From assembly GCF_001583495.1 (NCBI RefSeq), contig NZ_LQAQ01000111.1:186001-250000 (forward strand): a DNA stretch of 64,000 bases. The letters are read 5' to 3'. Below, in pieces: positions 1 to 64,000 of this stretch. Made by a program: the position numbers and the translations under genes. The first letter of the stretch is position 1. Each line of letters opens with the position of its first letter. The notes beneath the pieces are model-generated. The model had not been told where the DNA came from. It ran no database searches and saw only the letters and a program-made list of their open reading frames with translations. The stretch is from Flammeovirga sp. SJP92 (GTDB taxonomy: Bacteria; Bacteroidota; Bacteroidia; Cytophagales; Flammeovirgaceae).

Positions 1-285
1 TTAAACCTTTCTGGTGAATCTCAGCTACAGATTTTATTGTTCACTAAAGAAAATCAGAATAATCCTATAAAGTTGATGCTTAGAACCGTTGAGTTTGGTT
101 CAACAATACAGTTTAGTATTTACAATAGAGAGGGGAATTCGGTCTATAATACTAATATTCAAACCTCTAAAGGAGAACGTGTTATACAAAGCTTCTACTT
201 GTCAGAGATTTTGACCAAAGGACGCTATTGGGTGGAATTGAAACAAGAAAAAAGACAGGATATAAATCTCATTAATGTATTATAA
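1..285 (+). CDS. C-terminal fragment of a probable secreted protein (5' end outside window)
   Basis: The reading frame is open from the first base, so this is the 3' end of a longer gene and its true start lies upstream. About 94 residues are visible. They alternate hydrophobic and polar residues in a beta-sandwich style (IQFSIYNREGNSVYNTNI, then GRYWVELKQE near the end). This resembles the small C-terminal Ig-like or sorting-type domains on secreted Bacteroidota proteins: a strand, an 'N.eG..vy' turn, and a closing 'G.Y.v.l' strand. The similarity is by pattern only, and the function of the whole protein cannot be judged. The stop TAA is followed by a promoter-like box about 40 bases on, so it is probably the last gene of its transcript. 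Confidence 0.6.
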   Translation, partial: LNLSGESQLQILLFTKENQNNPIKLMLRTVEFGSTIQFSIYNREGNSVYNTNIQTSKGERVIQSFYLSEILTKGRYWVELKQEKRQDINLINVL

Positions 286-323
286 GGCGAGATCTTGAGG
301 AAGAAAGTGGATCATTAGAAGAA

Positions 324-331
324 TAAATTTG
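324..331 (+). promoter_or_regulatory. Candidate -7 promoter box TAAATTTG upstream of the glucanotransferase gene
   Basis: TAAATTTG matches the Bacteroidota primary-sigma -7 consensus TAnnTTTG. No good TTG -33 element sits 19-21 bases upstream, so the match is partial. Initiation near 338-340 would give a leader of about 150 bases to the preferred ATG at 492, with the palindrome at 357-370 just downstream of the start point. Confidence 0.4.
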
Positions 332-356
332 ATGATTTTAATCATGCATACCGTAA

Positions 357-370
357 CGCAAACCGTTGCG
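357..370. promoter_or_regulatory. LacI-family-like operator candidate
   Basis: CGCAAACCGTTGCG has 5-base arms CGCAA/TTGCG around ACCG, resembling LacI/GalR-family operators (CGCAAACGTTTGCG type) with one offset centre base. It lies in the probable leader of the 4-alpha-glucanotransferase gene, and maltose/starch genes in Bacteroidota are commonly controlled by LacI-type MalR proteins. No LacI regulator is encoded in this window. Confidence 0.4.
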
Positions 371-491
371 AAAAAAAAAACTAAAAAATGTATTAAAAAC
401 CCTTTTTAATAAGAATAACATTATAGTATTTTAGCTAAACAAAGTGGTGTTGAAAACCATTAAAACTGGAAATTCTATAAAATCGTTCTTA

Positions 492-3230
492 ATGAAAGCG
501 ACCTTTAAAATACATTATGATACTCAATTTGGTCAGCAATTAAAAATTGTTGGTTCTTTACCAAGTTTGGGAAAAAACAAAAAAGATGAGGCCCTAGAAA
601 TGTCATATTTAGGGGGGGGAGTTTGGTTTGCAGAAGTTGACCTCTCAAAAACTAAAGCAAAGAGTTTTACTTACAACTATCTTTTAGTTGATAAGTCAAA
701 TGGTATTGTATACCAAGAGGATGGAGCTCCAAGAAAAGTGGAACTAGACAAAACTTTGTACAAGAATTATATCTTACAAGATGCTTGGAATCCTTACCAC
801 GAAACAGAAAACGCCTATGATACAGCGGCGTTTGATGTAATTTTCCAAACATCAGCTCCTAAAAATAAAGCAGCTAAAAAGTCAACTAAAGATGCAAAGT
901 ATACTTTTGAAGTAAATGTGCCTCGTATTAACAAGGACATGGTAGCAAAAGTAGTTGGGTCTGTAGACGAATTAGGAAATTGGGATATCAATAATGCCCT
1001 TCCAATGAATTACGACAACGAGCGTAAGCTTTGGACGGTTACAACTCCTATTAAAAAGAATCACCACAAATTAAAATATAAATATGTATTAGTATCTACA
1101 AAAGATGCTAATCATGTTGAATTAGAAGGTGGATTTGATCATGTTTTTGACATTCAGGAAAATGATCCAAAAACATATGTTCGTTTTGCTGATCATAGAT
1201 TCACTTATGATAAGAGAGCTTGGAGAGGAATGGGTGTTGCCCTTCCTGTATTCTCACTAAGGTCTGAACAAGGTCTTGGAGTAGGAGAGTTCTTGGATAT
1301 CAAAGGTTTAGTGGATTGGTCGAAAGAAACAGGAATGAGATTGGTACAGATCTTACCTGTTAATGATACAATGGCCACTTATACATGGGTAGATTCTTAT
1401 CCATATGCTTCTGTGTCAGTTTATGCATTACATCCTCTTTACATCAACCTTGAAGCTGTTGGAGCTTTAAAGGATAAGAAGAAGATGACGAAGCTGAAAA
1501 ATCTTAAGGAAAAATTAAATGCATTGGATACTGTCGATTATGAGGCTGTAATGAATGCAAAAATGGATTACCTTAAGGAGATTTGGTCTGAGCAAAAAGC
1601 AAGCTTCTTTAAGGATGCAAAAGTAAAAGCATTTATGAAAGAGCAAGAAGATTGGTTGTTGCCATATGCTGCTTTCTGTCATTTGAGAGATAAATATAAA
1701 ACACCAGATTTCTCTAAATTTGAGAAGTTTGCTAAATATGATGAGAAAGAAGTAGCTAAACTTTTTGCTTCAAAATCAAAAGTTAAAGATGATGTGAACT
1801 TCTACGTGTTTGTTCAGTATCATCTTCATGCTCAATTGCTTGAAGCATCTGAATATGCTCAAGATAATGGTGTAGTATTAAAAGGTGATATTCCAATTGG
1901 TATCTACAGATATTCTGCAGATGCTTGGACAGCACCTCACTTATATAATATGAACGGTCAAGCTGGTGCTCCACCAGATGATTTTGCTGTAAACGGTCAG
2001 AACTGGGGATTCCCGACATATGACTGGGATACAATGAAAGAAGATGGCTATGCTTGGTGGACAAGTAGAATGACTCACTTGTCACAGTATTTCCAAACGT
2101 TCAGAATTGATCATATTTTAGGCTTCTTCCGTATTTGGGAGATTCCAATTGACTCTGTTCAAGGTTTATTAGGTCAGTTCAGACCTGCTCTTCCTTTACA
2201 CATCAATGAGTTTGAAAGCAGAGGAGTGAGATTTGATTTTGATCGTTTCTGTAAGCCATACATCCGTGAGCATTTCTTGGGTGAGATGTTTGGAGCTGAT
2301 ACTGATTGGGTAAGAGCTGAGTTCTTAAATGAAAAGTATACAGGTGCTTATGACTTCAAGGAGCAGTTTGATTCTCAAGTGAAAATTCAAACTTACTTCA
2401 ATGGTCTTAATGCGAAAGATGAAGCTGATCAAGCAAGATTAGACGCAGTAAGAGATGGTTTATATAGCCTTCATAATGAAGTATTGCTAATTGCAGCTTT
2501 AGGTTATGATGACGGTATGCATTATGCTCCTCGTGTAACAATGGATAAGTCAAGAACATTTAATGAATTGGAAAGCTTTCAGAAGCATACTTTCTGGGAT
2601 TTATATGTTGATTACTTCTTCAAACGTCAGGAAGATCTTTGGGCTTCGCAAGCAATGGAAAAATTACCAGCAATCAAAGAAGCGACAAACATGTTGATTT
2701 GTGGTGAGGATTTAGGTATGGTTCCTGATTGTGTTCCAGGTGTGATGACTGAACTTGAAATTTTAAGCTTAGAGATCCAAAGAATGCCTAAAGACCCTAC
2801 AATTGCATTTGGTCACCCAGGTAACTATCCTTACGAATCTGTAGCATCTCCATCTTCACATGATATGTCAACTGTTAGAGGCTGGTGGGAAGAAGATAGA
2901 GGTGAAACTCAAAGATTCTATAATGAAATTCTTGGTAACTGGGGTGAAGCGCCACAACATTGTGAGCCTTGGATTGCTGAGCAGGTTTTAGTACAGCATT
3001 TGTATGCTGACTCAATCTGGACTATTTTCCCTCTACAAGATTTACTTGCGATTGATGGTGAGTTGAGAAGAGAAAATCCAGAAGATGAACGTATCAACGT
3101 TCCTGCTATCAAGCACCATTACTGGAGATATAGAATGCACTTTACTTGTGAAGAATTGGTGAAACAAAAAGCATTCAACTCTAAGTTGAAAGGTTTGATC
3201 ACTGCTTCAGGTAGAAATACAGAATATTAA
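492..3230 (+). CDS. malQ: 4-alpha-glucanotransferase, GH77, DPE2-like with two N-terminal CBM20 domains
   Basis: Transfers alpha-1,4-glucan segments between maltooligosaccharides or glycogen, releasing glucose. It is cytoplasmic, with no signal peptide. The first ~110 residues and ~125-235 are two starch-binding CBM20 modules (KIHYDTQFGQQLKIVGSLPSLG and KVVGSVDELGNWD patterns). The rest is GH77 with the insertion seen in plant DPE2-type enzymes. Catalytic residues in 912-residue numbering: nucleophile Asp540 in FRIDHILGFF, acid/base Glu739 in CGEDLG, and transition-state Asp791 in PSSHD. A GTG at 444 in frame would add 16 residues, but the ATG at 492 directly precedes the first CBM20 and is preferred. 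It is transcribed alone and ends at a bidirectional terminator. The architecture is typical of Bacteroidota MalQ. The gene symbol rests on function. Confidence 0.93.
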   Translation: MKATFKIHYDTQFGQQLKIVGSLPSLGKNKKDEALEMSYLGGGVWFAEVDLSKTKAKSFTYNYLLVDKSNGIVYQEDGAPRKVELDKTLYKNYILQDAWNPYHETENAYDTAAFDVIFQTSAPKNKAAKKSTKDAKYTFEVNVPRINKDMVAKVVGSVDELGNWDINNALPMNYDNERKLWTVTTPIKKNHHKLKYKYVLVSTKDANHVELEGGFDHVFDIQENDPKTYVRFADHRFTYDKRAWRGMGVALPVFSLRSEQGLGVGEFLDIKGLVDWSKETGMRLVQILPVNDTMATYTWVDSYPYASVSVYALHPLYINLEAVGALKDKKKMTKLKNLKEKLNALDTVDYEAVMNAKMDYLKEIWSEQKASFFKDAKVKAFMKEQEDWLLPYAAFCHLRDKYKTPDFSKFEKFAKYDEKEVAKLFASKSKVKDDVNFYVFVQYHLHAQLLEASEYAQDNGVVLKGDIPIGIYRYSADAWTAPHLYNMNGQAGAPPDDFAVNGQNWGFPTYDWDTMKEDGYAWWTSRMTHLSQYFQTFRIDHILGFFRIWEIPIDSVQGLLGQFRPALPLHINEFESRGVRFDFDRFCKPYIREHFLGEMFGADTDWVRAEFLNEKYTGAYDFKEQFDSQVKIQTYFNGLNAKDEADQARLDAVRDGLYSLHNEVLLIAALGYDDGMHYAPRVTMDKSRTFNELESFQKHTFWDLYVDYFFKRQEDLWASQAMEKLPAIKEATNMLICGEDLGMVPDCVPGVMTELEILSLEIQRMPKDPTIAFGHPGNYPYESVASPSSHDMSTVRGWWEEDRGETQRFYNEILGNWGEAPQHCEPWIAEQVLVQHLYADSIWTIFPLQDLLAIDGELRRENPEDERINVPAIKHHYWRYRMHFTCEELVKQKAFNSKLKGLITASGRNTEY

Positions 3231-3253
3231 TATTCGATTGATATATTAAAAGC

Positions 3254-3287
3254 AAAGGTCACTTGATTCAGTTCAAGTGACCTTTTT
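3254..3287. terminator. Bidirectional rho-independent terminator
   Basis: A 13-bp perfect stem AAAGGTCACTTGA / TCAAGTGACCTTT with a 6-base loop, flanked by A and T runs. It serves the glucanotransferase gene on + and the DUF4421 gene on -, which end on either side. Confidence 0.85.
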
Positions 3288-4397
3288 CTATATGTCTGAA
3301 GCCTCTTTGCCAGAGTTTTTCAAGATAGGAAGCCGATCCATTATCCAATCGAGAGGAGGAACTTTCCAATCAAATCTTCTGACAATATTAAATCGAAATT
3401 GTCCCATCCAGTATAACTCAGTGATGTCATAGCTGGTAGCAATATTATAAGACTCTAGAACGAATGAAAAGCCTAGATAAGTTCTTCTATTATTATAACC
3501 AAAAGCGGTTCTAGTATTCAATTTAAAGCCAGTATCCCAAACATCTTCATTAAACCTACCTTCAGTAGTGTCATACCATGTATTACCGTAATTGAGGCCG
3601 TATCCAAGAGCGAGTGCACCTGTAAAAAAGATGCGTTTGTAAATAATCAATGAGAATGCATATCCACCCATTAATCCAGCACTTCCATAAACACCTTTAA
3701 TGATGTTGTCTTCTAGCTGATATTCCTCTCTTATATGAGATGGAATCAATGAGGAGTCGGCTTTTATATTTAGGAAGTTGATATAAGGACCATAAAGAAG
3801 AGATCCTGCTGTTTTTTTCTGAACCTCTGTTTGTGCAAAAGCGGCTCTGAATGAAAATTTTCTATGGTTTTGAACAAATAAAGTTGAAACACCAATAGTA
3901 TTAATCTTCATGTCACCCCTTAATTGAGTTGGTTGATTACTTTGATTAAAGCTGTTTCTACTTTCATATTCACTGATATAGAATCCATTATAAAATTGTA
4001 AACCGAAATCAATGGCAACTTTTCGTCCGTAAACATAAGAGCGCATATCCAGCTTTTTTGTTTCTCCAAAGGTATCATTATCATTATTAATGGCTGGGAA
4101 GTTGATACCGATGTTAATGCCTAAGCCTCTGTAGTTAAAACCAAAACCTAAGTTTAAGTTGCCATTTGGAGAGTAAACGATCCTTTTGGATTGATCATTA
4201 TTCCCTGTGAGAATAAGGTTATTAAATTTATAAACAGAATATAATCTCAAATGAAGGTCATTGTTGTACGATTTATAATAAGTCGTATCATGATCCAAGA
4301 CAACTTCATTTGGAATAGAATCATTCTGTGCGTATATGTTGTTATAACTATAATACAGTGATAGCGATAACGTAAGTAGAAGCGCGTAAAATTTCAA
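3288..4397 (-). CDS. DUF4421 family outer-membrane beta-barrel protein
   Basis: 369 residues starting with a signal peptide (MKFYALLLTLSLSLYYSY, cleavage near YAQ/ND). The body is a run of amphipathic strands rich in Tyr, Asn and Gly, such as GNLNLGFGFNYRGLGINIG, ending near the C-terminus with an aromatic-rich strand. This pattern and the early YYKSYNND...LRLYSVYKFN segment match the DUF4421 family of Bacteroidota. A location in the outer membrane is inferred from the barrel pattern; no substrate is known. It lies 51 bases downstream of dnaX on the same strand and may be read through from it, though no functional link is obvious. Confidence 0.8.
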   Translation of the reverse strand: MKFYALLLTLSLSLYYSYNNIYAQNDSIPNEVVLDHDTTYYKSYNNDLHLRLYSVYKFNNLILTGNNDQSKRIVYSPNGNLNLGFGFNYRGLGINIGINFPAINNDNDTFGETKKLDMRSYVYGRKVAIDFGLQFYNGFYISEYESRNSFNQSNQPTQLRGDMKINTIGVSTLFVQNHRKFSFRAAFAQTEVQKKTAGSLLYGPYINFLNIKADSSLIPSHIREEYQLEDNIIKGVYGSAGLMGGYAFSLIIYKRIFFTGALALGYGLNYGNTWYDTTEGRFNEDVWDTGFKLNTRTAFGYNNRRTYLGFSFVLESYNIATSYDITELYWMGQFRFNIVRRFDWKVPPLDWIMDRLPILKNSGKEASDI

Positions 4398-4448
4398 TTA
4401 AGAGTATGTAAGTGAGTTTAAAAAATAATAATGAAGAAAAACAAAATA

Positions 4449-6268
4449 TTAATCAAAATCAAGTCCAAGCTTTTGCTGTAAAGTTTTCAAAGCTGGATAT
4501 TTCTCTTGTAAGAATTGTAATTTATCTTGAGGAGAATACAAACGTTTAGGTTCTTTGCTTTCTTCAATTTGTATTAATTTGGTAGAAATCTCTATCGTTT
4601 CATTTTTCAACTCTGTTCGGAGTTGTCTTAGAAGCTCAGGTCTTACAATATTCAAATGTTCATTTTGAATAGTATTCGTGATTTCAACAATTATATTTAA
4701 CTGACTATCAAGAGTAATTTCATTTTCGTCTAATAATATACTAGCAAATTTACTCTTTCCATTTTGTCTGTACTCATCAGCAAATGAGGTCCATATTTTT
4801 TTAGCCTGCTCTAAAGTAAAAGATTGGCCTACAATGGCTTTACTCTTTTTAGGTTTACTACTTCCAAAGCTAGGAGCTGGTGGAGGTGTTGGTTGTTGTG
4901 GTGTAGGAGGTATTGAAGAAGCAGTTGAAGCCACCTGTTTTTGTTCAGTAGCTTTAATACTTTTAGCCTTATTAGACAAACCAGACTTAAGTTGTTCTAA
5001 ATTACCTGAAACTTTTGTGGTAGTTTGAATATGAATTTTATTCTCTTGTTGAGTTAGTTCACTCACAAGAGATTTTTTTTCTGCAGGTTTCTTCTCAGCA
5101 CTTAAAGCTTTTTGTTTTGCCTTAAGTTCAGCTAGTCTTTTTTTTTTATTTCTATTTGAGCTAAACGGATGGCTTTATTAATATGTGCCATTTTCATTAA
5201 GGCCAGCTCAACATGAAGACGTTGATTTTTACTTTCTTTGTATTTAGTATCGCAATCACTGCAAATGTTCAATGCCGTCATAATAAATGACATTGGCACT
5301 TCTTTAGCTTGTTGGTCATACCTCTGCTTTACAGTATCAGAAACATCCAATAACTCTAAAGTCACCGTATCCTTACATACTAAAATGTTTCTGAAGTGTT
5401 CAGCTAATCCATTAATGAAATTATGTCCATCAAACCCTTTTCTCAAAATCTCATCAAACACCATCAATGCTTGAGAAGCATCTCCTTTATTTAAGAAGTC
5501 TGTTAGTTTGAAATAGTAATCATAATCCAAAATATGTAGGTTGTCTACTGTTGTTTGGTAATCAATTACATTATTATTAGAGAATGTAACAATCATATCA
5601 AACATGGATAGAGCATCTCTCATACCACCATCTGCTTTTTGAGCAATAAGATGGAGTGCATCATTGTCAGCTTTTATATTTTCATTTGATGCAATTTTTG
5701 AAAGTTGACCTACAATTTCTTTGACAGTGATTCTATTGAAATCAAAAATCTGACAACGAGAAAGAATTGTTGGTAAGATTTTATGTTTTTCAGTAGTGGC
5801 CAAGATAAAGATAGCATAGGATGGGGGCTCTTCTAATGTCTTAAGGAAAGCATTAAAAGCGGCAGTTGAAAGCATGTGCACCTCATCAATAATGTAGACC
5901 TTCTTTTTGCCTGGCTGAGGAGCATATCGAACTTGTTCAATTAAATTTCTGATATCTTCCACGGAGTTGTTGGAAGCAGCGTCAAGTTCAACAATATTTA
6001 AAGAAGCATTATTATTAAAACTAGAACAAGATGCACATTCATTACAAGGGTCTCCTTCCTTTGATAAATTGTCGCAATTGATAGTTTTAGCAAGAATTCT
6101 AGCATTGGTTGTTTTACCCACACCCCTTGGACCACAAAATAAAAATGCTTGTGCTAAGTGATTACTTAAAACAGCATTCTTTAGTGTGTTTGTGATATGT
6201 TCTTGACCAACAACAGTTTGGAATGTATTGGGACGGTACTTACGAGCCGAAACAACGAAATTATCCAT
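4449..6268 (-). CDS. dnaX: DNA polymerase III subunit tau (full-length dnaX product, by -1 frameshift)
   Basis: Clamp-loader subunit tau, 606 residues if the ribosome or polymerase slips at the A10 run at 5138-5147. The first 377 residues are shared with gamma: Walker A GPRGVGKTTN, a four-Cys zinc module (CDN...CNECASC), DEVHML Walker B, and sensor 1 ATTEKHKILPTILSRC. The -1 frame then reads RLAELKAKQKAL and stays open for 229 residues. That part has a Pro-rich linker (IPPTPQQPTPPPAP) and a tau-type C-terminal domain ending YPALKTLQQKLGLDFD, the usual end of Bacteroidota DnaX. No stop lies between slip site and tail. The ATG at 6268 (MDNFVVSARKYRP) is preferred over 6304. A homopolymer sequencing error (A10 for A11) would also explain the split. 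Confidence 0.85.
5100..5147 (-). promoter_or_regulatory. dnaX frameshift signal: A10 slippery run plus downstream stem-loop
   Basis: Reading the minus strand: ten A at 5147-5138, a 10-base spacer holding GAC and the zero-frame TAG stop, then a stem ACTTAAGGC (5127-5119) / GCTTTAAGT (5108-5100) with one G-U pair and a 10-base A-rich loop. Slip run, stop just after it, and a stem at a short spacing are the parts known from dnaX recoding in E. coli (programmed -1) and Thermus (slippage at A9). Confidence 0.7.
5132..6268 (-). CDS. dnaX: DNA polymerase III subunit gamma (short dnaX product, zero frame)
   Basis: Zero-frame reading of dnaX. After ATA AAA AAA AAA GAC comes the stop TAG, giving a 378-residue protein ending IEIKKKD. 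It keeps the AAA+ ATPase and zinc domains plus the helical collar region needed for clamp loading, but lacks the Pro-rich linker and the C-terminal region that in E. coli tau binds DnaB and the polymerase alpha subunit. The short form is analogous to E. coli gamma, which also ends just after a slip site in an A-rich run. Whether both forms are made here is inferred from sequence architecture only. Confidence 0.7.
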   Translation of the reverse strand: MDNFVVSARKYRPNTFQTVVGQEHITNTLKNAVLSNHLAQAFLFCGPRGVGKTTNARILAKTINCDNLSKEGDPCNECASCSSFNNNASLNIVELDAASNNSVEDIRNLIEQVRYAPQPGKKKVYIIDEVHMLSTAAFNAFLKTLEEPPSYAIFILATTEKHKILPTILSRCQIFDFNRITVKEIVGQLSKIASNENIKADNDALHLIAQKADGGMRDALSMFDMIVTFSNNNVIDYQTTVDNLHILDYDYYFKLTDFLNKGDASQALMVFDEILRKGFDGHNFINGLAEHFRNILVCKDTVTLELLDVSDTVKQRYDQQAKEVPMSFIMTALNICSDCDTKYKESKNQRLHVELALMKMAHINKAIRLAQIEIKKKD

Positions 6269-6301
6269 AAAATCCTTTTCAGTTTCTAAAAATATTGAAT
6301 A

Positions 6302-6309
6302 CAAAGTTA
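6302..6309 (-). promoter_or_regulatory. Candidate -7 promoter box for dnaX
   Basis: On the minus strand this reads TAACTTTG, matching TAnnTTTG. A start near 6295 would give a leader of about 27 bases to the ATG at 6268. No clear -33 element is seen. Confidence 0.4.
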
Positions 6310-6467
6310 AAAAAAAGTGAGTCAGTTGAAATGTTTCTCGGCTTTTTCTTTTTAAATGAAGTATAACAATTTGATGAATATTTAATAGAAGAAGAGCTCT
6401 ATTGCTAATTCCATTGCACTATTTGAATATATTTTATAATGATATATTATTTAATGAAAATTATTAG

Positions 6468-6697
6468 TAAATTTGTATTGTAACAAAAAGTTCTTTTCGC
6501 AAAGGCTTTTGATAACGAAACGAATCTGATATCGAATAGATATAATTTTTATAAACTACTAGAGACAAATTTCCAACTAATTATAAAGACATAAAATTAG
6601 AACTTTACTAATCAGACTTTTGAAGATTAATAATCTAATTTAAAAAAGACAAACTTTCAATTAATCAAGACCACTATGTAAATAGTGGTCTTTCTTT
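6468..6697 (+). ncRNA. Candidate small RNA: promoter box and terminator with no reading frame between
   Basis: The stretch 6305-6797 has no protein-coding gene. Within it TAAATTTG at 6468-6475 matches the Bacteroidota -7 box, and a strong terminator (11-bp stem AAGACCACTAT/ATAGTGGTCTT, then T-rich) lies at 6667-6697. No upstream + gene could use that terminator, because dnaX runs the other way. A transcript of about 210 bases from ~6482 would fit. No known RNA family was recognised and no reading frame of useful length is present. This is inference from signals. Confidence 0.35.
6667..6697 (+). terminator. Rho-independent terminator on + strand without an annotated gene upstream
   Basis: Perfect 11-bp stem AAGACCACTAT / ATAGTGGTCTT with a GTAA loop, followed by TTCTTTTT. 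It is orphaned with respect to protein genes and defines the 3' end of the small-RNA candidate. Confidence 0.7.
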
Positions 6698-6710
6698 TTG
6701 CAAAGGAATA

Positions 6711-6751
6711 AAAAAAGAGAGTTGATTTATATTTCTAAATCAACTCTCTTT
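6711..6751 (-). terminator. Terminator of the YceI gene
   Basis: Perfect 16-bp stem AAAGAGAGTTGATTTA / TAAATCAACTCTCTTT with a 6-base loop. On the minus strand it is followed by a T run (complement of the A run at 6711-6716). Confidence 0.8.
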
Positions 6752-6797
6752 GTATATATATTATTATGCTTCTGCATAAGAGTAGAAGCAACTCTAA

Positions 6798-7436
6798 TTA
6801 CATTGCTAATTTGGCTTTAACAAAAAGCTCTACATCAGACCATAATTTTGATTGTCCGTCAGCACCTTTGTGTAAGTCATAGCAAACTTTGTTCAACGCA
6901 TCGATAGCACCTAAACCATCCCAAGTAGCCATATCGATTGAGCCTTTTAGTACTACAACATTTTTATCAGCTTTCGCTACAAGCTCAACGTCTTTTGTTA
7001 CGTCGTTCATAGTAATACTAACAGTGGCTTTACCATTGCTCACTGATTTTACTTCTCCTTTAATTGTTTCATTGTTCAATAATGTACCAAAGAAGTGCTC
7101 AACGATTTTACCATTTCTACCAACATCATTAGTTTCGATAGAGTTGACAGGAATTGAAAACGTTAAACCAGGAAGGATATCCATTGCATTGCTGACTTCT
7201 TCAGTTTTAGGAGTAACATCAAATTTTAAGAATTTTCCACCTACACCAACTTTATCAGTTGTTTTGAATGCTGTGAAAGAAACTACAGTGCCATTTGGAT
7301 CATATGTGTATTTTGCCTCTGACTTCACCTCTTCAGTAGAAGTAGTAGATGATGACTCATTTGATTTATTAGGTGATGAGCAACCTATTGCAGAGATTAA
7401 TAAAGCTCCGATAAGATAATTAACTAACTTTGTCAT
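6798..7436 (-). CDS. YceI family lipoprotein
   Basis: 212 residues with a lipoprotein signal (MTKLVNYLIGALLISAIGC, lipobox Cys19), a Ser/Thr-rich linker, and then a YceI-like domain from ~42. The domain shows YTYDPNGTVVSFTAFKTTDKVGVGG and, near the end, the conserved DALNKVCYDLHKG segment. YceI domains form a lipocalin-like barrel that binds long isoprenoid or amphiphilic molecules in the periplasm. The actual ligand is unknown. It sits 36 bases downstream of the HIRAN-domain gene on the same strand and is probably co-transcribed with it, ending at the terminator 6711-6751. Confidence 0.85.
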   Translation of the reverse strand: MTKLVNYLIGALLISAIGCSSPNKSNESSSTTSTEEVKSEAKYTYDPNGTVVSFTAFKTTDKVGVGGKFLKFDVTPKTEEVSNAMDILPGLTFSIPVNSIETNDVGRNGKIVEHFFGTLLNNETIKGEVKSVSNGKATVSITMNDVTKDVELVAKADKNVVVLKGSIDMATWDGLGAIDALNKVCYDLHKGADGQSKLWSDVELFVKAKLAM

Positions 7437-7472
7437 TTGTTTTGTAGATTATTTAGTTGTATTACAAACTGT

Positions 7473-7982
7473 TTAAAGTGGTTGTTTTAATTTACGACTA
7501 TAGCGTTGTAAAGCTATCTCAACTTCAAAATTGTCTTTTTCTTTATAAATTTTCAAAATTTTTGCCTCTACTAATGATTGACTTTTGAGTCTGGACTTGA
7601 TTTCTACGGAAATATCCATATCAAGAAATCCGATTTGTTCGTCATTTAGTTTTACAACTTTGATGGCTGAACTGTCAAAACGGTTCAACTCATCAGGAAT
7701 CAACATTAGTAATTCTCCTTCTTTTGATTTTTTAATAATATCTTGTCTGTTGACACCGGTGTCTTCATTCTCATATTTTGTGCCAGCAACTTTAGTAATC
7801 TGAGGTTCTAATTTTTTTAGATTTGAAGTGTCGTTAAACCTTTTGAGATAAAGCTGGTATTTCTTTTTAGCTTCCGCTTCCTGTTTTTTTAAAGCTTGGT
7901 TTTTTGAGTTCTTTTTAAATCTTAAATAAAAAATAAAAAGGATTGTTATGGCAATTATTATAGCCCAAGTGGTAAGCGACAT
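7473..7982 (-). CDS. Membrane-anchored HIRAN-domain protein
   Basis: 169 residues. A single N-terminal membrane segment (TTWAIIIAITILFIFYL) is followed by a basic stretch and then a HIRAN-like domain from ~65: VAGTKYEN, NRQDIIKKSKEGELLMLIP, DELNRFDSSAIKVV, and EQIGFLDMDI. These match the HIRAN pattern 'v.G..yen ... g..l.L..e..N..D..AI.V ... iGyl'. HIRAN domains bind DNA ends in HLTF-type proteins and otherwise occur in stand-alone bacterial proteins of unclear role. A membrane-tethered form is unusual. It is upstream of the YceI gene in the same direction. Confidence 0.7.
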   Translation of the reverse strand: MSLTTWAIIIAITILFIFYLRFKKNSKNQALKKQEAEAKKKYQLYLKRFNDTSNLKKLEPQITKVAGTKYENEDTGVNRQDIIKKSKEGELLMLIPDELNRFDSSAIKVVKLNDEQIGFLDMDISVEIKSRLKSQSLVEAKILKIYKEKDNFEVEIALQRYSRKLKQPL

Positions 7983-8198
7983 AAATTTCTTAGTTTAAAT
8001 TTGTTCGAAAAATAATAGATTATTGAACGTCAAAAAATAGGAAAATATAAATATTGAATAAATCTTTAAAAAATTATATTAAATGAGTGTTTATCCCTCA
8101 AATAATAACCAATTCTCTAAAAAATATTTGTATTATCATTATCTTTAATGATAGAAATAGCATTTGTCATGGTTTTTACCACATATATTATATAAATA

Positions 8199-8774
8199 AT
8201 GGATATTCAGGAACTCATTTTTTCAGTTATAGGCTTAGTTGTATACTGGTATTTATCTAACTTAGGGAAGAAGAAAAACGATAAGAATAAAAACAAAAAT
8301 ATTAATCAAGAAACTATTATCCCTCCAACAAACCAAGGAGAAATAAATCAAAGTGAGGGTGATCATATTCAAAATAGGGAAGAAGTAAAAGCACCAACAT
8401 CTTTTACAGACTTGTTGAATATTCTATCAGACCCTGGAAAGATAGAGTCAAGACAACGTGATATCAATCCTTTGGATCCTCAAAAATCAGAAGAAAGATT
8501 AGTTCGTGATTTAGACCAGTATAGCCCTTCAAATGTGGCTGAAGAAACTTACGAGTCTGAAATGGATCGATATTATGATGATCAAGATGATTATCAGTGG
8601 CAGGATGATTTCACCAATGACGATCTCGATAAAGAGAAAGTTGAAAAGGGTAAAACAATTGCCAAAAAGAGAAGGCCAAAGAAAAAGAAAAATGTTGCTC
8701 AGCTTTTTAAGAATCCGAATAGAATTAGAGATGCCTACATTATGAATGAAATTCTGATGAAAAGAGAAGATTAA
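8199..8774 (+). CDS. Hypothetical single-pass membrane protein with acidic linker and basic C-terminus
   Basis: 191 residues, not assignable to a named family. The N-terminus has one membrane helix (ELIFSVIGLVVYWYLSNLG), then Lys/Asn-rich and strongly acidic linkers (SEMDRYYDDQDDYQWQDD), and then a very basic segment (KKRRPKKKKN). The last ~25 residues, FKNPNRIRDAYIMNEILMKR, resemble a short C-terminal motif (lrdAfImsEIL) seen in small Bacteroidota membrane proteins, which is why the reading is taken as real. It precedes the NTT-like fusion gene by 105 bases on the same strand and may be co-transcribed. Confidence 0.6.
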   Translation: MDIQELIFSVIGLVVYWYLSNLGKKKNDKNKNKNINQETIIPPTNQGEINQSEGDHIQNREEVKAPTSFTDLLNILSDPGKIESRQRDINPLDPQKSEERLVRDLDQYSPSNVAEETYESEMDRYYDDQDDYQWQDDFTNDDLDKEKVEKGKTIAKKRRPKKKKNVAQLFKNPNRIRDAYIMNEILMKRED

Positions 8775-8879
8775 GTTCTAATGAATTAAGAATTCCTCCT
8801 CTCAGTAAGATTGATTTTTTATCATTTACATCCATCTTTTATAGCTTTTTAGATTAGCTCAATACTACTTCGACTTACT

Positions 8880-11800
8880 ATGAAAAAATTACTGCTCACT
8901 ATGGTTGGAGGCCTTTCATCAGAGTGGCCTCGAATTGCAGCACTACTAACCTTAGGCTTTTTTACAGGTATTTTTATGGCCAGTTATAGTGTTGCCATTA
9001 ATACCCTCTTTATCTCTAAGTTTGGAAATGAGGAAGATTTCCCATTAGCCTTGGTGACACAAGGTGTTTTAGGTATCATCTTTACCATATTATTCTCCAA
9101 ACTTCAAAATATTATTGGTTTCCGTAAACTCGTTTATTTTACATCTACGATTATTTTTTTAATAATAGGTAGTATAACGGGGATGTTGATTCTTTTAGAT
9201 GAAAATCAATGGGTAGTCTTCTTTGGTTTTGCTACACTGGGGCCAATTGCATCTATTTCATTATTGATTTTCTGGGGAGCATTTGGACGTCTTTTTAATT
9301 TTTCTCAAAGTAAACGTTTATCAGGTGGAATTGATACAGGACAAGCTGTAGCGACGATTTTGGCCTTCTTCTCGGTACCTCTTGTACAAAACCTATTACC
9401 ATCTTTTTCTTATTTATCTCTTGTAGGAGCTATTTCTTATTTAGGATGTCTTGTTTCTATCGTTTATATACTTCGAAACTTTAGAATGCATGCAGCTGAA
9501 GCCATGACTGTGGATGAACACAAAACAGAACCACATAAAAGAGTGCGTTTAAGAGATTATAAGAAGTACTTTTTTATGATCAGTACGTTTGTAATGTGTT
9601 CAAGTTTTTCAGCAGCTTTTGTAGACTATTCATTTGTAACAGTAACACCACAGTACTTTTTGAAAGAACAAGAGCTTGCCAATTTCCTTGCCTTTTTTGA
9701 GGCTTTTGTCATTATTGTTTCCTTTTTAGTACAAACGTTCCTTAATGATAAGATTTTGGAAGTTTATGGATTACAATATTCATTGATGTTACTTCCCGGT
9801 ATCTTAGTGTTTTTTGGAGTGATTGATTTAGTGATAGGTTCTTTATTTGGTCATAGTAAAGAATCGGGAGCTTTTCTCATGTTCTTTTTGATCATATCAA
9901 TGTCAAAACTTGTGACAGATGCCTTGAGGGATTCCTTAGAAAGTCCCACAGTAAAGATCTTTTTCTTTCCATTGCCAACGGAAATAAGATATGAAGCTCA
10001 AACTTTAGTAGAAGGGACAGTTGCTCAAATGTCAACATTAGGGGCTGGTATTTTGATGATTCTTATTTCCAGATTGGGCGGTTATAATATACTTTATAAC
10101 AACTTTGTAATTTTTGCAATAGTGGGAGTTTGGGTCTTTATCACATTTAAAATGTATGCTCAATACAGAGTTTCTCTTCAAAATTTATTGGCGGCCAACT
10201 CAACAGAAAATGAATATACATCAGATCAGGGAAATAGGTTTCAGAATAATAAAATTCAGAATTTGCTTCAAAGTAGGTGGAATTCAGTTTCTACAAAACT
10301 CTCACCGCTTCTTTTTAAACTCATCGAGAGATTAGATATTTTTCTATTCAGATCAATTTTATCAGAAAAAGGAAACCTGTTGAGGTTTGTCAATAAAAGA
10401 ATTGCTTTAAGTAAAATCAAAGAATATAGAATTTATGAAAGTGCAGATGCTTTGAATGCTTTTGTTCAGGGTACATTCGAAGATGATGAATTAATAGCAG
10501 TCGCGGAGGCATTAGCTCATGATTTGAAAGCTGAAGTATTATTAGAAAGTGACATAGAGAATATTATAGAATTATCAAAGTCTCCTGATCCGAAAAAGCG
10601 GATGAAGGCTTCAAGGTTAATTTTTAGTTGTTATGATGAAAAGTTGGAAAATACAGTTTCCAAATTAATCAGAGATTACAATTATGATGTAAGAGTAGAA
10701 GCAATGTCTTTGGTGGGATATCACAAAATATCCACACTAATTCCAGTTTTGGTAGAGCGTTTATCTATTAAAGGTGATGAAAGGGTAGCATTGTCTGCAA
10801 TTGTAGCTGTGGGTAAAGAGGGTGCTAAGATTTTGGAAAATGCCTTTCATAAAAATGGTCAAATACAGCAGACCAAACGACTAATTCTACAAGCCTACGC
10901 AAAAATTGGTAGTGAAGAATCTGTACAGCTTTTATCAGAAAAGATAACATCTCCAGAGAGAAGAATTTCATATGAGGCTCTTTCTCTTCTCAGTGCATTA
11001 GGATGGAATGCTGAAGATGAATATCAGATCTTGTTTTTGAAGGAAGCACTTAAAAGGGAAGCGAATAACTGTTATTGGAATATTGCGGTTTCTTTGGAGT
11101 TAGAAGATTCAAAGGAAACAGTATTAGTTCAACGTGCTATACAAGCCGAGATTATTAGTAATTATAATCAGATGTTCCTTTTATTGGATATGCTTTATGA
11201 TAGGGGTTCTTTGAAATTGATTCGAAAAAACTATGAATTAGGAACTGCAGATAGTATTGGTTACGCAGTAGAATTACTTGATGTACTTATTGATGAAGAT
11301 ATAAAAGGTTATGTATTGCCTCTGTTTGAAGATGCCTCTGCAGAGGAAAGAGTGAAGAAATTACAAGACTTATATTATAGAGAATCTTATACGAGTGATT
11401 ATGCTTTAGTTAGATTAGCGACAAGAGATCCAAACTGGCTGTCTTCCTGGGCAAGAGCTTCAGCTTTATATGCTTTGGCATTTAAACCTAGAATGTGTAA
11501 TCCTAATATGCTTGTGGGTTATCTTTTTGATTCAAGCAAACTACTTTCAGAATTGGCTGCTTGGATATTAAAAGTAAACTTTCCGGATACTTTAGAGGAA
11601 TCTTTTTCAAGATTAGACCATAAGACGGAATCTGACTTAAGAGAACTTCTAAGGGATGTAGACAGTTTGGATTGGAAAACAACACCTAAATTTACTTTCT
11701 CTAAGGCACTTTTCTATTCAAACATTTCTGAATTTCATAATCTAACAGGTGATGAACTTTCTGATTTGGCTGAAATATCTAATTTGAAATTCGTAGAAAA

Positions 11801-12122
11801 AGGAAAAACGATTATCAATGCCGAAGCACTGAAAGAGGGAGGGTTGTATATTGTCAAAGATGGTGAAATAGCCATTGGAAATGGTGATGCGCATACTCTT
11901 TTATATAAAAACAGAATGATGATTGGTACTTATATATCAACAAAGGCTGATGCATGGGTTGGTGATATGTACACTTTGAAAGATAGTTATTTGTATGAGA
12001 TTGATGAGAAATCATTCTTCTTACTGCTAGCTACGGATATGCACATGGTAGAAATTATAATGAATAATGTAAGAAGAGCATTCAGAACCTCCATCAACCT
12101 ACAGAAAGTAGTATTGGAATAA
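8880..12122 (+). CDS. NTT/MFS-like membrane transporter fused to HEAT repeats and a cyclic-nucleotide-binding domain
   Basis: 1080 residues in three parts. Residues ~1-430 hold about 12 membrane helices resembling the ATP/ADP translocase (NTT) branch of the MFS fold, beginning LLTLGFFTGIFMASYSVAINTLF. Residues ~490-900 are alpha-helical repeats of HEAT type (for example YDVRVEAMSLVGYHKI, ERRISYEALSLLSALG). Residues ~945-1070 form a CAP_ED-like domain (GGLYIVKDGEIAIGNG, then YLYEIDEKSFFLLL). NTT-like proteins fused to HEAT or cNMP modules have been described in free-living bacteria, and their substrates are not settled. The layout suggests transport or signalling across the inner membrane controlled by a bound nucleotide. 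The canonical Arg of cNMP pockets is not evident, so ligand binding is uncertain. Confidence 0.75.
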   Translation: MKKLLLTMVGGLSSEWPRIAALLTLGFFTGIFMASYSVAINTLFISKFGNEEDFPLALVTQGVLGIIFTILFSKLQNIIGFRKLVYFTSTIIFLIIGSITGMLILLDENQWVVFFGFATLGPIASISLLIFWGAFGRLFNFSQSKRLSGGIDTGQAVATILAFFSVPLVQNLLPSFSYLSLVGAISYLGCLVSIVYILRNFRMHAAEAMTVDEHKTEPHKRVRLRDYKKYFFMISTFVMCSSFSAAFVDYSFVTVTPQYFLKEQELANFLAFFEAFVIIVSFLVQTFLNDKILEVYGLQYSLMLLPGILVFFGVIDLVIGSLFGHSKESGAFLMFFLIISMSKLVTDALRDSLESPTVKIFFFPLPTEIRYEAQTLVEGTVAQMSTLGAGILMILISRLGGYNILYNNFVIFAIVGVWVFITFKMYAQYRVSLQNLLAANSTENEYTSDQGNRFQNNKIQNLLQSRWNSVSTKLSPLLFKLIERLDIFLFRSILSEKGNLLRFVNKRIALSKIKEYRIYESADALNAFVQGTFEDDELIAVAEALAHDLKAEVLLESDIENIIELSKSPDPKKRMKASRLIFSCYDEKLENTVSKLIRDYNYDVRVEAMSLVGYHKISTLIPVLVERLSIKGDERVALSAIVAVGKEGAKILENAFHKNGQIQQTKRLILQAYAKIGSEESVQLLSEKITSPERRISYEALSLLSALGWNAEDEYQILFLKEALKREANNCYWNIAVSLELEDSKETVLVQRAIQAEIISNYNQMFLLLDMLYDRGSLKLIRKNYELGTADSIGYAVELLDVLIDEDIKGYVLPLFEDASAEERVKKLQDLYYRESYTSDYALVRLATRDPNWLSSWARASALYALAFKPRMCNPNMLVGYLFDSSKLLSELAAWILKVNFPDTLEESFSRLDHKTESDLRELLRDVDSLDWKTTPKFTFSKALFYSNISEFHNLTGDELSDLAEISNLKFVEKGKTIINAEALKEGGLYIVKDGEIAIGNGDAHTLLYKNRMMIGTYISTKADAWVGDMYTLKDSYLYEIDEKSFFLLLATDMHMVEIIMNNVRRAFRTSINLQKVVLE

Positions 12123-12148
12123 AAAGAATCTTATTATTCTAAAAAAGA

Positions 12149-12177
12149 AAGGCCACTCATCATTTTTGAGTGGCCTT
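12149..12177. terminator. Bidirectional terminator between convergent genes
   Basis: Perfect 11-bp stem AAGGCCACTCA / TGAGTGGCCTT with a 7-base T-rich loop, A-rich on the left. It ends the NTT-fusion gene on + and the LEA-type lipoprotein gene on -. Confidence 0.8.
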
Positions 12178-12192
12178 ATATATTTTGACAGA

Positions 12193-12666
12193 TTAGTTTA
12201 AAATGCTTAAACCAATTGTTTCTTTTTGATCAAAAGGAACTTTAAAAGAGACGCCTAATGCTTTTGTTTTAACATACCCAGAATATCTTACTTCAAAGTC
12301 TTCACCAGTAGCCATGTTAATAATTCCGCCTAATAAATTGGAGAATAATGCTTTAGGAGGGAATTGAACTTCAAGAGGTAAAGTGAATTCTGATTTTTTC
12401 TTAGCTTCAGAACTTAAATTTTGATTCACAGATCCAATATTATTTCCATTAACAAGTACATCTACATGAATTTCATCAATTGTAATTGAAACGCTATTGG
12501 GATTGTATAACACAGCCTCCGCTTTAACTACAAAGTTACCATCTTCAAGAGAGAACATTTCCATATTTTTCAATGTAACAAACTCAGGTGCTTCAGGACC
12601 GCATGAAGTCAATGATAATAATAAGATGCTTGTTAAAAAGTATTGTAATAGACTTTTAAAGTTCAT
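12193..12666 (-). CDS. LEA type 2 (LEA14/WHy-like) lipoprotein
   Basis: 157 residues. It has a lipoprotein signal with the lipobox LTSC at Cys22, then a single beta-sandwich domain with the LEA14 pattern: FVVKAEAVLYNPNSVSITIDEIHVDVLVNG (strand, NPN turn, strand), LPLEVQFPPKALF, and FEVRYSGYVKTKALGVSFKVPF at the end. LEA type 2 domains in bacterial lipoproteins are of unknown function, with a general role in envelope stress suggested for the family. It is probably anchored to an envelope membrane. It is transcribed alone and converges on the NTT-fusion gene. Confidence 0.85.
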   Translation of the reverse strand: MNFKSLLQYFLTSILLLSLTSCGPEAPEFVTLKNMEMFSLEDGNFVVKAEAVLYNPNSVSITIDEIHVDVLVNGNNIGSVNQNLSSEAKKKSEFTLPLEVQFPPKALFSNLLGGIINMATGEDFEVRYSGYVKTKALGVSFKVPFDQKETIGLSILN

Positions 12667-13110
12667 TCTATTTTAGTTTAAAAAAAATTACAGATATACG
12701 ACGATACTTACATTTTATGCTGTATGTATCTTTTAATCAAAAATAAGAGATTATTCATAAAGCACCTAATGAAGTCCCCTGTTGAAGCTTTACTTTTTTA
12801 TGAATTAAGAAGTGTATTTAATATGATTATTCAATGAATTTCAGTCTCCTCAGTTAAAAGCTCGATGTAAGATTATCATCTATCCAAGAAATATTATGAA
12901 AAAAATACTTTGTCAGAGGATATTAAACATCTCTTTTTTTTAGAGAGGAAAGTAAAGAGTAAATTTATGACAATGGATGATGGTATTTTACTACTTGAGT
13001 TATATTTATAGTATATGTGAATACATGTTAACGATCTATTAATCTATTCTTTATTAAATGAATTACACTAAATTTGCAGCCAATAATAATCCAAGGTTTG
13101 CCAAAAAAAT
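12667..13110. other. Intergenic stretch of about 440 bases with one promoter candidate
   Basis: No coding frame, RNA family or long repeat was recognised. It is AT-rich and separates a divergent pair. The only signal is a -7 box TAAATTTG at 13069-13076 directed at the coiled-coil gene. Confidence 0.5.
13069..13076 (+). promoter_or_regulatory. Candidate -7 promoter box for the coiled-coil gene
   Basis: TAAATTTG matches TAnnTTTG and lies 34 bases upstream of the ATG at 13111, giving a leader of about 28 bases. No clear -33 TTG is seen. Confidence 0.45.
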
Positions 13111-14775
13111 ATGACTATAACAACGATGATTCAACCTGATAAAAGAAGTGTCTTCTTTCAAATTATTGAGTTTTCAGTTTATCGTTTTTATTCTCTTCTA
13201 GAAGAAGGGAAAGGTAATATTGGAGATGGCAAACAATGTTTTAAACTAAAAGGAAGAGGCGTAAACTTATATTCAAAAAAAGATTTTATTGAATATAATA
13301 ACCTCGACGAGTTAGTTTTTGAGGATATTTGTTTAGAGTTGTATTCCTTGTCGAATAGAACTCCTAAATGGGACATGGATAGATTATTTGCTTACAAAAG
13401 TGAAATTGTTGATAATTTCTCTAATATCTTGGAAGCAAAATCTGTCAATGATTTAACATTATTTGTCTCAGATACTAAAACAGCAAACTTTATTTTTGCT
13501 TTGATGATGAATTTACAAGACGCTGATCATGAAGATCAGAATGAAGAATTTAGTGAAGAAGGGAAGAAAACGGAGGGTAAGGCTTCAGTTGACGAACCTA
13601 TAAAACTATTACAAGTAGAGTTTCTTCAGAGGTTTCAAGTGCTTGAGCAAAGGATCAATGACTTAGAAACAGAAAATAAGAGATTAGAATCCAAGGAAAA
13701 AGAAGACCAAGAGAAAATTTTGGTACTTGAAGCTAGTCTTAAAAAAATAGAGAAATTAGAAGAGCAGATTGAGATCCTTCAAAAATCTAGAAAGAAAGAA
13801 CTTACTGAAGTTTTTGATTCTTTAGAGGAAAAATTAAAATCTGTCTCAGATCAAATTACAGAAGTCAATGAGTCTTCTTTTAACAAAGAATCGGTTCGTG
13901 AATTTTTATCGCGTCTAGATCAAGTGGAAAGAAATATTATTGACATCAAAGATGAGTACGTGAAAGATGACGCGCTTCAATCTTTTTCTAAGCAGTTGGA
14001 GAAGCTGAATAAAGAAATTAGTTTCTTGACAGACGATCATGGGAATGAATTGAAGAAGGTTGATTTAAGATTTACAAAAATCAAAGGTGAGCGTTTAGAG
14101 TTGCGTGATAAGATGAATCTTATCGAGGAAAATGTCGCTGAAAAAATTGAACAGCTGAACTCAAAGCTGGAAAATGAAATGGGACAAATCACTAACGTTG
14201 CCGATGAAGTGACACGTAGACAGCAGGAGTTGCAAACCATGCTTAGAGATGAAATTTCTACTAATAAATCATTTATAGATAAGCTAACGGAAAAAATCAA
14301 TGATTCATTTGCAGAGGTGAATGAGAAGCAACATGAATTATTTATTGCTGTTAGTGACGTGAAAAGTAAGAAAGGGGAGAGCTCCTCTTCAAATGCTGTC
14401 ATTTCTAATTCCAAAGCACCAGAAATTTCTGTGGATGAGGAAGATGATGTAAATAGCGGAAATTATATAGAAATATGTTATGCCGAACCAGATGGCAATG
14501 GTTTCTTGACTAACTTATCCTCAAAAAAGCTTACTTACAAGCATGTATACAAAGTCAAAGTAATTGATGATACATCAGCTGATTTTGAGTTTGTAGATGA
14601 GGAAGATGCAAAGAAAACATTGAATATGAACCTTGCAATGATGTTTGATGAATATATGTCAGATAATGGAACAAGCGGTCCAAAGATATCATTGACAAGT
14701 TATGGTGAGGCAAAGAAAGTAAGAGGATTGAACGCATGGAGGGTACATAGAAAAGCAATCGTCAATCGATCTTAA
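13111..14775 (+). CDS. Large coiled-coil protein of unknown function
   Basis: 554 residues with no signal peptide or membrane helix, so probably cytoplasmic. Residues 1-145 form a globular N-terminal domain (SVFFQIIEFSVYRFYSLLEEG, then KSVNDLTLFVSDTKTANFIF). An acidic linker follows, then long heptad-like coiled coils at ~165-430, rich in Glu, Lys, Leu and Ile. The last ~100 residues form another globular domain (NYIEICYAEPDGNGFL ... LNAWRVHRKAIV). No known family was recognised. It may be a structural or scaffold protein, but this is a guess from shape. The gene stops 4 bases from the convergent PspC/GIN gene. Confidence 0.65.
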   Translation: MTITTMIQPDKRSVFFQIIEFSVYRFYSLLEEGKGNIGDGKQCFKLKGRGVNLYSKKDFIEYNNLDELVFEDICLELYSLSNRTPKWDMDRLFAYKSEIVDNFSNILEAKSVNDLTLFVSDTKTANFIFALMMNLQDADHEDQNEEFSEEGKKTEGKASVDEPIKLLQVEFLQRFQVLEQRINDLETENKRLESKEKEDQEKILVLEASLKKIEKLEEQIEILQKSRKKELTEVFDSLEEKLKSVSDQITEVNESSFNKESVREFLSRLDQVERNIIDIKDEYVKDDALQSFSKQLEKLNKEISFLTDDHGNELKKVDLRFTKIKGERLELRDKMNLIEENVAEKIEQLNSKLENEMGQITNVADEVTRRQQELQTMLRDEISTNKSFIDKLTEKINDSFAEVNEKQHELFIAVSDVKSKKGESSSSNAVISNSKAPEISVDEEDDVNSGNYIEICYAEPDGNGFLTNLSSKKLTYKHVYKVKVIDDTSADFEFVDEEDAKKTLNMNLAMMFDEYMSDNGTSGPKISLTSYGEAKKVRGLNAWRVHRKAIVNRS

Positions 14776-14779
14776 AATA

Positions 14780-17227
14780 TTAACGTTGTGTGTGTTTCTC
14801 AAAGTGAATAGGATCTCCTAATATTGTCACTTTACTTAAAGGAGTTTGAAAAATAGTAGCATTTTGTTTTGCGGTAATTTCTATTTTTGAAACTCCTTTT
14901 GCTTTTGCCTTTACTTCTTGAGTTATAAAATTTTTACCCTCAATTTGAGACCCATCATTAGCAAAGATAAATGCTTTCTGACTCTTTCCATTGAGTACCA
15001 TATTTGATGACCCAATTAAAGTGGTATATAAAAATTCACTTTCGATTGCAATGTCAGCATCAATCTTACCATCAAGTTCAAACTTCACAGTGTCCACACT
15101 ACATTTTGCTACTTTAAGATCACCTTTTCCATTAAATTTAATAAAAGCAATGTCTTTAGGAGATGAGATTTTTAAAGTGTGTTCCTCCTCGTCATTTTCT
15201 TCGGAAACAGGATATATCTTCAATGTGCCATTGATACTTTTTACTAAATATTTATCGCTGTTCAGATTAATATTAGTAAAGTCAATGTCGTCATCAAATG
15301 TGATATCTACATTAAGATTTCCATAAATCTCCAATGAGTCGGTAGGAGTGACTCTGATGTGAAGTTTTTTATCCTTATCTGTTGATGTGAAAGAAGAATT
15401 AAAGTGATCTTGATGAACGTTGTGATCATTCTTTTTTGAGAATTGAACTTTATTTTGAGTATCGTCAATATCATCTTTATTGAAAGAATGGCAGATGTCA
15501 TCTGTATCAAAAACTAAGAATCTTCTCTTGTCATAATGTTCAAATTCAATATCCTGCTCGGCAATCTTTTTCTTGATTTTATTGTCTATTGTAAACAATT
15601 TACCATGTGGAACATAAATGAAGAGCTTCATAGATTGCATTCTATACTTGACACCTCTTGGAAATGCAAAATGCGAACCTAAAGTGATTGTGTTAGCATC
15701 TATCTTGGAAGAGTAGTCAATGGCTTTAGCATTAATAATTGCTCTTTCCCTTGTCTTACCCAATGCTTCTTGCAAGAAAACTAATTTTAGTTTGTCTCCG
15801 TCGTAGCTCTTGAGGTAAATCTTAGTTTCGTTAATAGGTAAATTGCCCAACTTTTCCATTTTTAAATCTAAAGGCATTGCACCTAGCGGTAATAATACCT
15901 CTTCTTTGTGAGTAGCTTGATTGTCAAAGTTATGGACTGACATATTTAAAGCCGTCAAAAGTAGGATTGTAAAAACAACATTCAAAGTAATCAATGCAAA
16001 AAGTACAGTGTTGTTTACGCTCTTTCTGAAAGTGATCAAAGAAGTACTAATCACAAATAATAAAACAGAAAGTACCGTAAATTCAATGGCACTAATGATA
16101 GCTGTTGTATTTGGAATACTATATTGAATAGTATTTAAAATATTACGGTCATATTCTAATAAAACCTCATTGGCAATATCGTTAGAAACATAGTTGAAAA
16201 TTGAATACAATGGTATAATCTTAAGACTGATTCCAAGAATGGGAATCGAAGTGAAAACCATTGTAATCGTGAATATAAATAAGATGGACCCTAATATAAA
16301 GGATAAAGCTCTTGCTAATTTATATAAGAGTGGGCTTACATTGACATTAGTGTTTTCAAACTTAATGTAGAGGTCTTGGAAATATTGACCAGAGAAATTG
16401 GTGTTTTCAAAAGTCTTTGTCAGGTACGCTTCAATTTCTGTAAGATTGAATTGAACTCCTTTACTTTGAAATTTGTCTTTCAAGCTTCTTGAATAAGGCG
16501 TAACAATCCAAATGACAGCATATAATACAATTAACTCATTCAGAAAATAAGTAGATACAATCAAACCGAATCGAATCCAATTAATATCAATTCCTAAATA
16601 GTTACTCAAACCTGCTGCAACGCCTCCAAAGATTTTATTTTCCTTATCTCTAAAGAAAATTCGTGTATTTTCATCTCTTTGAATGTTTCTTTTTTCAGGA
16701 AGTAATAACCATCCCACTAGGTAAGCCACTGCAAAAGTTAACATAGGAACTTTAGTGGAGCTCAAGAAAAAGATAGGCAGTAATAATAATAACCTAATCC
16801 AAAGTGGGTCAGTCTTAAGAGAATCAGCTATGCCTGCCGCAACTCCACCTATTTGTTGTCGATCAATATCCCTATAGAGGTCCTTGATTTTTTCAGATAA
16901 AGAAGAAACCGTTTCGTCATATATTGACTGTTTTTGAAATTCAGTATTCTGTTCCTTTTGTAAATCAGGAATTGTATAACCATCAGGAAGGCCAATGATT
17001 AAGATAGCTTGTTTTACGTCATCTTCGGTAAGAAAATCAAATTCGTTGTCAATACAAGGCAAAAGCAGTTCAGCTAGCTTGTATTCAATCTCTTTAATAA
17101 TGATCTCAGAATTATTGAAACTTTTCAAATGATCATATAGGGCACTTCTGTAGCCGTCCAAAAGAGACTTGGCTTCTTCTGTGATTTTAAATATATTATT
17201 TCCTATATGTACATTATTCTGAATCAT
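14780..17227 (-). CDS. Membrane protein with two PspC domains and a C-terminal GIN/DUF2807 domain
   Basis: 815 residues from the preferred ATG at 17227 (MIQNNVHIGNNIFKITEEAK); an ATG at 17278 would add 17 residues of poor fit. The N-terminal ~95 residues resemble a HAAS-type helical module (LDGYRSALYDHLKS...EIEYKLAELLL). Two PspC domains follow, each with the IGGVAAGIADSL or FGGVAAGLSNYLG signature and paired membrane helices. More membrane segments span ~315-445, and a long extracytoplasmic part has repeating short strands at the end (LEIYGNLNVDITFDDD ... GKIDADIAIESEF), which is GIN/DUF2807-like. Such proteins are usually next to PadR regulators in Bacteroidota; none is seen here. An envelope-stress role is inferred from PspC. 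Confidence 0.8.
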   Translation of the reverse strand: MIQNNVHIGNNIFKITEEAKSLLDGYRSALYDHLKSFNNSEIIIKEIEYKLAELLLPCIDNEFDFLTEDDVKQAILIIGLPDGYTIPDLQKEQNTEFQKQSIYDETVSSLSEKIKDLYRDIDRQQIGGVAAGIADSLKTDPLWIRLLLLLPIFFLSSTKVPMLTFAVAYLVGWLLLPEKRNIQRDENTRIFFRDKENKIFGGVAAGLSNYLGIDINWIRFGLIVSTYFLNELIVLYAVIWIVTPYSRSLKDKFQSKGVQFNLTEIEAYLTKTFENTNFSGQYFQDLYIKFENTNVNVSPLLYKLARALSFILGSILFIFTITMVFTSIPILGISLKIIPLYSIFNYVSNDIANEVLLEYDRNILNTIQYSIPNTTAIISAIEFTVLSVLLFVISTSLITFRKSVNNTVLFALITLNVVFTILLLTALNMSVHNFDNQATHKEEVLLPLGAMPLDLKMEKLGNLPINETKIYLKSYDGDKLKLVFLQEALGKTRERAIINAKAIDYSSKIDANTITLGSHFAFPRGVKYRMQSMKLFIYVPHGKLFTIDNKIKKKIAEQDIEFEHYDKRRFLVFDTDDICHSFNKDDIDDTQNKVQFSKKNDHNVHQDHFNSSFTSTDKDKKLHIRVTPTDSLEIYGNLNVDITFDDDIDFTNINLNSDKYLVKSINGTLKIYPVSEENDEEEHTLKISSPKDIAFIKFNGKGDLKVAKCSVDTVKFELDGKIDADIAIESEFLYTTLIGSSNMVLNGKSQKAFIFANDGSQIEGKNFITQEVKAKAKGVSKIEITAKQNATIFQTPLSKVTILGDPIHFEKHTQR

Positions 17228-17448
17228 ATAAAAGTGATTAAGTATTGTGGTTTTCAATGTATAAGTATAATCAATCAAATCTAAAATTTGACCAATTTTG
17301 CAGATTAGCTTCGAGTGAATTTGTAAGTTTCTGATATACAGTGTTTAAGGTGTAATTTATTGAGGTTTGTCCATTTCGATTAAAAATAATAAACTGTTCA
17401 TTTTTGTACATTTTGAACACAATTTTCTATAATATTTAATGCCTCTAG

Positions 17449-17456
17449 TATATTTG
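17449..17456 (+). promoter_or_regulatory. Candidate -7 promoter box for the FKBP gene
   Basis: TATATTTG matches TAnnTTTG, 34 bases upstream of the ATG at 17491. No -33 TTG is present at the right distance. Confidence 0.4.
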
Positions 17457-17490
17457 AAGTATAATATTTGAATTACGCATTAATTTAGAC

Positions 17491-18168
17491 ATGAAAAATT
17501 TTTTATTCTTAGCAACAGTATTGTCTTTCTTTTTTTCGCTCTCATCTTATGCTCAGTGCGATAAGTGTAACGAAGCTTCAGAAGAGACAGATTTTTGTTA
17601 TACAGATTCTCGCTTTGAAGGACTGTGTGCAAAATTTATCGAAGGAAAATCTTATTTCTTTTTAGATAGAAAAAAGAAAGAGCTCCGCATTGATTTCAAT
17701 TTTGATAAATCATCAGATCCATTATCATACAAAAAAATGGTAACCAATAAGAAATTGAAGGTCTCAGCGCTTGAGCTTTTATTTATCCAGACAGCTATTG
17801 AAGTTTGGAATGATGAAAAAATTAAAATAGGATATGACTTCTTGGCTTCTGGTTTAGGGATTAAGATGTTGACAGAAGGTAAAGGTGAAAAACCTCAAAA
17901 AGGTCAGAAAGTAATCGTTCATTACACAGGTCTTTTAGAAGATGGGAAAAAGTTTGATTCTTCAAGAGATAGAAATATGCCATTTGAGTTTAATGTGGGT
18001 GTTGGTGAAGTGATCAAAGGATGGGATGAAGGTGTGATGAATTTACCGATCGGTTCACGTGCCATGTTGATGATCCCAGCTGAGTTAGGATATGGTTCAA
18101 GAGCAATTGGTCCAATTCCAGCAAATGCCACTTTATTCTTTGATATTGAGGTAATTGGAGTAAAGTAA
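17491..18168 (+). CDS. Secreted FKBP-type peptidyl-prolyl cis-trans isomerase
   Basis: 225 residues with a signal peptide (MKNFLFLATVLSFFFSLSSYAQ), so periplasmic or envelope-located. After a Cys-containing N-terminal region (CDKCNEASEETDFCY) of unknown role, the C-terminal ~110 residues are a complete FKBP domain: VIVHYTGLLEDGKKFDSS, PFEFNVGVGEVIKGWDEGV, MLMIPAELGYG, and IPANATLFFDIEVIG. It catalyses prolyl isomerisation and assists folding of exported proteins. It is followed by an unrelated small secreted protein 115 bases downstream. Confidence 0.92.
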   Translation: MKNFLFLATVLSFFFSLSSYAQCDKCNEASEETDFCYTDSRFEGLCAKFIEGKSYFFLDRKKKELRIDFNFDKSSDPLSYKKMVTNKKLKVSALELLFIQTAIEVWNDEKIKIGYDFLASGLGIKMLTEGKGEKPQKGQKVIVHYTGLLEDGKKFDSSRDRNMPFEFNVGVGEVIKGWDEGVMNLPIGSRAMLMIPAELGYGSRAIGPIPANATLFFDIEVIGVK

Positions 18169-18283
18169 TGTTAATGGAGTTTAATACTTCAAATCAAAGA
18201 AACTTTTTCACTTAATTAAGAATCTTTTTCAATACAATTCCGTTTATATATAGTGTTACAGTTACATTTAAACCTGGACTTTT

Positions 18284-18724
18284 ATGAAAAAGATATTTTT
18301 ATTGACTTGGGCCATTTTTGTTACTCAATTTTCGATTGCACAAACTATAGATAGTAAAGAATATCTGACAGATGTCACAAAAGAAATCATTACTACGCTA
18401 GAAGATGGAGATGATCAGGAACCATCAGTTTCATTTGTAACTCCAAAACAATCTGAAGTAGAATATTCAGAGTTTTTAGAGAAAAAATTTGAACACAATA
18501 ATTCTGAGCATATTCAATTGTCAGTTAAAGATACAGGTTTCTTAACTCCGGTAGTTACAATTAATAATGGAGGAAAGTCAAAAATGAAAATGAGAAATGA
18601 AGCTGTGCCGATGACACAAACAGATGGAACACATGTTTTTTATGCAGGATCAGACAAAATGATCAGTTCTATTAATGCTTTAGTAGGTGTAAGAGTAGCT
18701 GTAATCAATATCAATAAAAAATAA
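18284..18724 (+). CDS. Small secreted protein of unknown function
   Basis: 146 residues with a clear signal peptide (MKKIFLLTWAIFVTQFSIAQ). The mature part is acidic in its first half (EDGDDQEPS) and then shows short strand-like segments (TPVVTINNGGKSKMKMRNEAV, ending VGVRVAVININKK). No family was recognised. It has its own terminator right after the stop. The signal peptide and the start position are the main support that it is real. Confidence 0.6.
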   Translation: MKKIFLLTWAIFVTQFSIAQTIDSKEYLTDVTKEIITTLEDGDDQEPSVSFVTPKQSEVEYSEFLEKKFEHNNSEHIQLSVKDTGFLTPVVTINNGGKSKMKMRNEAVPMTQTDGTHVFYAGSDKMISSINALVGVRVAVININKK

Positions 18725-18744
18725 AAAACCTTCAAAAATATACC

Positions 18745-18778
18745 GAGAGGCCACATTTTATGTGGTCTCTTTTTTTTT
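18745..18778 (+). terminator. Rho-independent terminator
   Basis: Stem GAGAGGCCACAT / ATGTGGTCTCT with one G-U pair and a TTT loop, followed directly by a run of T at 18771-18778. It ends the small secreted protein gene. Confidence 0.85.
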
Positions 18779-18855
18779 AAGTGATAATTTATAGTGTTGC
18801 AACATAGTTTAAACTTTTTACAACACTGCTGACAATGTTCGAGCGTATGTTGCCG

Positions 18856-18863
18856 TAAGTTTG
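18856..18863 (+). promoter_or_regulatory. Candidate -7 promoter box for the membrane LuxR-type regulator
   Basis: TAAGTTTG matches TAnnTTTG, 44 bases upstream of the ATG at 18908. Confidence 0.4.
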
Positions 18864-18907
18864 TAACAGATTATTAGTAGAATGATGATTAACTAATTAC
18901 TTATAAC

Positions 18908-20035
18908 ATGAATTCGCTCGAAACAAAAAGTCCTTTAGTAAGGGATGTGTATGCTTTAAATGAAAACAATTTTTTTTCGGAACCATCTCTCGCTAATTGT
19001 GTATTAAAAAACAAAATTTGTCTTATTGGTCATAAAGCTTTGATCGTAATGACAATATTATCTTCACTTCTATTTTTGGTTTCCAAGACAGCTTTTACTG
19101 TTTTGATACCATCAGTAATGATCGCTACATTATTATTAGATATGCAGTTTATCAAGTATAAACGATATGATATGTCTAATCAGCTTAATGCAGTATCAAT
19201 GTCCTTTATCGGAGTATTATTTACTTTGGTAATTCCAAGTACCCTTTTGGAAAGTTTTATTTTCCTATCTGCTATGATTTTGATGGTCTTTCAAAAAGAA
19301 AATCAACTAAGTGGAAAAACACTCTTTTTTATTGCTTCTATGATTTTTTTAATAGTATTGGCAAAAATATTTTTTCCAGATAAATTTTTTATTGAAATTG
19401 AGAACTGGCAAGCCTCTGTATTTCACATTGCTACATTAATTGTAGTTTCTGGTATCATATTTTTCACAATTAGAGTGTATAAGAACCACTCAAAGAAAGT
19501 TGAATACGAAGCCTTAAACGAGAAAAATGAAATCTTAAAAAGCAGTGAGAAGAAAGTTGAAGCTCAGTTAAGTGAACTAAGTGTTCAAAAACAAGAGCTA
19601 GAAAATCAGCTTTCATTAAAACAGAATGATATTGAAAGTATCAATGCTAATGTCCTTGTTCAAATGAAAAACAAGGAAAAGGTACTTCATCAATTAGAAG
19701 GGCTCTCAGGAAAGACAGAAATGAAAAAGGAGCTTCAAAAGATCATCATTGAATTGAGATCTCAATTAGATACAGATAAGAAGCTTCACACACTACAAGG
19801 AAATATTCAAGATGTCAATGCTGAATTCTCAGTTCGCTTAATCGAACAATATCCTGTGTTGACAAAAAATGATAGAGAACTATGTGCCTATATGAAATTA
19901 GGTATGTCTTCAAAAGAAATAGCTCAATTAAGAAATACTACAGCAAATGCAATTAATGTAGCGAAGTCTAGATTGAGAAAAAAAATGGGGCTATCTCATA
20001 ATAAAGAGATAGCCGAAAGATTATATCAATTATAA
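18908..20035 (+). CDS. Membrane-bound transcriptional regulator with C-terminal LuxR-type HTH
   Basis: 375 residues. About six membrane helices fill residues ~45-195, then a coiled coil runs ~200-270 (EALNEKNEILKSSEKKVEAQL). A helical segment leads to a LuxR/GerE-type helix-turn-helix at the end: LTKNDRELCAYMKLGMSSKEIA, then TTANAINVAKSRLRKKMGL. The DNA-binding part points into the cytoplasm if the helices anchor it. The same coiled-coil plus HTH tail occurs on the large propeller regulator at 45270-48188. Here the sensor is only a bundle of membrane helices, so the signal is unknown. Target genes cannot be named. Confidence 0.75.
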   Translation: MNSLETKSPLVRDVYALNENNFFSEPSLANCVLKNKICLIGHKALIVMTILSSLLFLVSKTAFTVLIPSVMIATLLLDMQFIKYKRYDMSNQLNAVSMSFIGVLFTLVIPSTLLESFIFLSAMILMVFQKENQLSGKTLFFIASMIFLIVLAKIFFPDKFFIEIENWQASVFHIATLIVVSGIIFFTIRVYKNHSKKVEYEALNEKNEILKSSEKKVEAQLSELSVQKQELENQLSLKQNDIESINANVLVQMKNKEKVLHQLEGLSGKTEMKKELQKIIIELRSQLDTDKKLHTLQGNIQDVNAEFSVRLIEQYPVLTKNDRELCAYMKLGMSSKEIAQLRNTTANAINVAKSRLRKKMGLSHNKEIAERLYQL

Positions 20036-20053
20036 TTTAGAGTATATTGTATT

Positions 20054-20085
20054 AATGCCCGTCAATTTTTGGCGGGTATTTTTTT
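20054..20085 (+). terminator. Terminator of the membrane LuxR-type regulator gene
   Basis: Stem ATGCCCGTCA / TGGCGGGTAT (one T-G pair) with a TTTT loop, followed by a run of T. It lies 19 bases past the stop. Confidence 0.75.
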
Positions 20086-20093
20086 GTTCTTTT

Positions 20094-21002
20094 TTAGTGT
20101 TCTAACACTGCCTTTTTTGACTTCAGTTTTACACTGTTGATCAATAAGCCGGTGATCACCAAGAAACCTCCAAACAATTGAGGTGTCACAATTTCCTCTC
20201 CTAATATGAATGAGGCAGAAGCACCAAAAACAGGAACTAAATTCATAAATAGGGCACTTGTTTCTGCTCCAATTTCTTTGATGGAAATAAACCAAAAAGC
20301 ACCACATAAAGCGGTTGATAAGGCTCCCATGAAGAACAATGCACTTAGATATTCCAAATTAGTAGGGAAAATAAAGTCCTCCATAAAGACGCTAAAGCCA
20401 ATAAAACAAATACAGGCAACTACAGTGACTAAAGTTGTAAGCCAGAGTGGAGCAACGCCACCTAGATACTTTTTGATATAGACATTACCAAAGGAAAAAC
20501 TAAGATTCGCGCATAAAATGTAAATATCTCCTTTGGAGAAAGAGAGATTCGTAATGACGCTGATGTCACCTTTTGAAAGGACAAACAAAATCCCTAAGAA
20601 ACCAAACATCATTGCTATAACTTGTCTGAGATTGAGTTTCTGCTTTAACATCGGTATTGATATTAAAGCCGTATTTAATGGAGTGAGTCCTATAATTAAC
20701 ACGCCATTAAAAGCAGAAGTGTATTTCATGCCCTCCAGGAAAAGGATATTATAGACAAATGCACCTACCACACCCACAAAAACGATACTTTTCCATTTGG
20801 AAAAAGCAGTTTTAATATCTTCTTTTGTAGGCTTTCTGAAATACATGATAATCACAAGCAAAATTGCACCTAAAGTATATCTATAAGTGCCTGTTAGCAT
20901 AGCAGATGTATATTGTAAAGCTACTTGGGTGACGTGGAAATTTACCCCCCAAATAAGAGTGGTAAATACCAGGAAGAAATAAAATTTATTTATTGCTCGC
21001 AC
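20094..21002 (-). CDS. EamA/DMT family transporter
   Basis: 302 residues with about ten membrane helices in two EamA repeats. The first begins FFLVFTTLIWGVNFHVTQVALQ and the second begins KGDIYILCANLSFSFGNVYIKKYLG. This is the RhaT/EamA branch of the drug/metabolite transporter superfamily, inner-membrane proteins that usually export amino acids or other small metabolites. The substrate cannot be deduced. The C-terminus is a short basic tail (KLKSKKAVLEH). The gene stands alone, facing the regulator gene across a terminator. Confidence 0.88.
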   Translation of the reverse strand: MRAINKFYFFLVFTTLIWGVNFHVTQVALQYTSAMLTGTYRYTLGAILLVIIMYFRKPTKEDIKTAFSKWKSIVFVGVVGAFVYNILFLEGMKYTSAFNGVLIIGLTPLNTALISIPMLKQKLNLRQVIAMMFGFLGILFVLSKGDISVITNLSFSKGDIYILCANLSFSFGNVYIKKYLGGVAPLWLTTLVTVVACICFIGFSVFMEDFIFPTNLEYLSALFFMGALSTALCGAFWFISIKEIGAETSALFMNLVPVFGASASFILGEEIVTPQLFGGFLVITGLLINSVKLKSKKAVLEH

Positions 21003-21125
21003 AGTTGATTTGAAAGTTGATGGAAGTTTATTTTTTCAAATATCGAAAAAAATAGCACGATTATAGTATTATTTTAAATAATAGATACTTTAACCCCTTA
21101 TATATTGCTTTAATTGATAGGTACT

Positions 21126-22655
21126 ATGACTTTAAATTTTCGACAAACCCTATTTCTTCTTTGTTTTCTTTTGGTAAACCTCACTTTTGTAATGGGGCAG
21201 ACCGATAGGAGTATTGTTATTAATCCTGATTATGAAGAGGAATATCAATTAGATATTAATTCTAAAACTTATGCCTTATTGATTGGTACAGATAAGTATG
21301 ATTACTTTCCAACATTGAATAACCCAATCCATGATGTGGAAAAAGTGGGTGATTTATTAAAAAATAAATATTTGTTTGATACAGAAATCTTAAAGAACCC
21401 ATCTTCTAATGAGGTTATTTCTGTCCTTAAGACCTATCACAGAAAATTAAAAAAGAATGATCGCTTTCTACTTTATATTGCTGGTCATGGTACATACGAT
21501 AATACATATTATAAAGAAGGTTTTTTGGTCATGAAGGAAACTAAAAGTGAGGCTTTAGATCCTAACTTATTAACGTATTTGCCATTTCAGCATATCAAAA
21601 GCATTACTGATAATCTTCCGTCACAACAAGTCATGTTGGTGGTGGACGTTTGTTTTGGAGGAGCATTTAATGAAAAAATTATCCAAAGTAGGAGTGGTGT
21701 TACTAGAAATTATCATTGGAATGCAGATGTATTTTTAAAAAATCAATTAAAAGAAAAAGGACGATTTGTATTAAGTTCGGGTAGATTAAATCCTGTTTCT
21801 GATGGTATTTCAGGACAACATTCCCCATTTGCCCAAAAATTTATCTCAGCTTTAGAAATACATTCAAAGGATAGTATCGTCACTGCTCAAAAGTTGCAGT
21901 TGGAACTTCAAACACTTTCATCAAATCCTGTATTAGGCTTCTTTGGTGAGACTGTTGGAATTTCAGATTTTGTTTTTAAGGCAAAGAGCTCAACGTCTAG
22001 TGTAAGTGAAAAGGAGAGAATAGAAGTTTTAGTGAATATTTACTATGGTTATTTGAAGGATTTATCGCTTGAGTTCTCTAAAAAAACATTTTTAAATTCG
22101 GTGCAACTTCAAAAAATAGCCAACGAGTTTTATATAATGGCTAAAAGTGGAAATGTAGAAGCATCCTTTTGGGCTTCTTATATGAGTCATTGCAGACATG
22201 GTATTCGGTTAAGTGAAGATGAAAAGCAAGAGTTTTCACAGCGAGCTTACACTGCATTTACAGCAGAACATTTTGATCAGATGAACAATGAACATCTGCT
22301 TCTACTGACCATTTTACAGTCAGAAGGAATGGTGCCTATTCAAAGTCATTCTAGCTTGCAACAGCTAATCACATCATCAGTAGATGATAAAAATGCAATT
22401 GGTTATTTCTATGCAGGCAGATATTGTAAGAGGTTCAAGAAGTTGAAATATGAGTATTATTATTTACTCAATGGAGCGAAAAAGGGAAATCCATTCTGCC
22501 AATTTGAATTGTCCTCATTGATCTTTAAAGAAAAAGAGAAATTAGAACGTTTAGGTTATACAGATTTGGATTACGAAAGCTGGCTTATAAAAGCAAGCGA
22601 AAACGGCCTTCAAAGAGCTAAAGATGTTCTCATTTCAAGAGGTATAACAGAATGA
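21126..22655 (+). CDS. Secreted caspase-like (peptidase C14) protein with Sel1-like C-terminal repeats
   Basis: 509 residues from the ATG at 21126; a TTG at 21114 would add four residues before the signal peptide (MTLNFRQTLFLLCFLLVNLTFVMGQ). Residues ~45-290 are a C14/metacaspase-type fold: TYALLIGTDKYDYFPTLNNP, the catalytic His121 in AGHG, and Cys176 in DVCFGGAF. The C-terminal ~220 residues are helical and include Sel1-like pieces (GNVEASFWASYMSHCR, YYLLNGAKKGNPFCQFELS, YESWLIKASENGLQRAKDVL). Both catalytic residues are present, so it is probably an active Arg/Lys- or Asp-type cysteine peptidase. Specificity and target are unknown. It converges on the helicase gene. Confidence 0.8.
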   Translation: MTLNFRQTLFLLCFLLVNLTFVMGQTDRSIVINPDYEEEYQLDINSKTYALLIGTDKYDYFPTLNNPIHDVEKVGDLLKNKYLFDTEILKNPSSNEVISVLKTYHRKLKKNDRFLLYIAGHGTYDNTYYKEGFLVMKETKSEALDPNLLTYLPFQHIKSITDNLPSQQVMLVVDVCFGGAFNEKIIQSRSGVTRNYHWNADVFLKNQLKEKGRFVLSSGRLNPVSDGISGQHSPFAQKFISALEIHSKDSIVTAQKLQLELQTLSSNPVLGFFGETVGISDFVFKAKSSTSSVSEKERIEVLVNIYYGYLKDLSLEFSKKTFLNSVQLQKIANEFYIMAKSGNVEASFWASYMSHCRHGIRLSEDEKQEFSQRAYTAFTAEHFDQMNNEHLLLLTILQSEGMVPIQSHSSLQQLITSSVDDKNAIGYFYAGRYCKRFKKLKYEYYYLLNGAKKGNPFCQFELSSLIFKEKEKLERLGYTDLDYESWLIKASENGLQRAKDVLISRGITE

Positions 22656-22690
22656 TTTTAATCAGGAAACATTTCACTTCCTGATTAAAA
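22656..22690. terminator. Bidirectional terminator between the caspase-like and helicase genes
   Basis: Perfect 13-bp stem TTTTAATCAGGAA / TTCCTGATTAAAA with a 9-base loop. It starts at the stop codon of the caspase-like gene and lies 24 bases from the 3' end of the helicase gene. Confidence 0.75.
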
Positions 22691-22714
22691 CCAACTGAAT
22701 TTCTATATCATAAA

Positions 22715-24640
22715 TTAATACATCAATTCAAAAGCACTTCTATACGCACCAATTTCTTGAGTATAGTCAACAAACTTTTTATAAAAATGATGCCTGCAAA
22801 TAGTACTTGAATCACCAATGACTACAAGTTTTTTCCTAGCTCTTGTCATGGCAACGTTCATTCTTTTTGTATTTTGAAGAAAACCTATTACTCCGTCATC
22901 ATTAGAACGAACAAGACTTATATAAATAATATCTCTTTCTTGGCCTTGAAAAGAATCAACAGTATTGATATTAATTTTACTTTTGACTTCATCAGAAAAG
23001 TCAAGGTGATAGAGCGTACTTTTTAACGCTTTCACTTGAGCTTTATATGGAGTGATCACACCAACATTTTGGACTTCTTCAAATTTTTGTTGTTGCTGTA
23101 TTTCTTCAAAATAAGCAGTCATATGTTTTTGAAGAATATCAGCCTCTTCCTTATTACTAGTACTCAATGACTCAGGATCAGTGTAATCGTTGAAACCAGT
23201 TCCGGCAGTATCTATAAATTCTAATGGTAAATCTCCATCAAAAATTAAATGATCTTTTACATTTTCGTTGGCAATGAGGCTATTGTTATAGAAAAATTCA
23301 GAAGAGAAATTCATGATTTTCTCATTCATTCTGTATTGTTCTTGCAGCATCACATCCACTTTTTTGGAAGTGATTAACTGCTCAAATAATGTTTTCTCTA
23401 AACCTTCTTTGGCTGCTTTTATTGATTTGATCGTAGGAGGCAATTGTTGGTGGTCTCCAGCTAAAATAATACGATCGGCCCTTTGTATTGGAATCCATGT
23501 TGCTGCTTCTAAACCTTGACCTGCCTCATCGATATAAACTGTAGAAAACCTTTTGCCTCTCAATACTTGTGTAGAAGAACCAACTAAAGTACAGGTAATC
23601 ACTTGTGCTTTATCGATGATATCATTGGCAATATATTCAGAAAGAGATCTGACTTCTTTTCTTAGTTTGTTGGCTTCAGACCAAAGCATTTTCCTTTCTT
23701 CTCTTTCTTCTCGGCCAAAATTTCGTTTATATTTTTGAGCCGCATTTCGGTACTGATTTTCTTGTTGTTTTACAGCCTTAAGTTCTTTATACCTGATATG
23801 TTTGGTTGTTTTTACATCAATTGTTTGTTGTAAAATAGTATCTGTAATTCTTGCGGGGTGTCCTAAACGTACAACATCGACCTTTTTTTCTACCAACTTT
23901 TCAGTGAGTAAATCCACAGCAGCATTACTTGGAGCACAAACCAATACTTGATCAGTATTTTTGAGGTTTTGAATAATACATTGGATGATGGTTGTGGTTT
24001 TACCTGTACCGGGAGGTCCGTGAATAATAGCCACATCTTCTGCTGATAATACATTCATCAAAGCCTTATTCTGACTCTCATTCAAATAAGGGATGTTGTA
24101 TTCATAAATGGAATTGAATTTAGCCTTTAAATCCCCAAATAAAATATTTTTATGTTTTTGTAAAGTAGCATCTTCACTATTCATGCATAGTGTAATTGCT
24201 CTTTCCATTTCTTTATAAGTACTTTCATCAAATAATAACTGAACTCCTAATTGTCCATCATTAATCCAGTCGGGACTATCATCAGCATTTAAGGTGATTG
24301 TCATTGTATTTTTCTTTACATAATTGACAACCGCTTTAACATTTTCAGTATGCTCCTCATTTTTACCAGCTGTTGAAAACAAAGAAATACTTTTACCAGA
24401 TTGAAAAACATGACTTTCTGTATGGTTTTCATTTCTTGTTACTTCAATAATAATTCGATCTCCAGCATCAAAAGAAGTTTTGTTGAGTTGTACAGGGTGC
24501 CAGCAAATACCTCTTTTTCTTCTTTCTTCAATGGAGGTGTCACTCATTAACTTTTTGTATTGTTCTAAGTCTTCCTTTCTTTCTAGTTGGAGTAATTCAA
24601 GCTGTTTCTTGAAATGTTCTTTGATTTGATCCTTATCCAT
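22715..24640 (-). CDS. SF1B helicase of the UPF1/IGHMBP2 type
   Basis: 641 residues. After an N-terminal beta-barrel region (~40-140), all the superfamily-1 helicase motifs are visible in order: Walker A GPPGTGKTTT, DEAGQGLEAA (motif II), LAGDHQQLPPT (III), EQYRMNEKIMNFSS (IV), TVDSFQGQERDIIYISLVRS (V), and VAMTRARKKLVVIGD (VI). The layout matches the IGHMBP2/SMUBP-2 family of 5'-3' nucleic-acid helicases, common in Bacteroidota. It is cytoplasmic and acts on DNA or RNA with ATP, probably in repair or RNA handling. It is a single gene with no obvious partner nearby. Confidence 0.9.
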   Translation of the reverse strand: MDKDQIKEHFKKQLELLQLERKEDLEQYKKLMSDTSIEERRKRGICWHPVQLNKTSFDAGDRIIIEVTRNENHTESHVFQSGKSISLFSTAGKNEEHTENVKAVVNYVKKNTMTITLNADDSPDWINDGQLGVQLLFDESTYKEMERAITLCMNSEDATLQKHKNILFGDLKAKFNSIYEYNIPYLNESQNKALMNVLSAEDVAIIHGPPGTGKTTTIIQCIIQNLKNTDQVLVCAPSNAAVDLLTEKLVEKKVDVVRLGHPARITDTILQQTIDVKTTKHIRYKELKAVKQQENQYRNAAQKYKRNFGREEREERKMLWSEANKLRKEVRSLSEYIANDIIDKAQVITCTLVGSSTQVLRGKRFSTVYIDEAGQGLEAATWIPIQRADRIILAGDHQQLPPTIKSIKAAKEGLEKTLFEQLITSKKVDVMLQEQYRMNEKIMNFSSEFFYNNSLIANENVKDHLIFDGDLPLEFIDTAGTGFNDYTDPESLSTSNKEEADILQKHMTAYFEEIQQQQKFEEVQNVGVITPYKAQVKALKSTLYHLDFSDEVKSKININTVDSFQGQERDIIYISLVRSNDDGVIGFLQNTKRMNVAMTRARKKLVVIGDSSTICRHHFYKKFVDYTQEIGAYRSAFELMY

Positions 24641-25004
24641 ATTTTGTCGTTTTCAACTAAACTACATAAATGATTTAGATTTTTTTGAAAAAATTACGAA
24701 TTCATGCAACCCTTTTAAAACCGCAGTGTCTTTAATAGTGAATATAGTATTAATTGTAATTTTCGTACGATAATGAACAAGTGTGTTCAACAGTGTTACA
24801 GAATAGGGGTCTGTTTTAGTGAATTTATAATTTTTACTGTGATTTGTTTGTGAATTTAAAATTGAACATCTATAATTGAATTAATTATTAAAGAATGTGA
24901 AACTTAATACAACTTCCAGTTAAGTATTTAACATTCAACTATATCTATGAAACTGTTTAAAAAGCAGTAATTAACTATTAGTGTCAAATTATATTATACA
25001 ATCT
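24641..25004. other. Intergenic stretch of about 360 bases with a perfect palindrome
   Basis: No gene was recognised. The one structured site is GAACAAGTGTGTTC at 24775-24788 (5-base arms GAACA/TGTTC around AGTG), a possible operator upstream of the TonB-dependent receptor, about 217 bases before its ATG. No regulator can be linked to it from the sequence. Confidence 0.35.
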
Positions 25005-27404
25005 ATGAAGACTTCTACACTCGTAAGTGCATATGTTGCGTTTATATGCCTCATCTTTATGTCGTTTACCACATTGGGCAATGAGCCACTTGCCAAAGGA
25101 ACGGTTAAAGGCCGTTTAATTGATCAGGATAACAATCAACCCGTAGGTTATGCATCAATTGCATTATTAGATGCGGATAAAAAATCAATTACAGGAGCAT
25201 TATCAGACGATAATGGAGAATTCGCACTTACAAAAGTACCGTTAGGGAAATACAATCTTGTTGTTCAATTCATCGGTTATGAAAATTACATTGAGGAGAT
25301 TGAATTAACTCCTAAAAAATCAAAGTTAGAATTAGGTGAAATTGTATTGGTTTCATCGGTAGAGCAACTTGAAGAGGTTGAAATTACTGGTGAGAAATCA
25401 TTCATCGAAAATCGAATTGACAAAAAAGTAATCAATGTAAGTGAAGCCATGATTGCTGATGGTAATTCTACATCTGAAATTCTGAATACTTTACCTGAAG
25501 TGAATGTAGGTGCTGATGGAACAATTTCATTAAGAGGTGACAATAATGTAAGAGTGTTGTTGGATGGTAAACCTTCTCAAATGGATATTAATCAAATATT
25601 ACAGTCTCTTCCTGCAGATGCTGTGGATAGAATTGAAGTAATTACAAACCCTTCATCAAAGTATGACCCTGATGGTTTGTCGGGAATTATTAATGTAATT
25701 ACGAAGAAAGATGCATTAAAAGGTTTTAATGGCAACTTTAGCTTGAATGCAGGGTCAAATAGCAAGTACTCAGGTTTTATTGGCTTAAACTACAGAGTGA
25801 AAAAATTGAACTTCTTTGCTCAATCTTATATGAGTACTAATGAATGGGATAATACTCGTGACTTAAATAGGGATTATACGGATAACACTATAAATAATTT
25901 AAGACAGCACGAGAATATCAATGATGATAATGGTTTTAGAAATGTTCGTTTAGGAATGGATTACTTCTGGGATTCAACAAATACTTCAACTTTTGCTTAT
26001 GAACGATGGAGATGGGAATCGGATGCATTTTCTGAATATAACAATGAATATTTGAATGGTGATGAAGTGGTAGATGGGAACCTTCAGTTGGGTAAGAATT
26101 ATAATTTAGCTCAAGGTGATCAATTTAACCTGAATCACAGAAAGGAATTCAAGAAAGGAAACTTGGAGGTTGATTTATTTGCCAATATCGGAGAGGCAGA
26201 TATCATCCCTCAAAACGCTCAGAAAATTGGAAATGGAGAATGGCAAGAAATCAGTAGAAATAATAACTCAGCGAACTGGTTTTACAGTCAATTAGGCGTT
26301 GATTATGATCAGCAAATTAATGATAAATCGTCTTTTGAGGTGGGTTATAAAGGACAAATGACAGATGCTGAAATGAGAGTGCAGAGTATCAATTTTATCT
26401 CTGATGATACACTTTCTTATACTTATCCTTATTTGGAACAAGTACATGCAGTTTATGGTTCTTATTCATTGCAATTAGGAAAAACTCGTATTAAAGCTGG
26501 GTTAAGAGCTGAATCTGCATTGATGGAAGGTAAAATTACTAATTCTTCAATTGCTGATACAACTTATACAATTGACTATCAGTCATTATTCCCTTCATTG
26601 CATATTCAACATAAATTAGGAGAAAAAAATACAGTGGGTTTCAGTTATAGTAGAAGAATTAAGAGACCGAACGTAATGCAATTGTTGCCAATTGAAATGT
26701 CTTCCAATCCACAAAGTGTAATGAGAGGTAACCCAGGTTTACAACCTTCATATACTAATTCATTAGAAGTCTCTCATGGTTTTATGGGAGGAGCGTTTAG
26801 TGTAAACACAGCTGTTTATATGAGACATTCAACAAATATTATTAGAGAAATAGTTGAATACGAAGCAGATCGTGATCTTACAGTAATTACATATAGAAAC
26901 TTAGGGGAATCGATGACAGGCGGAGTATCATTATCATCTAATTATAACATGACAAAGTGGTTGGAGTGGAATGGATCAGTTGACCTTTACTACTTGGATA
27001 TTCAAGATGATAATGAAGAATACACGATTCCAGCCGATAATAATCCAATTAACTGGTCAGCAAAGTTAAGTGCAAAAGTAACCCCAATAAAAACACTTAC
27101 AGTACAGTTGATGGGAAGGTATACAGGTGAAAATTATGATGCTCAAAGAATTACAGATCCTCAATACTCAATGGATTTAGCCATCAAAAAATCAGTATTG
27201 AATCACAAAGGTAGCTTGAGTTTCAAAATTAATAACTTGCTATACAGTGGTGAGCAAAGAACCGCTTTTGGAGACGGTTTCATAGAGATGACAGACTTTC
27301 AACAAGAAAATCCTGTGTATAGATTATCATTCTCTTATGCCTTTGGAGGTCAGTTCCAAGGACGTCAAAAGAGAAAGTTACAATCTAACGGGGGAGGATT
27401 GTAG
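25005..27404 (+). CDS. TonB-dependent outer-membrane receptor with CarboxypepD_reg-like N-terminus
   Basis: 799 residues from the ATG at 25005 (MKTSTLVSAYVAFICLIFM); a GTG at 24981 would add eight residues. A signal peptide is followed by a carboxypeptidase regulatory-like domain (~30-110: GTVKGRLIDQDNNQPVGYAS, GKYNLVVQFIGYE), a TonB plug-like domain (~130-225: TLPEVNVGADGTISLRGDNN, VDRIEVITNPSSKYDPDG), and an OMP_b-brl_3-type beta-barrel to the end. This subtype lacks a SusD partner and is not a classical SusC. The cargo is unknown; energised uptake through the outer membrane is the family role. A weak hairpin lies past the stop. Confidence 0.88.
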   Translation: MKTSTLVSAYVAFICLIFMSFTTLGNEPLAKGTVKGRLIDQDNNQPVGYASIALLDADKKSITGALSDDNGEFALTKVPLGKYNLVVQFIGYENYIEEIELTPKKSKLELGEIVLVSSVEQLEEVEITGEKSFIENRIDKKVINVSEAMIADGNSTSEILNTLPEVNVGADGTISLRGDNNVRVLLDGKPSQMDINQILQSLPADAVDRIEVITNPSSKYDPDGLSGIINVITKKDALKGFNGNFSLNAGSNSKYSGFIGLNYRVKKLNFFAQSYMSTNEWDNTRDLNRDYTDNTINNLRQHENINDDNGFRNVRLGMDYFWDSTNTSTFAYERWRWESDAFSEYNNEYLNGDEVVDGNLQLGKNYNLAQGDQFNLNHRKEFKKGNLEVDLFANIGEADIIPQNAQKIGNGEWQEISRNNNSANWFYSQLGVDYDQQINDKSSFEVGYKGQMTDAEMRVQSINFISDDTLSYTYPYLEQVHAVYGSYSLQLGKTRIKAGLRAESALMEGKITNSSIADTTYTIDYQSLFPSLHIQHKLGEKNTVGFSYSRRIKRPNVMQLLPIEMSSNPQSVMRGNPGLQPSYTNSLEVSHGFMGGAFSVNTAVYMRHSTNIIREIVEYEADRDLTVITYRNLGESMTGGVSLSSNYNMTKWLEWNGSVDLYYLDIQDDNEEYTIPADNNPINWSAKLSAKVTPIKTLTVQLMGRYTGENYDAQRITDPQYSMDLAIKKSVLNHKGSLSFKINNLLYSGEQRTAFGDGFIEMTDFQQENPVYRLSFSYAFGGQFQGRQKRKLQSNGGGL

Positions 27405-27438
27405 TAGGAATTCATAGATAATAGTATATAAAGTAATA

Positions 27439-27459
27439 CTACCCGACGTTGTTGGGTAG
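27439..27459. terminator. Weak terminator candidate between receptor and rhodanese genes
   Basis: Short stem CTACCC / GGGTAG with a loop containing GACGTTGTT. T-rich sequence follows on + (27473-27482). It may serve either convergent gene. Confidence 0.45.
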
Positions 27460-27479
27460 CATTCTTTATGTACTATTTT

Positions 27480-27782
27480 TTATTTCAAATTGGTCCAGCC
27501 ACCTGCGTTATGAACTTCTTTAATTCCAGCTTTTTTAATTTTTGAAATGGCATTAGAAGCTCTGATTCCAGATTTACAGACAACTACTAATGGTTCACCC
27601 ATTTTTAGAATTTCAGGCATTCTTTTGCTCACCTGATCCAATGGGATATTGATAGATCCTTTAAAGTTTCCAGAAGAGAATTCTCCAGTGCTTCTAACAT
27701 CTAAAACTTTAGCCCCATTGGCTACTAATTCATTATAATCAACCTTAGGCCCAAGCCCGAATAATTTTCTTAAAAATCCCAT
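27480..27782 (-). CDS. Rhodanese-like domain protein
   Basis: 100 residues, one rhodanese domain with the active-site loop VVCKSGIRAS around Cys69 and the CDC25-like N-terminal pattern (AKVLDVRSTGEFSSGNFKGS). It transfers sulfur from thiosulfate or persulfides, or acts as a sulfur carrier. No signal peptide is seen, so it is cytoplasmic. It lies 67 bases downstream of a Crp/Fnr-type gene on the same strand. Such Crp-rhodanese pairs are frequent in Bacteroidota and may link sulfur or redox sensing to sulfur transfer, which is inference from context. Confidence 0.88.
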   Translation of the reverse strand: MGFLRKLFGLGPKVDYNELVANGAKVLDVRSTGEFSSGNFKGSINIPLDQVSKRMPEILKMGEPLVVVCKSGIRASNAISKIKKAGIKEVHNAGGWTNLK

Positions 27783-27849
27783 AGTGTGTTTTTTAAATAT
27801 GATGATAAAACAAAATTAGTGAATCACTAGAATTCCTTTGTGATAAATG

Positions 27850-28482
27850 TTACGCAAGAAGTTCAACTTTATTTCTGCCAAGCTTTACTTTTCCGATTTT
27901 TTCTAATTGCTTCAGTAATCTTGAAATTACCTCTCTTGAAGTATTTAAATTTAATGCAATTTCTGAATGTGAAATATGCAATAAATCTGTTCCTTTTATA
28001 TCTCTGACTTTTTGAAGATAATTGATCAAGCGTTCATCCATTTTTTTAAATGCTAGTTCATCAATAGCTCTTAATAAACCATCAAAGCGGACCTTATAAG
28101 CATGCATTACAAAATCTCTCCATTCAGGAAAGCGTGCCATCCAGTCATTGATTTTAGTTAGTGGTACTTTATAGACTAGTGACTTTTCTTCAGCAGTTAC
28201 CCTTACTGCACTTTCTTGATACATCATTGAAATAGTACAAGTTTCACCGTATTCCAAATAATATAAAAAAAGTTCATTCCCTTCATCATCTTCCCTTGTT
28301 ACTTTCAATACACCATTGGTAACAATCGGCACAAAAGTCATTTCCTCATTCAAATCAATTAAAAACTCACCTTCATCAATTGAAATTAATTCTCCTACAT
28401 CTAAAAACTCTTGTTTTAGTGGATGATCAGCAGGTAGTGTGGGGAAACTATTCTGAATAAAATGCTCGATATTATTTTTCAT
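27850..28482 (-). CDS. Crp/Fnr family transcriptional regulator
   Basis: 210 residues. An N-terminal cyclic-nucleotide-binding-like barrel (~20-130: FLDVGELISIDEGEFLIDLN, FLYYLEYGETCTISMMY) is followed by a C-terminal winged helix with the recognition helix SREVISRLLKQLEKIGKV. No Fe-S-type Cys cluster is visible (the only Cys is in ETCTIS), so it is not a classical FNR. It probably binds a small ligand and regulates the rhodanese gene and others. A -7 box for it lies at 28516-28523. Confidence 0.88.
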   Translation of the reverse strand: MKNNIEHFIQNSFPTLPADHPLKQEFLDVGELISIDEGEFLIDLNEEMTFVPIVTNGVLKVTREDDEGNELFLYYLEYGETCTISMMYQESAVRVTAEEKSLVYKVPLTKINDWMARFPEWRDFVMHAYKVRFDGLLRAIDELAFKKMDERLINYLQKVRDIKGTDLLHISHSEIALNLNTSREVISRLLKQLEKIGKVKLGRNKVELLA

Positions 28483-28515
28483 AACAAATTAATATATGAT
28501 GATTTGTACATGTTT

Positions 28516-28523
28516 CAAATTTA
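28516..28523 (-). promoter_or_regulatory. Candidate -7 promoter box for the Crp/rhodanese pair
   Basis: On the minus strand this reads TAAATTTG, matching TAnnTTTG, 34 bases before the ATG at 28482. Confidence 0.4.
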
Positions 28524-28712
28524 CTTTATTCTATCTTCTCATAATAGTGTTTTTGTAAATATTATGATGAGAATATCCTTTCACAGATGTTATAATTAAG
28601 TAATTATTAAAACTGTTCTTAATCACCAAAAGAATTCCAATTTCTAAATTGAAAAAATGTATATTGGAAGAAGAGAAGAACAACTCTTGCTCTTAAAATA
28701 TAAATACTAAAG

Positions 28713-29207
28713 ATGAAAAAAAACGATATCATTGAATTTTTAGGGATGACGCCACATCCTGAAGGGGGATATTTTTATGAAACTTACCGTTCTCATAAAT
28801 CAATTGAAGTCAATGCAGACGGAGTGGAAAGAAATGCCTCAACAGCTATTTACTACTTAATGGGAAAGAATGAATTTTCCACTTTTCATAAATTGAAATA
28901 TACTGAAATTTGGCATCACTACGATGGGGCTAGAGTGAAGATCGTTGAAATTACGCCGAACGGTGAGTTGATTGAAACTATTGTAGGGAAGAACTTTTTA
29001 GAAGGAGAGGTGCCTCAATATGTTATCAAAGGCGGAAACTGGTTTGCAGCTAGAGCTTTAGTTGAAAATGAAGATGACTTTGTATTAGTGGGTTGTACGG
29101 TTGCTCCAGGGTTTGAGTTTGAAGACTTTGAAATCGCAAATATTGATGTGTTAGTGGAAGAGTTTCCAGATCACACAGAAATTATTCAGTCTTTCAAAAG
29201 AAGTTAA
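28713..29207 (+). CDS. DUF985 cupin-type protein
   Basis: 164 residues with the DUF985 signature from start to end: MTPHPEGGYFYETYRS, STAIYYLMGKNEFSTFHKL, EIWHHYDGARVKIVEI, and GCTVAPGFEFEDFEIA. The fold is a small cupin (double-stranded beta-helix); the family function is unknown. Most of the usual metal-binding His positions appear in EIWHHYDG, so metal binding is possible. No signal peptide is seen. It converges tightly on the histidine kinase gene, leaving only 10 bases between their stops. Confidence 0.85.
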   Translation: MKKNDIIEFLGMTPHPEGGYFYETYRSHKSIEVNADGVERNASTAIYYLMGKNEFSTFHKLKYTEIWHHYDGARVKIVEITPNGELIETIVGKNFLEGEVPQYVIKGGNWFAARALVENEDDFVLVGCTVAPGFEFEDFEIANIDVLVEEFPDHTEIIQSFKRS

Positions 29208-29217
29208 TCCAAGGGTT

Positions 29218-30957
29218 TTACTTTAGATCCGGTAATAGAATTTCAAGCAATTGCGTTCTTTTTTTGGTATACTTCACTTGATATTTCCCTTTTAATTTTT
29301 CGATAATATCAGTGGTGATAAAAATACCTTTTGAGAAGTCATTGTGAATATATTCAACAGCATTATTTCTATTAAGAATGGAATCAAATGAGTCTTTTGG
29401 GGAAACATTATCTTCAAAAGATAAATAGATTCCATTTTTTATGTCCTTGATGATGATGTTTAATTCAACATGAATATCTCTAGAAACATTTTGTAGAATA
29501 GTACTGCAGATATTTTTGAAGAGCAATAAAATACGTTCGCTGTCTGAAAAGATAATTTTCCTACTTTTATTTTCTGTAGATATACAAATATTGTAACCAG
29601 AATTACTAATAAAAGCATTAAGTTGTTGGACAATTTTTATGAGATCAACTTGTAGAATATTGATTTCTTTTTTCTGGTTATAATAAAAAGCTAGGATTTT
29701 TTGAAGATGCATATCTTGTGTCCAAACAGTTTCTTCCAACATGCTTGTATAATTGTTACTTTCATCGGTTGCTTTGATTAATTGTATTAATCCTTGAATG
29801 GTAGTGATAGGGCCTCTCAAGTCGTGTGCAGCTCTATATACAAAGTGATCTAATTTATCTTCAATTCTTTTTTGATCCGATATATTTAAGAAAACAACAT
29901 TTAAACCGACTGTTTTTCCTTTTTCTAAAATTGGTGTGAAATATACTTCCACTACTTTCCATTCTTTGTCATACAAAATGGAGAAGCTTCCAAATTCAGT
30001 ACTCTGTGATTTAAGAGTTTCATTCATCAAATGATAGATATTTACACCAGACTCATTTCTGATGATTTCTTTGATGGTGCGTCCGTAATCTTTTTCAGTA
30101 AGAAAATTGGAAGTGATAGTGTCATTGGATTGCCCTGTCCACAGAAGTTTCAATTGGAGATCAAACTGACAGATTTTTATCTTGGAATTATCTAGAACGG
30201 CTTCATATCTCCTAGAGTTATCCTTTAATTCTTTTTTAGCTTTAGCAAGTGCTGTTTGATCCTTTATAACACAAACAATATAAGGAGAGTCATTCTCAGA
30301 AGTAACCACATTAGCACTCAATTCAACATGGAGTTCTTTTCTCTCTTTTGTGATCAGTACTGTTTTTGTGACTATACTTTTATTCTTTTTTAGAAGTGAA
30401 AACTCCTTTTTACCTTTTTGTTTATCTTCTAATGAGATGAGGTTGAAAATTGATTGATTTAATGTTTCTGTTTCTGAATAGCCTGTTATCTTTTCAAAAG
30501 CAGGGTTAGAAAAAATAACTTCTTTAGAAAAAGGGTCAATCCATATAATAGCATCTAGAGAATGAATATAAGTATCCTTAAATCTTTTTAGATGAAGTTC
30601 TTTTTCTCGATTGACTTCCTCAAAAGTGGCATTGACAAAAGCCTCGTTGATGAAGAATGGAAAAAGTGTGATCTTGTAAAGGTGTGGTTTTGAGCTTATA
30701 GAGATTGTAAATTCAAAGACAATAGTATCCTGAGTGTCTAAAGCTTCAAAAATTTTCTGCTTGAACACAATCTGATTTTTTGGAGAAAGTCCTACGGCTA
30801 TTGATCTATTTTCCTCAAAGGTGTGTGAACCATCTAAAAAGTCCTTTGAGATGAATTTGATGTTTCCATTACTATTGATGATCAAGTAATGATTGTTTTT
30901 GGTTGTAGCTGTAGAAGTCTTTATTTTTTCCTTGTCATTTTGAAGAAATACATTCAT
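29218..30957 (-). CDS. PAS-domain sensor histidine kinase with degenerate ATPase domain
   Basis: 579 residues without membrane helices, so cytoplasmic. Residues ~20-110 and ~120-235 are PAS-like (IDPFSKEVIFSNPAFEKITGYSETE is typical), followed by a third PAS around 245-355. A HisKA-type H-box follows: YRAAHDLRGPITTIQGL. The C-terminal part has the size of a HATPase_c domain, but the N, G1 and G2 boxes are not readable: there is no DxGxG motif, only EDNVSPK and GIFITTDIIEKL. It may be a pseudokinase or strongly divergent. No response regulator is adjacent. It is 83 bases downstream of the endonuclease gene on the same strand. Confidence 0.75.
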   Translation of the reverse strand: MNVFLQNDKEKIKTSTATTKNNHYLIINSNGNIKFISKDFLDGSHTFEENRSIAVGLSPKNQIVFKQKIFEALDTQDTIVFEFTISISSKPHLYKITLFPFFINEAFVNATFEEVNREKELHLKRFKDTYIHSLDAIIWIDPFSKEVIFSNPAFEKITGYSETETLNQSIFNLISLEDKQKGKKEFSLLKKNKSIVTKTVLITKERKELHVELSANVVTSENDSPYIVCVIKDQTALAKAKKELKDNSRRYEAVLDNSKIKICQFDLQLKLLWTGQSNDTITSNFLTEKDYGRTIKEIIRNESGVNIYHLMNETLKSQSTEFGSFSILYDKEWKVVEVYFTPILEKGKTVGLNVVFLNISDQKRIEDKLDHFVYRAAHDLRGPITTIQGLIQLIKATDESNNYTSMLEETVWTQDMHLQKILAFYYNQKKEINILQVDLIKIVQQLNAFISNSGYNICISTENKSRKIIFSDSERILLLFKNICSTILQNVSRDIHVELNIIIKDIKNGIYLSFEDNVSPKDSFDSILNRNNAVEYIHNDFSKGIFITTDIIEKLKGKYQVKYTKKRTQLLEILLPDLK

Positions 30958-31040
30958 ATATTTTGGGGTAATAACATTTCGGATGCTATTATCCCCAATT
31001 TAATGAATATGATCTTAAAAAGTCTTAACGTTTTTAAATT

Positions 31041-31943
31041 TTATTGATGTTGCCAGCAAAATCTTGAATTTTCATTAGCTTTTCTCTTACATTTTTGTCC
31101 ACTTTTTGTATAAGCTTCACATTGTCTGGCGTTTTCATCTTCTTTATGTTCCTCCTTTTCTTCTTCTTCAATCAATTCATAACTAATGTTTTCTACAGGC
31201 CAATCAACTGCATCATAGTGATTTTCAAACTCTTCCTGTGTGGTTAAACCTGGAAAGAAATTAATGTTGGTCACACTTTCGATAGAGTCGACAGGGACAT
31301 AGTAATGGGATAGGGGAAGAGAAGATTTTTTATTTTCAACGAGCATACCTAATGCGTTGAACTCATTTTTTTCATCTTGAAATAGAATCACTTTAAAGAA
31401 ATATTCAGGAATACTTACATGATTAGGACCAATTTCTTTCAGATCATCTTCTAATACTGGACCTGTGATTACAATAATACTGTCTTTCAAATAAGCCCAG
31501 TCTCTTACCTGTTCTTCCATTCTTTTCCAAATACCTCTGTTGAAAGAAGGAAGTTGAGGACTCATATTTGAGTAATAAAAACTTTCTTCCATAGCCGTTT
31601 CACTAAATGACATATCAGCAGCAGGGGCAAGGTGTCCTCTATCATAGCCTGAATGATAGTAATCGTCCTCGTCTGCAGAAGAAGTTGTTACGTCCTGATC
31701 CACTTCAAAATGATCAGATCTGTCAACATGTTTATGTAATTCTTCTTTTGTGAGTTTATAGATCACAAACGCAGCTTGTTCATGTTCTTCACTATAGGCA
31801 ATAATATAGTTTTTATGCCTGATGATTTGATAATTTTCCTCAAAAGAGGGGAAATATGATTTGGGAACTTCTTTGTAGTCTTGACTAAAACTTGTAATCG
31901 CGGTAACAATGAATACGATTAGAAGTGAAAATTTGAGCTTCAT
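31041..31943 (-). CDS. Secreted DNA/RNA non-specific endonuclease (DRGH type) with C-terminal Cys/His motif
   Basis: 300 residues with a signal peptide (MKLKFSLLIVFIVTAITSFSQ). The nuclease core is the beta-beta-alpha-metal type: YDRGHLAPAADMSFS with the catalytic His, followed by the NMSPQLPSFNRGIWKRME segment holding the metal-binding Asn. The last ~35 residues, after an acidic linker, form a compact Cys/His motif (CEAYTKSGQKCKRKA ... CWQH), as in small zinc-ribbon-like tails of secreted Bacteroidota proteins. It cuts DNA and RNA outside the cell or in the periplasm, perhaps for nutrient scavenging. The gene may share a transcript with the following kinase gene. Confidence 0.88.
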   Translation of the reverse strand: MKLKFSLLIVFIVTAITSFSQDYKEVPKSYFPSFEENYQIIRHKNYIIAYSEEHEQAAFVIYKLTKEELHKHVDRSDHFEVDQDVTTSSADEDDYYHSGYDRGHLAPAADMSFSETAMEESFYYSNMSPQLPSFNRGIWKRMEEQVRDWAYLKDSIIVITGPVLEDDLKEIGPNHVSIPEYFFKVILFQDEKNEFNALGMLVENKKSSLPLSHYYVPVDSIESVTNINFFPGLTTQEEFENHYDAVDWPVENISYELIEEEEKEEHKEDENARQCEAYTKSGQKCKRKANENSRFCWQHQ

Positions 31944-32095
31944 ATGTGTAATTGAACTATTTTAATGATTAATGTAAAAATAAGTACAACTTTTCGGAAA
32001 GTAAATCTATAATTTTTGTACTTAATGATATTTTGTATTATTTAAATGAACTATTGTAAGAGGAATTATTAGCAAACGTATCCTTTTACAATGTG

Positions 32096-32644
32096 ATGGC
32101 TAAACAATTTAATAACCTAAATTTTACAAACATGTCTACTCTTAATATTTCTACAAAGCTGATTAATGACGGAATTAGTGAATCACTTTATAAGAATTTA
32201 AAAAAGAGCTTTGGGAAGTCTATTGCACTTCAAGCTGGATTAAAAACCAATAAAATATTAATTCAAAAAGATTATTTTCCTTCTTCATCAGAAATGAAAT
32301 TAGATGCTATTATTTATTCAAATTCAAATAATATGATAATAGGTTTTTTAGTTTTATCAGATGTGTCTTTTGTTGAAAATAATCCAAAAATAATTGAAGC
32401 TTTAAAACATTGTCATAAACTCTACCTAGTTACAGATCTTAAAGAAAGAGATAAATTATATGATTTGTTAGATATGAATGATTTGGACCAAGTTGGAGTG
32501 GTAGGTAGAATGTCCAATCATCAATTTGTGTTATGTAAAACAGCAAAATCTCAAACCTTGCCTGAACATATTGTAGTGGATAAAATCACCACTAATCAAT
32601 CAGAGGTTATTGAACGAAAACGATTGGAATCGATCTATAGTTAA
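32096..32644 (+). CDS. Hypothetical protein, weakly PDDEXK-like
   Basis: 182 residues from the ATG at 32096; an in-frame ATG at 32132 (MSTLNISTKLINDG) is an alternative start. No family is certain. The order MKLDAIIYSNSNNMIIGFLVLS, then HCHKLYLVTDLKE, then VGVVGRMSNHQFVLCK resembles the strand order of MmcB-like nuclease-fold proteins, but the catalytic Glu and Lys of the second strand are absent. It is transcribed alone, with a hairpin terminator candidate at 32833-32863. Function is unknown. Confidence 0.5.
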   Translation: MAKQFNNLNFTNMSTLNISTKLINDGISESLYKNLKKSFGKSIALQAGLKTNKILIQKDYFPSSSEMKLDAIIYSNSNNMIIGFLVLSDVSFVENNPKIIEALKHCHKLYLVTDLKERDKLYDLLDMNDLDQVGVVGRMSNHQFVLCKTAKSQTLPEHIVVDKITTNQSEVIERKRLESIYS

Positions 32645-32832
32645 TCATCTGAGTTGCTAAAAGTTCATAGAGCTCTGTTAACAAACTTGTATCAATGTTA
32701 TTCTTTGATAAACTTATGACAACAAGTGTAAAGCAGGATTGACTAAAGCATAAAAACACCGTACTTAGGTTTATAGGATGATCAAACATCGTTAAATGAA
32801 GACGAAACTTCCTGTTAAAACCTAATTATCGG

Positions 32833-32863
32833 CCGTGATTTCAGAATTGAAATTACGGTTTTT
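32833..32863 (+). terminator. Terminator candidate on + strand
   Basis: Stem CCGTGATTTCA / TGAAATTACGG (one G-T pair) with a GAAT loop, followed by TTTTT. It lies about 190 bases past the hypothetical gene ending at 32644. Confidence 0.55.
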
Positions 32864-32867
32864 CCCA

Positions 32868-32906
32868 AAAAAAATCCCATACCGTTTTACTGGTATGGGA
32901 TTTTTT
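32868..32906. terminator. Terminator of ackA
   Basis: Stem AAAAATCCCATACC / GGTATGGGATTTTT with an 8-base loop. On the minus strand the T run follows. It lies 17 bases past the ackA stop. Confidence 0.85.
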
Positions 32907-32922
32907 AGTTTTGGAGGACGAA

Positions 32923-34131
32923 TTATCCAATTACTTCTAAAGTTTGTTGAGCAATTTCTAATTCCTCATTAGTAGGAACTACTAAAACTTTCACTTTAGA
33001 GTCAGCTGAGTGGATCTCTTCAATATCAGAAGCTCTTAACTTATGGTTTTTCGCTTCGTCAACTACAACTCCTAAGTGCTCTAACTCATTAGCAGCTAAA
33101 AGACGAACACCATGGTCGTTTTCACCCACACCAGCAGTAAATACAATAGCATCAGCACCGTTTAATGCTGCCATGTAAGCACCAATATATTTCTTGATTC
33201 TGTAAGTGTACATATGAAGCGCTAAGATAGCCACTTCGTCACCTGCGTTGAATCTATCTTCGATATCCCTCATGTCACTGTCGCCAGTTACACCAAGCAT
33301 ACCTGATTTCTTGTTTAATAAGTCATAAACTTCCTCAGATTTCATTCCTAACTTGTCCATTAAGTAGAAAACTACTGCAGGATCGATGTCACCTGAACGA
33401 GTACCCATCATCAAACCATCAAGAGGAGAGAAGCCCATTGAAGTATCAACACACTCACCGTTTCTAACCGCAGCCATTGAACAGCCGTTACCTAAGTGTA
33501 CTGTGATAACTTTTGAATCTTTACCTTCAAGACCTAAATACTTGATTGTTTGTTCAGATACGTACTTGTGAGAAGTACCATGCATACCATATACACGAAC
33601 ACCATTCTTTTCATACAATTCAGTAGGAATAGCGTATCTGTATGATTTTGCAGGCATAGTTTGGTGGAATGCTGTATCAAAAACAGCAACTTGTTTTGCC
33701 TTGGCAAAGATTTTAGTACAATCTAAGATACCTTGTAAGTTGGCAGGGTTGTGAAGAGGTGCCAATTGAAAACACTCTTTGATTTTATCTTCAACATCAG
33801 CGTCAATTAGCATTGTTTTGTTGAAGAACTCACCACCATGTACAACTCTATGACCAACAGCTTGAATATCATCTGTATTTTGGATCACGCCATTGTCCGA
33901 GTCAGTAAGAAGGTTTACCACCTCATTAAGACCAACATTGTGATTTGGAATAGGAAGTTCAAGTTTAGTTTTAGAAGCATTACCTTCCGCATCAAAAGTT
34001 TTGTGCGTGATGATACCATTTTCTAAACCAATTCTTTCTACAATACCTGAGCAAAGAACTTGTTCGCCTTCCATTTCGAACAATTGGTATTTTAAAGAAG
34101 AACTACCTGCGTTGATTACAAGAATTTTCAT
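32923..34131 (-). CDS. ackA: Acetate kinase
   Basis: 402 residues, full-length. It transfers phosphate between acetyl-phosphate and ADP, giving acetate and ATP (reversible), in the cytoplasm. Signatures are MKILVINAGSSSLKYQLFE at the start, the catalytic GMHGTSHKYV loop, VITVHLGNGCSMAAV, and GLMMGTRSGDIDPAV. It follows pta on the same strand with 108 bases between, so the two form the Pta-AckA overflow pathway. A long hairpin sits in the gap and may modulate read-through. Confidence 0.97.
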   Translation of the reverse strand: MKILVINAGSSSLKYQLFEMEGEQVLCSGIVERIGLENGIITHKTFDAEGNASKTKLELPIPNHNVGLNEVVNLLTDSDNGVIQNTDDIQAVGHRVVHGGEFFNKTMLIDADVEDKIKECFQLAPLHNPANLQGILDCTKIFAKAKQVAVFDTAFHQTMPAKSYRYAIPTELYEKNGVRVYGMHGTSHKYVSEQTIKYLGLEGKDSKVITVHLGNGCSMAAVRNGECVDTSMGFSPLDGLMMGTRSGDIDPAVVFYLMDKLGMKSEEVYDLLNKKSGMLGVTGDSDMRDIEDRFNAGDEVAILALHMYTYRIKKYIGAYMAALNGADAIVFTAGVGENDHGVRLLAANELEHLGVVVDEAKNHKLRASDIEEIHSADSKVKVLVVPTNEELEIAQQTLEVIG

Positions 34132-34175
34132 TGAACTGTATGAAGTATTTTTAAATTAAATTTTTTGCGAATTAA

Positions 34176-34212
34176 TAAGAATACCCTTTACAGGCTGCAA
34201 AGGGTATTCTTA
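34176..34212 (-). other. 14-bp perfect stem-loop between pta and ackA
   Basis: TAAGAATACCCTTT / AAAGGGTATTCTTA with a 9-base loop, inside the pta-ackA gap. On the minus strand the stem is followed by TTAATTCG rather than a T run, so it is not a strong terminator. It may be an RNA-processing or attenuation structure giving different levels of the two enzymes. Confidence 0.6.
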
Positions 34213-34239
34213 ATAAGTATTATTATTAATAATTGTTTA

Positions 34240-36330
34240 CTATTGGATACCTTGAATTGCAGTAATGATCACTGTATTTAAGATATCTTCTACTAAACAA
34301 CCTCTACTTAAGTCGTTAACTGGCTTGTTCAAACCTTGAAGAACCGGACCAATTGCTAATGCTCCTGTTTCTCTTTGAACGGCCTTATAAGTGTTGTTAC
34401 CTGTGTTCAAGTCAGGGAAGATCAATACGTTTGCTTGACCAGCTACTTCAGAACCAGGCATTTTCTTTTGTCCTACAGTTGCATCTACAGCAGCATCGTA
34501 CTGAATAGGACCTTCAATTTTAAGATCAGGACGCTTTGCTTTTGCAATTTCAGTTGCTTTACGAACTTTCTCTACTTCCTCACCAGATCCAGATGAACCA
34601 GAAGAATAAGAAAGCATTGCGATTTTTGGCTCAATACCAAATGCGATAGCAGTTTCAGCAGAAGAAAGTGCAATTTCAGCCAATTGATCTGAATTTGGAT
34701 TAGGGTTTACAGCACAGTCACCATATACTAAAACTCTATCCGGTAAACTCATAAAGAATACTGAAGATACTACTGATGTACCAGGTTTAGTTTTGATTAC
34801 TTGTAATGCTGGACGGATTGTAGCGGCTGTAGTATGTACTGCACCTGAAACCATACCGTTAGCATCACCCATTTGTACCATCATAGTACCGAAATATGAA
34901 ACGTCTGACATTGCATCCGTTGCCATATCCAAGTTCATACCTTTATGCTTTCTTAATTCATATAAAGTATTTACGTACTCATTGAATTTCACATATTCTA
35001 CAGGGTTGATTACCTCCACTAAGTCAAAATCAAGATTGATTGCATTTTTTCTAGCAATGTCAACCAACTCGTCTTTTTTACCTAGTAATACAATATCAAC
35101 AATATTTTGAGTAGCAAGAATAGCAGTAGCCTCAAGGATTCTTGGATCGTTACCTTCAGGCAATACAATTTTTGCTTTCTTTTTCTTAGCACGTTGCGTT
35201 AATGTGTACTGGAACATTTTTGGAGTCATACCATCAATCTTCACAGTGCTCAATAACTCCTCTAACATTTTTGAATCAACATGTTGTTCAAAAAGTTCTT
35301 TTGCATAAGCGATACGAGTTAGATCATTTGGACGCATAGATGCAGTAACATCCGCAGCAGAATTTGCAGTATGATAAGTGTTTTCCTTTACTGAAAGTAC
35401 AGGGAACATATCTTTCATACCTTCAATTACTTTCTTGATAGAGTCGTCTGGCTCTAATCCAGTAGTTAAAAGTAAACCTGCAATGTTAGGGTAATTCTGA
35501 GATCTATGTGCAGATAATGTACCTAAAACGATGTCACCTCTATCGCCAGGAGTCATTACCAATGAGTTGTCTTTGATCTTCGGTAAGAAGTTTTGCATTT
35601 GCATAGCGGCAATAGTCATATTGTCAACCAATACATCAAGATTTCTTACTCCGTATAAGACTTTTGCATCTAAGTGCTCTGCAATATCTCTGATTGTTGG
35701 ACTTGAGATTCTCTCATCTGCTGGTATAGTTGCTAAAAGCATACTTTTGCTTGCAAATTTCTCAGCTAACCCTCTATGTAATTCAGTTACGATATCAGGA
35801 TTTACTCTATTGACAATTGCACCAATCACTTGGCAGTCGTTTGACTTGAATTCATCAATAGCAACTCTCAATGAGTCAGTACAGTCATCAAGAGATTTTT
35901 TGTGTGCGTTTGTTAAGATTAGAACAGGAGCCGCTAAGTTTTTAGCAAACTCAATATTCAAGCTATGTTCTAATGTAATACTATTTTTATAATCACTACT
36001 TTCAATTAGAATAAAGTCGAAACGCTCTTCTAATTTTTTGTATTTATCGATTACGATTTCAAGCATCTCATCTTTTTTGCCTTGAGAGATAAGCTCGTTT
36101 GCTCTTTTCAGCGTCAAACCATAAGCTTCCTCATGCGTTTGGTCTAGTCCGAAGTGCTCGATTACCAAAGAAATGTGTTCATCTTCTTTTCCAGAGTTGA
36201 AGTCTCCAATTACTGGTTTGAAGAAGCCCACTTTAGAACTTTTACGTAACGAGTTTTCTAGAATACCCAAGGCAACTAAGGCTTTGCCACTATTAGGCTC
36301 TGCAGTACTGATGTAAATCGAATTTGTCAT
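34240..36330 (-). CDS. pta: Phosphate acetyltransferase, long form with DRTGG and BioD-like N-terminus
   Basis: 696 residues, the long PTA type. It makes acetyl-phosphate from acetyl-CoA. Residues 1-200 are an ATP-grasp/BioD-like P-loop domain (STAEPNSGKALVALG). Residues ~210-330 are DRTGG-like (GDRGDIVLGTLSAH). The C-terminal ~330 residues are the catalytic PTA_PTB domain (KIVLPEGNDPRILEATAIL, VVSSVFFMSLPDRVLVYGDC, SYSSGSSGSGEEVEKV). It is cytoplasmic and first in the pta-ackA operon. An upstream terminator candidate separates it from the RidA gene, so it probably has its own promoter in the 36331-36380 region. Confidence 0.97.
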   Translation of the reverse strand: MTNSIYISTAEPNSGKALVALGILENSLRKSSKVGFFKPVIGDFNSGKEDEHISLVIEHFGLDQTHEEAYGLTLKRANELISQGKKDEMLEIVIDKYKKLEERFDFILIESSDYKNSITLEHSLNIEFAKNLAAPVLILTNAHKKSLDDCTDSLRVAIDEFKSNDCQVIGAIVNRVNPDIVTELHRGLAEKFASKSMLLATIPADERISSPTIRDIAEHLDAKVLYGVRNLDVLVDNMTIAAMQMQNFLPKIKDNSLVMTPGDRGDIVLGTLSAHRSQNYPNIAGLLLTTGLEPDDSIKKVIEGMKDMFPVLSVKENTYHTANSAADVTASMRPNDLTRIAYAKELFEQHVDSKMLEELLSTVKIDGMTPKMFQYTLTQRAKKKKAKIVLPEGNDPRILEATAILATQNIVDIVLLGKKDELVDIARKNAINLDFDLVEVINPVEYVKFNEYVNTLYELRKHKGMNLDMATDAMSDVSYFGTMMVQMGDANGMVSGAVHTTAATIRPALQVIKTKPGTSVVSSVFFMSLPDRVLVYGDCAVNPNPNSDQLAEIALSSAETAIAFGIEPKIAMLSYSSGSSGSGEEVEKVRKATEIAKAKRPDLKIEGPIQYDAAVDATVGQKKMPGSEVAGQANVLIFPDLNTGNNTYKAVQRETGALAIGPVLQGLNKPVNDLSRGCLVEDILNTVIITAIQGIQ

Positions 36331-36380
36331 TTGATTTGAAATGGTGGTTGATTTTTATATGCGTGGTAGATAAAATGAAT

Positions 36381-36415
36381 AATAGAGATCTCCCAACAAT
36401 GAAAAGATCTCTATT
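36381..36415 (-). terminator. Hairpin between the RidA gene and pta
   Basis: Perfect 11-bp stem AATAGAGATCT / AGATCTCTATT with a 13-base loop. On the minus strand the sequence after it is ATTCATTTT, a weak T tract. Probably the RidA gene terminator. Confidence 0.55.
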
Positions 36416-36526
36416 TATGCACGTATTATCAAATTCTATGTTTCAATTAATTGTGAATTATTACTAATGCATCGATTTAAGATAACATTTGATAAAAACA
36501 ATCTACGAAACAGGTCATTTTTTTAC

Positions 36527-36907
36527 TTATTTAATTGCAATACAAGAGATCTCAATTCCTACATCTTTTGGCAGACGGGCTACTTGTACCGTCTCTCTTG
36601 CAGGTGCAGTCTCTTCATTGAAGTAAGTAGCATATACTTCATTTATCCTCGCAAAGTCATTCATATCTCTGACAAAGATACTACATTTGACTACATTCTC
36701 ATAAGTCATTCCGGCCTCCTTTAAAATGAAACCAAGATTCTTCATTACCTGATGTGTTTCATTCTCGATTGAATCAGACACAAATTCTCCTGTTGACTGG
36801 TTGATGCCGATTTGACCAGATACATAAAGAGTGTCATTCGTTAAAATAGCTTGAGAATACGGCCCTAAGGGTGATGGGGCAAGTTCACTAAAAATAATTT
36901 CTTTCAT
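36527..36907 (-). CDS. ridA: RidA family deaminase
   Basis: 126 residues with the RidA/YjgF signature: PSPLGPYSQAILTNDTLYVSGQIG, SIFVRDMNDFARINEVYATYF, and PARETVQVARLPKDVGIEI, including the Arg that binds the iminic substrate. It hydrolyses reactive 2-aminoacrylate/iminopropionate made by PLP enzymes, protecting those enzymes. It is cytoplasmic, monocistronic by its flanking signals, with a -7 box at 36939-36946. Confidence 0.93.
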   Translation of the reverse strand: MKEIIFSELAPSPLGPYSQAILTNDTLYVSGQIGINQSTGEFVSDSIENETHQVMKNLGFILKEAGMTYENVVKCSIFVRDMNDFARINEVYATYFNEETAPARETVQVARLPKDVGIEISCIAIK

Positions 36908-36938
36908 TAGAGTAAATTTAATTTTTCGTTTTACTCTG

Positions 36939-36946
36939 CAAAAATA
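36939..36946 (-). promoter_or_regulatory. Candidate -7 promoter box for ridA
   Basis: On the minus strand this reads TATTTTTG, matching TAnnTTTG, 32 bases before the ATG at 36907. Confidence 0.4.
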
Positions 36947-36990
36947 GATAGATACTTTTACCCTCTAAGTGACAGATGTCAGTTTTTTTC

Positions 36991-37347
36991 TTAATTATTC
37001 GAAATTTGTTGGATTTGCATTAACAAAATTCCGCATTTTTCAAGAAAGCCTTCCACTTTGTTACTAATTTCTTTCTCATCGACATTTCCATGATCTTTCT
37101 CTAGGTAAATGATAGTTTCTTTCAAACTAGTAACTCCAAGTACTAGCATAGATGGTTTTAATTTATGAGCCACTTTACCTATGGTAGTCCAATCATGCAA
37201 TTTATAGGCATCAGTTATTTCCTTAATACCATCTTTAAGGTTACCAGTAAAAGAATTGAGCATTTTATCTACAAATCCTTGGTCGCCTCTTGAGAGCATT
37301 TCTAACTGAGATAGATTATAAAGTTGTGTATTTTGAACTGTACTCAT
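36991..37347 (-). CDS. HPt (histidine phosphotransfer) protein
   Basis: 118 residues forming one HPt four-helix bundle. The phosphoacceptor is His61 in VAHKLKPSM, with the helical surroundings FVDKMLNSFTGNLKDG. It passes phosphate between a kinase and a receiver. It lies 11 bases downstream of the sigma-54 activator gene and is co-transcribed with it, which suggests a relay to or from that regulator. No histidine kinase is adjacent. Confidence 0.88.
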   Translation of the reverse strand: MSTVQNTQLYNLSQLEMLSRGDQGFVDKMLNSFTGNLKDGIKEITDAYKLHDWTTIGKVAHKLKPSMLVLGVTSLKETIIYLEKDHGNVDEKEISNKVEGFLEKCGILLMQIQQISNN

Positions 37348-37358
37348 GAGAATAAAAT

Positions 37359-38654
37359 TTAGGTTTTTGGTTTGGTCAATTTGCCTTCAGCAATCCACTT
37401 ATAAATTTTAGACTTGCTCATTTCAAGCTTGTCTGCTACAAAGTTCACCTTTCCTGAGTACTTTTTCAAAAAGTGCTCAATGATCTCAATGTTATATTCT
37501 TCAAGAGTTCGTTCTTTTTCCAACAAATTAATATCGTTTTTTTGATATTCAATTAATATGTCACTTGCACTTATTACATAATTGGAGGAAAGAACAACAC
37601 TCAAATCAATGATCGCCTTTAGTTGTCTAATGTTGCCAGGAAAGCTGTAATTGAGTAGTTTTTGAACAGCACTATTGCCTAGTGTTTTTTGTGGCTGAAT
37701 ATTATTTTCCTGACAAACCATTACCAAAAAGTTATTGGTGAGTTCAATAATATCCTCTTTTCTTTCCCTTAAAGGAGGGAGGTGAATTGGAAGTCCCAAA
37801 ATTCTGTAATAAAGGTCTTCACGGAATGTATTATTGGACACTTCTGAGTAAAGATCACGGTGAGTGGCAGTGATAAGTCGTACATCCGTTTTTATGACAT
37901 CATTTCCACCAAGGCGGGTCAATTCTCCTTCTTGTAGGACTCTTAGAAGTTTTGTTTGAAGATCTAGAGGAAGCTCTCCAATTTCATCTAAAAATAATGT
38001 TCCTCCTTTGGCTTCCTCAAACTTTCCAATCCTTCTCTGTGTGGCTCCCGTAAATGCTCCCTGTTCATAACCAAACAATTCACTTTCGATAAGGTCTTTG
38101 GGTATGGACGCAATGTTAACAGCTACCATATTATTGTGACCGCGATGAGAGTTTTCGTGAATTGATCTCGCTACCAGCTCTTTACCTGTTCCAGTTTCAC
38201 CTGTTATGTTGACAGTAATATTACTGGTGGATGCTTTCTTCATCAAATGGAAAACTTTTTCAATGGCTTTAGAGCTTCCTTTAATTAAATCTGAGAATGT
38301 GAAATTATTTTTATTTGTATCGATGGAGATGTTAGAAAAATGATTCTTTAGCCTCTCTTCAAAATTTTCATCATGTAATATATAATGCTGGATTTCATTT
38401 TTTTGGTAGAATTCTAAATTTTGAATACAATTTTTTGTTGAAATAATATACTTTGTTGCATTACCGAACTCTGTATTGATTGCTTTTAGGTCTAATTCCA
38501 CATTGGAATGAATAGTTTGTTCATCTATAATAATGATTTCAATATCTTCAAAATGCAAAAGATCCTCTATATATGAATATACTTTTAATTGGGGTAAGAA
38601 AGGGAGGAAGTAATGACTGAGATCTGTTGTATTAGTAAGGAGTATTGCATTCAT
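37359..38654 (-). CDS. Sigma-54-dependent transcriptional activator with degenerate receiver-like N-terminus
   Basis: 431 residues. The first ~120 have the size of a receiver domain but lack the paired acidic residues near the start and the C-terminal Lys; only IIIIDEQT resembles the beta-3 end. The AAA+ domain (~125-360) has Walker [12 protein letters not shown], the sigma-54 contact loop GAFTGA, and Walker [12 protein letters not shown]. The C-terminus has a Fis-type HTH ([21 protein letters not shown]). It opens promoters with RpoN. It is operon-linked to an HPt gene. No -12/-24 promoter was found in this window, so targets lie elsewhere. Confidence 0.88.
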
Positions 38655-38683
38655 TTTAAAAAGGATTGATTAGTAATGAATTG

Positions 38684-38691
38684 CAAATTTA
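38684..38691 (-). promoter_or_regulatory. Candidate -7 promoter box for the sigma-54 activator/HPt operon
   Basis: On the minus strand this reads TAAATTTG, 30 bases before the ATG at 38654. It sits immediately after the terminator of the carbonic anhydrase gene. Confidence 0.45.
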
Positions 38692-38692
38692 T

Positions 38693-38723
38693 AAAAAAAG
38701 GCGACCTTGAAAAGATCACCTTT
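38693..38723 (-). terminator. Terminator of the carbonic anhydrase gene
   Basis: Minus-strand stem AAAGGTGATC / GGTCGCCTTT (two G-U pairs) with a 7-base loop, followed by a run of seven T. Confidence 0.7.
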
Positions 38724-38760
38724 ATTTTATAGTCTTTTATATCTAATTTCTCTATTGAAA

Positions 38761-39537
38761 TTAGTTTGAAGAAACATATAGATCTTCTTTTTCTACATAT
38801 CTTCCTTTCAAATCTTGAATATGTCTGGCGTTATTGCCTTCTATTTTGTTCATAATTTTGATCTGTTCTTCTGATGCTTCAAAAATTACTTGATTAACAT
38901 GCCAAGAAACAGTCTCTGTGAATGGAGGAGTAGTTAAAGAACCATTGTAATGAAAATAATGTTTCATCTCTTCACAATCATAACTTCCAAAAAGATCTTC
39001 AAGGTTGACTTCAGCTTCATTTACTTTTACCAACCCATTACTATCTTTAGGGATTTTATTTATGAACTCATTTAAGAATTTATTTTCCTTACCCATTTTA
39101 AATAAAACACCGATTACAAGGAAATGTGGCTTATCAGATTCATCATTATCTAATACATTTACCATGTGCATTTCCATAGGGTAGGTAATACCATCGATCT
39201 GATGTTCAGATGGGGTATGAAAATGTAGCTGTTTAAAACTGTATTGGTCATCTCCAAAAACTAATTTTGAAGTACTGTCAAAATCAATTTGCACAGTATG
39301 GCCTTTGTTTTCTACTGCATTACAGTGTGCCTCAATATTAATTCTAGACTTAATTATCCCTTTTGTTCTCTGAGAAAGGATATTGATTGGTGACTGTATA
39401 TCTCCAAAATCACATTCTGCTTCTGTGTATGCTATATTACCATCGTGGTGATCAGTATTTTGCTTTTCAGTTTTTGAACATGAGAATGTTACGAAAGTGA
39501 GACAGATAATACTAATTTTTGCTAGTGTTAATTTCAT
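38761..39537 (-). CDS. Alpha-class carbonic anhydrase, lipoprotein
   Basis: 258 residues from the ATG at 39537 (MKLTLAKISIICLTFVTFSC); an ATG at 39579 would add 14 residues ahead of the signal. The lipobox Cys follows VTFS. The fold is alpha-CA: DIQSPINI, the zinc His pair in QLHFHTPSEH, the third zinc His in MEMHMVN, and YNGSLTTPPFTETVSWHV, the substrate-pocket Thr region. It interconverts CO2 and bicarbonate in the periplasm or on the cell surface. All key residues are present. It is transcribed alone. Confidence 0.92.
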   Translation of the reverse strand: MKLTLAKISIICLTFVTFSCSKTEKQNTDHHDGNIAYTEAECDFGDIQSPINILSQRTKGIIKSRINIEAHCNAVENKGHTVQIDFDSTSKLVFGDDQYSFKQLHFHTPSEHQIDGITYPMEMHMVNVLDNDESDKPHFLVIGVLFKMGKENKFLNEFINKIPKDSNGLVKVNEAEVNLEDLFGSYDCEEMKHYFHYNGSLTTPPFTETVSWHVNQVIFEASEEQIKIMNKIEGNNARHIQDLKGRYVEKEDLYVSSN

Positions 39538-39931
39538 AATAAAATGAGAGTTTTCTAAACGGATTATTTCACCGCTCAAATGTCATGTAAATAGTAATAA
39601 TAAGTAGTGACTATAAAGAATCAAATATGGTAATTATTATCATCAAATTAGAATTCCATCAAAATAAATAACATTTAACGAATTTTTAGTTTTAAATATT
39701 TCTTAATGTTTCATTTGATACTTTGTTAAGTTACGTTGTTATATGTAGTGATATTTAGGAAATTAGCTATTTATCTCTTCAAAAAATGATGTTATAAATT
39801 ACTTGATGTGTTTTATATATAACATTTTGTGAAATTTGGGTATTTTTCATGTTTAAATTTCAAGAACAAAATTAGCTCTATCATATTTGTAACATAATTA
39901 AGGATTTAACAAAGAAAACAGATTTAGTGCG
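39538..39931. other. Intergenic stretch of about 390 bases, AT-rich
   Basis: Separates the divergent carbonic anhydrase and aspartate kinase genes and presumably holds both promoters. CATATTTG at about 39881 is one mismatch from the -7 consensus and faces aspartate kinase. No gene or strong repeat was recognised. Confidence 0.4.
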
Positions 39932-41257
39932 ATGTTAGTTTATAAGTTTGGAGGTACTTCGGTAGGTTCAGCAGAACGAATGGTTCAAGTTTCAAATCTA
40001 ATTGTGGATGAAAAGCCAAAAATAGTTGTATTGTCAGCTGTTTCAGGTACGACTAATGCGTTAGTAGGTATTTGTGATGCTTACTTTGCAGGCGATAAGC
40101 AATTAGTAGAGAAATTAGTCGCTGATTTTAAGCCAAAGTATGATCAACATATATATGAACTTCTTCAAGAAGAATCTTCAAGAGAAGAGGCTCATGCATT
40201 AATGGATGAAAAATATGCATTGTTAAATTCTTATGCTGTAGAAGGTTTTTCAACAGAACAGGAGAGAGAAATTCATGCACAAGGTGAATTAATTTCCACT
40301 AAATTGATGCACTTATACCTTTCTGAACAAGGAGTGAAGTCAGTGCTTTTGCCCGCTCTTGACTTTATGAGATCTGAAAATGGAGAGCCTTTATATGATG
40401 AAATCGAAAAAAGATTAGCAGCTATTCTAGCGGAGCATAAAGAGGATAACTTGTTTATTACTCAAGGTTATATCTGTACGAATGAATTTGAAAAAATAGA
40501 TAACTTGCAAAGAGGTGGTAGTGATTATACTGCTACAATTGTTGGTGCTTGTATCAATGCTGAAGAAGTTCAAATCTGGACTGATATTGATGGCATGCAC
40601 AATAACGACCCTCGTTTTGTAGAAAATACAAAAGCAGTAGAACAATTAACATATGATGAAGCAGCGGAGTTAGCGTACTTCGGTGCAAAAATCCTTCATC
40701 CGCTTGCTGTTTTACCTGCTCAAACAAAAGATATTCCGGTAAGATTGAAGAATACAATGGCTCCTAGAGCTTTTGGTACTTTGATTGGACCAACTTCGGA
40801 TAATGCAATTCCTGTAAAATCAGTTGCTGCTAAAAATGGTATTGTTGCCATTAAAATCAAATCAAGCCGAATGTTAATGGCTTACGGTTTCTTAAAACAA
40901 GTATTTGAAGTATTTGAGAAATACAGTACGCCAATTGATATGATTACAACTTCAGAAGTGGCAGTTTCATTGACGATTGACAATGATACACATTTAGAAG
41001 AAATCGTTCGTGACTTACAATCATTAGGTTTAGTAGAAGTAGACAAAGACATGACAATTGTTTGTGTAGTAGGTCAAATGCTTGTTGAAAATGCAAATAT
41101 TGTCTCATCTGTGGTTAACGCATTAAAATCGTTGCCTGTTAGAATGATTTCTTATGGTGGTAGTAAGAGTAACATTTCTGTATTGATACCAACTTTTGAG
41201 AAAAACAATGCACTGAATTTATTACACAAAGAATTATACAGCGAAGCATTGGTTTAA
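39932..41257 (+). CDS. lysC: Aspartate kinase (monofunctional, with C-terminal ACT domains)
   Basis: 441 residues. It phosphorylates aspartate in the first step to lysine, threonine and methionine. The N-terminal kinase domain shows KFGGTSVGSAERM, RGGSDYTATIVG, and VQIWTDIDGMHNNDPRFV. The C-terminal ~150 residues hold two ACT domains (VAIKIKSSRMLMAYGFLKQVFE, VCVVGQMLVENANIVSSVVN), the site of amino-acid feedback. It is a single gene ending at a good terminator, not fused to homoserine dehydrogenase. Which amino acid inhibits it cannot be told. Confidence 0.94.
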   Translation: MLVYKFGGTSVGSAERMVQVSNLIVDEKPKIVVLSAVSGTTNALVGICDAYFAGDKQLVEKLVADFKPKYDQHIYELLQEESSREEAHALMDEKYALLNSYAVEGFSTEQEREIHAQGELISTKLMHLYLSEQGVKSVLLPALDFMRSENGEPLYDEIEKRLAAILAEHKEDNLFITQGYICTNEFEKIDNLQRGGSDYTATIVGACINAEEVQIWTDIDGMHNNDPRFVENTKAVEQLTYDEAAELAYFGAKILHPLAVLPAQTKDIPVRLKNTMAPRAFGTLIGPTSDNAIPVKSVAAKNGIVAIKIKSSRMLMAYGFLKQVFEVFEKYSTPIDMITTSEVAVSLTIDNDTHLEEIVRDLQSLGLVEVDKDMTIVCVVGQMLVENANIVSSVVNALKSLPVRMISYGGSKSNISVLIPTFEKNNALNLLHKELYSEALV

Positions 41258-41297
41258 TGACCAATCTGTCAAAAAAAAGATAAAAATAGATTTCAGG

Positions 41298-41331
41298 GGC
41301 TCCAGCGACTCGTTTGTTGGAGTCTTTTTTT
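41298..41331 (+). terminator. Terminator of the aspartate kinase gene
   Basis: Stem GGCTCCA / TGGAGTC (one G-U pair) with a 13-base loop, followed by seven T. Confidence 0.75.
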
Positions 41332-41461
41332 GTTTCAACAGGAATTGACATTAATATTGTTGTTTTGTAAATTATTGGGCAATAATCATTAAAAAATTAC
41401 TTTTTTAGTGAGATTTACCCATCTTTTTCATTTGTTTGTAAATACTACAGTATTAACTACT

Positions 41462-41469
41462 TAAATTTG
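41462..41469 (+). promoter_or_regulatory. Candidate -7 promoter box for the amidase gene
   Basis: TAAATTTG matches TAnnTTTG, with TTTG elements about 23 bases upstream near the -33 position. It lies 25 bases before the ATG at 41494. Confidence 0.45.
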
Positions 41470-41493
41470 GAGCCCTAATTAAGATCACGCGTA

Positions 41494-42822
41494 ATGCTCA
41501 GACAATCCCTAAAAATACTTTTTTTTTCAATTCTACTCTTTTTTGAGGTAGGTGGGGATGTTTATGCTCAAATGAATAAACAACTTGCTAATTACTACAA
41601 AAGAAGAGCAGAAAAGTACCTTGTCAAAAGCCCGTATCTTTATGAATATTTTACTATCAATGAGAGAGGAATAACTATTTATGCTTCTGCATTGCATCAT
41701 AAAAGGGGTATGCCAGAATTTTTTCTTCCATGGAATGAGCTTTCCACTTTGAAAGATGTTTTTGAATTTACAGATAGAAATTTCCAATATAATGTCTACG
41801 CCACAAAAGGAGTAAAACCATTTTCAGAAGACTTGATTCAAACTATTAGGATATTAAAGCTGAATCATAATTTTATTCCTACTACAGTGATGAAACCACT
41901 TTCGGGAATAAGAGTAGCTATTGATCCTGGACATATAGCATCGGACATGAAAATGGCCAAAATTGAAGGGCGGTTTATTGATATGACATTAGCCAATGGA
42001 GAAAAAATCAATCTGAGGGAAGGAGATTTAACACTGACTACAGCTTATGTCTTGAAAGACAGTTTAGAAAAATATGGAGCTGAGGTTTTTCTGACAAGAA
42101 CTTCAGTAGGAAATAAAGGTGCATCCAATGAGTCTTATGATTCATGGAAAAGCAAGCATCTCCCCAATAAACTAAGAACGCATCGAAAGCTAACAAAAAA
42201 ACAATTGTTGCACATTCTTTATCATTCACCTGAATCTAAAATTTATAGGGATTATTACCTTCAGGATGATTTAGAAATAAGAGCTAATAAAATCAATTAC
42301 TTCAAGCCGGATGTTACGGTAGTATTGCATTACAACGCAGATGAATTGAATGTAGGATGGCAAAAACCATCTCAGCGAAACTTCAGTATGGTGTTTGTTC
42401 CAGGTTCCTTTATGCGTAAAGAATTAGCAACAAAAAGAGATCGATATGACTTCCTCAGAATACTGGTGAGTGATAATACGAAGGACTCTTATTTCCTTAG
42501 CAAATTTATAATGGAACAGTTTGTTGATTACCTCAAAGTACCAGCGGTCAATAACACCAATGAACCACGCTATTTGAAGAATGTAGCAATGCCTTTAGGG
42601 AATGGAATTTATGCAAGAAATCTTCGTCTATGTAGGCTGTTAAACAGTCCATTATGTTATGGGGAACCTCTGTTGCAAGACAATATTAATGAACTCAAAG
42701 CACTGAACGATAACGATCTGAAAACAGGTAAAATTTCTGAAAGAGTGATTGAAGTAGCCAACAGTTATTTTTATGGCATATTAGAATATGTCAATTATCA
42801 GAAGACCAAGCATACACCCTAA
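41494..42822 (+). CDS. N-acetylmuramoyl-L-alanine amidase (amidase_3 type)
   Basis: 442 residues with a signal peptide (MLRQSLKILFFSILLFFEVGGDVYAQ). The N-terminal ~115 residues have no recognised family. From ~130 comes an amidase_3 domain: VAIDPGH (zinc His), LREGDLTLTTAYVLKDSL (zinc Glu), AEVFLTRT, RANKINYFKPDVTVVLHYNAD (zinc His), and LCYGEPLLQDN with the catalytic Glu. It cuts the bond between MurNAc and the stem peptide in the periplasm. A ~100-residue insertion between the Glu and second His motifs makes it longer than usual. Confidence 0.87.
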   Translation: MLRQSLKILFFSILLFFEVGGDVYAQMNKQLANYYKRRAEKYLVKSPYLYEYFTINERGITIYASALHHKRGMPEFFLPWNELSTLKDVFEFTDRNFQYNVYATKGVKPFSEDLIQTIRILKLNHNFIPTTVMKPLSGIRVAIDPGHIASDMKMAKIEGRFIDMTLANGEKINLREGDLTLTTAYVLKDSLEKYGAEVFLTRTSVGNKGASNESYDSWKSKHLPNKLRTHRKLTKKQLLHILYHSPESKIYRDYYLQDDLEIRANKINYFKPDVTVVLHYNADELNVGWQKPSQRNFSMVFVPGSFMRKELATKRDRYDFLRILVSDNTKDSYFLSKFIMEQFVDYLKVPAVNNTNEPRYLKNVAMPLGNGIYARNLRLCRLLNSPLCYGEPLLQDNINELKALNDNDLKTGKISERVIEVANSYFYGILEYVNYQKTKHTP

Positions 42823-43013
42823 ATTTACTTCTAGCATATTTTGTGAACTGAATTGTTTTTTACTTTTTCGAAATTTTAGTTGGTGTAATTCGTAATTAAC
42901 AAAATATTCTAATAAATTGCGATATTCTATCTTAATGATAAATGAATATTTTATTTCTATAAACTATCGAAATATACTCACAGCACATATTTAATCATTA
43001 TAATTACTTATAA

Positions 43014-43499
43014 ATGTCAACGTTTAAAAAAGCAGTATTAAGGCTTGATCAAACTGATAGAAGAATATTGGATATTCTTCAGAAACAAGCTAAAATAACA
43101 AACGCTCAGTTATCCAAAGAGATTGACTTATCTCCAGCCCCTACGTTGGAAAGAGTAAAAAAATTGGAGAACTCAGGCATCATTGAAAGTTACCATGCAA
43201 AGTTGAATACCAAAGCTTTAGGCTTGGGAGTAACTACTTTTGTTAACGTAAAAATCGAGAAGCACAATCAAGAAAATCATACGTCTTTCTTAAAGCAAGT
43301 AGAGAATATTCCTGAGGTTATTGAATGTCATCACGTTACTGGTAATAGCCATTACTTGTTGAAAGTCATAACAACTGATATTGAAGAGTATCAAAGAGTT
43401 TTATTAAATAAACTTAGTGAAATTAAAGAGGTAGATGATTTACAGTCAATGATTGTACTTTCATCGCCAAAAGATGCTCATACGATTCCAGTGCCTTAG
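43014..43499 (+). CDS. Lrp/AsnC family transcriptional regulator
   Basis: 161 residues. An N-terminal AsnC-type HTH (LDQTDRRILDILQKQAKIT, then SPAPTLERVKKLENSGIIES) is followed by a RAM/ACT-type ligand-binding domain (TFVNVKIEKHNQENHTSFL ... IECHHVTGNSHYLLKV). It is a typical amino-acid-responsive regulator acting as a multimer. The direct target is not known. A hairpin separates it from the M28 peptidase gene downstream, so co-transcription is uncertain. Confidence 0.93.
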   Translation: MSTFKKAVLRLDQTDRRILDILQKQAKITNAQLSKEIDLSPAPTLERVKKLENSGIIESYHAKLNTKALGLGVTTFVNVKIEKHNQENHTSFLKQVENIPEVIECHHVTGNSHYLLKVITTDIEEYQRVLLNKLSEIKEVDDLQSMIVLSSPKDAHTIPVP

Positions 43500-43528
43500 G
43501 TCTTTTTTAAAAAATAAATCTAGCAATT

Positions 43529-43573
43529 ATGATTAGTGTCTAATGCTCATTTTAAACGTTGGACACTAATCAT
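43529..43573 (+). other. Strong inverted repeat between the Lrp-type and peptidase genes
   Basis: ATGATTAGTGTC / GACACTAATCAT, 12 bp perfect, extendable to about 17 pairs with wobbles around an ~11-base loop. No T run follows on +, so it is not a standard terminator. It may be an operator or an RNA structure. Confidence 0.5.
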
Positions 43574-43616
43574 ATTACCAATTCAATTCAATATAACTAC
43601 CCAGCCGTAGCGTTTT

Positions 43617-45191
43617 ATGAAACAGATACTTTTAACGTCCCTATTATCATTAACGATCTCCTCTTCTTTTGCTCAGAACATTACCCTAGAAGCAAATAGC
43701 GAAGAGGTAAATAAGTACAAGTCTACTATAACAGAATCAGAAATGAAATCCCATCTTTCTATACTCGCTTCAGATGAGTTTGAAGGTAGAGAGACAGGGG
43801 AAAGAGGTCAGAAAATGGCCGCCGATTATATTGCTCAATTTTTTATGGATCAAGGACTGCAAGGGCCAGTGCCTAACGTTCCTAATCCTTATTTTCAACA
43901 ATTTGATCTTTATAATCAAAAATATACCAATTTTACGCTTTCTAAAGGAAATGTCTCAATGCAGTTGATTGAAGATATTTTTCCATATGGTAACTTCTCA
44001 TTCCAAAAAGAATTAGAGGTTGTGTTTATTGGTTACGGTGAGGACAATGAAGGCGTTAGCGACTATCAGAATATTGATGTGAAAGGAAAGGGTGTAGTCT
44101 TTTTTGAAAATACACCAAGTAAGTATGGGGCTTCAAATAAGATGAGCGGTCTTAGAAAGAAAGCTAAGATTGCTGCTGAGAGAGGAGCTTCTTTTGCAAT
44201 TGTGATTAGTGAGTCTGACGAAAAATTCAACACTCAATCAAGTAGATATGGTAGCTATATTTCCAAAGGAAGATTAACTTTTGAAAAGCCATCAGAGACT
44301 TCAGACAATGGTTTCGGTTTAATATTAGTAAAACCATCTAGTTTCTTTAAAATGATTGGTGTCGATCAAAAGAAATTAGAAAAGCAGATAGATAAGGCGA
44401 TTGCTAAAGGAAAACCTTCAGCAACAGGCGAAAGCTACAAAATGGAAATCAATGCTAAATTCAGTACTCGAAAAATGCCTACTGAAAATGTATTAGGCTT
44501 TATGGAGGGAACGGATCTGAAAGATGAGGTGTTGGTTGTAACATCTCACTATGATCACGTAGGAATTATCAATGGTGAAATTCATAATGGTGCAGATGAT
44601 GATGGCTCGGGTACAACTGGACTTCTTGAAATTATCAATGCTTTTTCTCAAGCAAAGAAAGAAGGGAATGGTCCAAGAAGATCTATTCTTTTTATGACTG
44701 TAACAGGAGAGGAGAAAGGTTTATTGGGGTCAGAATACTATTCAGATCATCCAATTTTCCCATTAGAGAAAACAATTGCTGACCTGAATATTGATATGAT
44801 TGGAAGAGGGGATGAAGCACATAGTGAAAACCCAGACTTTGTTTATGTGATTGGTGCGGATATGCTATCATCTGAATTACACGAACTCCATGAGCAAGTA
44901 GCAAAGAAATATGTTCCTGAATTGGATCTAGATTATACTTATAATGCGAAAGATGATCCAAACAGGTATTATTACAGGTCAGATCATTATAACTTTGCAA
45001 AGCATGGTATTCCTGTGATTTTCTATTTTAATGGTACACATGAAGATTATCATCAACCAACAGATACGGTAGATAAGATCACGTTTGGTCCAATGGCCAA
45101 AAGAGCTAAGTTAGTTTTTTCTACAGCATGGGAATTGGCAAATAGAGATAAAGCACCTATTGTTGATCAAAAAACGGAACAACAAAAATAG
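43617..45191 (+). CDS. Secreted M28 family zinc metallopeptidase with PA-type insert
   Basis: 524 residues with a signal peptide (MKQILLTSLLSLTISSSFAQ). Residues ~110-270 resemble a protease-associated region. The M28 catalytic domain has all zinc ligands and acid/base residues: TSHYDHVG, HNGADDDGSGTTG, VTGEEKGLLGSEYY, LNIDMIGRGDE, and EDYHQPTDT. It removes N-terminal amino acids (aminopeptidase type) outside the cytoplasm. The C-terminus lacks a recognisable sorting domain, so it is probably periplasmic or retained. The gene ends at a bidirectional terminator shared with the propeller regulator. Confidence 0.9.
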   Translation: MKQILLTSLLSLTISSSFAQNITLEANSEEVNKYKSTITESEMKSHLSILASDEFEGRETGERGQKMAADYIAQFFMDQGLQGPVPNVPNPYFQQFDLYNQKYTNFTLSKGNVSMQLIEDIFPYGNFSFQKELEVVFIGYGEDNEGVSDYQNIDVKGKGVVFFENTPSKYGASNKMSGLRKKAKIAAERGASFAIVISESDEKFNTQSSRYGSYISKGRLTFEKPSETSDNGFGLILVKPSSFFKMIGVDQKKLEKQIDKAIAKGKPSATGESYKMEINAKFSTRKMPTENVLGFMEGTDLKDEVLVVTSHYDHVGIINGEIHNGADDDGSGTTGLLEIINAFSQAKKEGNGPRRSILFMTVTGEEKGLLGSEYYSDHPIFPLEKTIADLNIDMIGRGDEAHSENPDFVYVIGADMLSSELHELHEQVAKKYVPELDLDYTYNAKDDPNRYYYRSDHYNFAKHGIPVIFYFNGTHEDYHQPTDTVDKITFGPMAKRAKLVFSTAWELANRDKAPIVDQKTEQQK

Positions 45192-45212
45192 ATTAAAGCT
45201 ATTATATAAAAT

Positions 45213-45253
45213 AAAACCTCGAAAAGTGTTTGAATCATTTTTCGAGGTTTTTT
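45213..45253. terminator. Bidirectional terminator
   Basis: Stem AAACCTCGAAAA / TTTTTCGAGGTTT with a 12-base loop and T runs on both strands. It serves the M28 gene on + and the propeller regulator on -. Confidence 0.85.
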
Positions 45254-45269
45254 ATTTGAGTGAGAATAC

Positions 45270-48188
45270 TTAAATGTTTTTTAGGTATTCTTCTAAACTG
45301 TCATCTATTTCCAAGCCAAGTCTTTTTCTCAGCCTCTTTCTAGCCACTTTCACGCTGTTGAGAGAAATACCAAGGATTGCGGCTATGTCTTTACTGGACA
45401 TATTTAATTTGATAAGATTACAAAGTCTTAAATTTCCTTCTGTTAAGTCGGGGTGATTTTCTTTGAGTTTCTGAGCAAAGTTTTGATGAACTTCAGAGAA
45501 TAGCGTATTTAAGGTTTTCCAATCATTCTCAATATTTTCTGCTTGTTTGATTTCACGTCTAATACTGCTGATTTTATTTTTTGAAATAGGATCATTTGAT
45601 TGTTGAAGATCTTCTAATTTCTTATCAATCTGATCTACCAAAGTGTTCATATGAGCCAACCTTAAAACATGAGTGGTCAACTCTTTTTCTCTTAGTTTCA
45701 AGGTTTCTTTGATCAATTGAGCCTTCTGATTTTCTACTTCAATAATATCAATTTCCTTATTCAAGAGTTCCTGTGTTCTTTCTTTAACGATTTTATTGAG
45801 GGCTACTTTCTGATGTTTCAAGTTGCGTACATAAAGAAAATAAATCCCTAAGCCTATAAGAATTAACGTTAGAATGATAGCAAATTTGAAAAGGGGTGTT
45901 TCCCAGTAATAGGCTTTCAATATGATTGGGAAACTTAATGTATTACCCCATTTTTGATTTTTATATCGACATCTGATCTCAAAGAAATAAGTACCGTTGG
46001 GCAGATTGGAGTACAACATTGAAGAATTGGATAATGACTGATTCCAATTGCTTTCAAAATTTCGCAAACGGTATTCATATTCAATATTATGTTGGTAATT
46101 GTATTCCAAACCGAAGTAATTGATATAAAAGGTACGTTGTTCAGGAGATAAGCTAACTTGATTTAATTGTGAAATATCAACGTCTTTATTCGTTAATTGA
46201 TTTCTGACCACAGTGATACTATTTACTTTTACCTCTGGAATATTTTGCAAAAAGGTAATAGTTTTGGTGGGGTTGAAAATATTCAACCCTTCTGTGCCTC
46301 CAAATATCAGAAAGTTATTTTTCAACATCAAAGACGCACCCACATTAAACTGTTTCCCTTGTAATCCATCTTCTTCTGTGAACTTTCTGATGCTTTCATC
46401 CTTAGGATTGTAAGAAGTTATGCCTTGGTTGGTGGATAACCATAATGCACCATGAGAATCGTTTTCAATTGAGTAGATAACCTTGTTCGGCAACCTGTTA
46501 TTTATTCCAGAAGCATATAAAGAATCTGTCTGTCGGTCGAGTTTCCATAACCCACTGCCAAACGTACCAATCCACAAATTAAGTTTATCATCTTCAGCAA
46601 TTGAAATGATGGCGTTGTTGATATTGATATTTTGATTTTTCTTACTCTTGAAATGAATCTGTTTGAAAGTGTCACTTTCTTTGTCGTATCTATTTAAACC
46701 GTTGAAAGTGCCAATCCATATATCACCTTTTATATCTCTATAGATTTTGCGGGTATCATTATTGGAGATGGAATGAGAGTCATCAGGATTATTTTTATAC
46801 CTCACAAAAGATTTTTTCTTAAGATTAAGTTTGACGACGCCATTGGTGGTAGCAAGCCAGATATTTCCAAAATAATCTTCTTCAATGTCCCATACATTAT
46901 CCGTTGAAAGATCGTTGTGATATTGATCTATTGCATCTAACGGAGAGAGTATATTTTTTTTGTCAAGTATTCGCAATCCACTTTGATAGGTGCCGACTAA
47001 AATTAAATCATCTATTTTTTTCAATGAAATAACATATTGTTTAGGTACCACATTTTCAATATTACCATTTTGAATATTTAGTTTGTCCACTCCACCGCCA
47101 TCAGTTCCAATCAAGATTTCATTTTGATTTAATTGTTCAAATGAAGTCACACTGTTATGGGATAGACCTTTTCCGTAAGTTTTATCTTCGCTTAACGTAA
47201 AGAAAGGGTCATTCTCATTATAAAGTTGGAGACCATTGCCAAATGTTCCAATCCAGATGTTATGATTAGCACCATAATAAAGGTGATTGATTGTTCTATT
47301 TGTACACTTATGATGAAGTAAAGTGTAGGGTTTATAGTCTTCCTCTTTCTTCAAACGGATAATGCCATTTCCTTCCGTTCCAAGCCAAATATTTCCATTA
47401 TTATCTTCAGTAATGGATTTGATTTTATTCGATCCTGAATACAGTTTTTTGATTTTTAAATCTTGGTCCACTTTAAACAAATCACCAAGCGTAGTGCCAA
47501 TATATAGTTGATTTTTAGTGACTTTTAAAGAGAAAATTGATTTTTCAGAAAAGAACTTGAAATTCGGTATAAATAACTTATCATGTGTTTTAGCGGAGTA
47601 AATAAATAAGCCATTGTCATGTCCCACTAAAATATACTCTTGAAATGAAACTAAAGCGTTGATGGAGACCTTACTGTTAGGTATTTTATAATACGTTTCC
47701 TGATCGTCAGAATAAAAAACACCAAGGTTGTTGACTCCAACCCATTGTTCATTTTCTGATGACCATGTAATACCTTTTACATCTTCAACCTCTTCTTTGT
47801 TTTCTAATACCACTCGTTGAACCCTTTTATCTTTCAGGTTCATTCTTTCAAGAGCTCCATTAGTGCCTATCCATAAGTTATTATCTTCAGGGTCAACTGC
47901 TAAACATCTTATTGTGTTGAAATTTAATCCATAATCAATCATGTCTGAGGCAACAAAAGTTCTAAACGAATTGCCGTCAAAAACATTGAGTCCGTCATCA
48001 GTACCAATCCATAAAAAACCATTCTTATCGTAAATGATAGCGTTTACATTGTTTTGGGACAATCCCTGTTTAGTTGTAAATCCTGAGAGTTTAACTGGCG
48101 TTAGATTGTTCGATAATACTGAAGGCGCTGTTAATAGTGTGCATAAAAGAACAGCAAAGCCATTCTTAAGCAATGTTAGTTGCTGCAT
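45270..48188 (-). CDS. Two-component-propeller membrane regulator with Y_Y_Y domain and LuxR-type HTH
   Basis: 972 residues. A signal peptide (MQQLTLLKNGFAVLLCTLLTA) leads into a periplasmic double beta-propeller of Reg_prop repeats (GFLWIGTDDGLNVFDG, NIWLGTEGNGIIRL, NIWIGTFGNGLQLY and others up to ~640). A Y_Y_Y Ig-like domain (~690-770), one membrane helix (FKFAIILTLILIGLGIYFLYV), a coiled coil, and a LuxR/GerE-type HTH (LTEGNLRLCNLIKLNMSSKDIA, SLNSVKVARKRLRKRLGLE) follow. It lacks kinase and receiver domains, so it is a one-component relative of hybrid two-component systems that bind glycan fragments. It is divergent from the N-glycan-type operon and is the best candidate to control it. 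That link is inferred from position. Confidence 0.88.
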   Translation of the reverse strand: MQQLTLLKNGFAVLLCTLLTAPSVLSNNLTPVKLSGFTTKQGLSQNNVNAIIYDKNGFLWIGTDDGLNVFDGNSFRTFVASDMIDYGLNFNTIRCLAVDPEDNNLWIGTNGALERMNLKDKRVQRVVLENKEEVEDVKGITWSSENEQWVGVNNLGVFYSDDQETYYKIPNSKVSINALVSFQEYILVGHDNGLFIYSAKTHDKLFIPNFKFFSEKSIFSLKVTKNQLYIGTTLGDLFKVDQDLKIKKLYSGSNKIKSITEDNNGNIWLGTEGNGIIRLKKEEDYKPYTLLHHKCTNRTINHLYYGANHNIWIGTFGNGLQLYNENDPFFTLSEDKTYGKGLSHNSVTSFEQLNQNEILIGTDGGGVDKLNIQNGNIENVVPKQYVISLKKIDDLILVGTYQSGLRILDKKNILSPLDAIDQYHNDLSTDNVWDIEEDYFGNIWLATTNGVVKLNLKKKSFVRYKNNPDDSHSISNNDTRKIYRDIKGDIWIGTFNGLNRYDKESDTFKQIHFKSKKNQNININNAIISIAEDDKLNLWIGTFGSGLWKLDRQTDSLYASGINNRLPNKVIYSIENDSHGALWLSTNQGITSYNPKDESIRKFTEEDGLQGKQFNVGASLMLKNNFLIFGGTEGLNIFNPTKTITFLQNIPEVKVNSITVVRNQLTNKDVDISQLNQVSLSPEQRTFYINYFGLEYNYQHNIEYEYRLRNFESNWNQSLSNSSMLYSNLPNGTYFFEIRCRYKNQKWGNTLSFPIILKAYYWETPLFKFAIILTLILIGLGIYFLYVRNLKHQKVALNKIVKERTQELLNKEIDIIEVENQKAQLIKETLKLREKELTTHVLRLAHMNTLVDQIDKKLEDLQQSNDPISKNKISSIRREIKQAENIENDWKTLNTLFSEVHQNFAQKLKENHPDLTEGNLRLCNLIKLNMSSKDIAAILGISLNSVKVARKRLRKRLGLEIDDSLEEYLKNI

Positions 48189-48502
48189 TTTCAGATTTTG
48201 TGTAGTAGTGTGTTATAATTGTATAATTTACGTTAATATGCATCTATTAAACTTAATAGTCAAATAATATTGTACATACTTTGAAGGAGCACCTTAAATA
48301 AACCCATTTCCCTAAAAACGGATTTTCAAAAGAAGAAAAAAGCTCTTTCGAATCTAATTTTTCCTCTTTCTTTTTGCATGATTTTGTTAATAAATATCAT
48401 TTGTTTGAGCTTGTTTGTGCGTGTTTATGCGTTTATTTTAGATGAATGTGTAAATTTAACACGTTAAATAATTACTAAATCCTCAATTTTTATTTTTAAA
48501 CT
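48189..48502. promoter_or_regulatory. Divergent control region between propeller regulator and glycan operon
   Basis: About 310 bases without a gene. At 48401-48440 three successive 10-base blocks share a motif: TTGTTTGAGC, TTGTTTGTGC and GTGTTTATGC, with a partial fourth block; same-face helical phasing is typical of regulator binding sites. At 48455-48468 lies the palindrome TTTAACACGTTAAA. Both are within about 100 bases of the ATG at 48503. No strong match to TAnnTTTG was found; TAAATTTA at 48451 is one mismatch away. Confidence 0.45.
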
Positions 48503-49483
48503 ATGGGTAGCAGAAGAGATTTTTTGAGAATTTCGGCATTGTCATCAGCCGCGTTGATTACACCTTCATTATCTACTTTTTCGTTTGCAGGAAAGAGAAA
48601 AGGTAATAAGCCTTTGATGATATCCACTTGGAATCATGGGTTTGGAGCAAATGAAGCAGGCTGGGAGATCTTAAAAGACGGTGGCGCCGCACTTGATGCT
48701 GTTGAGGCAGGAGTGAGAGTACCTGAAGCTGACCCAAAGGAAAGAAGTGTAGGATACGGAGGTTTGCCTGATCGTGACGGAAAAGTGACGTTAGATGCGT
48801 GTATCATGAATCACGAGTACGAATGTGGAGCTGTTGCCGCTTTAGAAAACATTATGCACCCAATTTCTGTGGCAAGATTAGTAATGGAAAAAACACCTCA
48901 TGCCATGTTGGTGGGAGAAGGAGCGCAAACATTCGCGCTAGCAGAAGGATTTAAGGAGGAAAACTTATTGACTGAAAGATCAAAAAAAGATTGGGAAGAG
49001 TGGTTGAAGAAATCAGAGTATAAGCCAGTCATTAATATAGAAAACCATGACACTATCGGTGCCTTGGCCATTGATGCAAAAGGTCATATTGCCGGTGCTT
49101 GTACCACTTCTGGTGCAGCATATAAAATGCATGGCAGAGTGGGAGATTCTCCTTTGATTGGTGCAGGTTTATTTGTAGATGGAGAAATTGGAGCAGCATG
49201 TGCAACTGGTCTTGGTGAGGCTGTGATCAGAACGGCAGGGTCGGCCATGGTAGTAGAGCATATGAGAATGGGCAAATCACCTGTTGAAGCTTGTGAGATT
49301 GCTGTCAAAAGAATTATGGACACACATAAATCCCGTATGGAAAACCTTCAAGTAGGTTTTCTGGCCATTAATAAAAATGGGGAATACGGAGGATATAGTA
49401 TTAGAAATGGATTTAACTACGCAATTGTAGATACGGAAAATGGGAATAGAATGGAAGACGCCCAGTTCAAAATGAAATGGTAG
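48503..49483 (+). CDS. Glycosylasparaginase (aspartylglucosaminidase) with twin-arginine-type leader
   Basis: 326 residues. It cuts the GlcNAc-Asn bond of N-glycopeptides once the glycan is trimmed. The leader GSRRDFLRISALSSAALI carries the twin-Arg motif, suggesting Tat export in folded form. The Ntn-hydrolase core is clear: STWNHGFGANEAGW, SVGYGGLPDRDG, and the autocleavage site NHDTIGALAID with Thr184 as nucleophile, then GACTTSGAAYKMHGRVGDSP (substrate site) and CATGLGEAVI. The closest named enzymes are bacterial AGAs such as the one from Elizabethkingia. First gene of the operon; GH92 follows 56 bases later. Confidence 0.92.
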   Translation: MGSRRDFLRISALSSAALITPSLSTFSFAGKRKGNKPLMISTWNHGFGANEAGWEILKDGGAALDAVEAGVRVPEADPKERSVGYGGLPDRDGKVTLDACIMNHEYECGAVAALENIMHPISVARLVMEKTPHAMLVGEGAQTFALAEGFKEENLLTERSKKDWEEWLKKSEYKPVINIENHDTIGALAIDAKGHIAGACTTSGAAYKMHGRVGDSPLIGAGLFVDGEIGAACATGLGEAVIRTAGSAMVVEHMRMGKSPVEACEIAVKRIMDTHKSRMENLQVGFLAINKNGEYGGYSIRNGFNYAIVDTENGNRMEDAQFKMKW

Positions 49484-49539
49484 CGTTGGTGTATTCCCAC
49501 TAAAATCAAATTACATATTATTTATAACTACCCTTATCG

Positions 49540-51765
49540 ATGATTAAATTAAGGTCAACATTACTAGCTTTATTAATCCTGCCTTTTTTAGGTGCTTGTA
49601 CTTCTAATGAGAAGGAGCAAACATCTACTAAAAAGGTTAGATATACAGATTATGTCAACCCATTTGTTGGAACTGACGGCCCAGGTAATACTTACCCTGG
49701 TGCAACTGTACCTCACGGTATGGTGCAACTTTCACCTGACAACGGTTATGGTGGATGGGATAGAATTGCAGGTTATTTTTGGCCTGATTCAACAATAGCC
49801 GGTTTTTCTCATACACATTTGTCAGGTACAGGTGCAGGAGATTTATATGATATTTTGGTGATGCCTTTCAACAGTAAATCAGACAGAACACTGACTGAAA
49901 ATGGAAATGTGCGTCCAGTTTCATTGTTCTCTCACGATCAAGAAAAAGCAGAGCCAGGTTATTATGCTGTGGATTTATTGGATTATGATATCCACGCTGA
50001 AATGACTGCTACTTCTAGAACTGGTTTTCATAAATATACTTTCCCGAAGGACGATAAATCTCAAATTTATATCAACCTAGGTTATGCCTTGAACTGGGAT
50101 GGTCCTACAGATACATATTTGAAAGTGATCGACAATCAAACAGTAGTTGGTTATAGATTTTCATCAGGATGGGCGCCTGTCCAAAAAGAATATTTTGTAG
50201 CGAAATTCAGTGTTCCATTCACTTCTTATCAGTTAGTGAATTCTGTAAAAGGAGATGACCTTAAAGTAGTTGAAGGCAATGAGATTCAAGCTTTGAAAAC
50301 AAGAGGTTATTTCAATTTTGATACACCAAATGATAAAAATGAAGTTTTGGTAAAGGTGGCCCTTTCATCATCAAGCATTGAAGGAGCACAAAAGAACTTA
50401 GCCGCTGAAAATACAACTTGGGATTTTGATCAAGTAAGAAAAGACGCATCGGATACTTGGGAAACTGAACTAGAAAAAATCAAAGTTTCTTCTATGAATG
50501 AGGAGCATCTGAAAGTTTTCTATACAGCAATGTATCAGTCTTTATTGGCTCCAACTTTACACTCAGATGTTGATGGTGCTTATAAAGGTGCGGATCAAAA
50601 AAATCACGTTGCGAAAGGTTATAAAAAATACGACACATTCTCTTTATGGGATACTTACAGAGCAGCACACCCGCTGTATACTATGATCCACACACAAAGA
50701 GTACCAGATATGATCAATTCATTCCTTTCTCAATATGACGAAACAGGTTTACTTCCTGTATGGTCGATGAAAGGTAACGAAACAAATATGATGATTGGGT
50801 ACCACGCTGTTCCTGTAATTACTGATGCTTATTTCAAAGGAATCAAAGGTTTTGATGTTGAAAAAGCGTATGAAGCATGTAAGGCCTCAGCGATGAATGA
50901 GAAAGGGGATGCAATGGCGGATTATATCAAATTAGGTTATGTGCCATTGAATTTTGATCACGAAAACTGGTCAGTTTCTAAAACATTAGAATACGCTTAC
51001 GATGACTGGTGTATTGCTGAGTTTGCAAAAGCATTAGGAAAGGAGGACGATTATAAATACTTCGCGAAGCGTGCTGAAAACTGGAGACATGTTTATGATG
51101 AGGAATCTTCATTTATGCGTCCAAAAGATAGAAAAGGGGAGTTTATTAAAGATTTCCTTCCTAAAGATTATACAGATCACTTCTGCGAAAGTAACGCATG
51201 GCAATATTTCTTCTATGTGCCACAAAACATTGAAGGATTGATTGATGCAATGGGTGGTGCAGATCGTTTTGAGCAAAGATTAGATTCAATGTTCACTTAC
51301 TATCCAGCCCCAGAAGATGAGTTGCCAATTTTCTCAACAGGTATGATTGGTCAATACGCACACGGTAACGAACCAAGTCACCACGTTGCCTATTTGTACA
51401 ACTACATCAATAAGCCTGAAAAAGGACAGAAATTGATCCGTGAAATCATGAATACGCAATACAAGTCAACACCTGACGGCGTATGTGGTAATGAAGATTG
51501 CGGTCAGATGTCATCATGGTTTATCTTAAGTTCAATTGGTCTTTACCCCGTAAACCCAGGTAATGCAATGTATGACTTAGGGACGCCTTTATTCAATAAC
51601 GCTACGGTTCAATTGGGCAATGGAAATACATTAAATATTGTTGCAAAAACAGTTTCTGATGCTAAGCCAACAGTGAAGAAAGTACTTTTCAATGGAGAGG
51701 AAATCAAAGGTTGGAAAATCAGTCACAACGAATTGATGAAAGGAGGAACTTTAGAGTTCATTTAA
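49540..51765 (+). CDS. GH92 alpha-mannosidase, lipoprotein (copy 1)
   Basis: 741 residues. An exo-acting, calcium-dependent alpha-mannosidase of the kind that trims mannose from N-glycans. Lipobox FLGAC at Cys20 anchors it to an envelope membrane. Family motifs: DYVNPFVGTDGPGNTYPGATVPHGMVQLSPD, SLWDTYRAAHPLYT, EYAYDDWCIAEFAKALG, GNEPSHHVAYLYNY (catalytic Glu region), and VCGNEDCGQMSSWFILSSIGLYPVNPG. Complete without extra domains. It lies second in the five-gene operon. Linkage preference (alpha-1,2, 1,3 or 1,6) cannot be decided from sequence. Confidence 0.93.
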   Translation: MIKLRSTLLALLILPFLGACTSNEKEQTSTKKVRYTDYVNPFVGTDGPGNTYPGATVPHGMVQLSPDNGYGGWDRIAGYFWPDSTIAGFSHTHLSGTGAGDLYDILVMPFNSKSDRTLTENGNVRPVSLFSHDQEKAEPGYYAVDLLDYDIHAEMTATSRTGFHKYTFPKDDKSQIYINLGYALNWDGPTDTYLKVIDNQTVVGYRFSSGWAPVQKEYFVAKFSVPFTSYQLVNSVKGDDLKVVEGNEIQALKTRGYFNFDTPNDKNEVLVKVALSSSSIEGAQKNLAAENTTWDFDQVRKDASDTWETELEKIKVSSMNEEHLKVFYTAMYQSLLAPTLHSDVDGAYKGADQKNHVAKGYKKYDTFSLWDTYRAAHPLYTMIHTQRVPDMINSFLSQYDETGLLPVWSMKGNETNMMIGYHAVPVITDAYFKGIKGFDVEKAYEACKASAMNEKGDAMADYIKLGYVPLNFDHENWSVSKTLEYAYDDWCIAEFAKALGKEDDYKYFAKRAENWRHVYDEESSFMRPKDRKGEFIKDFLPKDYTDHFCESNAWQYFFYVPQNIEGLIDAMGGADRFEQRLDSMFTYYPAPEDELPIFSTGMIGQYAHGNEPSHHVAYLYNYINKPEKGQKLIREIMNTQYKSTPDGVCGNEDCGQMSSWFILSSIGLYPVNPGNAMYDLGTPLFNNATVQLGNGNTLNIVAKTVSDAKPTVKKVLFNGEEIKGWKISHNELMKGGTLEFI

Positions 51766-51772
51766 CATAAAA

Positions 51773-51803
51773 GTACGGAGCTGTTGAATAAGCGGCTCCG
51801 TAC
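51773..51803 (+). other. Stem-loop between GH92 copy 1 and the GH20 gene
   Basis: GTACGGAGC / GCTCCGTAC perfect 9-bp stem just past the GH92 stop, without a T run. It is more likely an mRNA-stabilising or processing structure than a full terminator. Confidence 0.5.
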
Positions 51804-51915
51804 CAACCTATTTATTAATCTTAATCAAAAACGGTTGTAAGATAAAATTCTTAACGCCATAACACTGCAAATAAACTACTACAAATACTTAACTAATCAG
51901 ATAAACAAAATTGAA

Positions 51916-54108
51916 ATGAAACTATATTTACTAACAGCATTACTTTTGGTCCAAAGCCTTGTTTTTGCACAAAACAAGCCCACGCTTATTCCATTTCCTC
52001 AAGAGGTAAACTGGAATGAAAATCATTTTGTCCTTACCAATGAGACTACACTTTTTGTAGAGGACAAAGCATTTGATATCCATCACTTTTTAGAGGAGGT
52101 GAAGTTTCAAACAGGCATTTCTTTACAAGTTGTAGAGAATAAAGAAGAGGCCGCTTTATTGATCCTTCTGGGCCAAAATATTAAAGAAGAGGAAGGTTAT
52201 CAATTAACAGTAACAGATCAATTAATAAAGCTTGAAGCTAAAACTACAAAAGGTACTATTAATGCTTCTGCCACCTTACTTCAACTTATAGGAAGTACAA
52301 AGGAAGTTCCAGCAGTTGTAATCAACGATGCTCCACTTTTTGCATGGAGAGGAATGATGCTGGACGTGAGCAGACATTTTTTTGATGTGAAAACCATCAA
52401 GTCTTACTTAGACTTAATGGCACATTACAAAATGAATAAATTTCACTGGCACTTGACTGAGGATCAGGGCTGGAGAATTGAAGTGAAACAATACCCGCTT
52501 TTAACTGAAAACTCAGCCTATAGAACTGAAAAAGACGGTACAAAATACGGTGGTTTTTATACACAAGAGGAAATCAAAGAAGTAGTGGCATATGCTGCGA
52601 AAAGAGGAATAGAAGTGATTCCTGAAATTGATATGCCAGGTCATATGGTGGCCGCATTAGCTTCTTATCCAGAATTTTCATGTACAGGAGGGCCTTTTGA
52701 GGTACAAACAGAATGGGGTGTTCACGAAGATGTTTTATGTGCAGGCAATGAAAGAACATATGAGTTTGTTCAAAATATTCTGGATGAAATTATGCCATTG
52801 TTCCCGTCAAAATACATGCACATAGGAGGGGATGAGTGCCCTAAAGCAAGATGGAAAGAGTGTCCTAAATGCCAAGCTAAAATCAAAACTGAAGGTTTAG
52901 AAGATGAGCACGAACTGCAAAGCTACTTTATCAAGAGAGTCGAGAAAATGGTGAATGCCAATAGTAAGAAAATGACAGGTTGGGATGAGATTCTTGAAGG
53001 AGGATTATCGGAAACCGCAACAGTACAGTTGTGGAGAGATTTCCATGATAAAGATGCTGTAAGAAAGATTGCTGAAATGGGCAATGATGTCATCGTATCA
53101 CCTACAGGAATGTGTTATTTCGATTATGATATTGTGACGACGGATGTAAAGCAAGTGTACAACTATCAACCTGTTCCTTCAGATTTAGCAAAAGAGAAGC
53201 ACCATCATGTATTGGGTGGTGAATGTACAGTTTGGACGGAAAGAATTCCTGATAATGCTCGTCTAGATTTTATGGTTTTCCCAAGAATCATTGCATTCTC
53301 AGAAGCATTGTGGATCGGTCAGCAGAAAGGTTTCGAAGACTTTTCTGAAAGACTGGAAAAAGAATATTCTTACTTGGATTCAAAAGGCATTCAGTATGGC
53401 CCATCATCTAAAGTTTTAGATGTTGAAATTTTGAATGAGAATGGACAATTGAAAGTACAAGCCAAACCATTAATTGATGGTGTGAGCTTAAAATATAAAA
53501 CGCCTTTATCAGAAGTGTTTGTTGATTACAATAAAGCTGTCGAAGTGAAAGAAACAGGGAAAGTTATCATTCAAGGTTATAGAAATGGAAGGCCTTATGG
53601 TGATCCTGTTTCTTCAAACTTCGTGATGCATAAAGGAAGTAATGCAACAATTGAATTATCTACACCTCCTTCAAATCCTTATGAAAAAGCGGGTGTACAA
53701 GGTTTAGTTGATGGACGTTTAGGTTCTGAAAGAAAATTCAAAGATGAAAGCTGGTTAGGTTTCAATGGAAAGGACGTGACAGCAACATTATCCTTTGAAA
53801 ATAAGACATCTATCTCAAGCATTCAACTCAGAGCTTATGATGAAGTAGGCTCATGGATTATGGCACCAAAGAATATTGAAATGCTTTATTCTAAAGATGG
53901 GAAAAAGTATAAATCTGCTAATAAATTTAAATCCGAAACCGTTTCGACTGACGGAGACGTATTAATTTATAATTGGGAGGACTTATCAAAAATCAAAGAG
54001 ATTAAATCTATCAAGATTATATATACCAACGGGGGTGAATTGCCGAAAGGAACAATGGGATCAGGCAATCCATCTTGGTTGTTTATTGACGAAATTATCA
54101 TACAATAA
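51916..54108 (+). CDS. GH20 beta-N-acetylhexosaminidase with C-terminal F5/8-like domain
   Basis: 730 residues with a signal peptide (MKLYLLTALLLVQSLVFAQ). The N-terminal GH20b domain (~20-130) is followed by the GH20 barrel (~140-490): FAWRGMMLDVSRHFFDVKTIK, KMNKFHWHLTEDQGWRIE, EVIPEIDMPGHMVAAL, and the catalytic pair Asp306-Glu307 in HIGGDECPKARWKE. The tail (~590-730) is F5/8 type C-like (GLVDGRLGSERKFKDESWLG, then SWLFIDEIII). It removes terminal GlcNAc or GalNAc. In the operon it would act on the chitobiose or antenna GlcNAc. Next gene starts 22 bases later. Confidence 0.95.
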   Translation: MKLYLLTALLLVQSLVFAQNKPTLIPFPQEVNWNENHFVLTNETTLFVEDKAFDIHHFLEEVKFQTGISLQVVENKEEAALLILLGQNIKEEEGYQLTVTDQLIKLEAKTTKGTINASATLLQLIGSTKEVPAVVINDAPLFAWRGMMLDVSRHFFDVKTIKSYLDLMAHYKMNKFHWHLTEDQGWRIEVKQYPLLTENSAYRTEKDGTKYGGFYTQEEIKEVVAYAAKRGIEVIPEIDMPGHMVAALASYPEFSCTGGPFEVQTEWGVHEDVLCAGNERTYEFVQNILDEIMPLFPSKYMHIGGDECPKARWKECPKCQAKIKTEGLEDEHELQSYFIKRVEKMVNANSKKMTGWDEILEGGLSETATVQLWRDFHDKDAVRKIAEMGNDVIVSPTGMCYFDYDIVTTDVKQVYNYQPVPSDLAKEKHHHVLGGECTVWTERIPDNARLDFMVFPRIIAFSEALWIGQQKGFEDFSERLEKEYSYLDSKGIQYGPSSKVLDVEILNENGQLKVQAKPLIDGVSLKYKTPLSEVFVDYNKAVEVKETGKVIIQGYRNGRPYGDPVSSNFVMHKGSNATIELSTPPSNPYEKAGVQGLVDGRLGSERKFKDESWLGFNGKDVTATLSFENKTSISSIQLRAYDEVGSWIMAPKNIEMLYSKDGKKYKSANKFKSETVSTDGDVLIYNWEDLSKIKEIKSIKIIYTNGGELPKGTMGSGNPSWLFIDEIIIQ

Positions 54109-54130
54109 TACTTTACTATTTAATTATAAC

Positions 54131-57100
54131 ATGAATCGATTCTCCATTTCTTTATTGTGGATTCCACTCCTTTTTGGGTGTGTGTCCCATCTAAATAACG
54201 TTGCAAGTAGTGCTCAAGACGAGCCTGAAATTATATCTTACACAAAATATGTTGATCCGTTTATCGGAACAGGTGGTCATGGACATACCTTCCCTGGTGC
54301 TACGGTGCCATTTGGTATGGTGCAGTTAAGTCCAGATACCGGTGTTGAAGGATGGGACTGGAGTTCTGGATATCACGTTTCAGATTCTTCGGTAATGGGA
54401 TTTTCACATACGCACCTTCAAGGAACAGGAGGCGGAGATTATGGAGATATTTTATTAATGCCTACAGTGGGTGAAATCAAAACTGAGCCGGGCACTAAAG
54501 CTAATCCTGATGAAGGATACCGCTCGCGTTTTGAGCATGTAAATGAGCAAGCCGATCCAGGGTATTATTCTGTATTTTTAGAAGATTATAAAGTATTAGC
54601 AGAGTTAACAGCAACGACTAGAGTAGGTTTACACCGTTATACTTTCCCTGAGTCTGATGCTTCACATATTATCTTAGACTTAAAACATGGTATTTCTGAT
54701 TCACCGAAAGAAACATGGTTTAAAGTGAATGGTGATAATGAGATTGTTGGTTTAAGACGTTCATCAGGTTGGGCAAGAGATCAGTACATTTATTTTGTAG
54801 CTCAATTTTCAAAACCTTTCAAATCCGTTCAAGGTGTTAAAGGTGGTGAGTTGATTGACGGACCATCAAAAGTAGAAGGAAATGATGTAAAAGCAGTCAT
54901 CAATTATGACACTAAACTAGATGAGGAAGTAGTTGTGAAAGTGGCTATTTCAGCTGTATCAGTGGAAGGTGCTCGTAAAAATATGGAAGCAGAAACACAA
55001 GGTTTCGATTTTGAAGCAGTAAAAAGACAAGCTGATTTAACTTGGAATGAAAAGCTTTCAAAAATTGAAGTAGAAGGTGGAGACCAAGTACAACGTACTA
55101 TTTTCTATACTTCTTTATACCATTCTATGACGGTTCCAAACGTATTCATGGACGTTGATCATCAGTACAGAGGAATGGATCATAAAATTCATAAAGCGGA
55201 AGGGTTTACAAACTACACGCTTTTCTCTTTATGGGATACTTTCCGAGCTACGCATCCATTATTTACATTAACATCGCCAAAAGAAAACAACGATTTCATT
55301 AAATCAATGTTGGCAAAATATGAGCAATCAGGTCAGTTGCCAGTTTGGGAATTAGCCGCTAATGAAACAGGAACAATGATTGGATTCCACTCAGCACCTG
55401 TAATTGTGGATGCAATGCTGAAAGGTCAAACTAATTTTGACGAAGAAAAAGCATATGAGGCATTAGTAGCTGCGGCTGAAGATCCAAGAAGAGGATTGAA
55501 CTGGTTTAATGCTGAAGGATATATTCCAATGGAAAAAGAAGCAAACTCTGTTTCTAAGCAAGTGGAATATGCTTATGATATGTGGACGGTAGCTCAAGTA
55601 GCAAAGCGTTTGGGTAAAACAGAAGATTACAAAAAATACAGCAATAGAGCTTTAAATTATAAGTTGTTATTCAACGAAGAAACAGGTTTTATCAGAGGTA
55701 AAGACTTATATGGTAATTGGGTGACACCTTTTGACCCAATGAATATTTCTTTATTGGGAGCTGGTGAATATACAGAAGGAAATGCATGGCATTATAACTT
55801 CTTTGCTCCACAAGACGTGAACGGCTTGATTGAATTGCACGGTGGTGACGCTGGTTTTGTAGCGAAAGTGGATGAAATGTTTGAGCAAGAAGCTGTAAAT
55901 GATAACCATATGGCACATGATGTGACAGGTTTGATTGGACAGTATGCACAAGGTAATGAGCCTTCGCACCACGCTATTTATTTATACAACTACGCAGGTC
56001 AGCCTTCTAAAACACAAGCAAGAATCCGTCAAGTGATGGACGAAATGTATACTGCCGAAAGAGATGGTCTTTCAGGTAATGAAGATTGTGGTCAGATGTC
56101 GGCTTGGTACGTGTTCTCAGCAATGGGCTTCTATCCTGTAAACCCAGCCAACGGAGAGTATATCATTGGTAGCCCGATTTTCTCAAAAGTGACCATTCAC
56201 TTGGACAATGGAAACGATTTCGTGATTGAAGCGAAAAACAACGACATCAATAATCTTTATATTCAAGGTGCAACTTTAAATGGTAACCCATTTGATAAAT
56301 CATTTATCACGCATCAGCAAATTGAAGAAGGTGGAAAAATCACATTTGAAATGGGAGCTTCAAAATCGACATGGGGTGAGGCAAAAGAAAGCCGTCCAGT
56401 TTCTTATGCCATTTTACCTTCAGAAGAAGCAGAATTATTGGAAGTAAGAGATCAGGTTTTCCGCCCGGCAATCACAAATAAATCAGTGTTGTTTAACTCC
56501 ACTGCAACAGTAGGATTAAAATGCATCACACCAAACGTGAAAGTTTACTACACATTGGACGGTTCAACACCAACAACTTCTTCAAAAGAGTACACTGAAG
56601 AGTTTACATTGAATCAATCTACGATGGTAAAAGCGATTGCTGTCAATGAGGAAGGTGCATCAAGCAAAGTATCAGAATTTGATTTCAAAAAATCGTATTA
56701 CAATACTGGCGAAGAATTCCCTAAGTTGACGATCAACTATGAGAAAAATGCTTCATATGATGCTGGTGATAATGGTATTCTGAATGGAGAATATGCGTCA
56801 GATAACTTAAGAGACGGTAAGTGGGATGGCGTTTCAGGACAAGACTTGGAAGCTGTTGTGGATTTAGGTGAGCCAAAACAATTACACCAATTGTCTATGG
56901 GCTTCTTGGAAAACACCTCTTCATGGTTATTCTTACCTCAAAAAATTACATTCTTCGTTTCAAAAGACGGCAAAGAATTTACAGAGGTAAGCCAACAAAC
57001 AGTTGAAATGCCAAATGATCACCCAGTGATCAGCGTAACAAGATTCTCAGCAGAAGTGAACGGTACTTACCAATATGTAAAAGTGGTAGCTGAGCCATTC

Positions 57101-57175
57101 GAGAAATTACCTACTTGGCATTTAGGTGCAGGAAACACACCTTGGATGTTTACAGATGAATTAGTGATTGAATAA
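54131..57175 (+). CDS. GH92 alpha-mannosidase, lipoprotein with chitobiase C-terminal and F5/8-like domains (copy 2)
   Basis: 1014 residues from the ATG at 54131 (MNRFSISLLWIPLLFGC, lipobox Cys17); an in-frame GTG/ATG further up overlaps the GH20 gene and lacks a signal. The GH92 part (~35-750) shows KYVDPFIGTGGHGHTFPGAT, SLWDTFRATHPLFT, GNEPSHHAIYLYNY, and SGNEDCGQMSAWYVFSAMGF. A CHB_HEX_C-like Ig domain (~785-855: KVYYTLDGSTPTTSSKEY) and an F5/8 type C-like domain (~880-1014) follow. The added domains probably bind sugars or protein surfaces. It is complete, with catalytic motifs intact. Fourth gene in the operon. Confidence 0.94.
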   Translation: MNRFSISLLWIPLLFGCVSHLNNVASSAQDEPEIISYTKYVDPFIGTGGHGHTFPGATVPFGMVQLSPDTGVEGWDWSSGYHVSDSSVMGFSHTHLQGTGGGDYGDILLMPTVGEIKTEPGTKANPDEGYRSRFEHVNEQADPGYYSVFLEDYKVLAELTATTRVGLHRYTFPESDASHIILDLKHGISDSPKETWFKVNGDNEIVGLRRSSGWARDQYIYFVAQFSKPFKSVQGVKGGELIDGPSKVEGNDVKAVINYDTKLDEEVVVKVAISAVSVEGARKNMEAETQGFDFEAVKRQADLTWNEKLSKIEVEGGDQVQRTIFYTSLYHSMTVPNVFMDVDHQYRGMDHKIHKAEGFTNYTLFSLWDTFRATHPLFTLTSPKENNDFIKSMLAKYEQSGQLPVWELAANETGTMIGFHSAPVIVDAMLKGQTNFDEEKAYEALVAAAEDPRRGLNWFNAEGYIPMEKEANSVSKQVEYAYDMWTVAQVAKRLGKTEDYKKYSNRALNYKLLFNEETGFIRGKDLYGNWVTPFDPMNISLLGAGEYTEGNAWHYNFFAPQDVNGLIELHGGDAGFVAKVDEMFEQEAVNDNHMAHDVTGLIGQYAQGNEPSHHAIYLYNYAGQPSKTQARIRQVMDEMYTAERDGLSGNEDCGQMSAWYVFSAMGFYPVNPANGEYIIGSPIFSKVTIHLDNGNDFVIEAKNNDINNLYIQGATLNGNPFDKSFITHQQIEEGGKITFEMGASKSTWGEAKESRPVSYAILPSEEAELLEVRDQVFRPAITNKSVLFNSTATVGLKCITPNVKVYYTLDGSTPTTSSKEYTEEFTLNQSTMVKAIAVNEEGASSKVSEFDFKKSYYNTGEEFPKLTINYEKNASYDAGDNGILNGEYASDNLRDGKWDGVSGQDLEAVVDLGEPKQLHQLSMGFLENTSSWLFLPQKITFFVSKDGKEFTEVSQQTVEMPNDHPVISVTRFSAEVNGTYQYVKVVAEPFEKLPTWHLGAGNTPWMFTDELVIE

Positions 57176-57189
57176 AGCCAATTATAAAG

Positions 57190-57218
57190 GCCCCATGTGT
57201 ATTACTTAGGCATGGGGC
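57190..57218 (+). other. Stem-loop between GH92 copies 2 and 3
   Basis: GCCCCATG / CATGGGGC 8-bp stem with a 13-base loop in the 63-base gap, followed by TTAATTTC. A weak terminator or processing signal inside the operon. Confidence 0.45.
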
Positions 57219-57238
57219 TTAATTTCAAAATAGATGCA

Positions 57239-59479
57239 ATGAAAAAAGTATTTTACTTATTAACTCTTTTCTTGAGCACTTCACTTTTAGCACAAGATTA
57301 CACGGAGTATGTGAACCCATTTATCGGAACTTCAAATTACGGAGCCACTAACCCTGGAGCAATTGCACCAAGAGGTATGGTTTCAGTAGTTCCTTTTAAT
57401 ACATCAGGTAAAGGCAATAAAATGGAAAAAGACAGCGATTGGTTGTCCTTCCCATATGCTTATGAAAATACCATTTTTACAGGTTATAGCCACGTCAACT
57501 TAAGTGGTGTAGGTTGTCCTGATTTAGGAGCAGTTATTGTAATGCCGACAACGGGCGATTTGAATATTCATCCATCAGAATACGGTACTACTTATTCAAA
57601 AGAAACAGCTAAGGCAGGGTATTATTCTAACTTTTTAGAGAAATATCAAGTTGCAACTGAAGTGACGGCGACACAAAGAGCAGGGATTAGTAAATATAAA
57701 TTCCCAGCAGGTAAAGCCAATTTACTTTTGAACTTAGGTCAAGCCCTTTCTAATGAAAGTGGTGCAATGGTAAAAGTTGTCAATGATCAGGAGATCGAAG
57801 GAATGAGAATGATAGGGTCTTTCTGCTATAATAATCCTAAAACTATTTATCCTGTTTACTTCGTGATGAAAGTAAATAAGAAAGCAGATAGAACAGGAGT
57901 TTGGCAACAGCACAACAAAATTGATGGCATTGAAGCACAATGGATGTCTGCTTACAATGGTCAGCAAAGAATTATTGAAGATGCTTATTACCCAATCATT
58001 GGTGATTCATTAGGAGCTTATTTCTCTTATGATTTTGAAGTAGCGACTGAGGTAGAAGTAAAAATTGGGATTTCTTATGTAAGTATCGAAAATGCAAGAG
58101 AGAATTTAGAAAAAGAAGTTGCTAACGTTTCATTTGATGAAATTGCCAACAGAGCCAAAGACAATTGGAATGAAAAATTATCAAGAATTGAAGTAGAAGG
58201 AGGTTCTGATGATGACAAAACTGTTTTTTATACAGCCCTTTATCACTCTATGATTCACCCGAATGTAATGAGTGATGTAAATGGAGAATACCCTGAAGCA
58301 AAAACGCGTAAAACAAAGAAAACAGAAGGTGAACGTTATACTGTTTTCAGTCTTTGGGATACTTACAGAAACTTGCACCAATTGATGACGCTTGTTTATC
58401 CAGAGCAACAATTGAATATGGTCAATACCATGTTGGATATTTATGATGAAACAGGTTGGTTACCAAAGTGGGAATTAAACGGAACAGAGACATTTACGAT
58501 GGTAGGTGATCCTGCTGCAATCGTCGTAGCGGATACTTATTTAAGAGGACTAAGAGGTTTTGATGAGCAGAAAGCATTTGAAGCCATTCTTAAATCAGCT
58601 TACCCTGTTGAAGGAGGTAACCCGGTAAGACCATGTGTAGACAATTATATAAAATACGGTTATGTTCCTGTAGAAGATGAATTAGAAGATAAACTTTGGG
58701 GTTCAGTTTCAACAACATTAGAATATACGGTGGCAGATTGGAGTATTGCTCAGTTTGCAAAAGAATTGGGTGATCAAGAAAAGTACAAAGAGTTCTATAA
58801 CCGTTCAATGGGTTATAAAAAGATGTTTGACAAAGAGTCAAACTTCTTAAGACCGAAACACATGGATGGTAAATGGCACGAACCATTTGATCCAGCACAT
58901 GGTGCAAACTTTGAGCACAATATCGGGTACGTAGAAGGGAATGCTTATCAATACAACCTAATGGTACAATATGATATTCCTGGTTTAGTAAAGCAGTTTG
59001 GCGCTAGCAAAGCTTTCGTCAACCGTTTAGATGAGATCTTCGAAAAAGATCAATTCGATATGGCCAATGAGCCAGATATGGCATATCCTTATGCTTACAA
59101 CTACATCAAAGGAAAAGAATACAAAACACAAGACAAGGTAATTGAATTAAGAGAGAAATATTTCACGAACAAGCCTGACGGTATTGCCGGAAACGATGAT
59201 ACAGGTACGATGTCAGCTTGGGTAGTTTTCTCTATGATGGGCTTCTATCCAGATGCACCATCAACACCTCAATACGCATTAACTACTCCAGCTTTTGATA
59301 AAGTGACGATCAAACTAGATCACGATGTTTGGGGAACTGATGAGCTTGTCATTAAAAAAGAAGGTGGAAATACAAACCATATTCAATCCATCAAAGTGAA
59401 TGGAAAAACGAAGAAAGGGTACTTTATTTCTCACAAAGATTTAGTGGGAGCTAAGGAAATTATCTTTACTACAAAATAG
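57239..59479 (+). CDS. GH92 family enzyme, secreted (copy 3, divergent)
   Basis: 746 residues from the ATG at 57239 (MKKVFYLLTLFLSTSLLAQ, a standard signal peptide without lipobox); an upstream in-frame start at 57197 adds 14 residues and no signal. GH92 motifs are present but altered: EYVNPFIGTSNYGATNPGAI, SLWDTYRNLHQLMT, EYTVADWSIAQFAKELG, ANEPDMAYPYAYNYI (where copies 1 and 2 have GNEPSHH), and AGNDDTGTMSAWVVFSMMGF (where they have GNEDCGQM). These changes fall next to active-site positions, so linkage or substrate probably differs. Last gene of the operon. Confidence 0.9.
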   Translation: MKKVFYLLTLFLSTSLLAQDYTEYVNPFIGTSNYGATNPGAIAPRGMVSVVPFNTSGKGNKMEKDSDWLSFPYAYENTIFTGYSHVNLSGVGCPDLGAVIVMPTTGDLNIHPSEYGTTYSKETAKAGYYSNFLEKYQVATEVTATQRAGISKYKFPAGKANLLLNLGQALSNESGAMVKVVNDQEIEGMRMIGSFCYNNPKTIYPVYFVMKVNKKADRTGVWQQHNKIDGIEAQWMSAYNGQQRIIEDAYYPIIGDSLGAYFSYDFEVATEVEVKIGISYVSIENARENLEKEVANVSFDEIANRAKDNWNEKLSRIEVEGGSDDDKTVFYTALYHSMIHPNVMSDVNGEYPEAKTRKTKKTEGERYTVFSLWDTYRNLHQLMTLVYPEQQLNMVNTMLDIYDETGWLPKWELNGTETFTMVGDPAAIVVADTYLRGLRGFDEQKAFEAILKSAYPVEGGNPVRPCVDNYIKYGYVPVEDELEDKLWGSVSTTLEYTVADWSIAQFAKELGDQEKYKEFYNRSMGYKKMFDKESNFLRPKHMDGKWHEPFDPAHGANFEHNIGYVEGNAYQYNLMVQYDIPGLVKQFGASKAFVNRLDEIFEKDQFDMANEPDMAYPYAYNYIKGKEYKTQDKVIELREKYFTNKPDGIAGNDDTGTMSAWVVFSMMGFYPDAPSTPQYALTTPAFDKVTIKLDHDVWGTDELVIKKEGGNTNHIQSIKVNGKTKKGYFISHKDLVGAKEIIFTTK

Positions 59480-59500
59480 AGAATCACTACAAACTGTATA

Positions 59501-59534
59501 AAAAAAGTCAGGGCTGAAAGGCCTTGACTTTTTT
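59501..59534. terminator. Terminator of the glycan operon
   Basis: Near-perfect stem AAAAAAGTCAGGGC / GGCCTTGACTTTTTT with a short loop and T run, 22 bases past the GH92 copy 3 stop. Confidence 0.85.
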
Positions 59535-59542
59535 ATATGCAC

Positions 59543-59705
59543 TAAGCAGTTGCACATTTAAAATTGGGATAAGTTGAATTATTATTTTTTAGTCTAATCA
59601 AGGCAGAATAGAAGAGCATAGCCGAAGCTACGTGATGATATTCTAACGCAGAGTGGGCTAAAAAAGAAAATCCAAAACTTCCGATTTTAATTGTTCAACT
59701 GCTTA
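59543..59705. mobile_element. MITE-like element, 163 bases, imperfect palindrome with TA ends
   Basis: The ends are inverted repeats of about 25-28 bases: TAAGCAGTTGCACATTTAAA at left and the inverse of TAAGCAGTTGAACAATTAAA at right. The interior keeps partial inverted symmetry (TTTTTTAG near both sides, AGAATA, GTAGC near the centre). TA lies at both outer ends, as for IS630/Tc1-type target duplication. No reading frame is inside. It sits in the gap between two convergent genes. No second copy was found in this window, so mobility is inferred from structure only. Confidence 0.5.
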
Positions 59706-59760
59706 ATATCAGATCGCTATCTGTTTAATTTCAAAATAACGTCTGACATCAAATTAAAAT

Positions 59761-60240
59761 TTATAATACCTTCAAAATATCACCTTCGATTTTTTGAGGT
59801 TCAGTATTTGGAGCAAAACGCTTTACTGGATTTCCATTTTTATCAATTAAGAACTTTGTGAAATTCCACTTGATGGCATTGATAAGCGTGCCTGGAAGTT
59901 CCTTTTTCAAAAACTTAAAAATAGGGTGAGCATCCGAGCCATTCACATTTACCTTTGCAGTAAGTGGAAAAGTCACGCCATAGTTTAATTGGCAAGTAGA
60001 GACCATATCCTTATTTTCAACAGGTTCTTGACTAGCAAACTGATTACACGGAAAACCAATGATCACTAAACCTTTATCCTTGTATTTTTGATATAGTTCT
60101 TCTAATCCATGAAATTGGGGAGTTAAACCACATTGTGTAGCAGTATTCACCACTAATACCGTTTTTCCTTCAAAGTCACTCATGGCTATATCTTCTCCTA
60201 ACGTGTTTTTTGCAGAGAAGTCATAAAATGGTGTACTCAT
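59761..60240 (-). CDS. Glutathione peroxidase, thioredoxin-dependent type
   Basis: 159 residues. It reduces peroxides and lipid hydroperoxides. Peroxidatic Cys37 lies in [11 protein letters not shown] (Cys, not selenocysteine), the Gln in FPCNQF and Trp-Asn in KWNFTKFLI complete the tetrad. Cys83 in STCQLNYG is at the position of the resolving Cys of yeast Gpx3-type enzymes, which suggests thioredoxin rather than glutathione as reductant. No signal peptide is seen, so it is cytoplasmic. It stands alone between the MITE-like element and the FG-GAP genes. Confidence 0.93.
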
Positions 60241-60506
60241 ATTTTTATTGCTGGAATATTGATTGAAATTTTATAAAATTTAAAGATGATGATATGAAAG
60301 TGAATAATCAATCATCAATATAAATAAACATAAAAATCCTCTTAATGTTTTACTTTTTTATTAGTATTTCGAATGAAATAAGAATAATAACAAAATACAC
60401 TAAAATGATGTTGTGAGTGATGAAAGTTGGGTTTCTTTTTTTGAATTATCATTTTCGATAAAGATATTTGCACAAATCTATTGTTTATTCAACAACTATA
60501 AAGCAA

Positions 60507-63041
60507 ATGCAAGCAAACTATTTAGAAATGCGTAATATCGTATTATGTGTTTTATTTTTTTTAACATCAATATTGGCTTATTCTGCTGATGTTGCTCCTC
60601 ATATTGATTTATATAATGATATAAATAGTGTCGAAAAACAGGGTGATATCATGGTGGTAGGTGGTTTTAAATCATCAGACTACAAAGGGGCAGTTTATGT
60701 TTATCAAAATGTAAATAATACTTGGGACAAGATTGCAATTCTGAGTTCTTCTGTAAATAATGAAGCAGATGATGATTGGTTTGGTTATTCAATCGCTTTG
60801 ACTGAAACTACTATTGTAGTAGGGGCTCCAAAAGCTGGAAAAGTTTATGTTTTTGAAAAACCTGAAACAGGATGGGAAGATATGACAGAATCTGCTGTTT
60901 TATCGACACCTTATCAACGAGGTGATCATTTTGGTTATTCAGTTGCAATTGGAGCAAATGAAATTGCTGTGGGAGCTTATCAAGCGTATAATTACCAAGG
61001 TCGTATTGCATTATACCAAAAATTGGAAAATGAAAAATGGAGTGAACAAAATACAACTCTTACTACTTTGCTGTCAGCATCTCCAACAACAAATGAATAT
61101 GTTGGTCACGAGATTGTATTACAAGGTACTACGTTAGTAACAGGAGCATTAGGGTATTCTTCTTGGAATGGAGCATTGTTCGTTTATGATATAACTGCTG
61201 AAAAAACAGTTGAGGGGACTTTACTTCCAATGGCAAAACTAACAGCGTCATCACCAGATTATCAATTGGGAATTCACCTTGCAATATCAGAGGATCAAAA
61301 TACTATTGCAGCTACAGAATATGGACGTAGTAAAGCCGGTTCGGTGAGAATGTTTGTGAAATCAGATACTGAAGCTTGGAGTGATAGAACAGAAAAATTT
61401 AATATCAGCGAAAATGACATTGTCAATGGAGATCTTTTTGGTTCAGCATTGAATTTTAATGAAAATCGAATAGCAATAAGTGCAAGAGAAAAGAATAATG
61501 GACAAGGTAAAGTCTATGAATATTCGATTGCAGATGATAAACCATCTGTAAGTTTGATTAATACTTATGAGGCACATGATGCTGAAGAAGGGCATCTTTT
61601 TGGTAAGGAACTTTGTTATTTTGGGGAAGGAAAATTGATTGTGGCTGCTCCTTCAAAAGAAAACGATAAATTATATTTCTTTGGAGATCAGGAAGGTCCA
61701 TTCAATAGAGAATATTATACCAAGTCTAGACATATTGACATTGATGGTAATTATATGGTGATGGGTGCTTATGACGGAGATCATTCAGGAGTTGCATTTG
61801 TGTATCATTTTGAGAATGAAATGTGGGTTGAGGTAGCAATGTTAGTACCAAGTGATGGCCAAAAGGGAGATATGTTCGGTTTTGCAGTTGCGATCCAAGG
61901 AGATGTAATTGTTGTAGGAGCACCAAACGCAGAGAAGACTTATGTGTTTGAAAAGTCATCTACAGAGACATGGAAAAGTATGAAAGAAACTCGAGCACTT
62001 TCGCCTATAAACAAAGGTTACTTTGGTTATTCTGTAGATGTGCAAGATAAAACAATCTTAGTGGGAGCGTACCAAACTAATAACTACCAAGGTAGTGCCT
62101 ACCTTTATAGAAGAGATGGAGCCACTTGGTCTGATGATTTAACAGTACATAATCTAACTTCTCCATCACCGCAAGTCAATGAATACTATGGTCATGTTTT
62201 AAAAATTGAAGGGAATACAATAGCAATAGGAGCTTTAGGGAATAACAATTGGAAAGGGACCGTTTATGTTTACAATATTCCACCTAATGGAGAATTGGAT
62301 CTTAACACTCCACCTGTAGACCTTTCAGTATCCAATGATGGTGAAGATTATCAATTTGGAATTCATTTCGATTTAAATCAGAATACTATTGCTGTTACTG
62401 ATTATGGAAGAGATGTAAATGGAAACGTTTATGTATACCAGAGAGAAGAAGGCAAATTATGGACTGATAGGACAGAAAGTTATGTAATCGAAAATCCAAA
62501 CCCAGCAGATGGAAGTGGTTTTGGGAGTGCAATTCATATAAAAGGTGATACTCTTGCAATTGGATCTTATGGTGATAACAAAATTGGATCAGCTCATGTT
62601 TATCAACTTACTGATTATAATGCGAGGTGGATTTTCAATTATCAATTAGAAAGAGGTGAAGAAAATGATTTATTTGGTGCTGATCTAAAATTGATGGAAA
62701 ACCATTTAGTGGTTTTGGCAGGGAATAGAAAAGGAGACTTTCTTCATACTTTCACATTGCCTACAATTAGTGCTGTTACTTCAATAAAAGATCAAGACTT
62801 AATTGCTATTCCTAAATTATTGAATACAGATCCTGTGTTAAGACACGTGTCAAGGATTTTACAGTTTGTAGACCTTCAGTCTAAACATTATTCCTATTCT
62901 GTTATAGGTGTTGATGGTAAATTATTACAAAAGGGAGAATTAAATTCTAAAAGACAGATTGAATTAGAAACTGAAGGTGCTCATTTTATCATACAGCTTA
63001 TTGAATCGAAGTCTAAAACGAAATACACATTTAGATATTAG
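60507..63041 (+). CDS. Secreted FG-GAP-repeat propeller protein with C-terminal sorting-like domain (paralogue 1)
   Basis: 844 residues from the ATG at 60507 (MQANYLEMRNIVLCVLFFLT); an upstream TTG at 60468 adds 13 residues before the signal. The body is two homologous halves of about 380 residues. Each is built of FG-GAP-like repeats such as WFGYSIALTETTIVVGAPKA, KVYVFEK and GYSVAIGANEIAVGAYQ. Half two repeats the pattern with MFGFAVAIQGDVIVVGAPNA and GYSVDVQDKTILVGAYQT. The last ~55 residues (YSYSVIGVDGKLLQKGELNS ... AHFIIQLIE) look like a type IX sorting domain. Surface binding or adhesion is possible, but the ligand is unknown. A homologous gene follows. Confidence 0.82.
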   Translation: MQANYLEMRNIVLCVLFFLTSILAYSADVAPHIDLYNDINSVEKQGDIMVVGGFKSSDYKGAVYVYQNVNNTWDKIAILSSSVNNEADDDWFGYSIALTETTIVVGAPKAGKVYVFEKPETGWEDMTESAVLSTPYQRGDHFGYSVAIGANEIAVGAYQAYNYQGRIALYQKLENEKWSEQNTTLTTLLSASPTTNEYVGHEIVLQGTTLVTGALGYSSWNGALFVYDITAEKTVEGTLLPMAKLTASSPDYQLGIHLAISEDQNTIAATEYGRSKAGSVRMFVKSDTEAWSDRTEKFNISENDIVNGDLFGSALNFNENRIAISAREKNNGQGKVYEYSIADDKPSVSLINTYEAHDAEEGHLFGKELCYFGEGKLIVAAPSKENDKLYFFGDQEGPFNREYYTKSRHIDIDGNYMVMGAYDGDHSGVAFVYHFENEMWVEVAMLVPSDGQKGDMFGFAVAIQGDVIVVGAPNAEKTYVFEKSSTETWKSMKETRALSPINKGYFGYSVDVQDKTILVGAYQTNNYQGSAYLYRRDGATWSDDLTVHNLTSPSPQVNEYYGHVLKIEGNTIAIGALGNNNWKGTVYVYNIPPNGELDLNTPPVDLSVSNDGEDYQFGIHFDLNQNTIAVTDYGRDVNGNVYVYQREEGKLWTDRTESYVIENPNPADGSGFGSAIHIKGDTLAIGSYGDNKIGSAHVYQLTDYNARWIFNYQLERGEENDLFGADLKLMENHLVVLAGNRKGDFLHTFTLPTISAVTSIKDQDLIAIPKLLNTDPVLRHVSRILQFVDLQSKHYSYSVIGVDGKLLQKGELNSKRQIELETEGAHFIIQLIESKSKTKYTFRY

Positions 63042-63248
63042 TGAATAATTAAGTACAAATTCAAAATTATCTAATACTAATTCTATTTATTGTTTTGCGA
63101 TTGCTTCCTTCAAAAAAACTTTTAATAGAACCACTATTAATACGTTTTTTAGCGTTGTACTTACAAAAAATAAATTAGAATTAACTATGATTTATTTTTG
63201 ATTTAGTACTTATCTGAATTAGGTTACAACTATAGAGTCAGTAGAATA

Positions 63249-63284
63249 AGGCTATTTCATTTTTTGGAATAGCCTAATTTTTTT
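63249..63284 (+). terminator. Terminator downstream of FG-GAP paralogue 1
   Basis: Stem AGGCTATT / AATAGCCT with a T-rich loop, followed by TTTTTTT. It lies about 210 bases past the stop of paralogue 1. Confidence 0.65.
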
Positions 63285-63428
63285 GAATGCGAATTAATTT
63301 TTGATGGAATTGTTGTAATAATACGACTTGATATTCATCTGTATGTAGATGAATTGATCATTATTGGCTTTTTAGATGAGAATGTAATTATAAATCATAT
63401 AACAATATTTATATCAATAAAAACTGAC

Positions 63429-63460
63429 TTGATAAACAAATTTAAAACAGGTTATCTTTG
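63429..63460 (+). promoter_or_regulatory. Full Bacteroidota-type promoter for FG-GAP paralogue 2
   Basis: TTG at 63429-63431, a 21-base spacer, and TATCTTTG at 63453-63460. Both elements and the spacing fit the Bacteroidota consensus (TTG, 19-21 bases, TAnnTTTG). The predicted start is near 63467. Confidence 0.6.
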
Positions 63461-63608
63461 AGTGAATTAATTAAAAACCCTTTGTGAAGTTAAAATAAAT
63501 ATTACAAAAAATAAATAACTCCTTTGCTATTTAAATATTAATCAATACTTTTGTCAAAAGTACTTTTTATTAAATTTTATTTAACGATTTTAAATTAAAC
63601 TCAAAACA

Positions 63609-64000
63609 ATGAAAGCGAACTATTTCTGGGTGCGTAACATGTCTTTGTGCGTACTCCTCCTCCTCATGTCTAACATTTCATACTGTTACAGTGTTGCTCC
63701 AGATCTTGATTTGTATCAAGATATTAACAGTATTGAAAAACATGGTGACATTATGGTAGTCGGAGGTATTAGATCTTCAGATTATGCAGGTGCGGCCTAT
63801 GTTTACAAAAATGTAAACAATGTATGGGAAAATGTAGCCATTTTAAGATCTTCTAAAGGTCTATTGGCTAACGATGACTTATTTGGATTTTCAATTGCAG
63901 TCAATGATGATGTGATTGTTGTTGGAGCTCCATTATCGGGTAAAGTTTATGTTTATGAAAAACCTGCTTCAGGCTGGTCAGACATGACTGAAACTTTAGA
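63609..64000 (+). CDS. FG-GAP-repeat secreted protein, paralogue 2 (3' end outside window)
   Basis: The first 130 codons are inside the window; the gene runs past the edge. MKANYFWVRNMSLCVLLLLM is a signal peptide closely similar to that of paralogue 1 (MQANYLEMRNIVLCVLFFLT). The mature start LDLYQDINSIEKHGDIMVVG, then GAAYVYKNVNNVWENVAIL and VIVVGAPLSGKVYVYEKPAS, matches paralogue 1 nearly residue for residue over ~125 positions. This is a tandem duplication with strong conservation. Whether it also has two halves and a sorting domain cannot be seen. Confidence 0.85.
   Translation, partial: MKANYFWVRNMSLCVLLLLMSNISYCYSVAPDLDLYQDINSIEKHGDIMVVGGIRSSDYAGAAYVYKNVNNVWENVAILRSSKGLLANDDLFGFSIAVNDDVIVVGAPLSGKVYVYEKPASGWSDMTETL

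Follow-up and report, generated by a model that had tools for sequence, protein, structure and literature searches.

A ten-adenine run at the gamma/tau junction of dnaX in Flammeovirga sp. SJP92 and its probable decoding by transcriptional slippage

The dnaX gene studied here lies on the minus strand of a 64,000-nucleotide stretch (the window) of the 8.49-Mb genome of Flammeovirga sp. SJP92, and its gamma-like and tau-like parts occupy two reading frames that meet at ten adenines. The question raised by this layout is whether it reflects a miscounted or decayed gene, two separate proteins, or one gene with two products, and, in the last case, whether the ribosome or the RNA polymerase changes the frame. 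The features concerned are the following:

5132..6268, minus strand: gamma-like product, 378 aa (AAA+ ATPase, lid, domain III), zero frame, ATG to TAG
5138..5147, minus strand: A10 run, presumed slippage site, invariant in 9/9 genus genomes
5132..5134, minus strand: TAG ending gamma in the templated frame, TAG in 9/9 genus genomes
5128..5130, minus strand: TGA ending the third (+1) frame, from sequence reading and the +1-frame stop distance
4449..5137, minus strand: tau C-terminal part, ending GLDFD, in the -1 frame relative to gamma, with a match to the C-terminal part of PRK14971
5100..5127, minus strand: 9-bp stem-loop, judged to be no conserved part of the signal

Anatomy of the locus and its conservation in the genus

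Across the run the zero frame reads ATA AAA AAA AAA GAC TAG, and it stops one codon past the adenines. Its 378-residue product starts at the ATG at 6268; the mechanically called ORF (5132-6304, 390 aa) begins at a TTG 12 codons further upstream. Past the run, the -1 frame has 228-229 open codons before it stops at 4449-4451, with the C-terminal end ...YPALKTLQQKLGLDFD. The +1 frame meets a TGA (5130..5128) two codons past the A10. The gamma ORF contained the Pfam domains DNA_pol3_delta2, DNAX_ATPase_lid and DNA_pol3_gamma3, and exceeded the cut-offs of the NCBIfam models PRK14971 and dnaX_nterm. On PRK14971, a whole-protein model of 614 positions, the gamma ORF covered positions 1-365 and the -1-frame ORF positions 443-613, the latter with an E value of 7.6e-19 and a match that falls short of the model's whole-protein cut-off. 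A sequence-only reading of this locus had described a 378-residue gamma-like product ended by TAG after ten A, a -1 frame open into a tau C-terminus, and a split that falls between domains. Its coordinates and distances were right, the observation of A10, in-frame TAG and tau in the -1 frame was confirmed directly, and a two-product layout, split between the gamma domains and the tau C-terminus, is supported; the TGA of the +1 frame was absent from that reading. The gene that follows dnaX (window 3288-4397) encodes a DUF4421 protein (Pfam PF14391).

Homopolymers are a classic site of sequencing error, and a miscount, with a true run of 11 (or 8) A's, had been raised as the main alternative to recoding. 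All nine genomes of the genus, three of them assembled in 2 to 4 contigs, carried exactly ten A's, the stop and the -1 tau frame, while the flanking bases varied (the TAG is preceded by GAC or GAT in the eight other genomes). The same layout was found in 7/7 fetched loci from other genera of the same family. Runs of A10 or longer were rare in the genome: 31 distinct runs were counted on both strands, equivalent to 41 overlapping positions, vs about 811 positions expected under a first-order Markov model of the window, that is, approximately 20-fold fewer. Since such runs are rare and this one was kept in every genus genome, the dnaX A10 is beyond chance, and a miscount is practically excluded. 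Loss of tau by gene decay is contradicted by the tau part itself, which was retained and matches its family, so that error and decay together are left with a minute likelihood.

Other long A runs of the genome and genus were recorded as leads only. An A10 lies between the histidine-phosphatase and DEAD-box helicase domains of a single ORF (L151 and L176-L184, from contig C35 of this genome and from the genus), with off-frame stops within 5 codons; it was present in 4/9 genus genomes, and the other five had no run of A8 or longer there. A GT2-DUF2062 gene, found in 2/9 genus genomes at E <= 1e-80, has an A11 and a single frame in the genome of the window (L149 / L173) and an A10 with a split in two frames in genome G004 (L174, L175), a natural one-base difference. 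A second A10 of the window (371-380, plus strand; L169) lies outside any long ORF.

The sequence-only reading had also proposed that run, stop and downstream stem together form a recoding signal. The run and the stop held, and the stem is indeed present, with nine pairs including one G-U (5127..5100), beginning 10 bases past the A10. All nine pairs occurred only in the genome of the window, and in the eight other species of the genus the pairing fell to 8, 6, 7, 4, 4, 3, 5 and 5 of 9. Shuffled alignment columns reached the paired percentage of the stem in 198/500 cases, and the fold was ordinary (z = -1.03; 31/200 shuffles fold at least as well). The stem was poorly kept in relatives, matched by shuffled columns and ordinary in its fold, and it was therefore rejected as a stimulator and left out of the signal; of the two comparisons with relatives suggested beforehand, run length was borne out and stem conservation was not.

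The junction run across Bacteroidota and the probable mechanism

DnaX loci were fetched from three sources: the best 30 from the genome of the window and its relatives (37/38 genomes with a match), the best 80 of at least 594 matching stretches in named records, and the best 30 from 295 genomes drawn across the class, 284 of which gave a match. After three duplicates were dropped from these 140 loci, 137 were analysed; they are the loci most similar to the gene of the window, and the sample is thus uneven and leans towards this dnaX.

A run of A9 to A13 was present at the gamma/tau junction in 119/137 loci, mostly as A10 (n = 95), followed by A9 (n = 15), A11 (n = 7), A12 (n = 1) and A13 (n = 1); genes with GC contents as high as 66% carried it. 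Within 251 kb of dnaX sequence, 118 of the 127 runs of A9 or longer fell in one stretch of about 60 residues. The junction runs started in all three codon phases (0/1/2 = 16/53/50), indicating that the bases are kept, not the lysines.

Frame classes were defined by which frame stays open for more than 90 codons. The zero frame led into tau in 75 of the 119 run loci; gamma was templated with tau in the -1 frame in 42, and with tau in the +1 frame in one (L107). The remaining locus, L130, had two frames open to its end and its assignment was unclear. On a FastTree tree of DnaX the templated product changed at least 20 times, a count that tree error can inflate. Relatives with a single-frame dnaX, regarded beforehand as evidence against recoding, were thus found (the 75 loci with tau in the zero frame), yet they keep the A run and have the other two frames stopped. 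This alternation bears on the possibility that the locus encodes two separate proteins, with gamma ending at the TAG and the C-terminal domain restarted at a GTG. A possible GTG start does exist at 5066 (ORF 4449-5066), but around the same run relatives alternate between templating the fusion and templating the split form, which is sensible only if all of them make the fusion, and we consider separate proteins very improbable.

Stops in the frames that do not lead to tau were close to the run. Among loci with tau in the zero frame, the -1 frame stopped within six codons in 74/75 and the +1 frame in 64/75, the latter vs a mean of 38% elsewhere in the same genes. Among loci with gamma in the zero frame, the zero frame stopped within six codons in 42/42 and the +1 frame in 39/42, vs 47% elsewhere in the same genes. 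None of 2000 draws, made against the background averages of 38-47% and with kinship ignored, reached any of the observed values; kinship is ignored in the locus counts as well. These third-frame stops could be partly a damage-limiting trait of any long A run: in 6/8 of the other A10+ runs in long sense ORFs of the genome, both other frames stopped within 8 codons.

Taken together, the sequences make it likely that the dnaX of the window is a two-product gene whose decoding relies on transcriptional slippage. While transcribing the ten A's, RNA polymerase would produce mixed mRNAs, with 10 A's or with one or more A's added or lost. The mRNA of templated length would give gamma, ending at the TAG; one extra A, or any other change that brings the message into the -1 frame, would give tau with its C-terminal part, which by arithmetic would have 606 residues with one added A; a shift in the opposite direction would run into a stop after two codons and yield a gamma-like protein once more. 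We infer that the mRNA is heterogeneous in this manner, that both proteins, in some ratio, are made, and that the polymerase rather than the ribosome is the main slipper.

The main competing explanation is that ribosomes shift to -1 or slide on the tandem AAA lysine codons and make tau from a uniform mRNA, with or without the stem. Ribosomes have been reported to slide on poly-A (PMC4363877), and the window has A_AAA_AAA in the right phase and a 9-bp stem 10 nt downstream. Tau sits in the -1 frame in every genome of the genus and likewise in the seven loci fetched from other genera of the family; that the shift direction never flips within the genus limits the case for slippage. On the other side, the stem is neither conserved nor unusual, no Shine-Dalgarno-like stretch was seen upstream when read by eye, and the length A10 is kept in every codon phase, with tau in the zero frame, in -1 and once in +1. 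The third frame is stopped as well: a -1 shift by the ribosome needs one close stop and a mixed mRNA needs both, so that close stops in both non-tau frames favour slippage. Runs in all phases, stops in both frames and at least 20 changes of product therefore favour transcriptional over ribosomal shifting. Moreover, Antonov et al. (PMC3711429) regard it as a mark of transcriptional realignment when orthologues no longer share one shift direction, and by this mark the sampled group slips in transcription. Ribosomal shifting is accordingly regarded as unlikely, though well ahead of the separate-protein explanation. The programmed frameshift proposed by the sequence-only reading is hence upheld as to its two products, not as to its stem, and probably not as to a ribosomal mechanism, since relatives with the run stop both non-tau frames.

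Bacteroidales loci without the run

Eighteen of the 137 loci had no run of A9 or longer at the junction, 13 of them labelled Bacteroidales. Three of the 18 (L077, L091 and L093) showed an in-frame TAG at the junction, with the same frame continuing to the tau end. The family of L093 was then surveyed (101 genomes searched, 97 with a match, of which 70 loci, L185-L254, were fetched and 27 were not); two loci were too short and 68 were scored, among them L185, from the genome of L093, and L205, from that of L091. An in-frame TAG followed by AT[TAC]GC was found in 29 of the 68, and a run of A9 or longer within 330 nt of the gamma end in 22, none of which had the TAG element too; the other 17 had neither, some of them with an A10 further on. 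L201 was left out, as it has two close TAGs in that frame and a rearranged element, which leaves 28/68. With L077, which came from the other search and stands outside the 68, there were 29 clean elements (L077, L185-L198, L203-L206, L208, L210-L212, L214, L215, L217, L219, L221 and L222).

In the element, the in-frame UAG is followed by a conserved AUWGCNAGR and then, exactly 10 nt after the UAG, by a covarying hairpin. The tau part continued in the UAG frame for 186 to 254 codons to a tau-like end in 29/29. A stem of at least three pairs starting exactly 10 nt after the TAG was present in 29/29; among the 56 other start positions, the two neighbouring positions reached 18 and 12 of 29 and no other exceeded 8. 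At the first pair, 17 elements have C-G and 12 have G-C; at the second, 17 have G-C, 7 C-G, 4 U-G and 1 U-A; at the third, 27 have C-G and 2 U-G. A conserved CAY after the hairpin is not tied to a single codon phase (one phase in 17 elements, another in 12), and the element is therefore kept as RNA, not as peptide. RNAalifold on a MAFFT alignment of the element gave no pairs, the short hairpin was no more stable than shuffles (mean z -0.5), and an Rfam search with a 501-base stretch of one locus (L186) returned a single match far below the gathering score. The hairpin is a candidate suggested by its position and covariation in mutually related sequences.

A dispersed repeat was rejected, with exactly one match per genome in 12/12 genomes, all of them selected because their hairpin has the CGCC form. 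Reassignment of UAG to sense was rejected likewise: RF1 scored over the cut-off in 29/30 genomes (G426, which may be incomplete, was below), and in 20 stretches of 19-20 kb TAG ended 53 ORFs of at least 150 codons besides the 13 dnaX counted. The frame stayed open for at least 60 codons past the stop in 10/52 measurable cases for TAG, 21/115 for TAA and 14/78 for TGA. With RF1 present and TAG ending many ORFs with ordinary downstream frames, UAG stays a normal stop in these genomes. Re-initiation after the UAG was also discarded, as the distance to the first in-frame ATG ranges from 23 to 209 codons, with no fixed position. The element is thus put forward as a candidate for programmed readthrough that would make tau in place of the A10 slippage site, with gamma as the terminated product; a dnaX with stop readthrough was not found in our literature search.

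Two further Bacteroidales genes, L066 (at about 4090 of the locus) and L252, had a zero frame ending at the junction and a +1 frame open for 249 and 201 codons, respectively, with no long A run there; assembly errors are possible in both.

A different, conserved hairpin was observed at the junction in Bacteroidaceae. In the family of L072, titled Bacteroides sp. (41 genomes searched, 40 with a match, 30 loci, L275-L304), 26/30 loci carried a GC-rich hairpin of at least four pairs 40-100 nt after a fixed junction anchor, vs 0 to 9 of 30 when other windows along these genes were scored. It was mostly GGGC-loop-GCCC, with UUCG, GCAA and other loops; in L300 the hairpin scored is a different one, and GGGC-TTT-GCCC is also in its sequence. 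The four loci without it were L284, L286, L289 and L301; in L289, the only sampled member with an A11 there, a gamma stop accompanies the run, and a G10 run lies nearby in L301.

Two DnaX products and comparison with known systems

The role of the short DnaX protein, gamma, was long controversial in E. coli (PMC5009743). The kept run, the stopping of both wrong frames and the swapping of the templated product are strong comparative evidence that both products matter beyond E. coli and Thermus. We lean, if only slightly, towards the view that two-protein output is selected in Bacteroidota dnaX while the decoding trick is exchangeable, with A10 slippage in most sampled lineages and UAG readthrough in a part (28/68 scored loci) of one Bacteroidales family. 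If the UAG element is real, a single gene, dnaX, would have slippage, ribosomal frameshifting and stop readthrough serving the same end in different bacteria. The surveyed loci also amount to a large natural set of constructs in which slippage could be measured, with run length, frame and context all known.

In E. coli, dnaX is decoded by -1 ribosomal frameshifting at A_AAA_AAG with a Shine-Dalgarno-like stimulator and a stem-loop (PMC3711429, PMC5009743). The gene, the two products and the -1 direction are shared with the window, which differs in its longer run, its reversed templated product and the lack of a conserved stem. The A10 contains an A_AAA_AAA heptamer in the zero frame, not A_AAA_AAG in that phase. 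The stem keeps 3-8 of 9 pairs in eight species (z -1.03), the upstream bases tttagctcaaatagaaat, read by eye, hold no Shine-Dalgarno-like stimulator, and the shift direction is constant in the genus though not in the wider set.

The type of dnaX found in the window has already been described. In the GeneTack dnaX cluster of Antonov et al. 2013 (PMC3711429), 17 genes split into two ORFs are spread over 12 genera. Nine of them have 10 A's, and the authors infer programmed transcriptional realignment by the Thermus mechanism; as in the window, the genes have two adjacent ORFs offset by -1 in the DNA itself, and a run of 10 A's. Class-wide conservation, changes of frame and stops in both frames, as observed here, were not found in the available part of that paper, nor was a class-wide picture of A-run conservation in dnaX found in a literature search that included the available text of the three dnaX-recoding papers.

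In Thermus thermophilus, transcription of dnaX slips at a run of 9 A's (Larsen et al. 2000, as cited in PMC1088944 and PMC5009743), a case described by Baranov et al. 2005 (PMC1088944), with the two products in about equal amounts. Both genes have a dnaX A run and close stops in both non-tau frames: in the window, a sense run of at least nine A's sits at the junction, both non-tau frames stop close by, and net slippage can reach the frame in which the tau C-terminus is open. Thermus templates tau and makes gamma by slippage, whereas in the window gamma is the templated product, and its relatives include both layouts.
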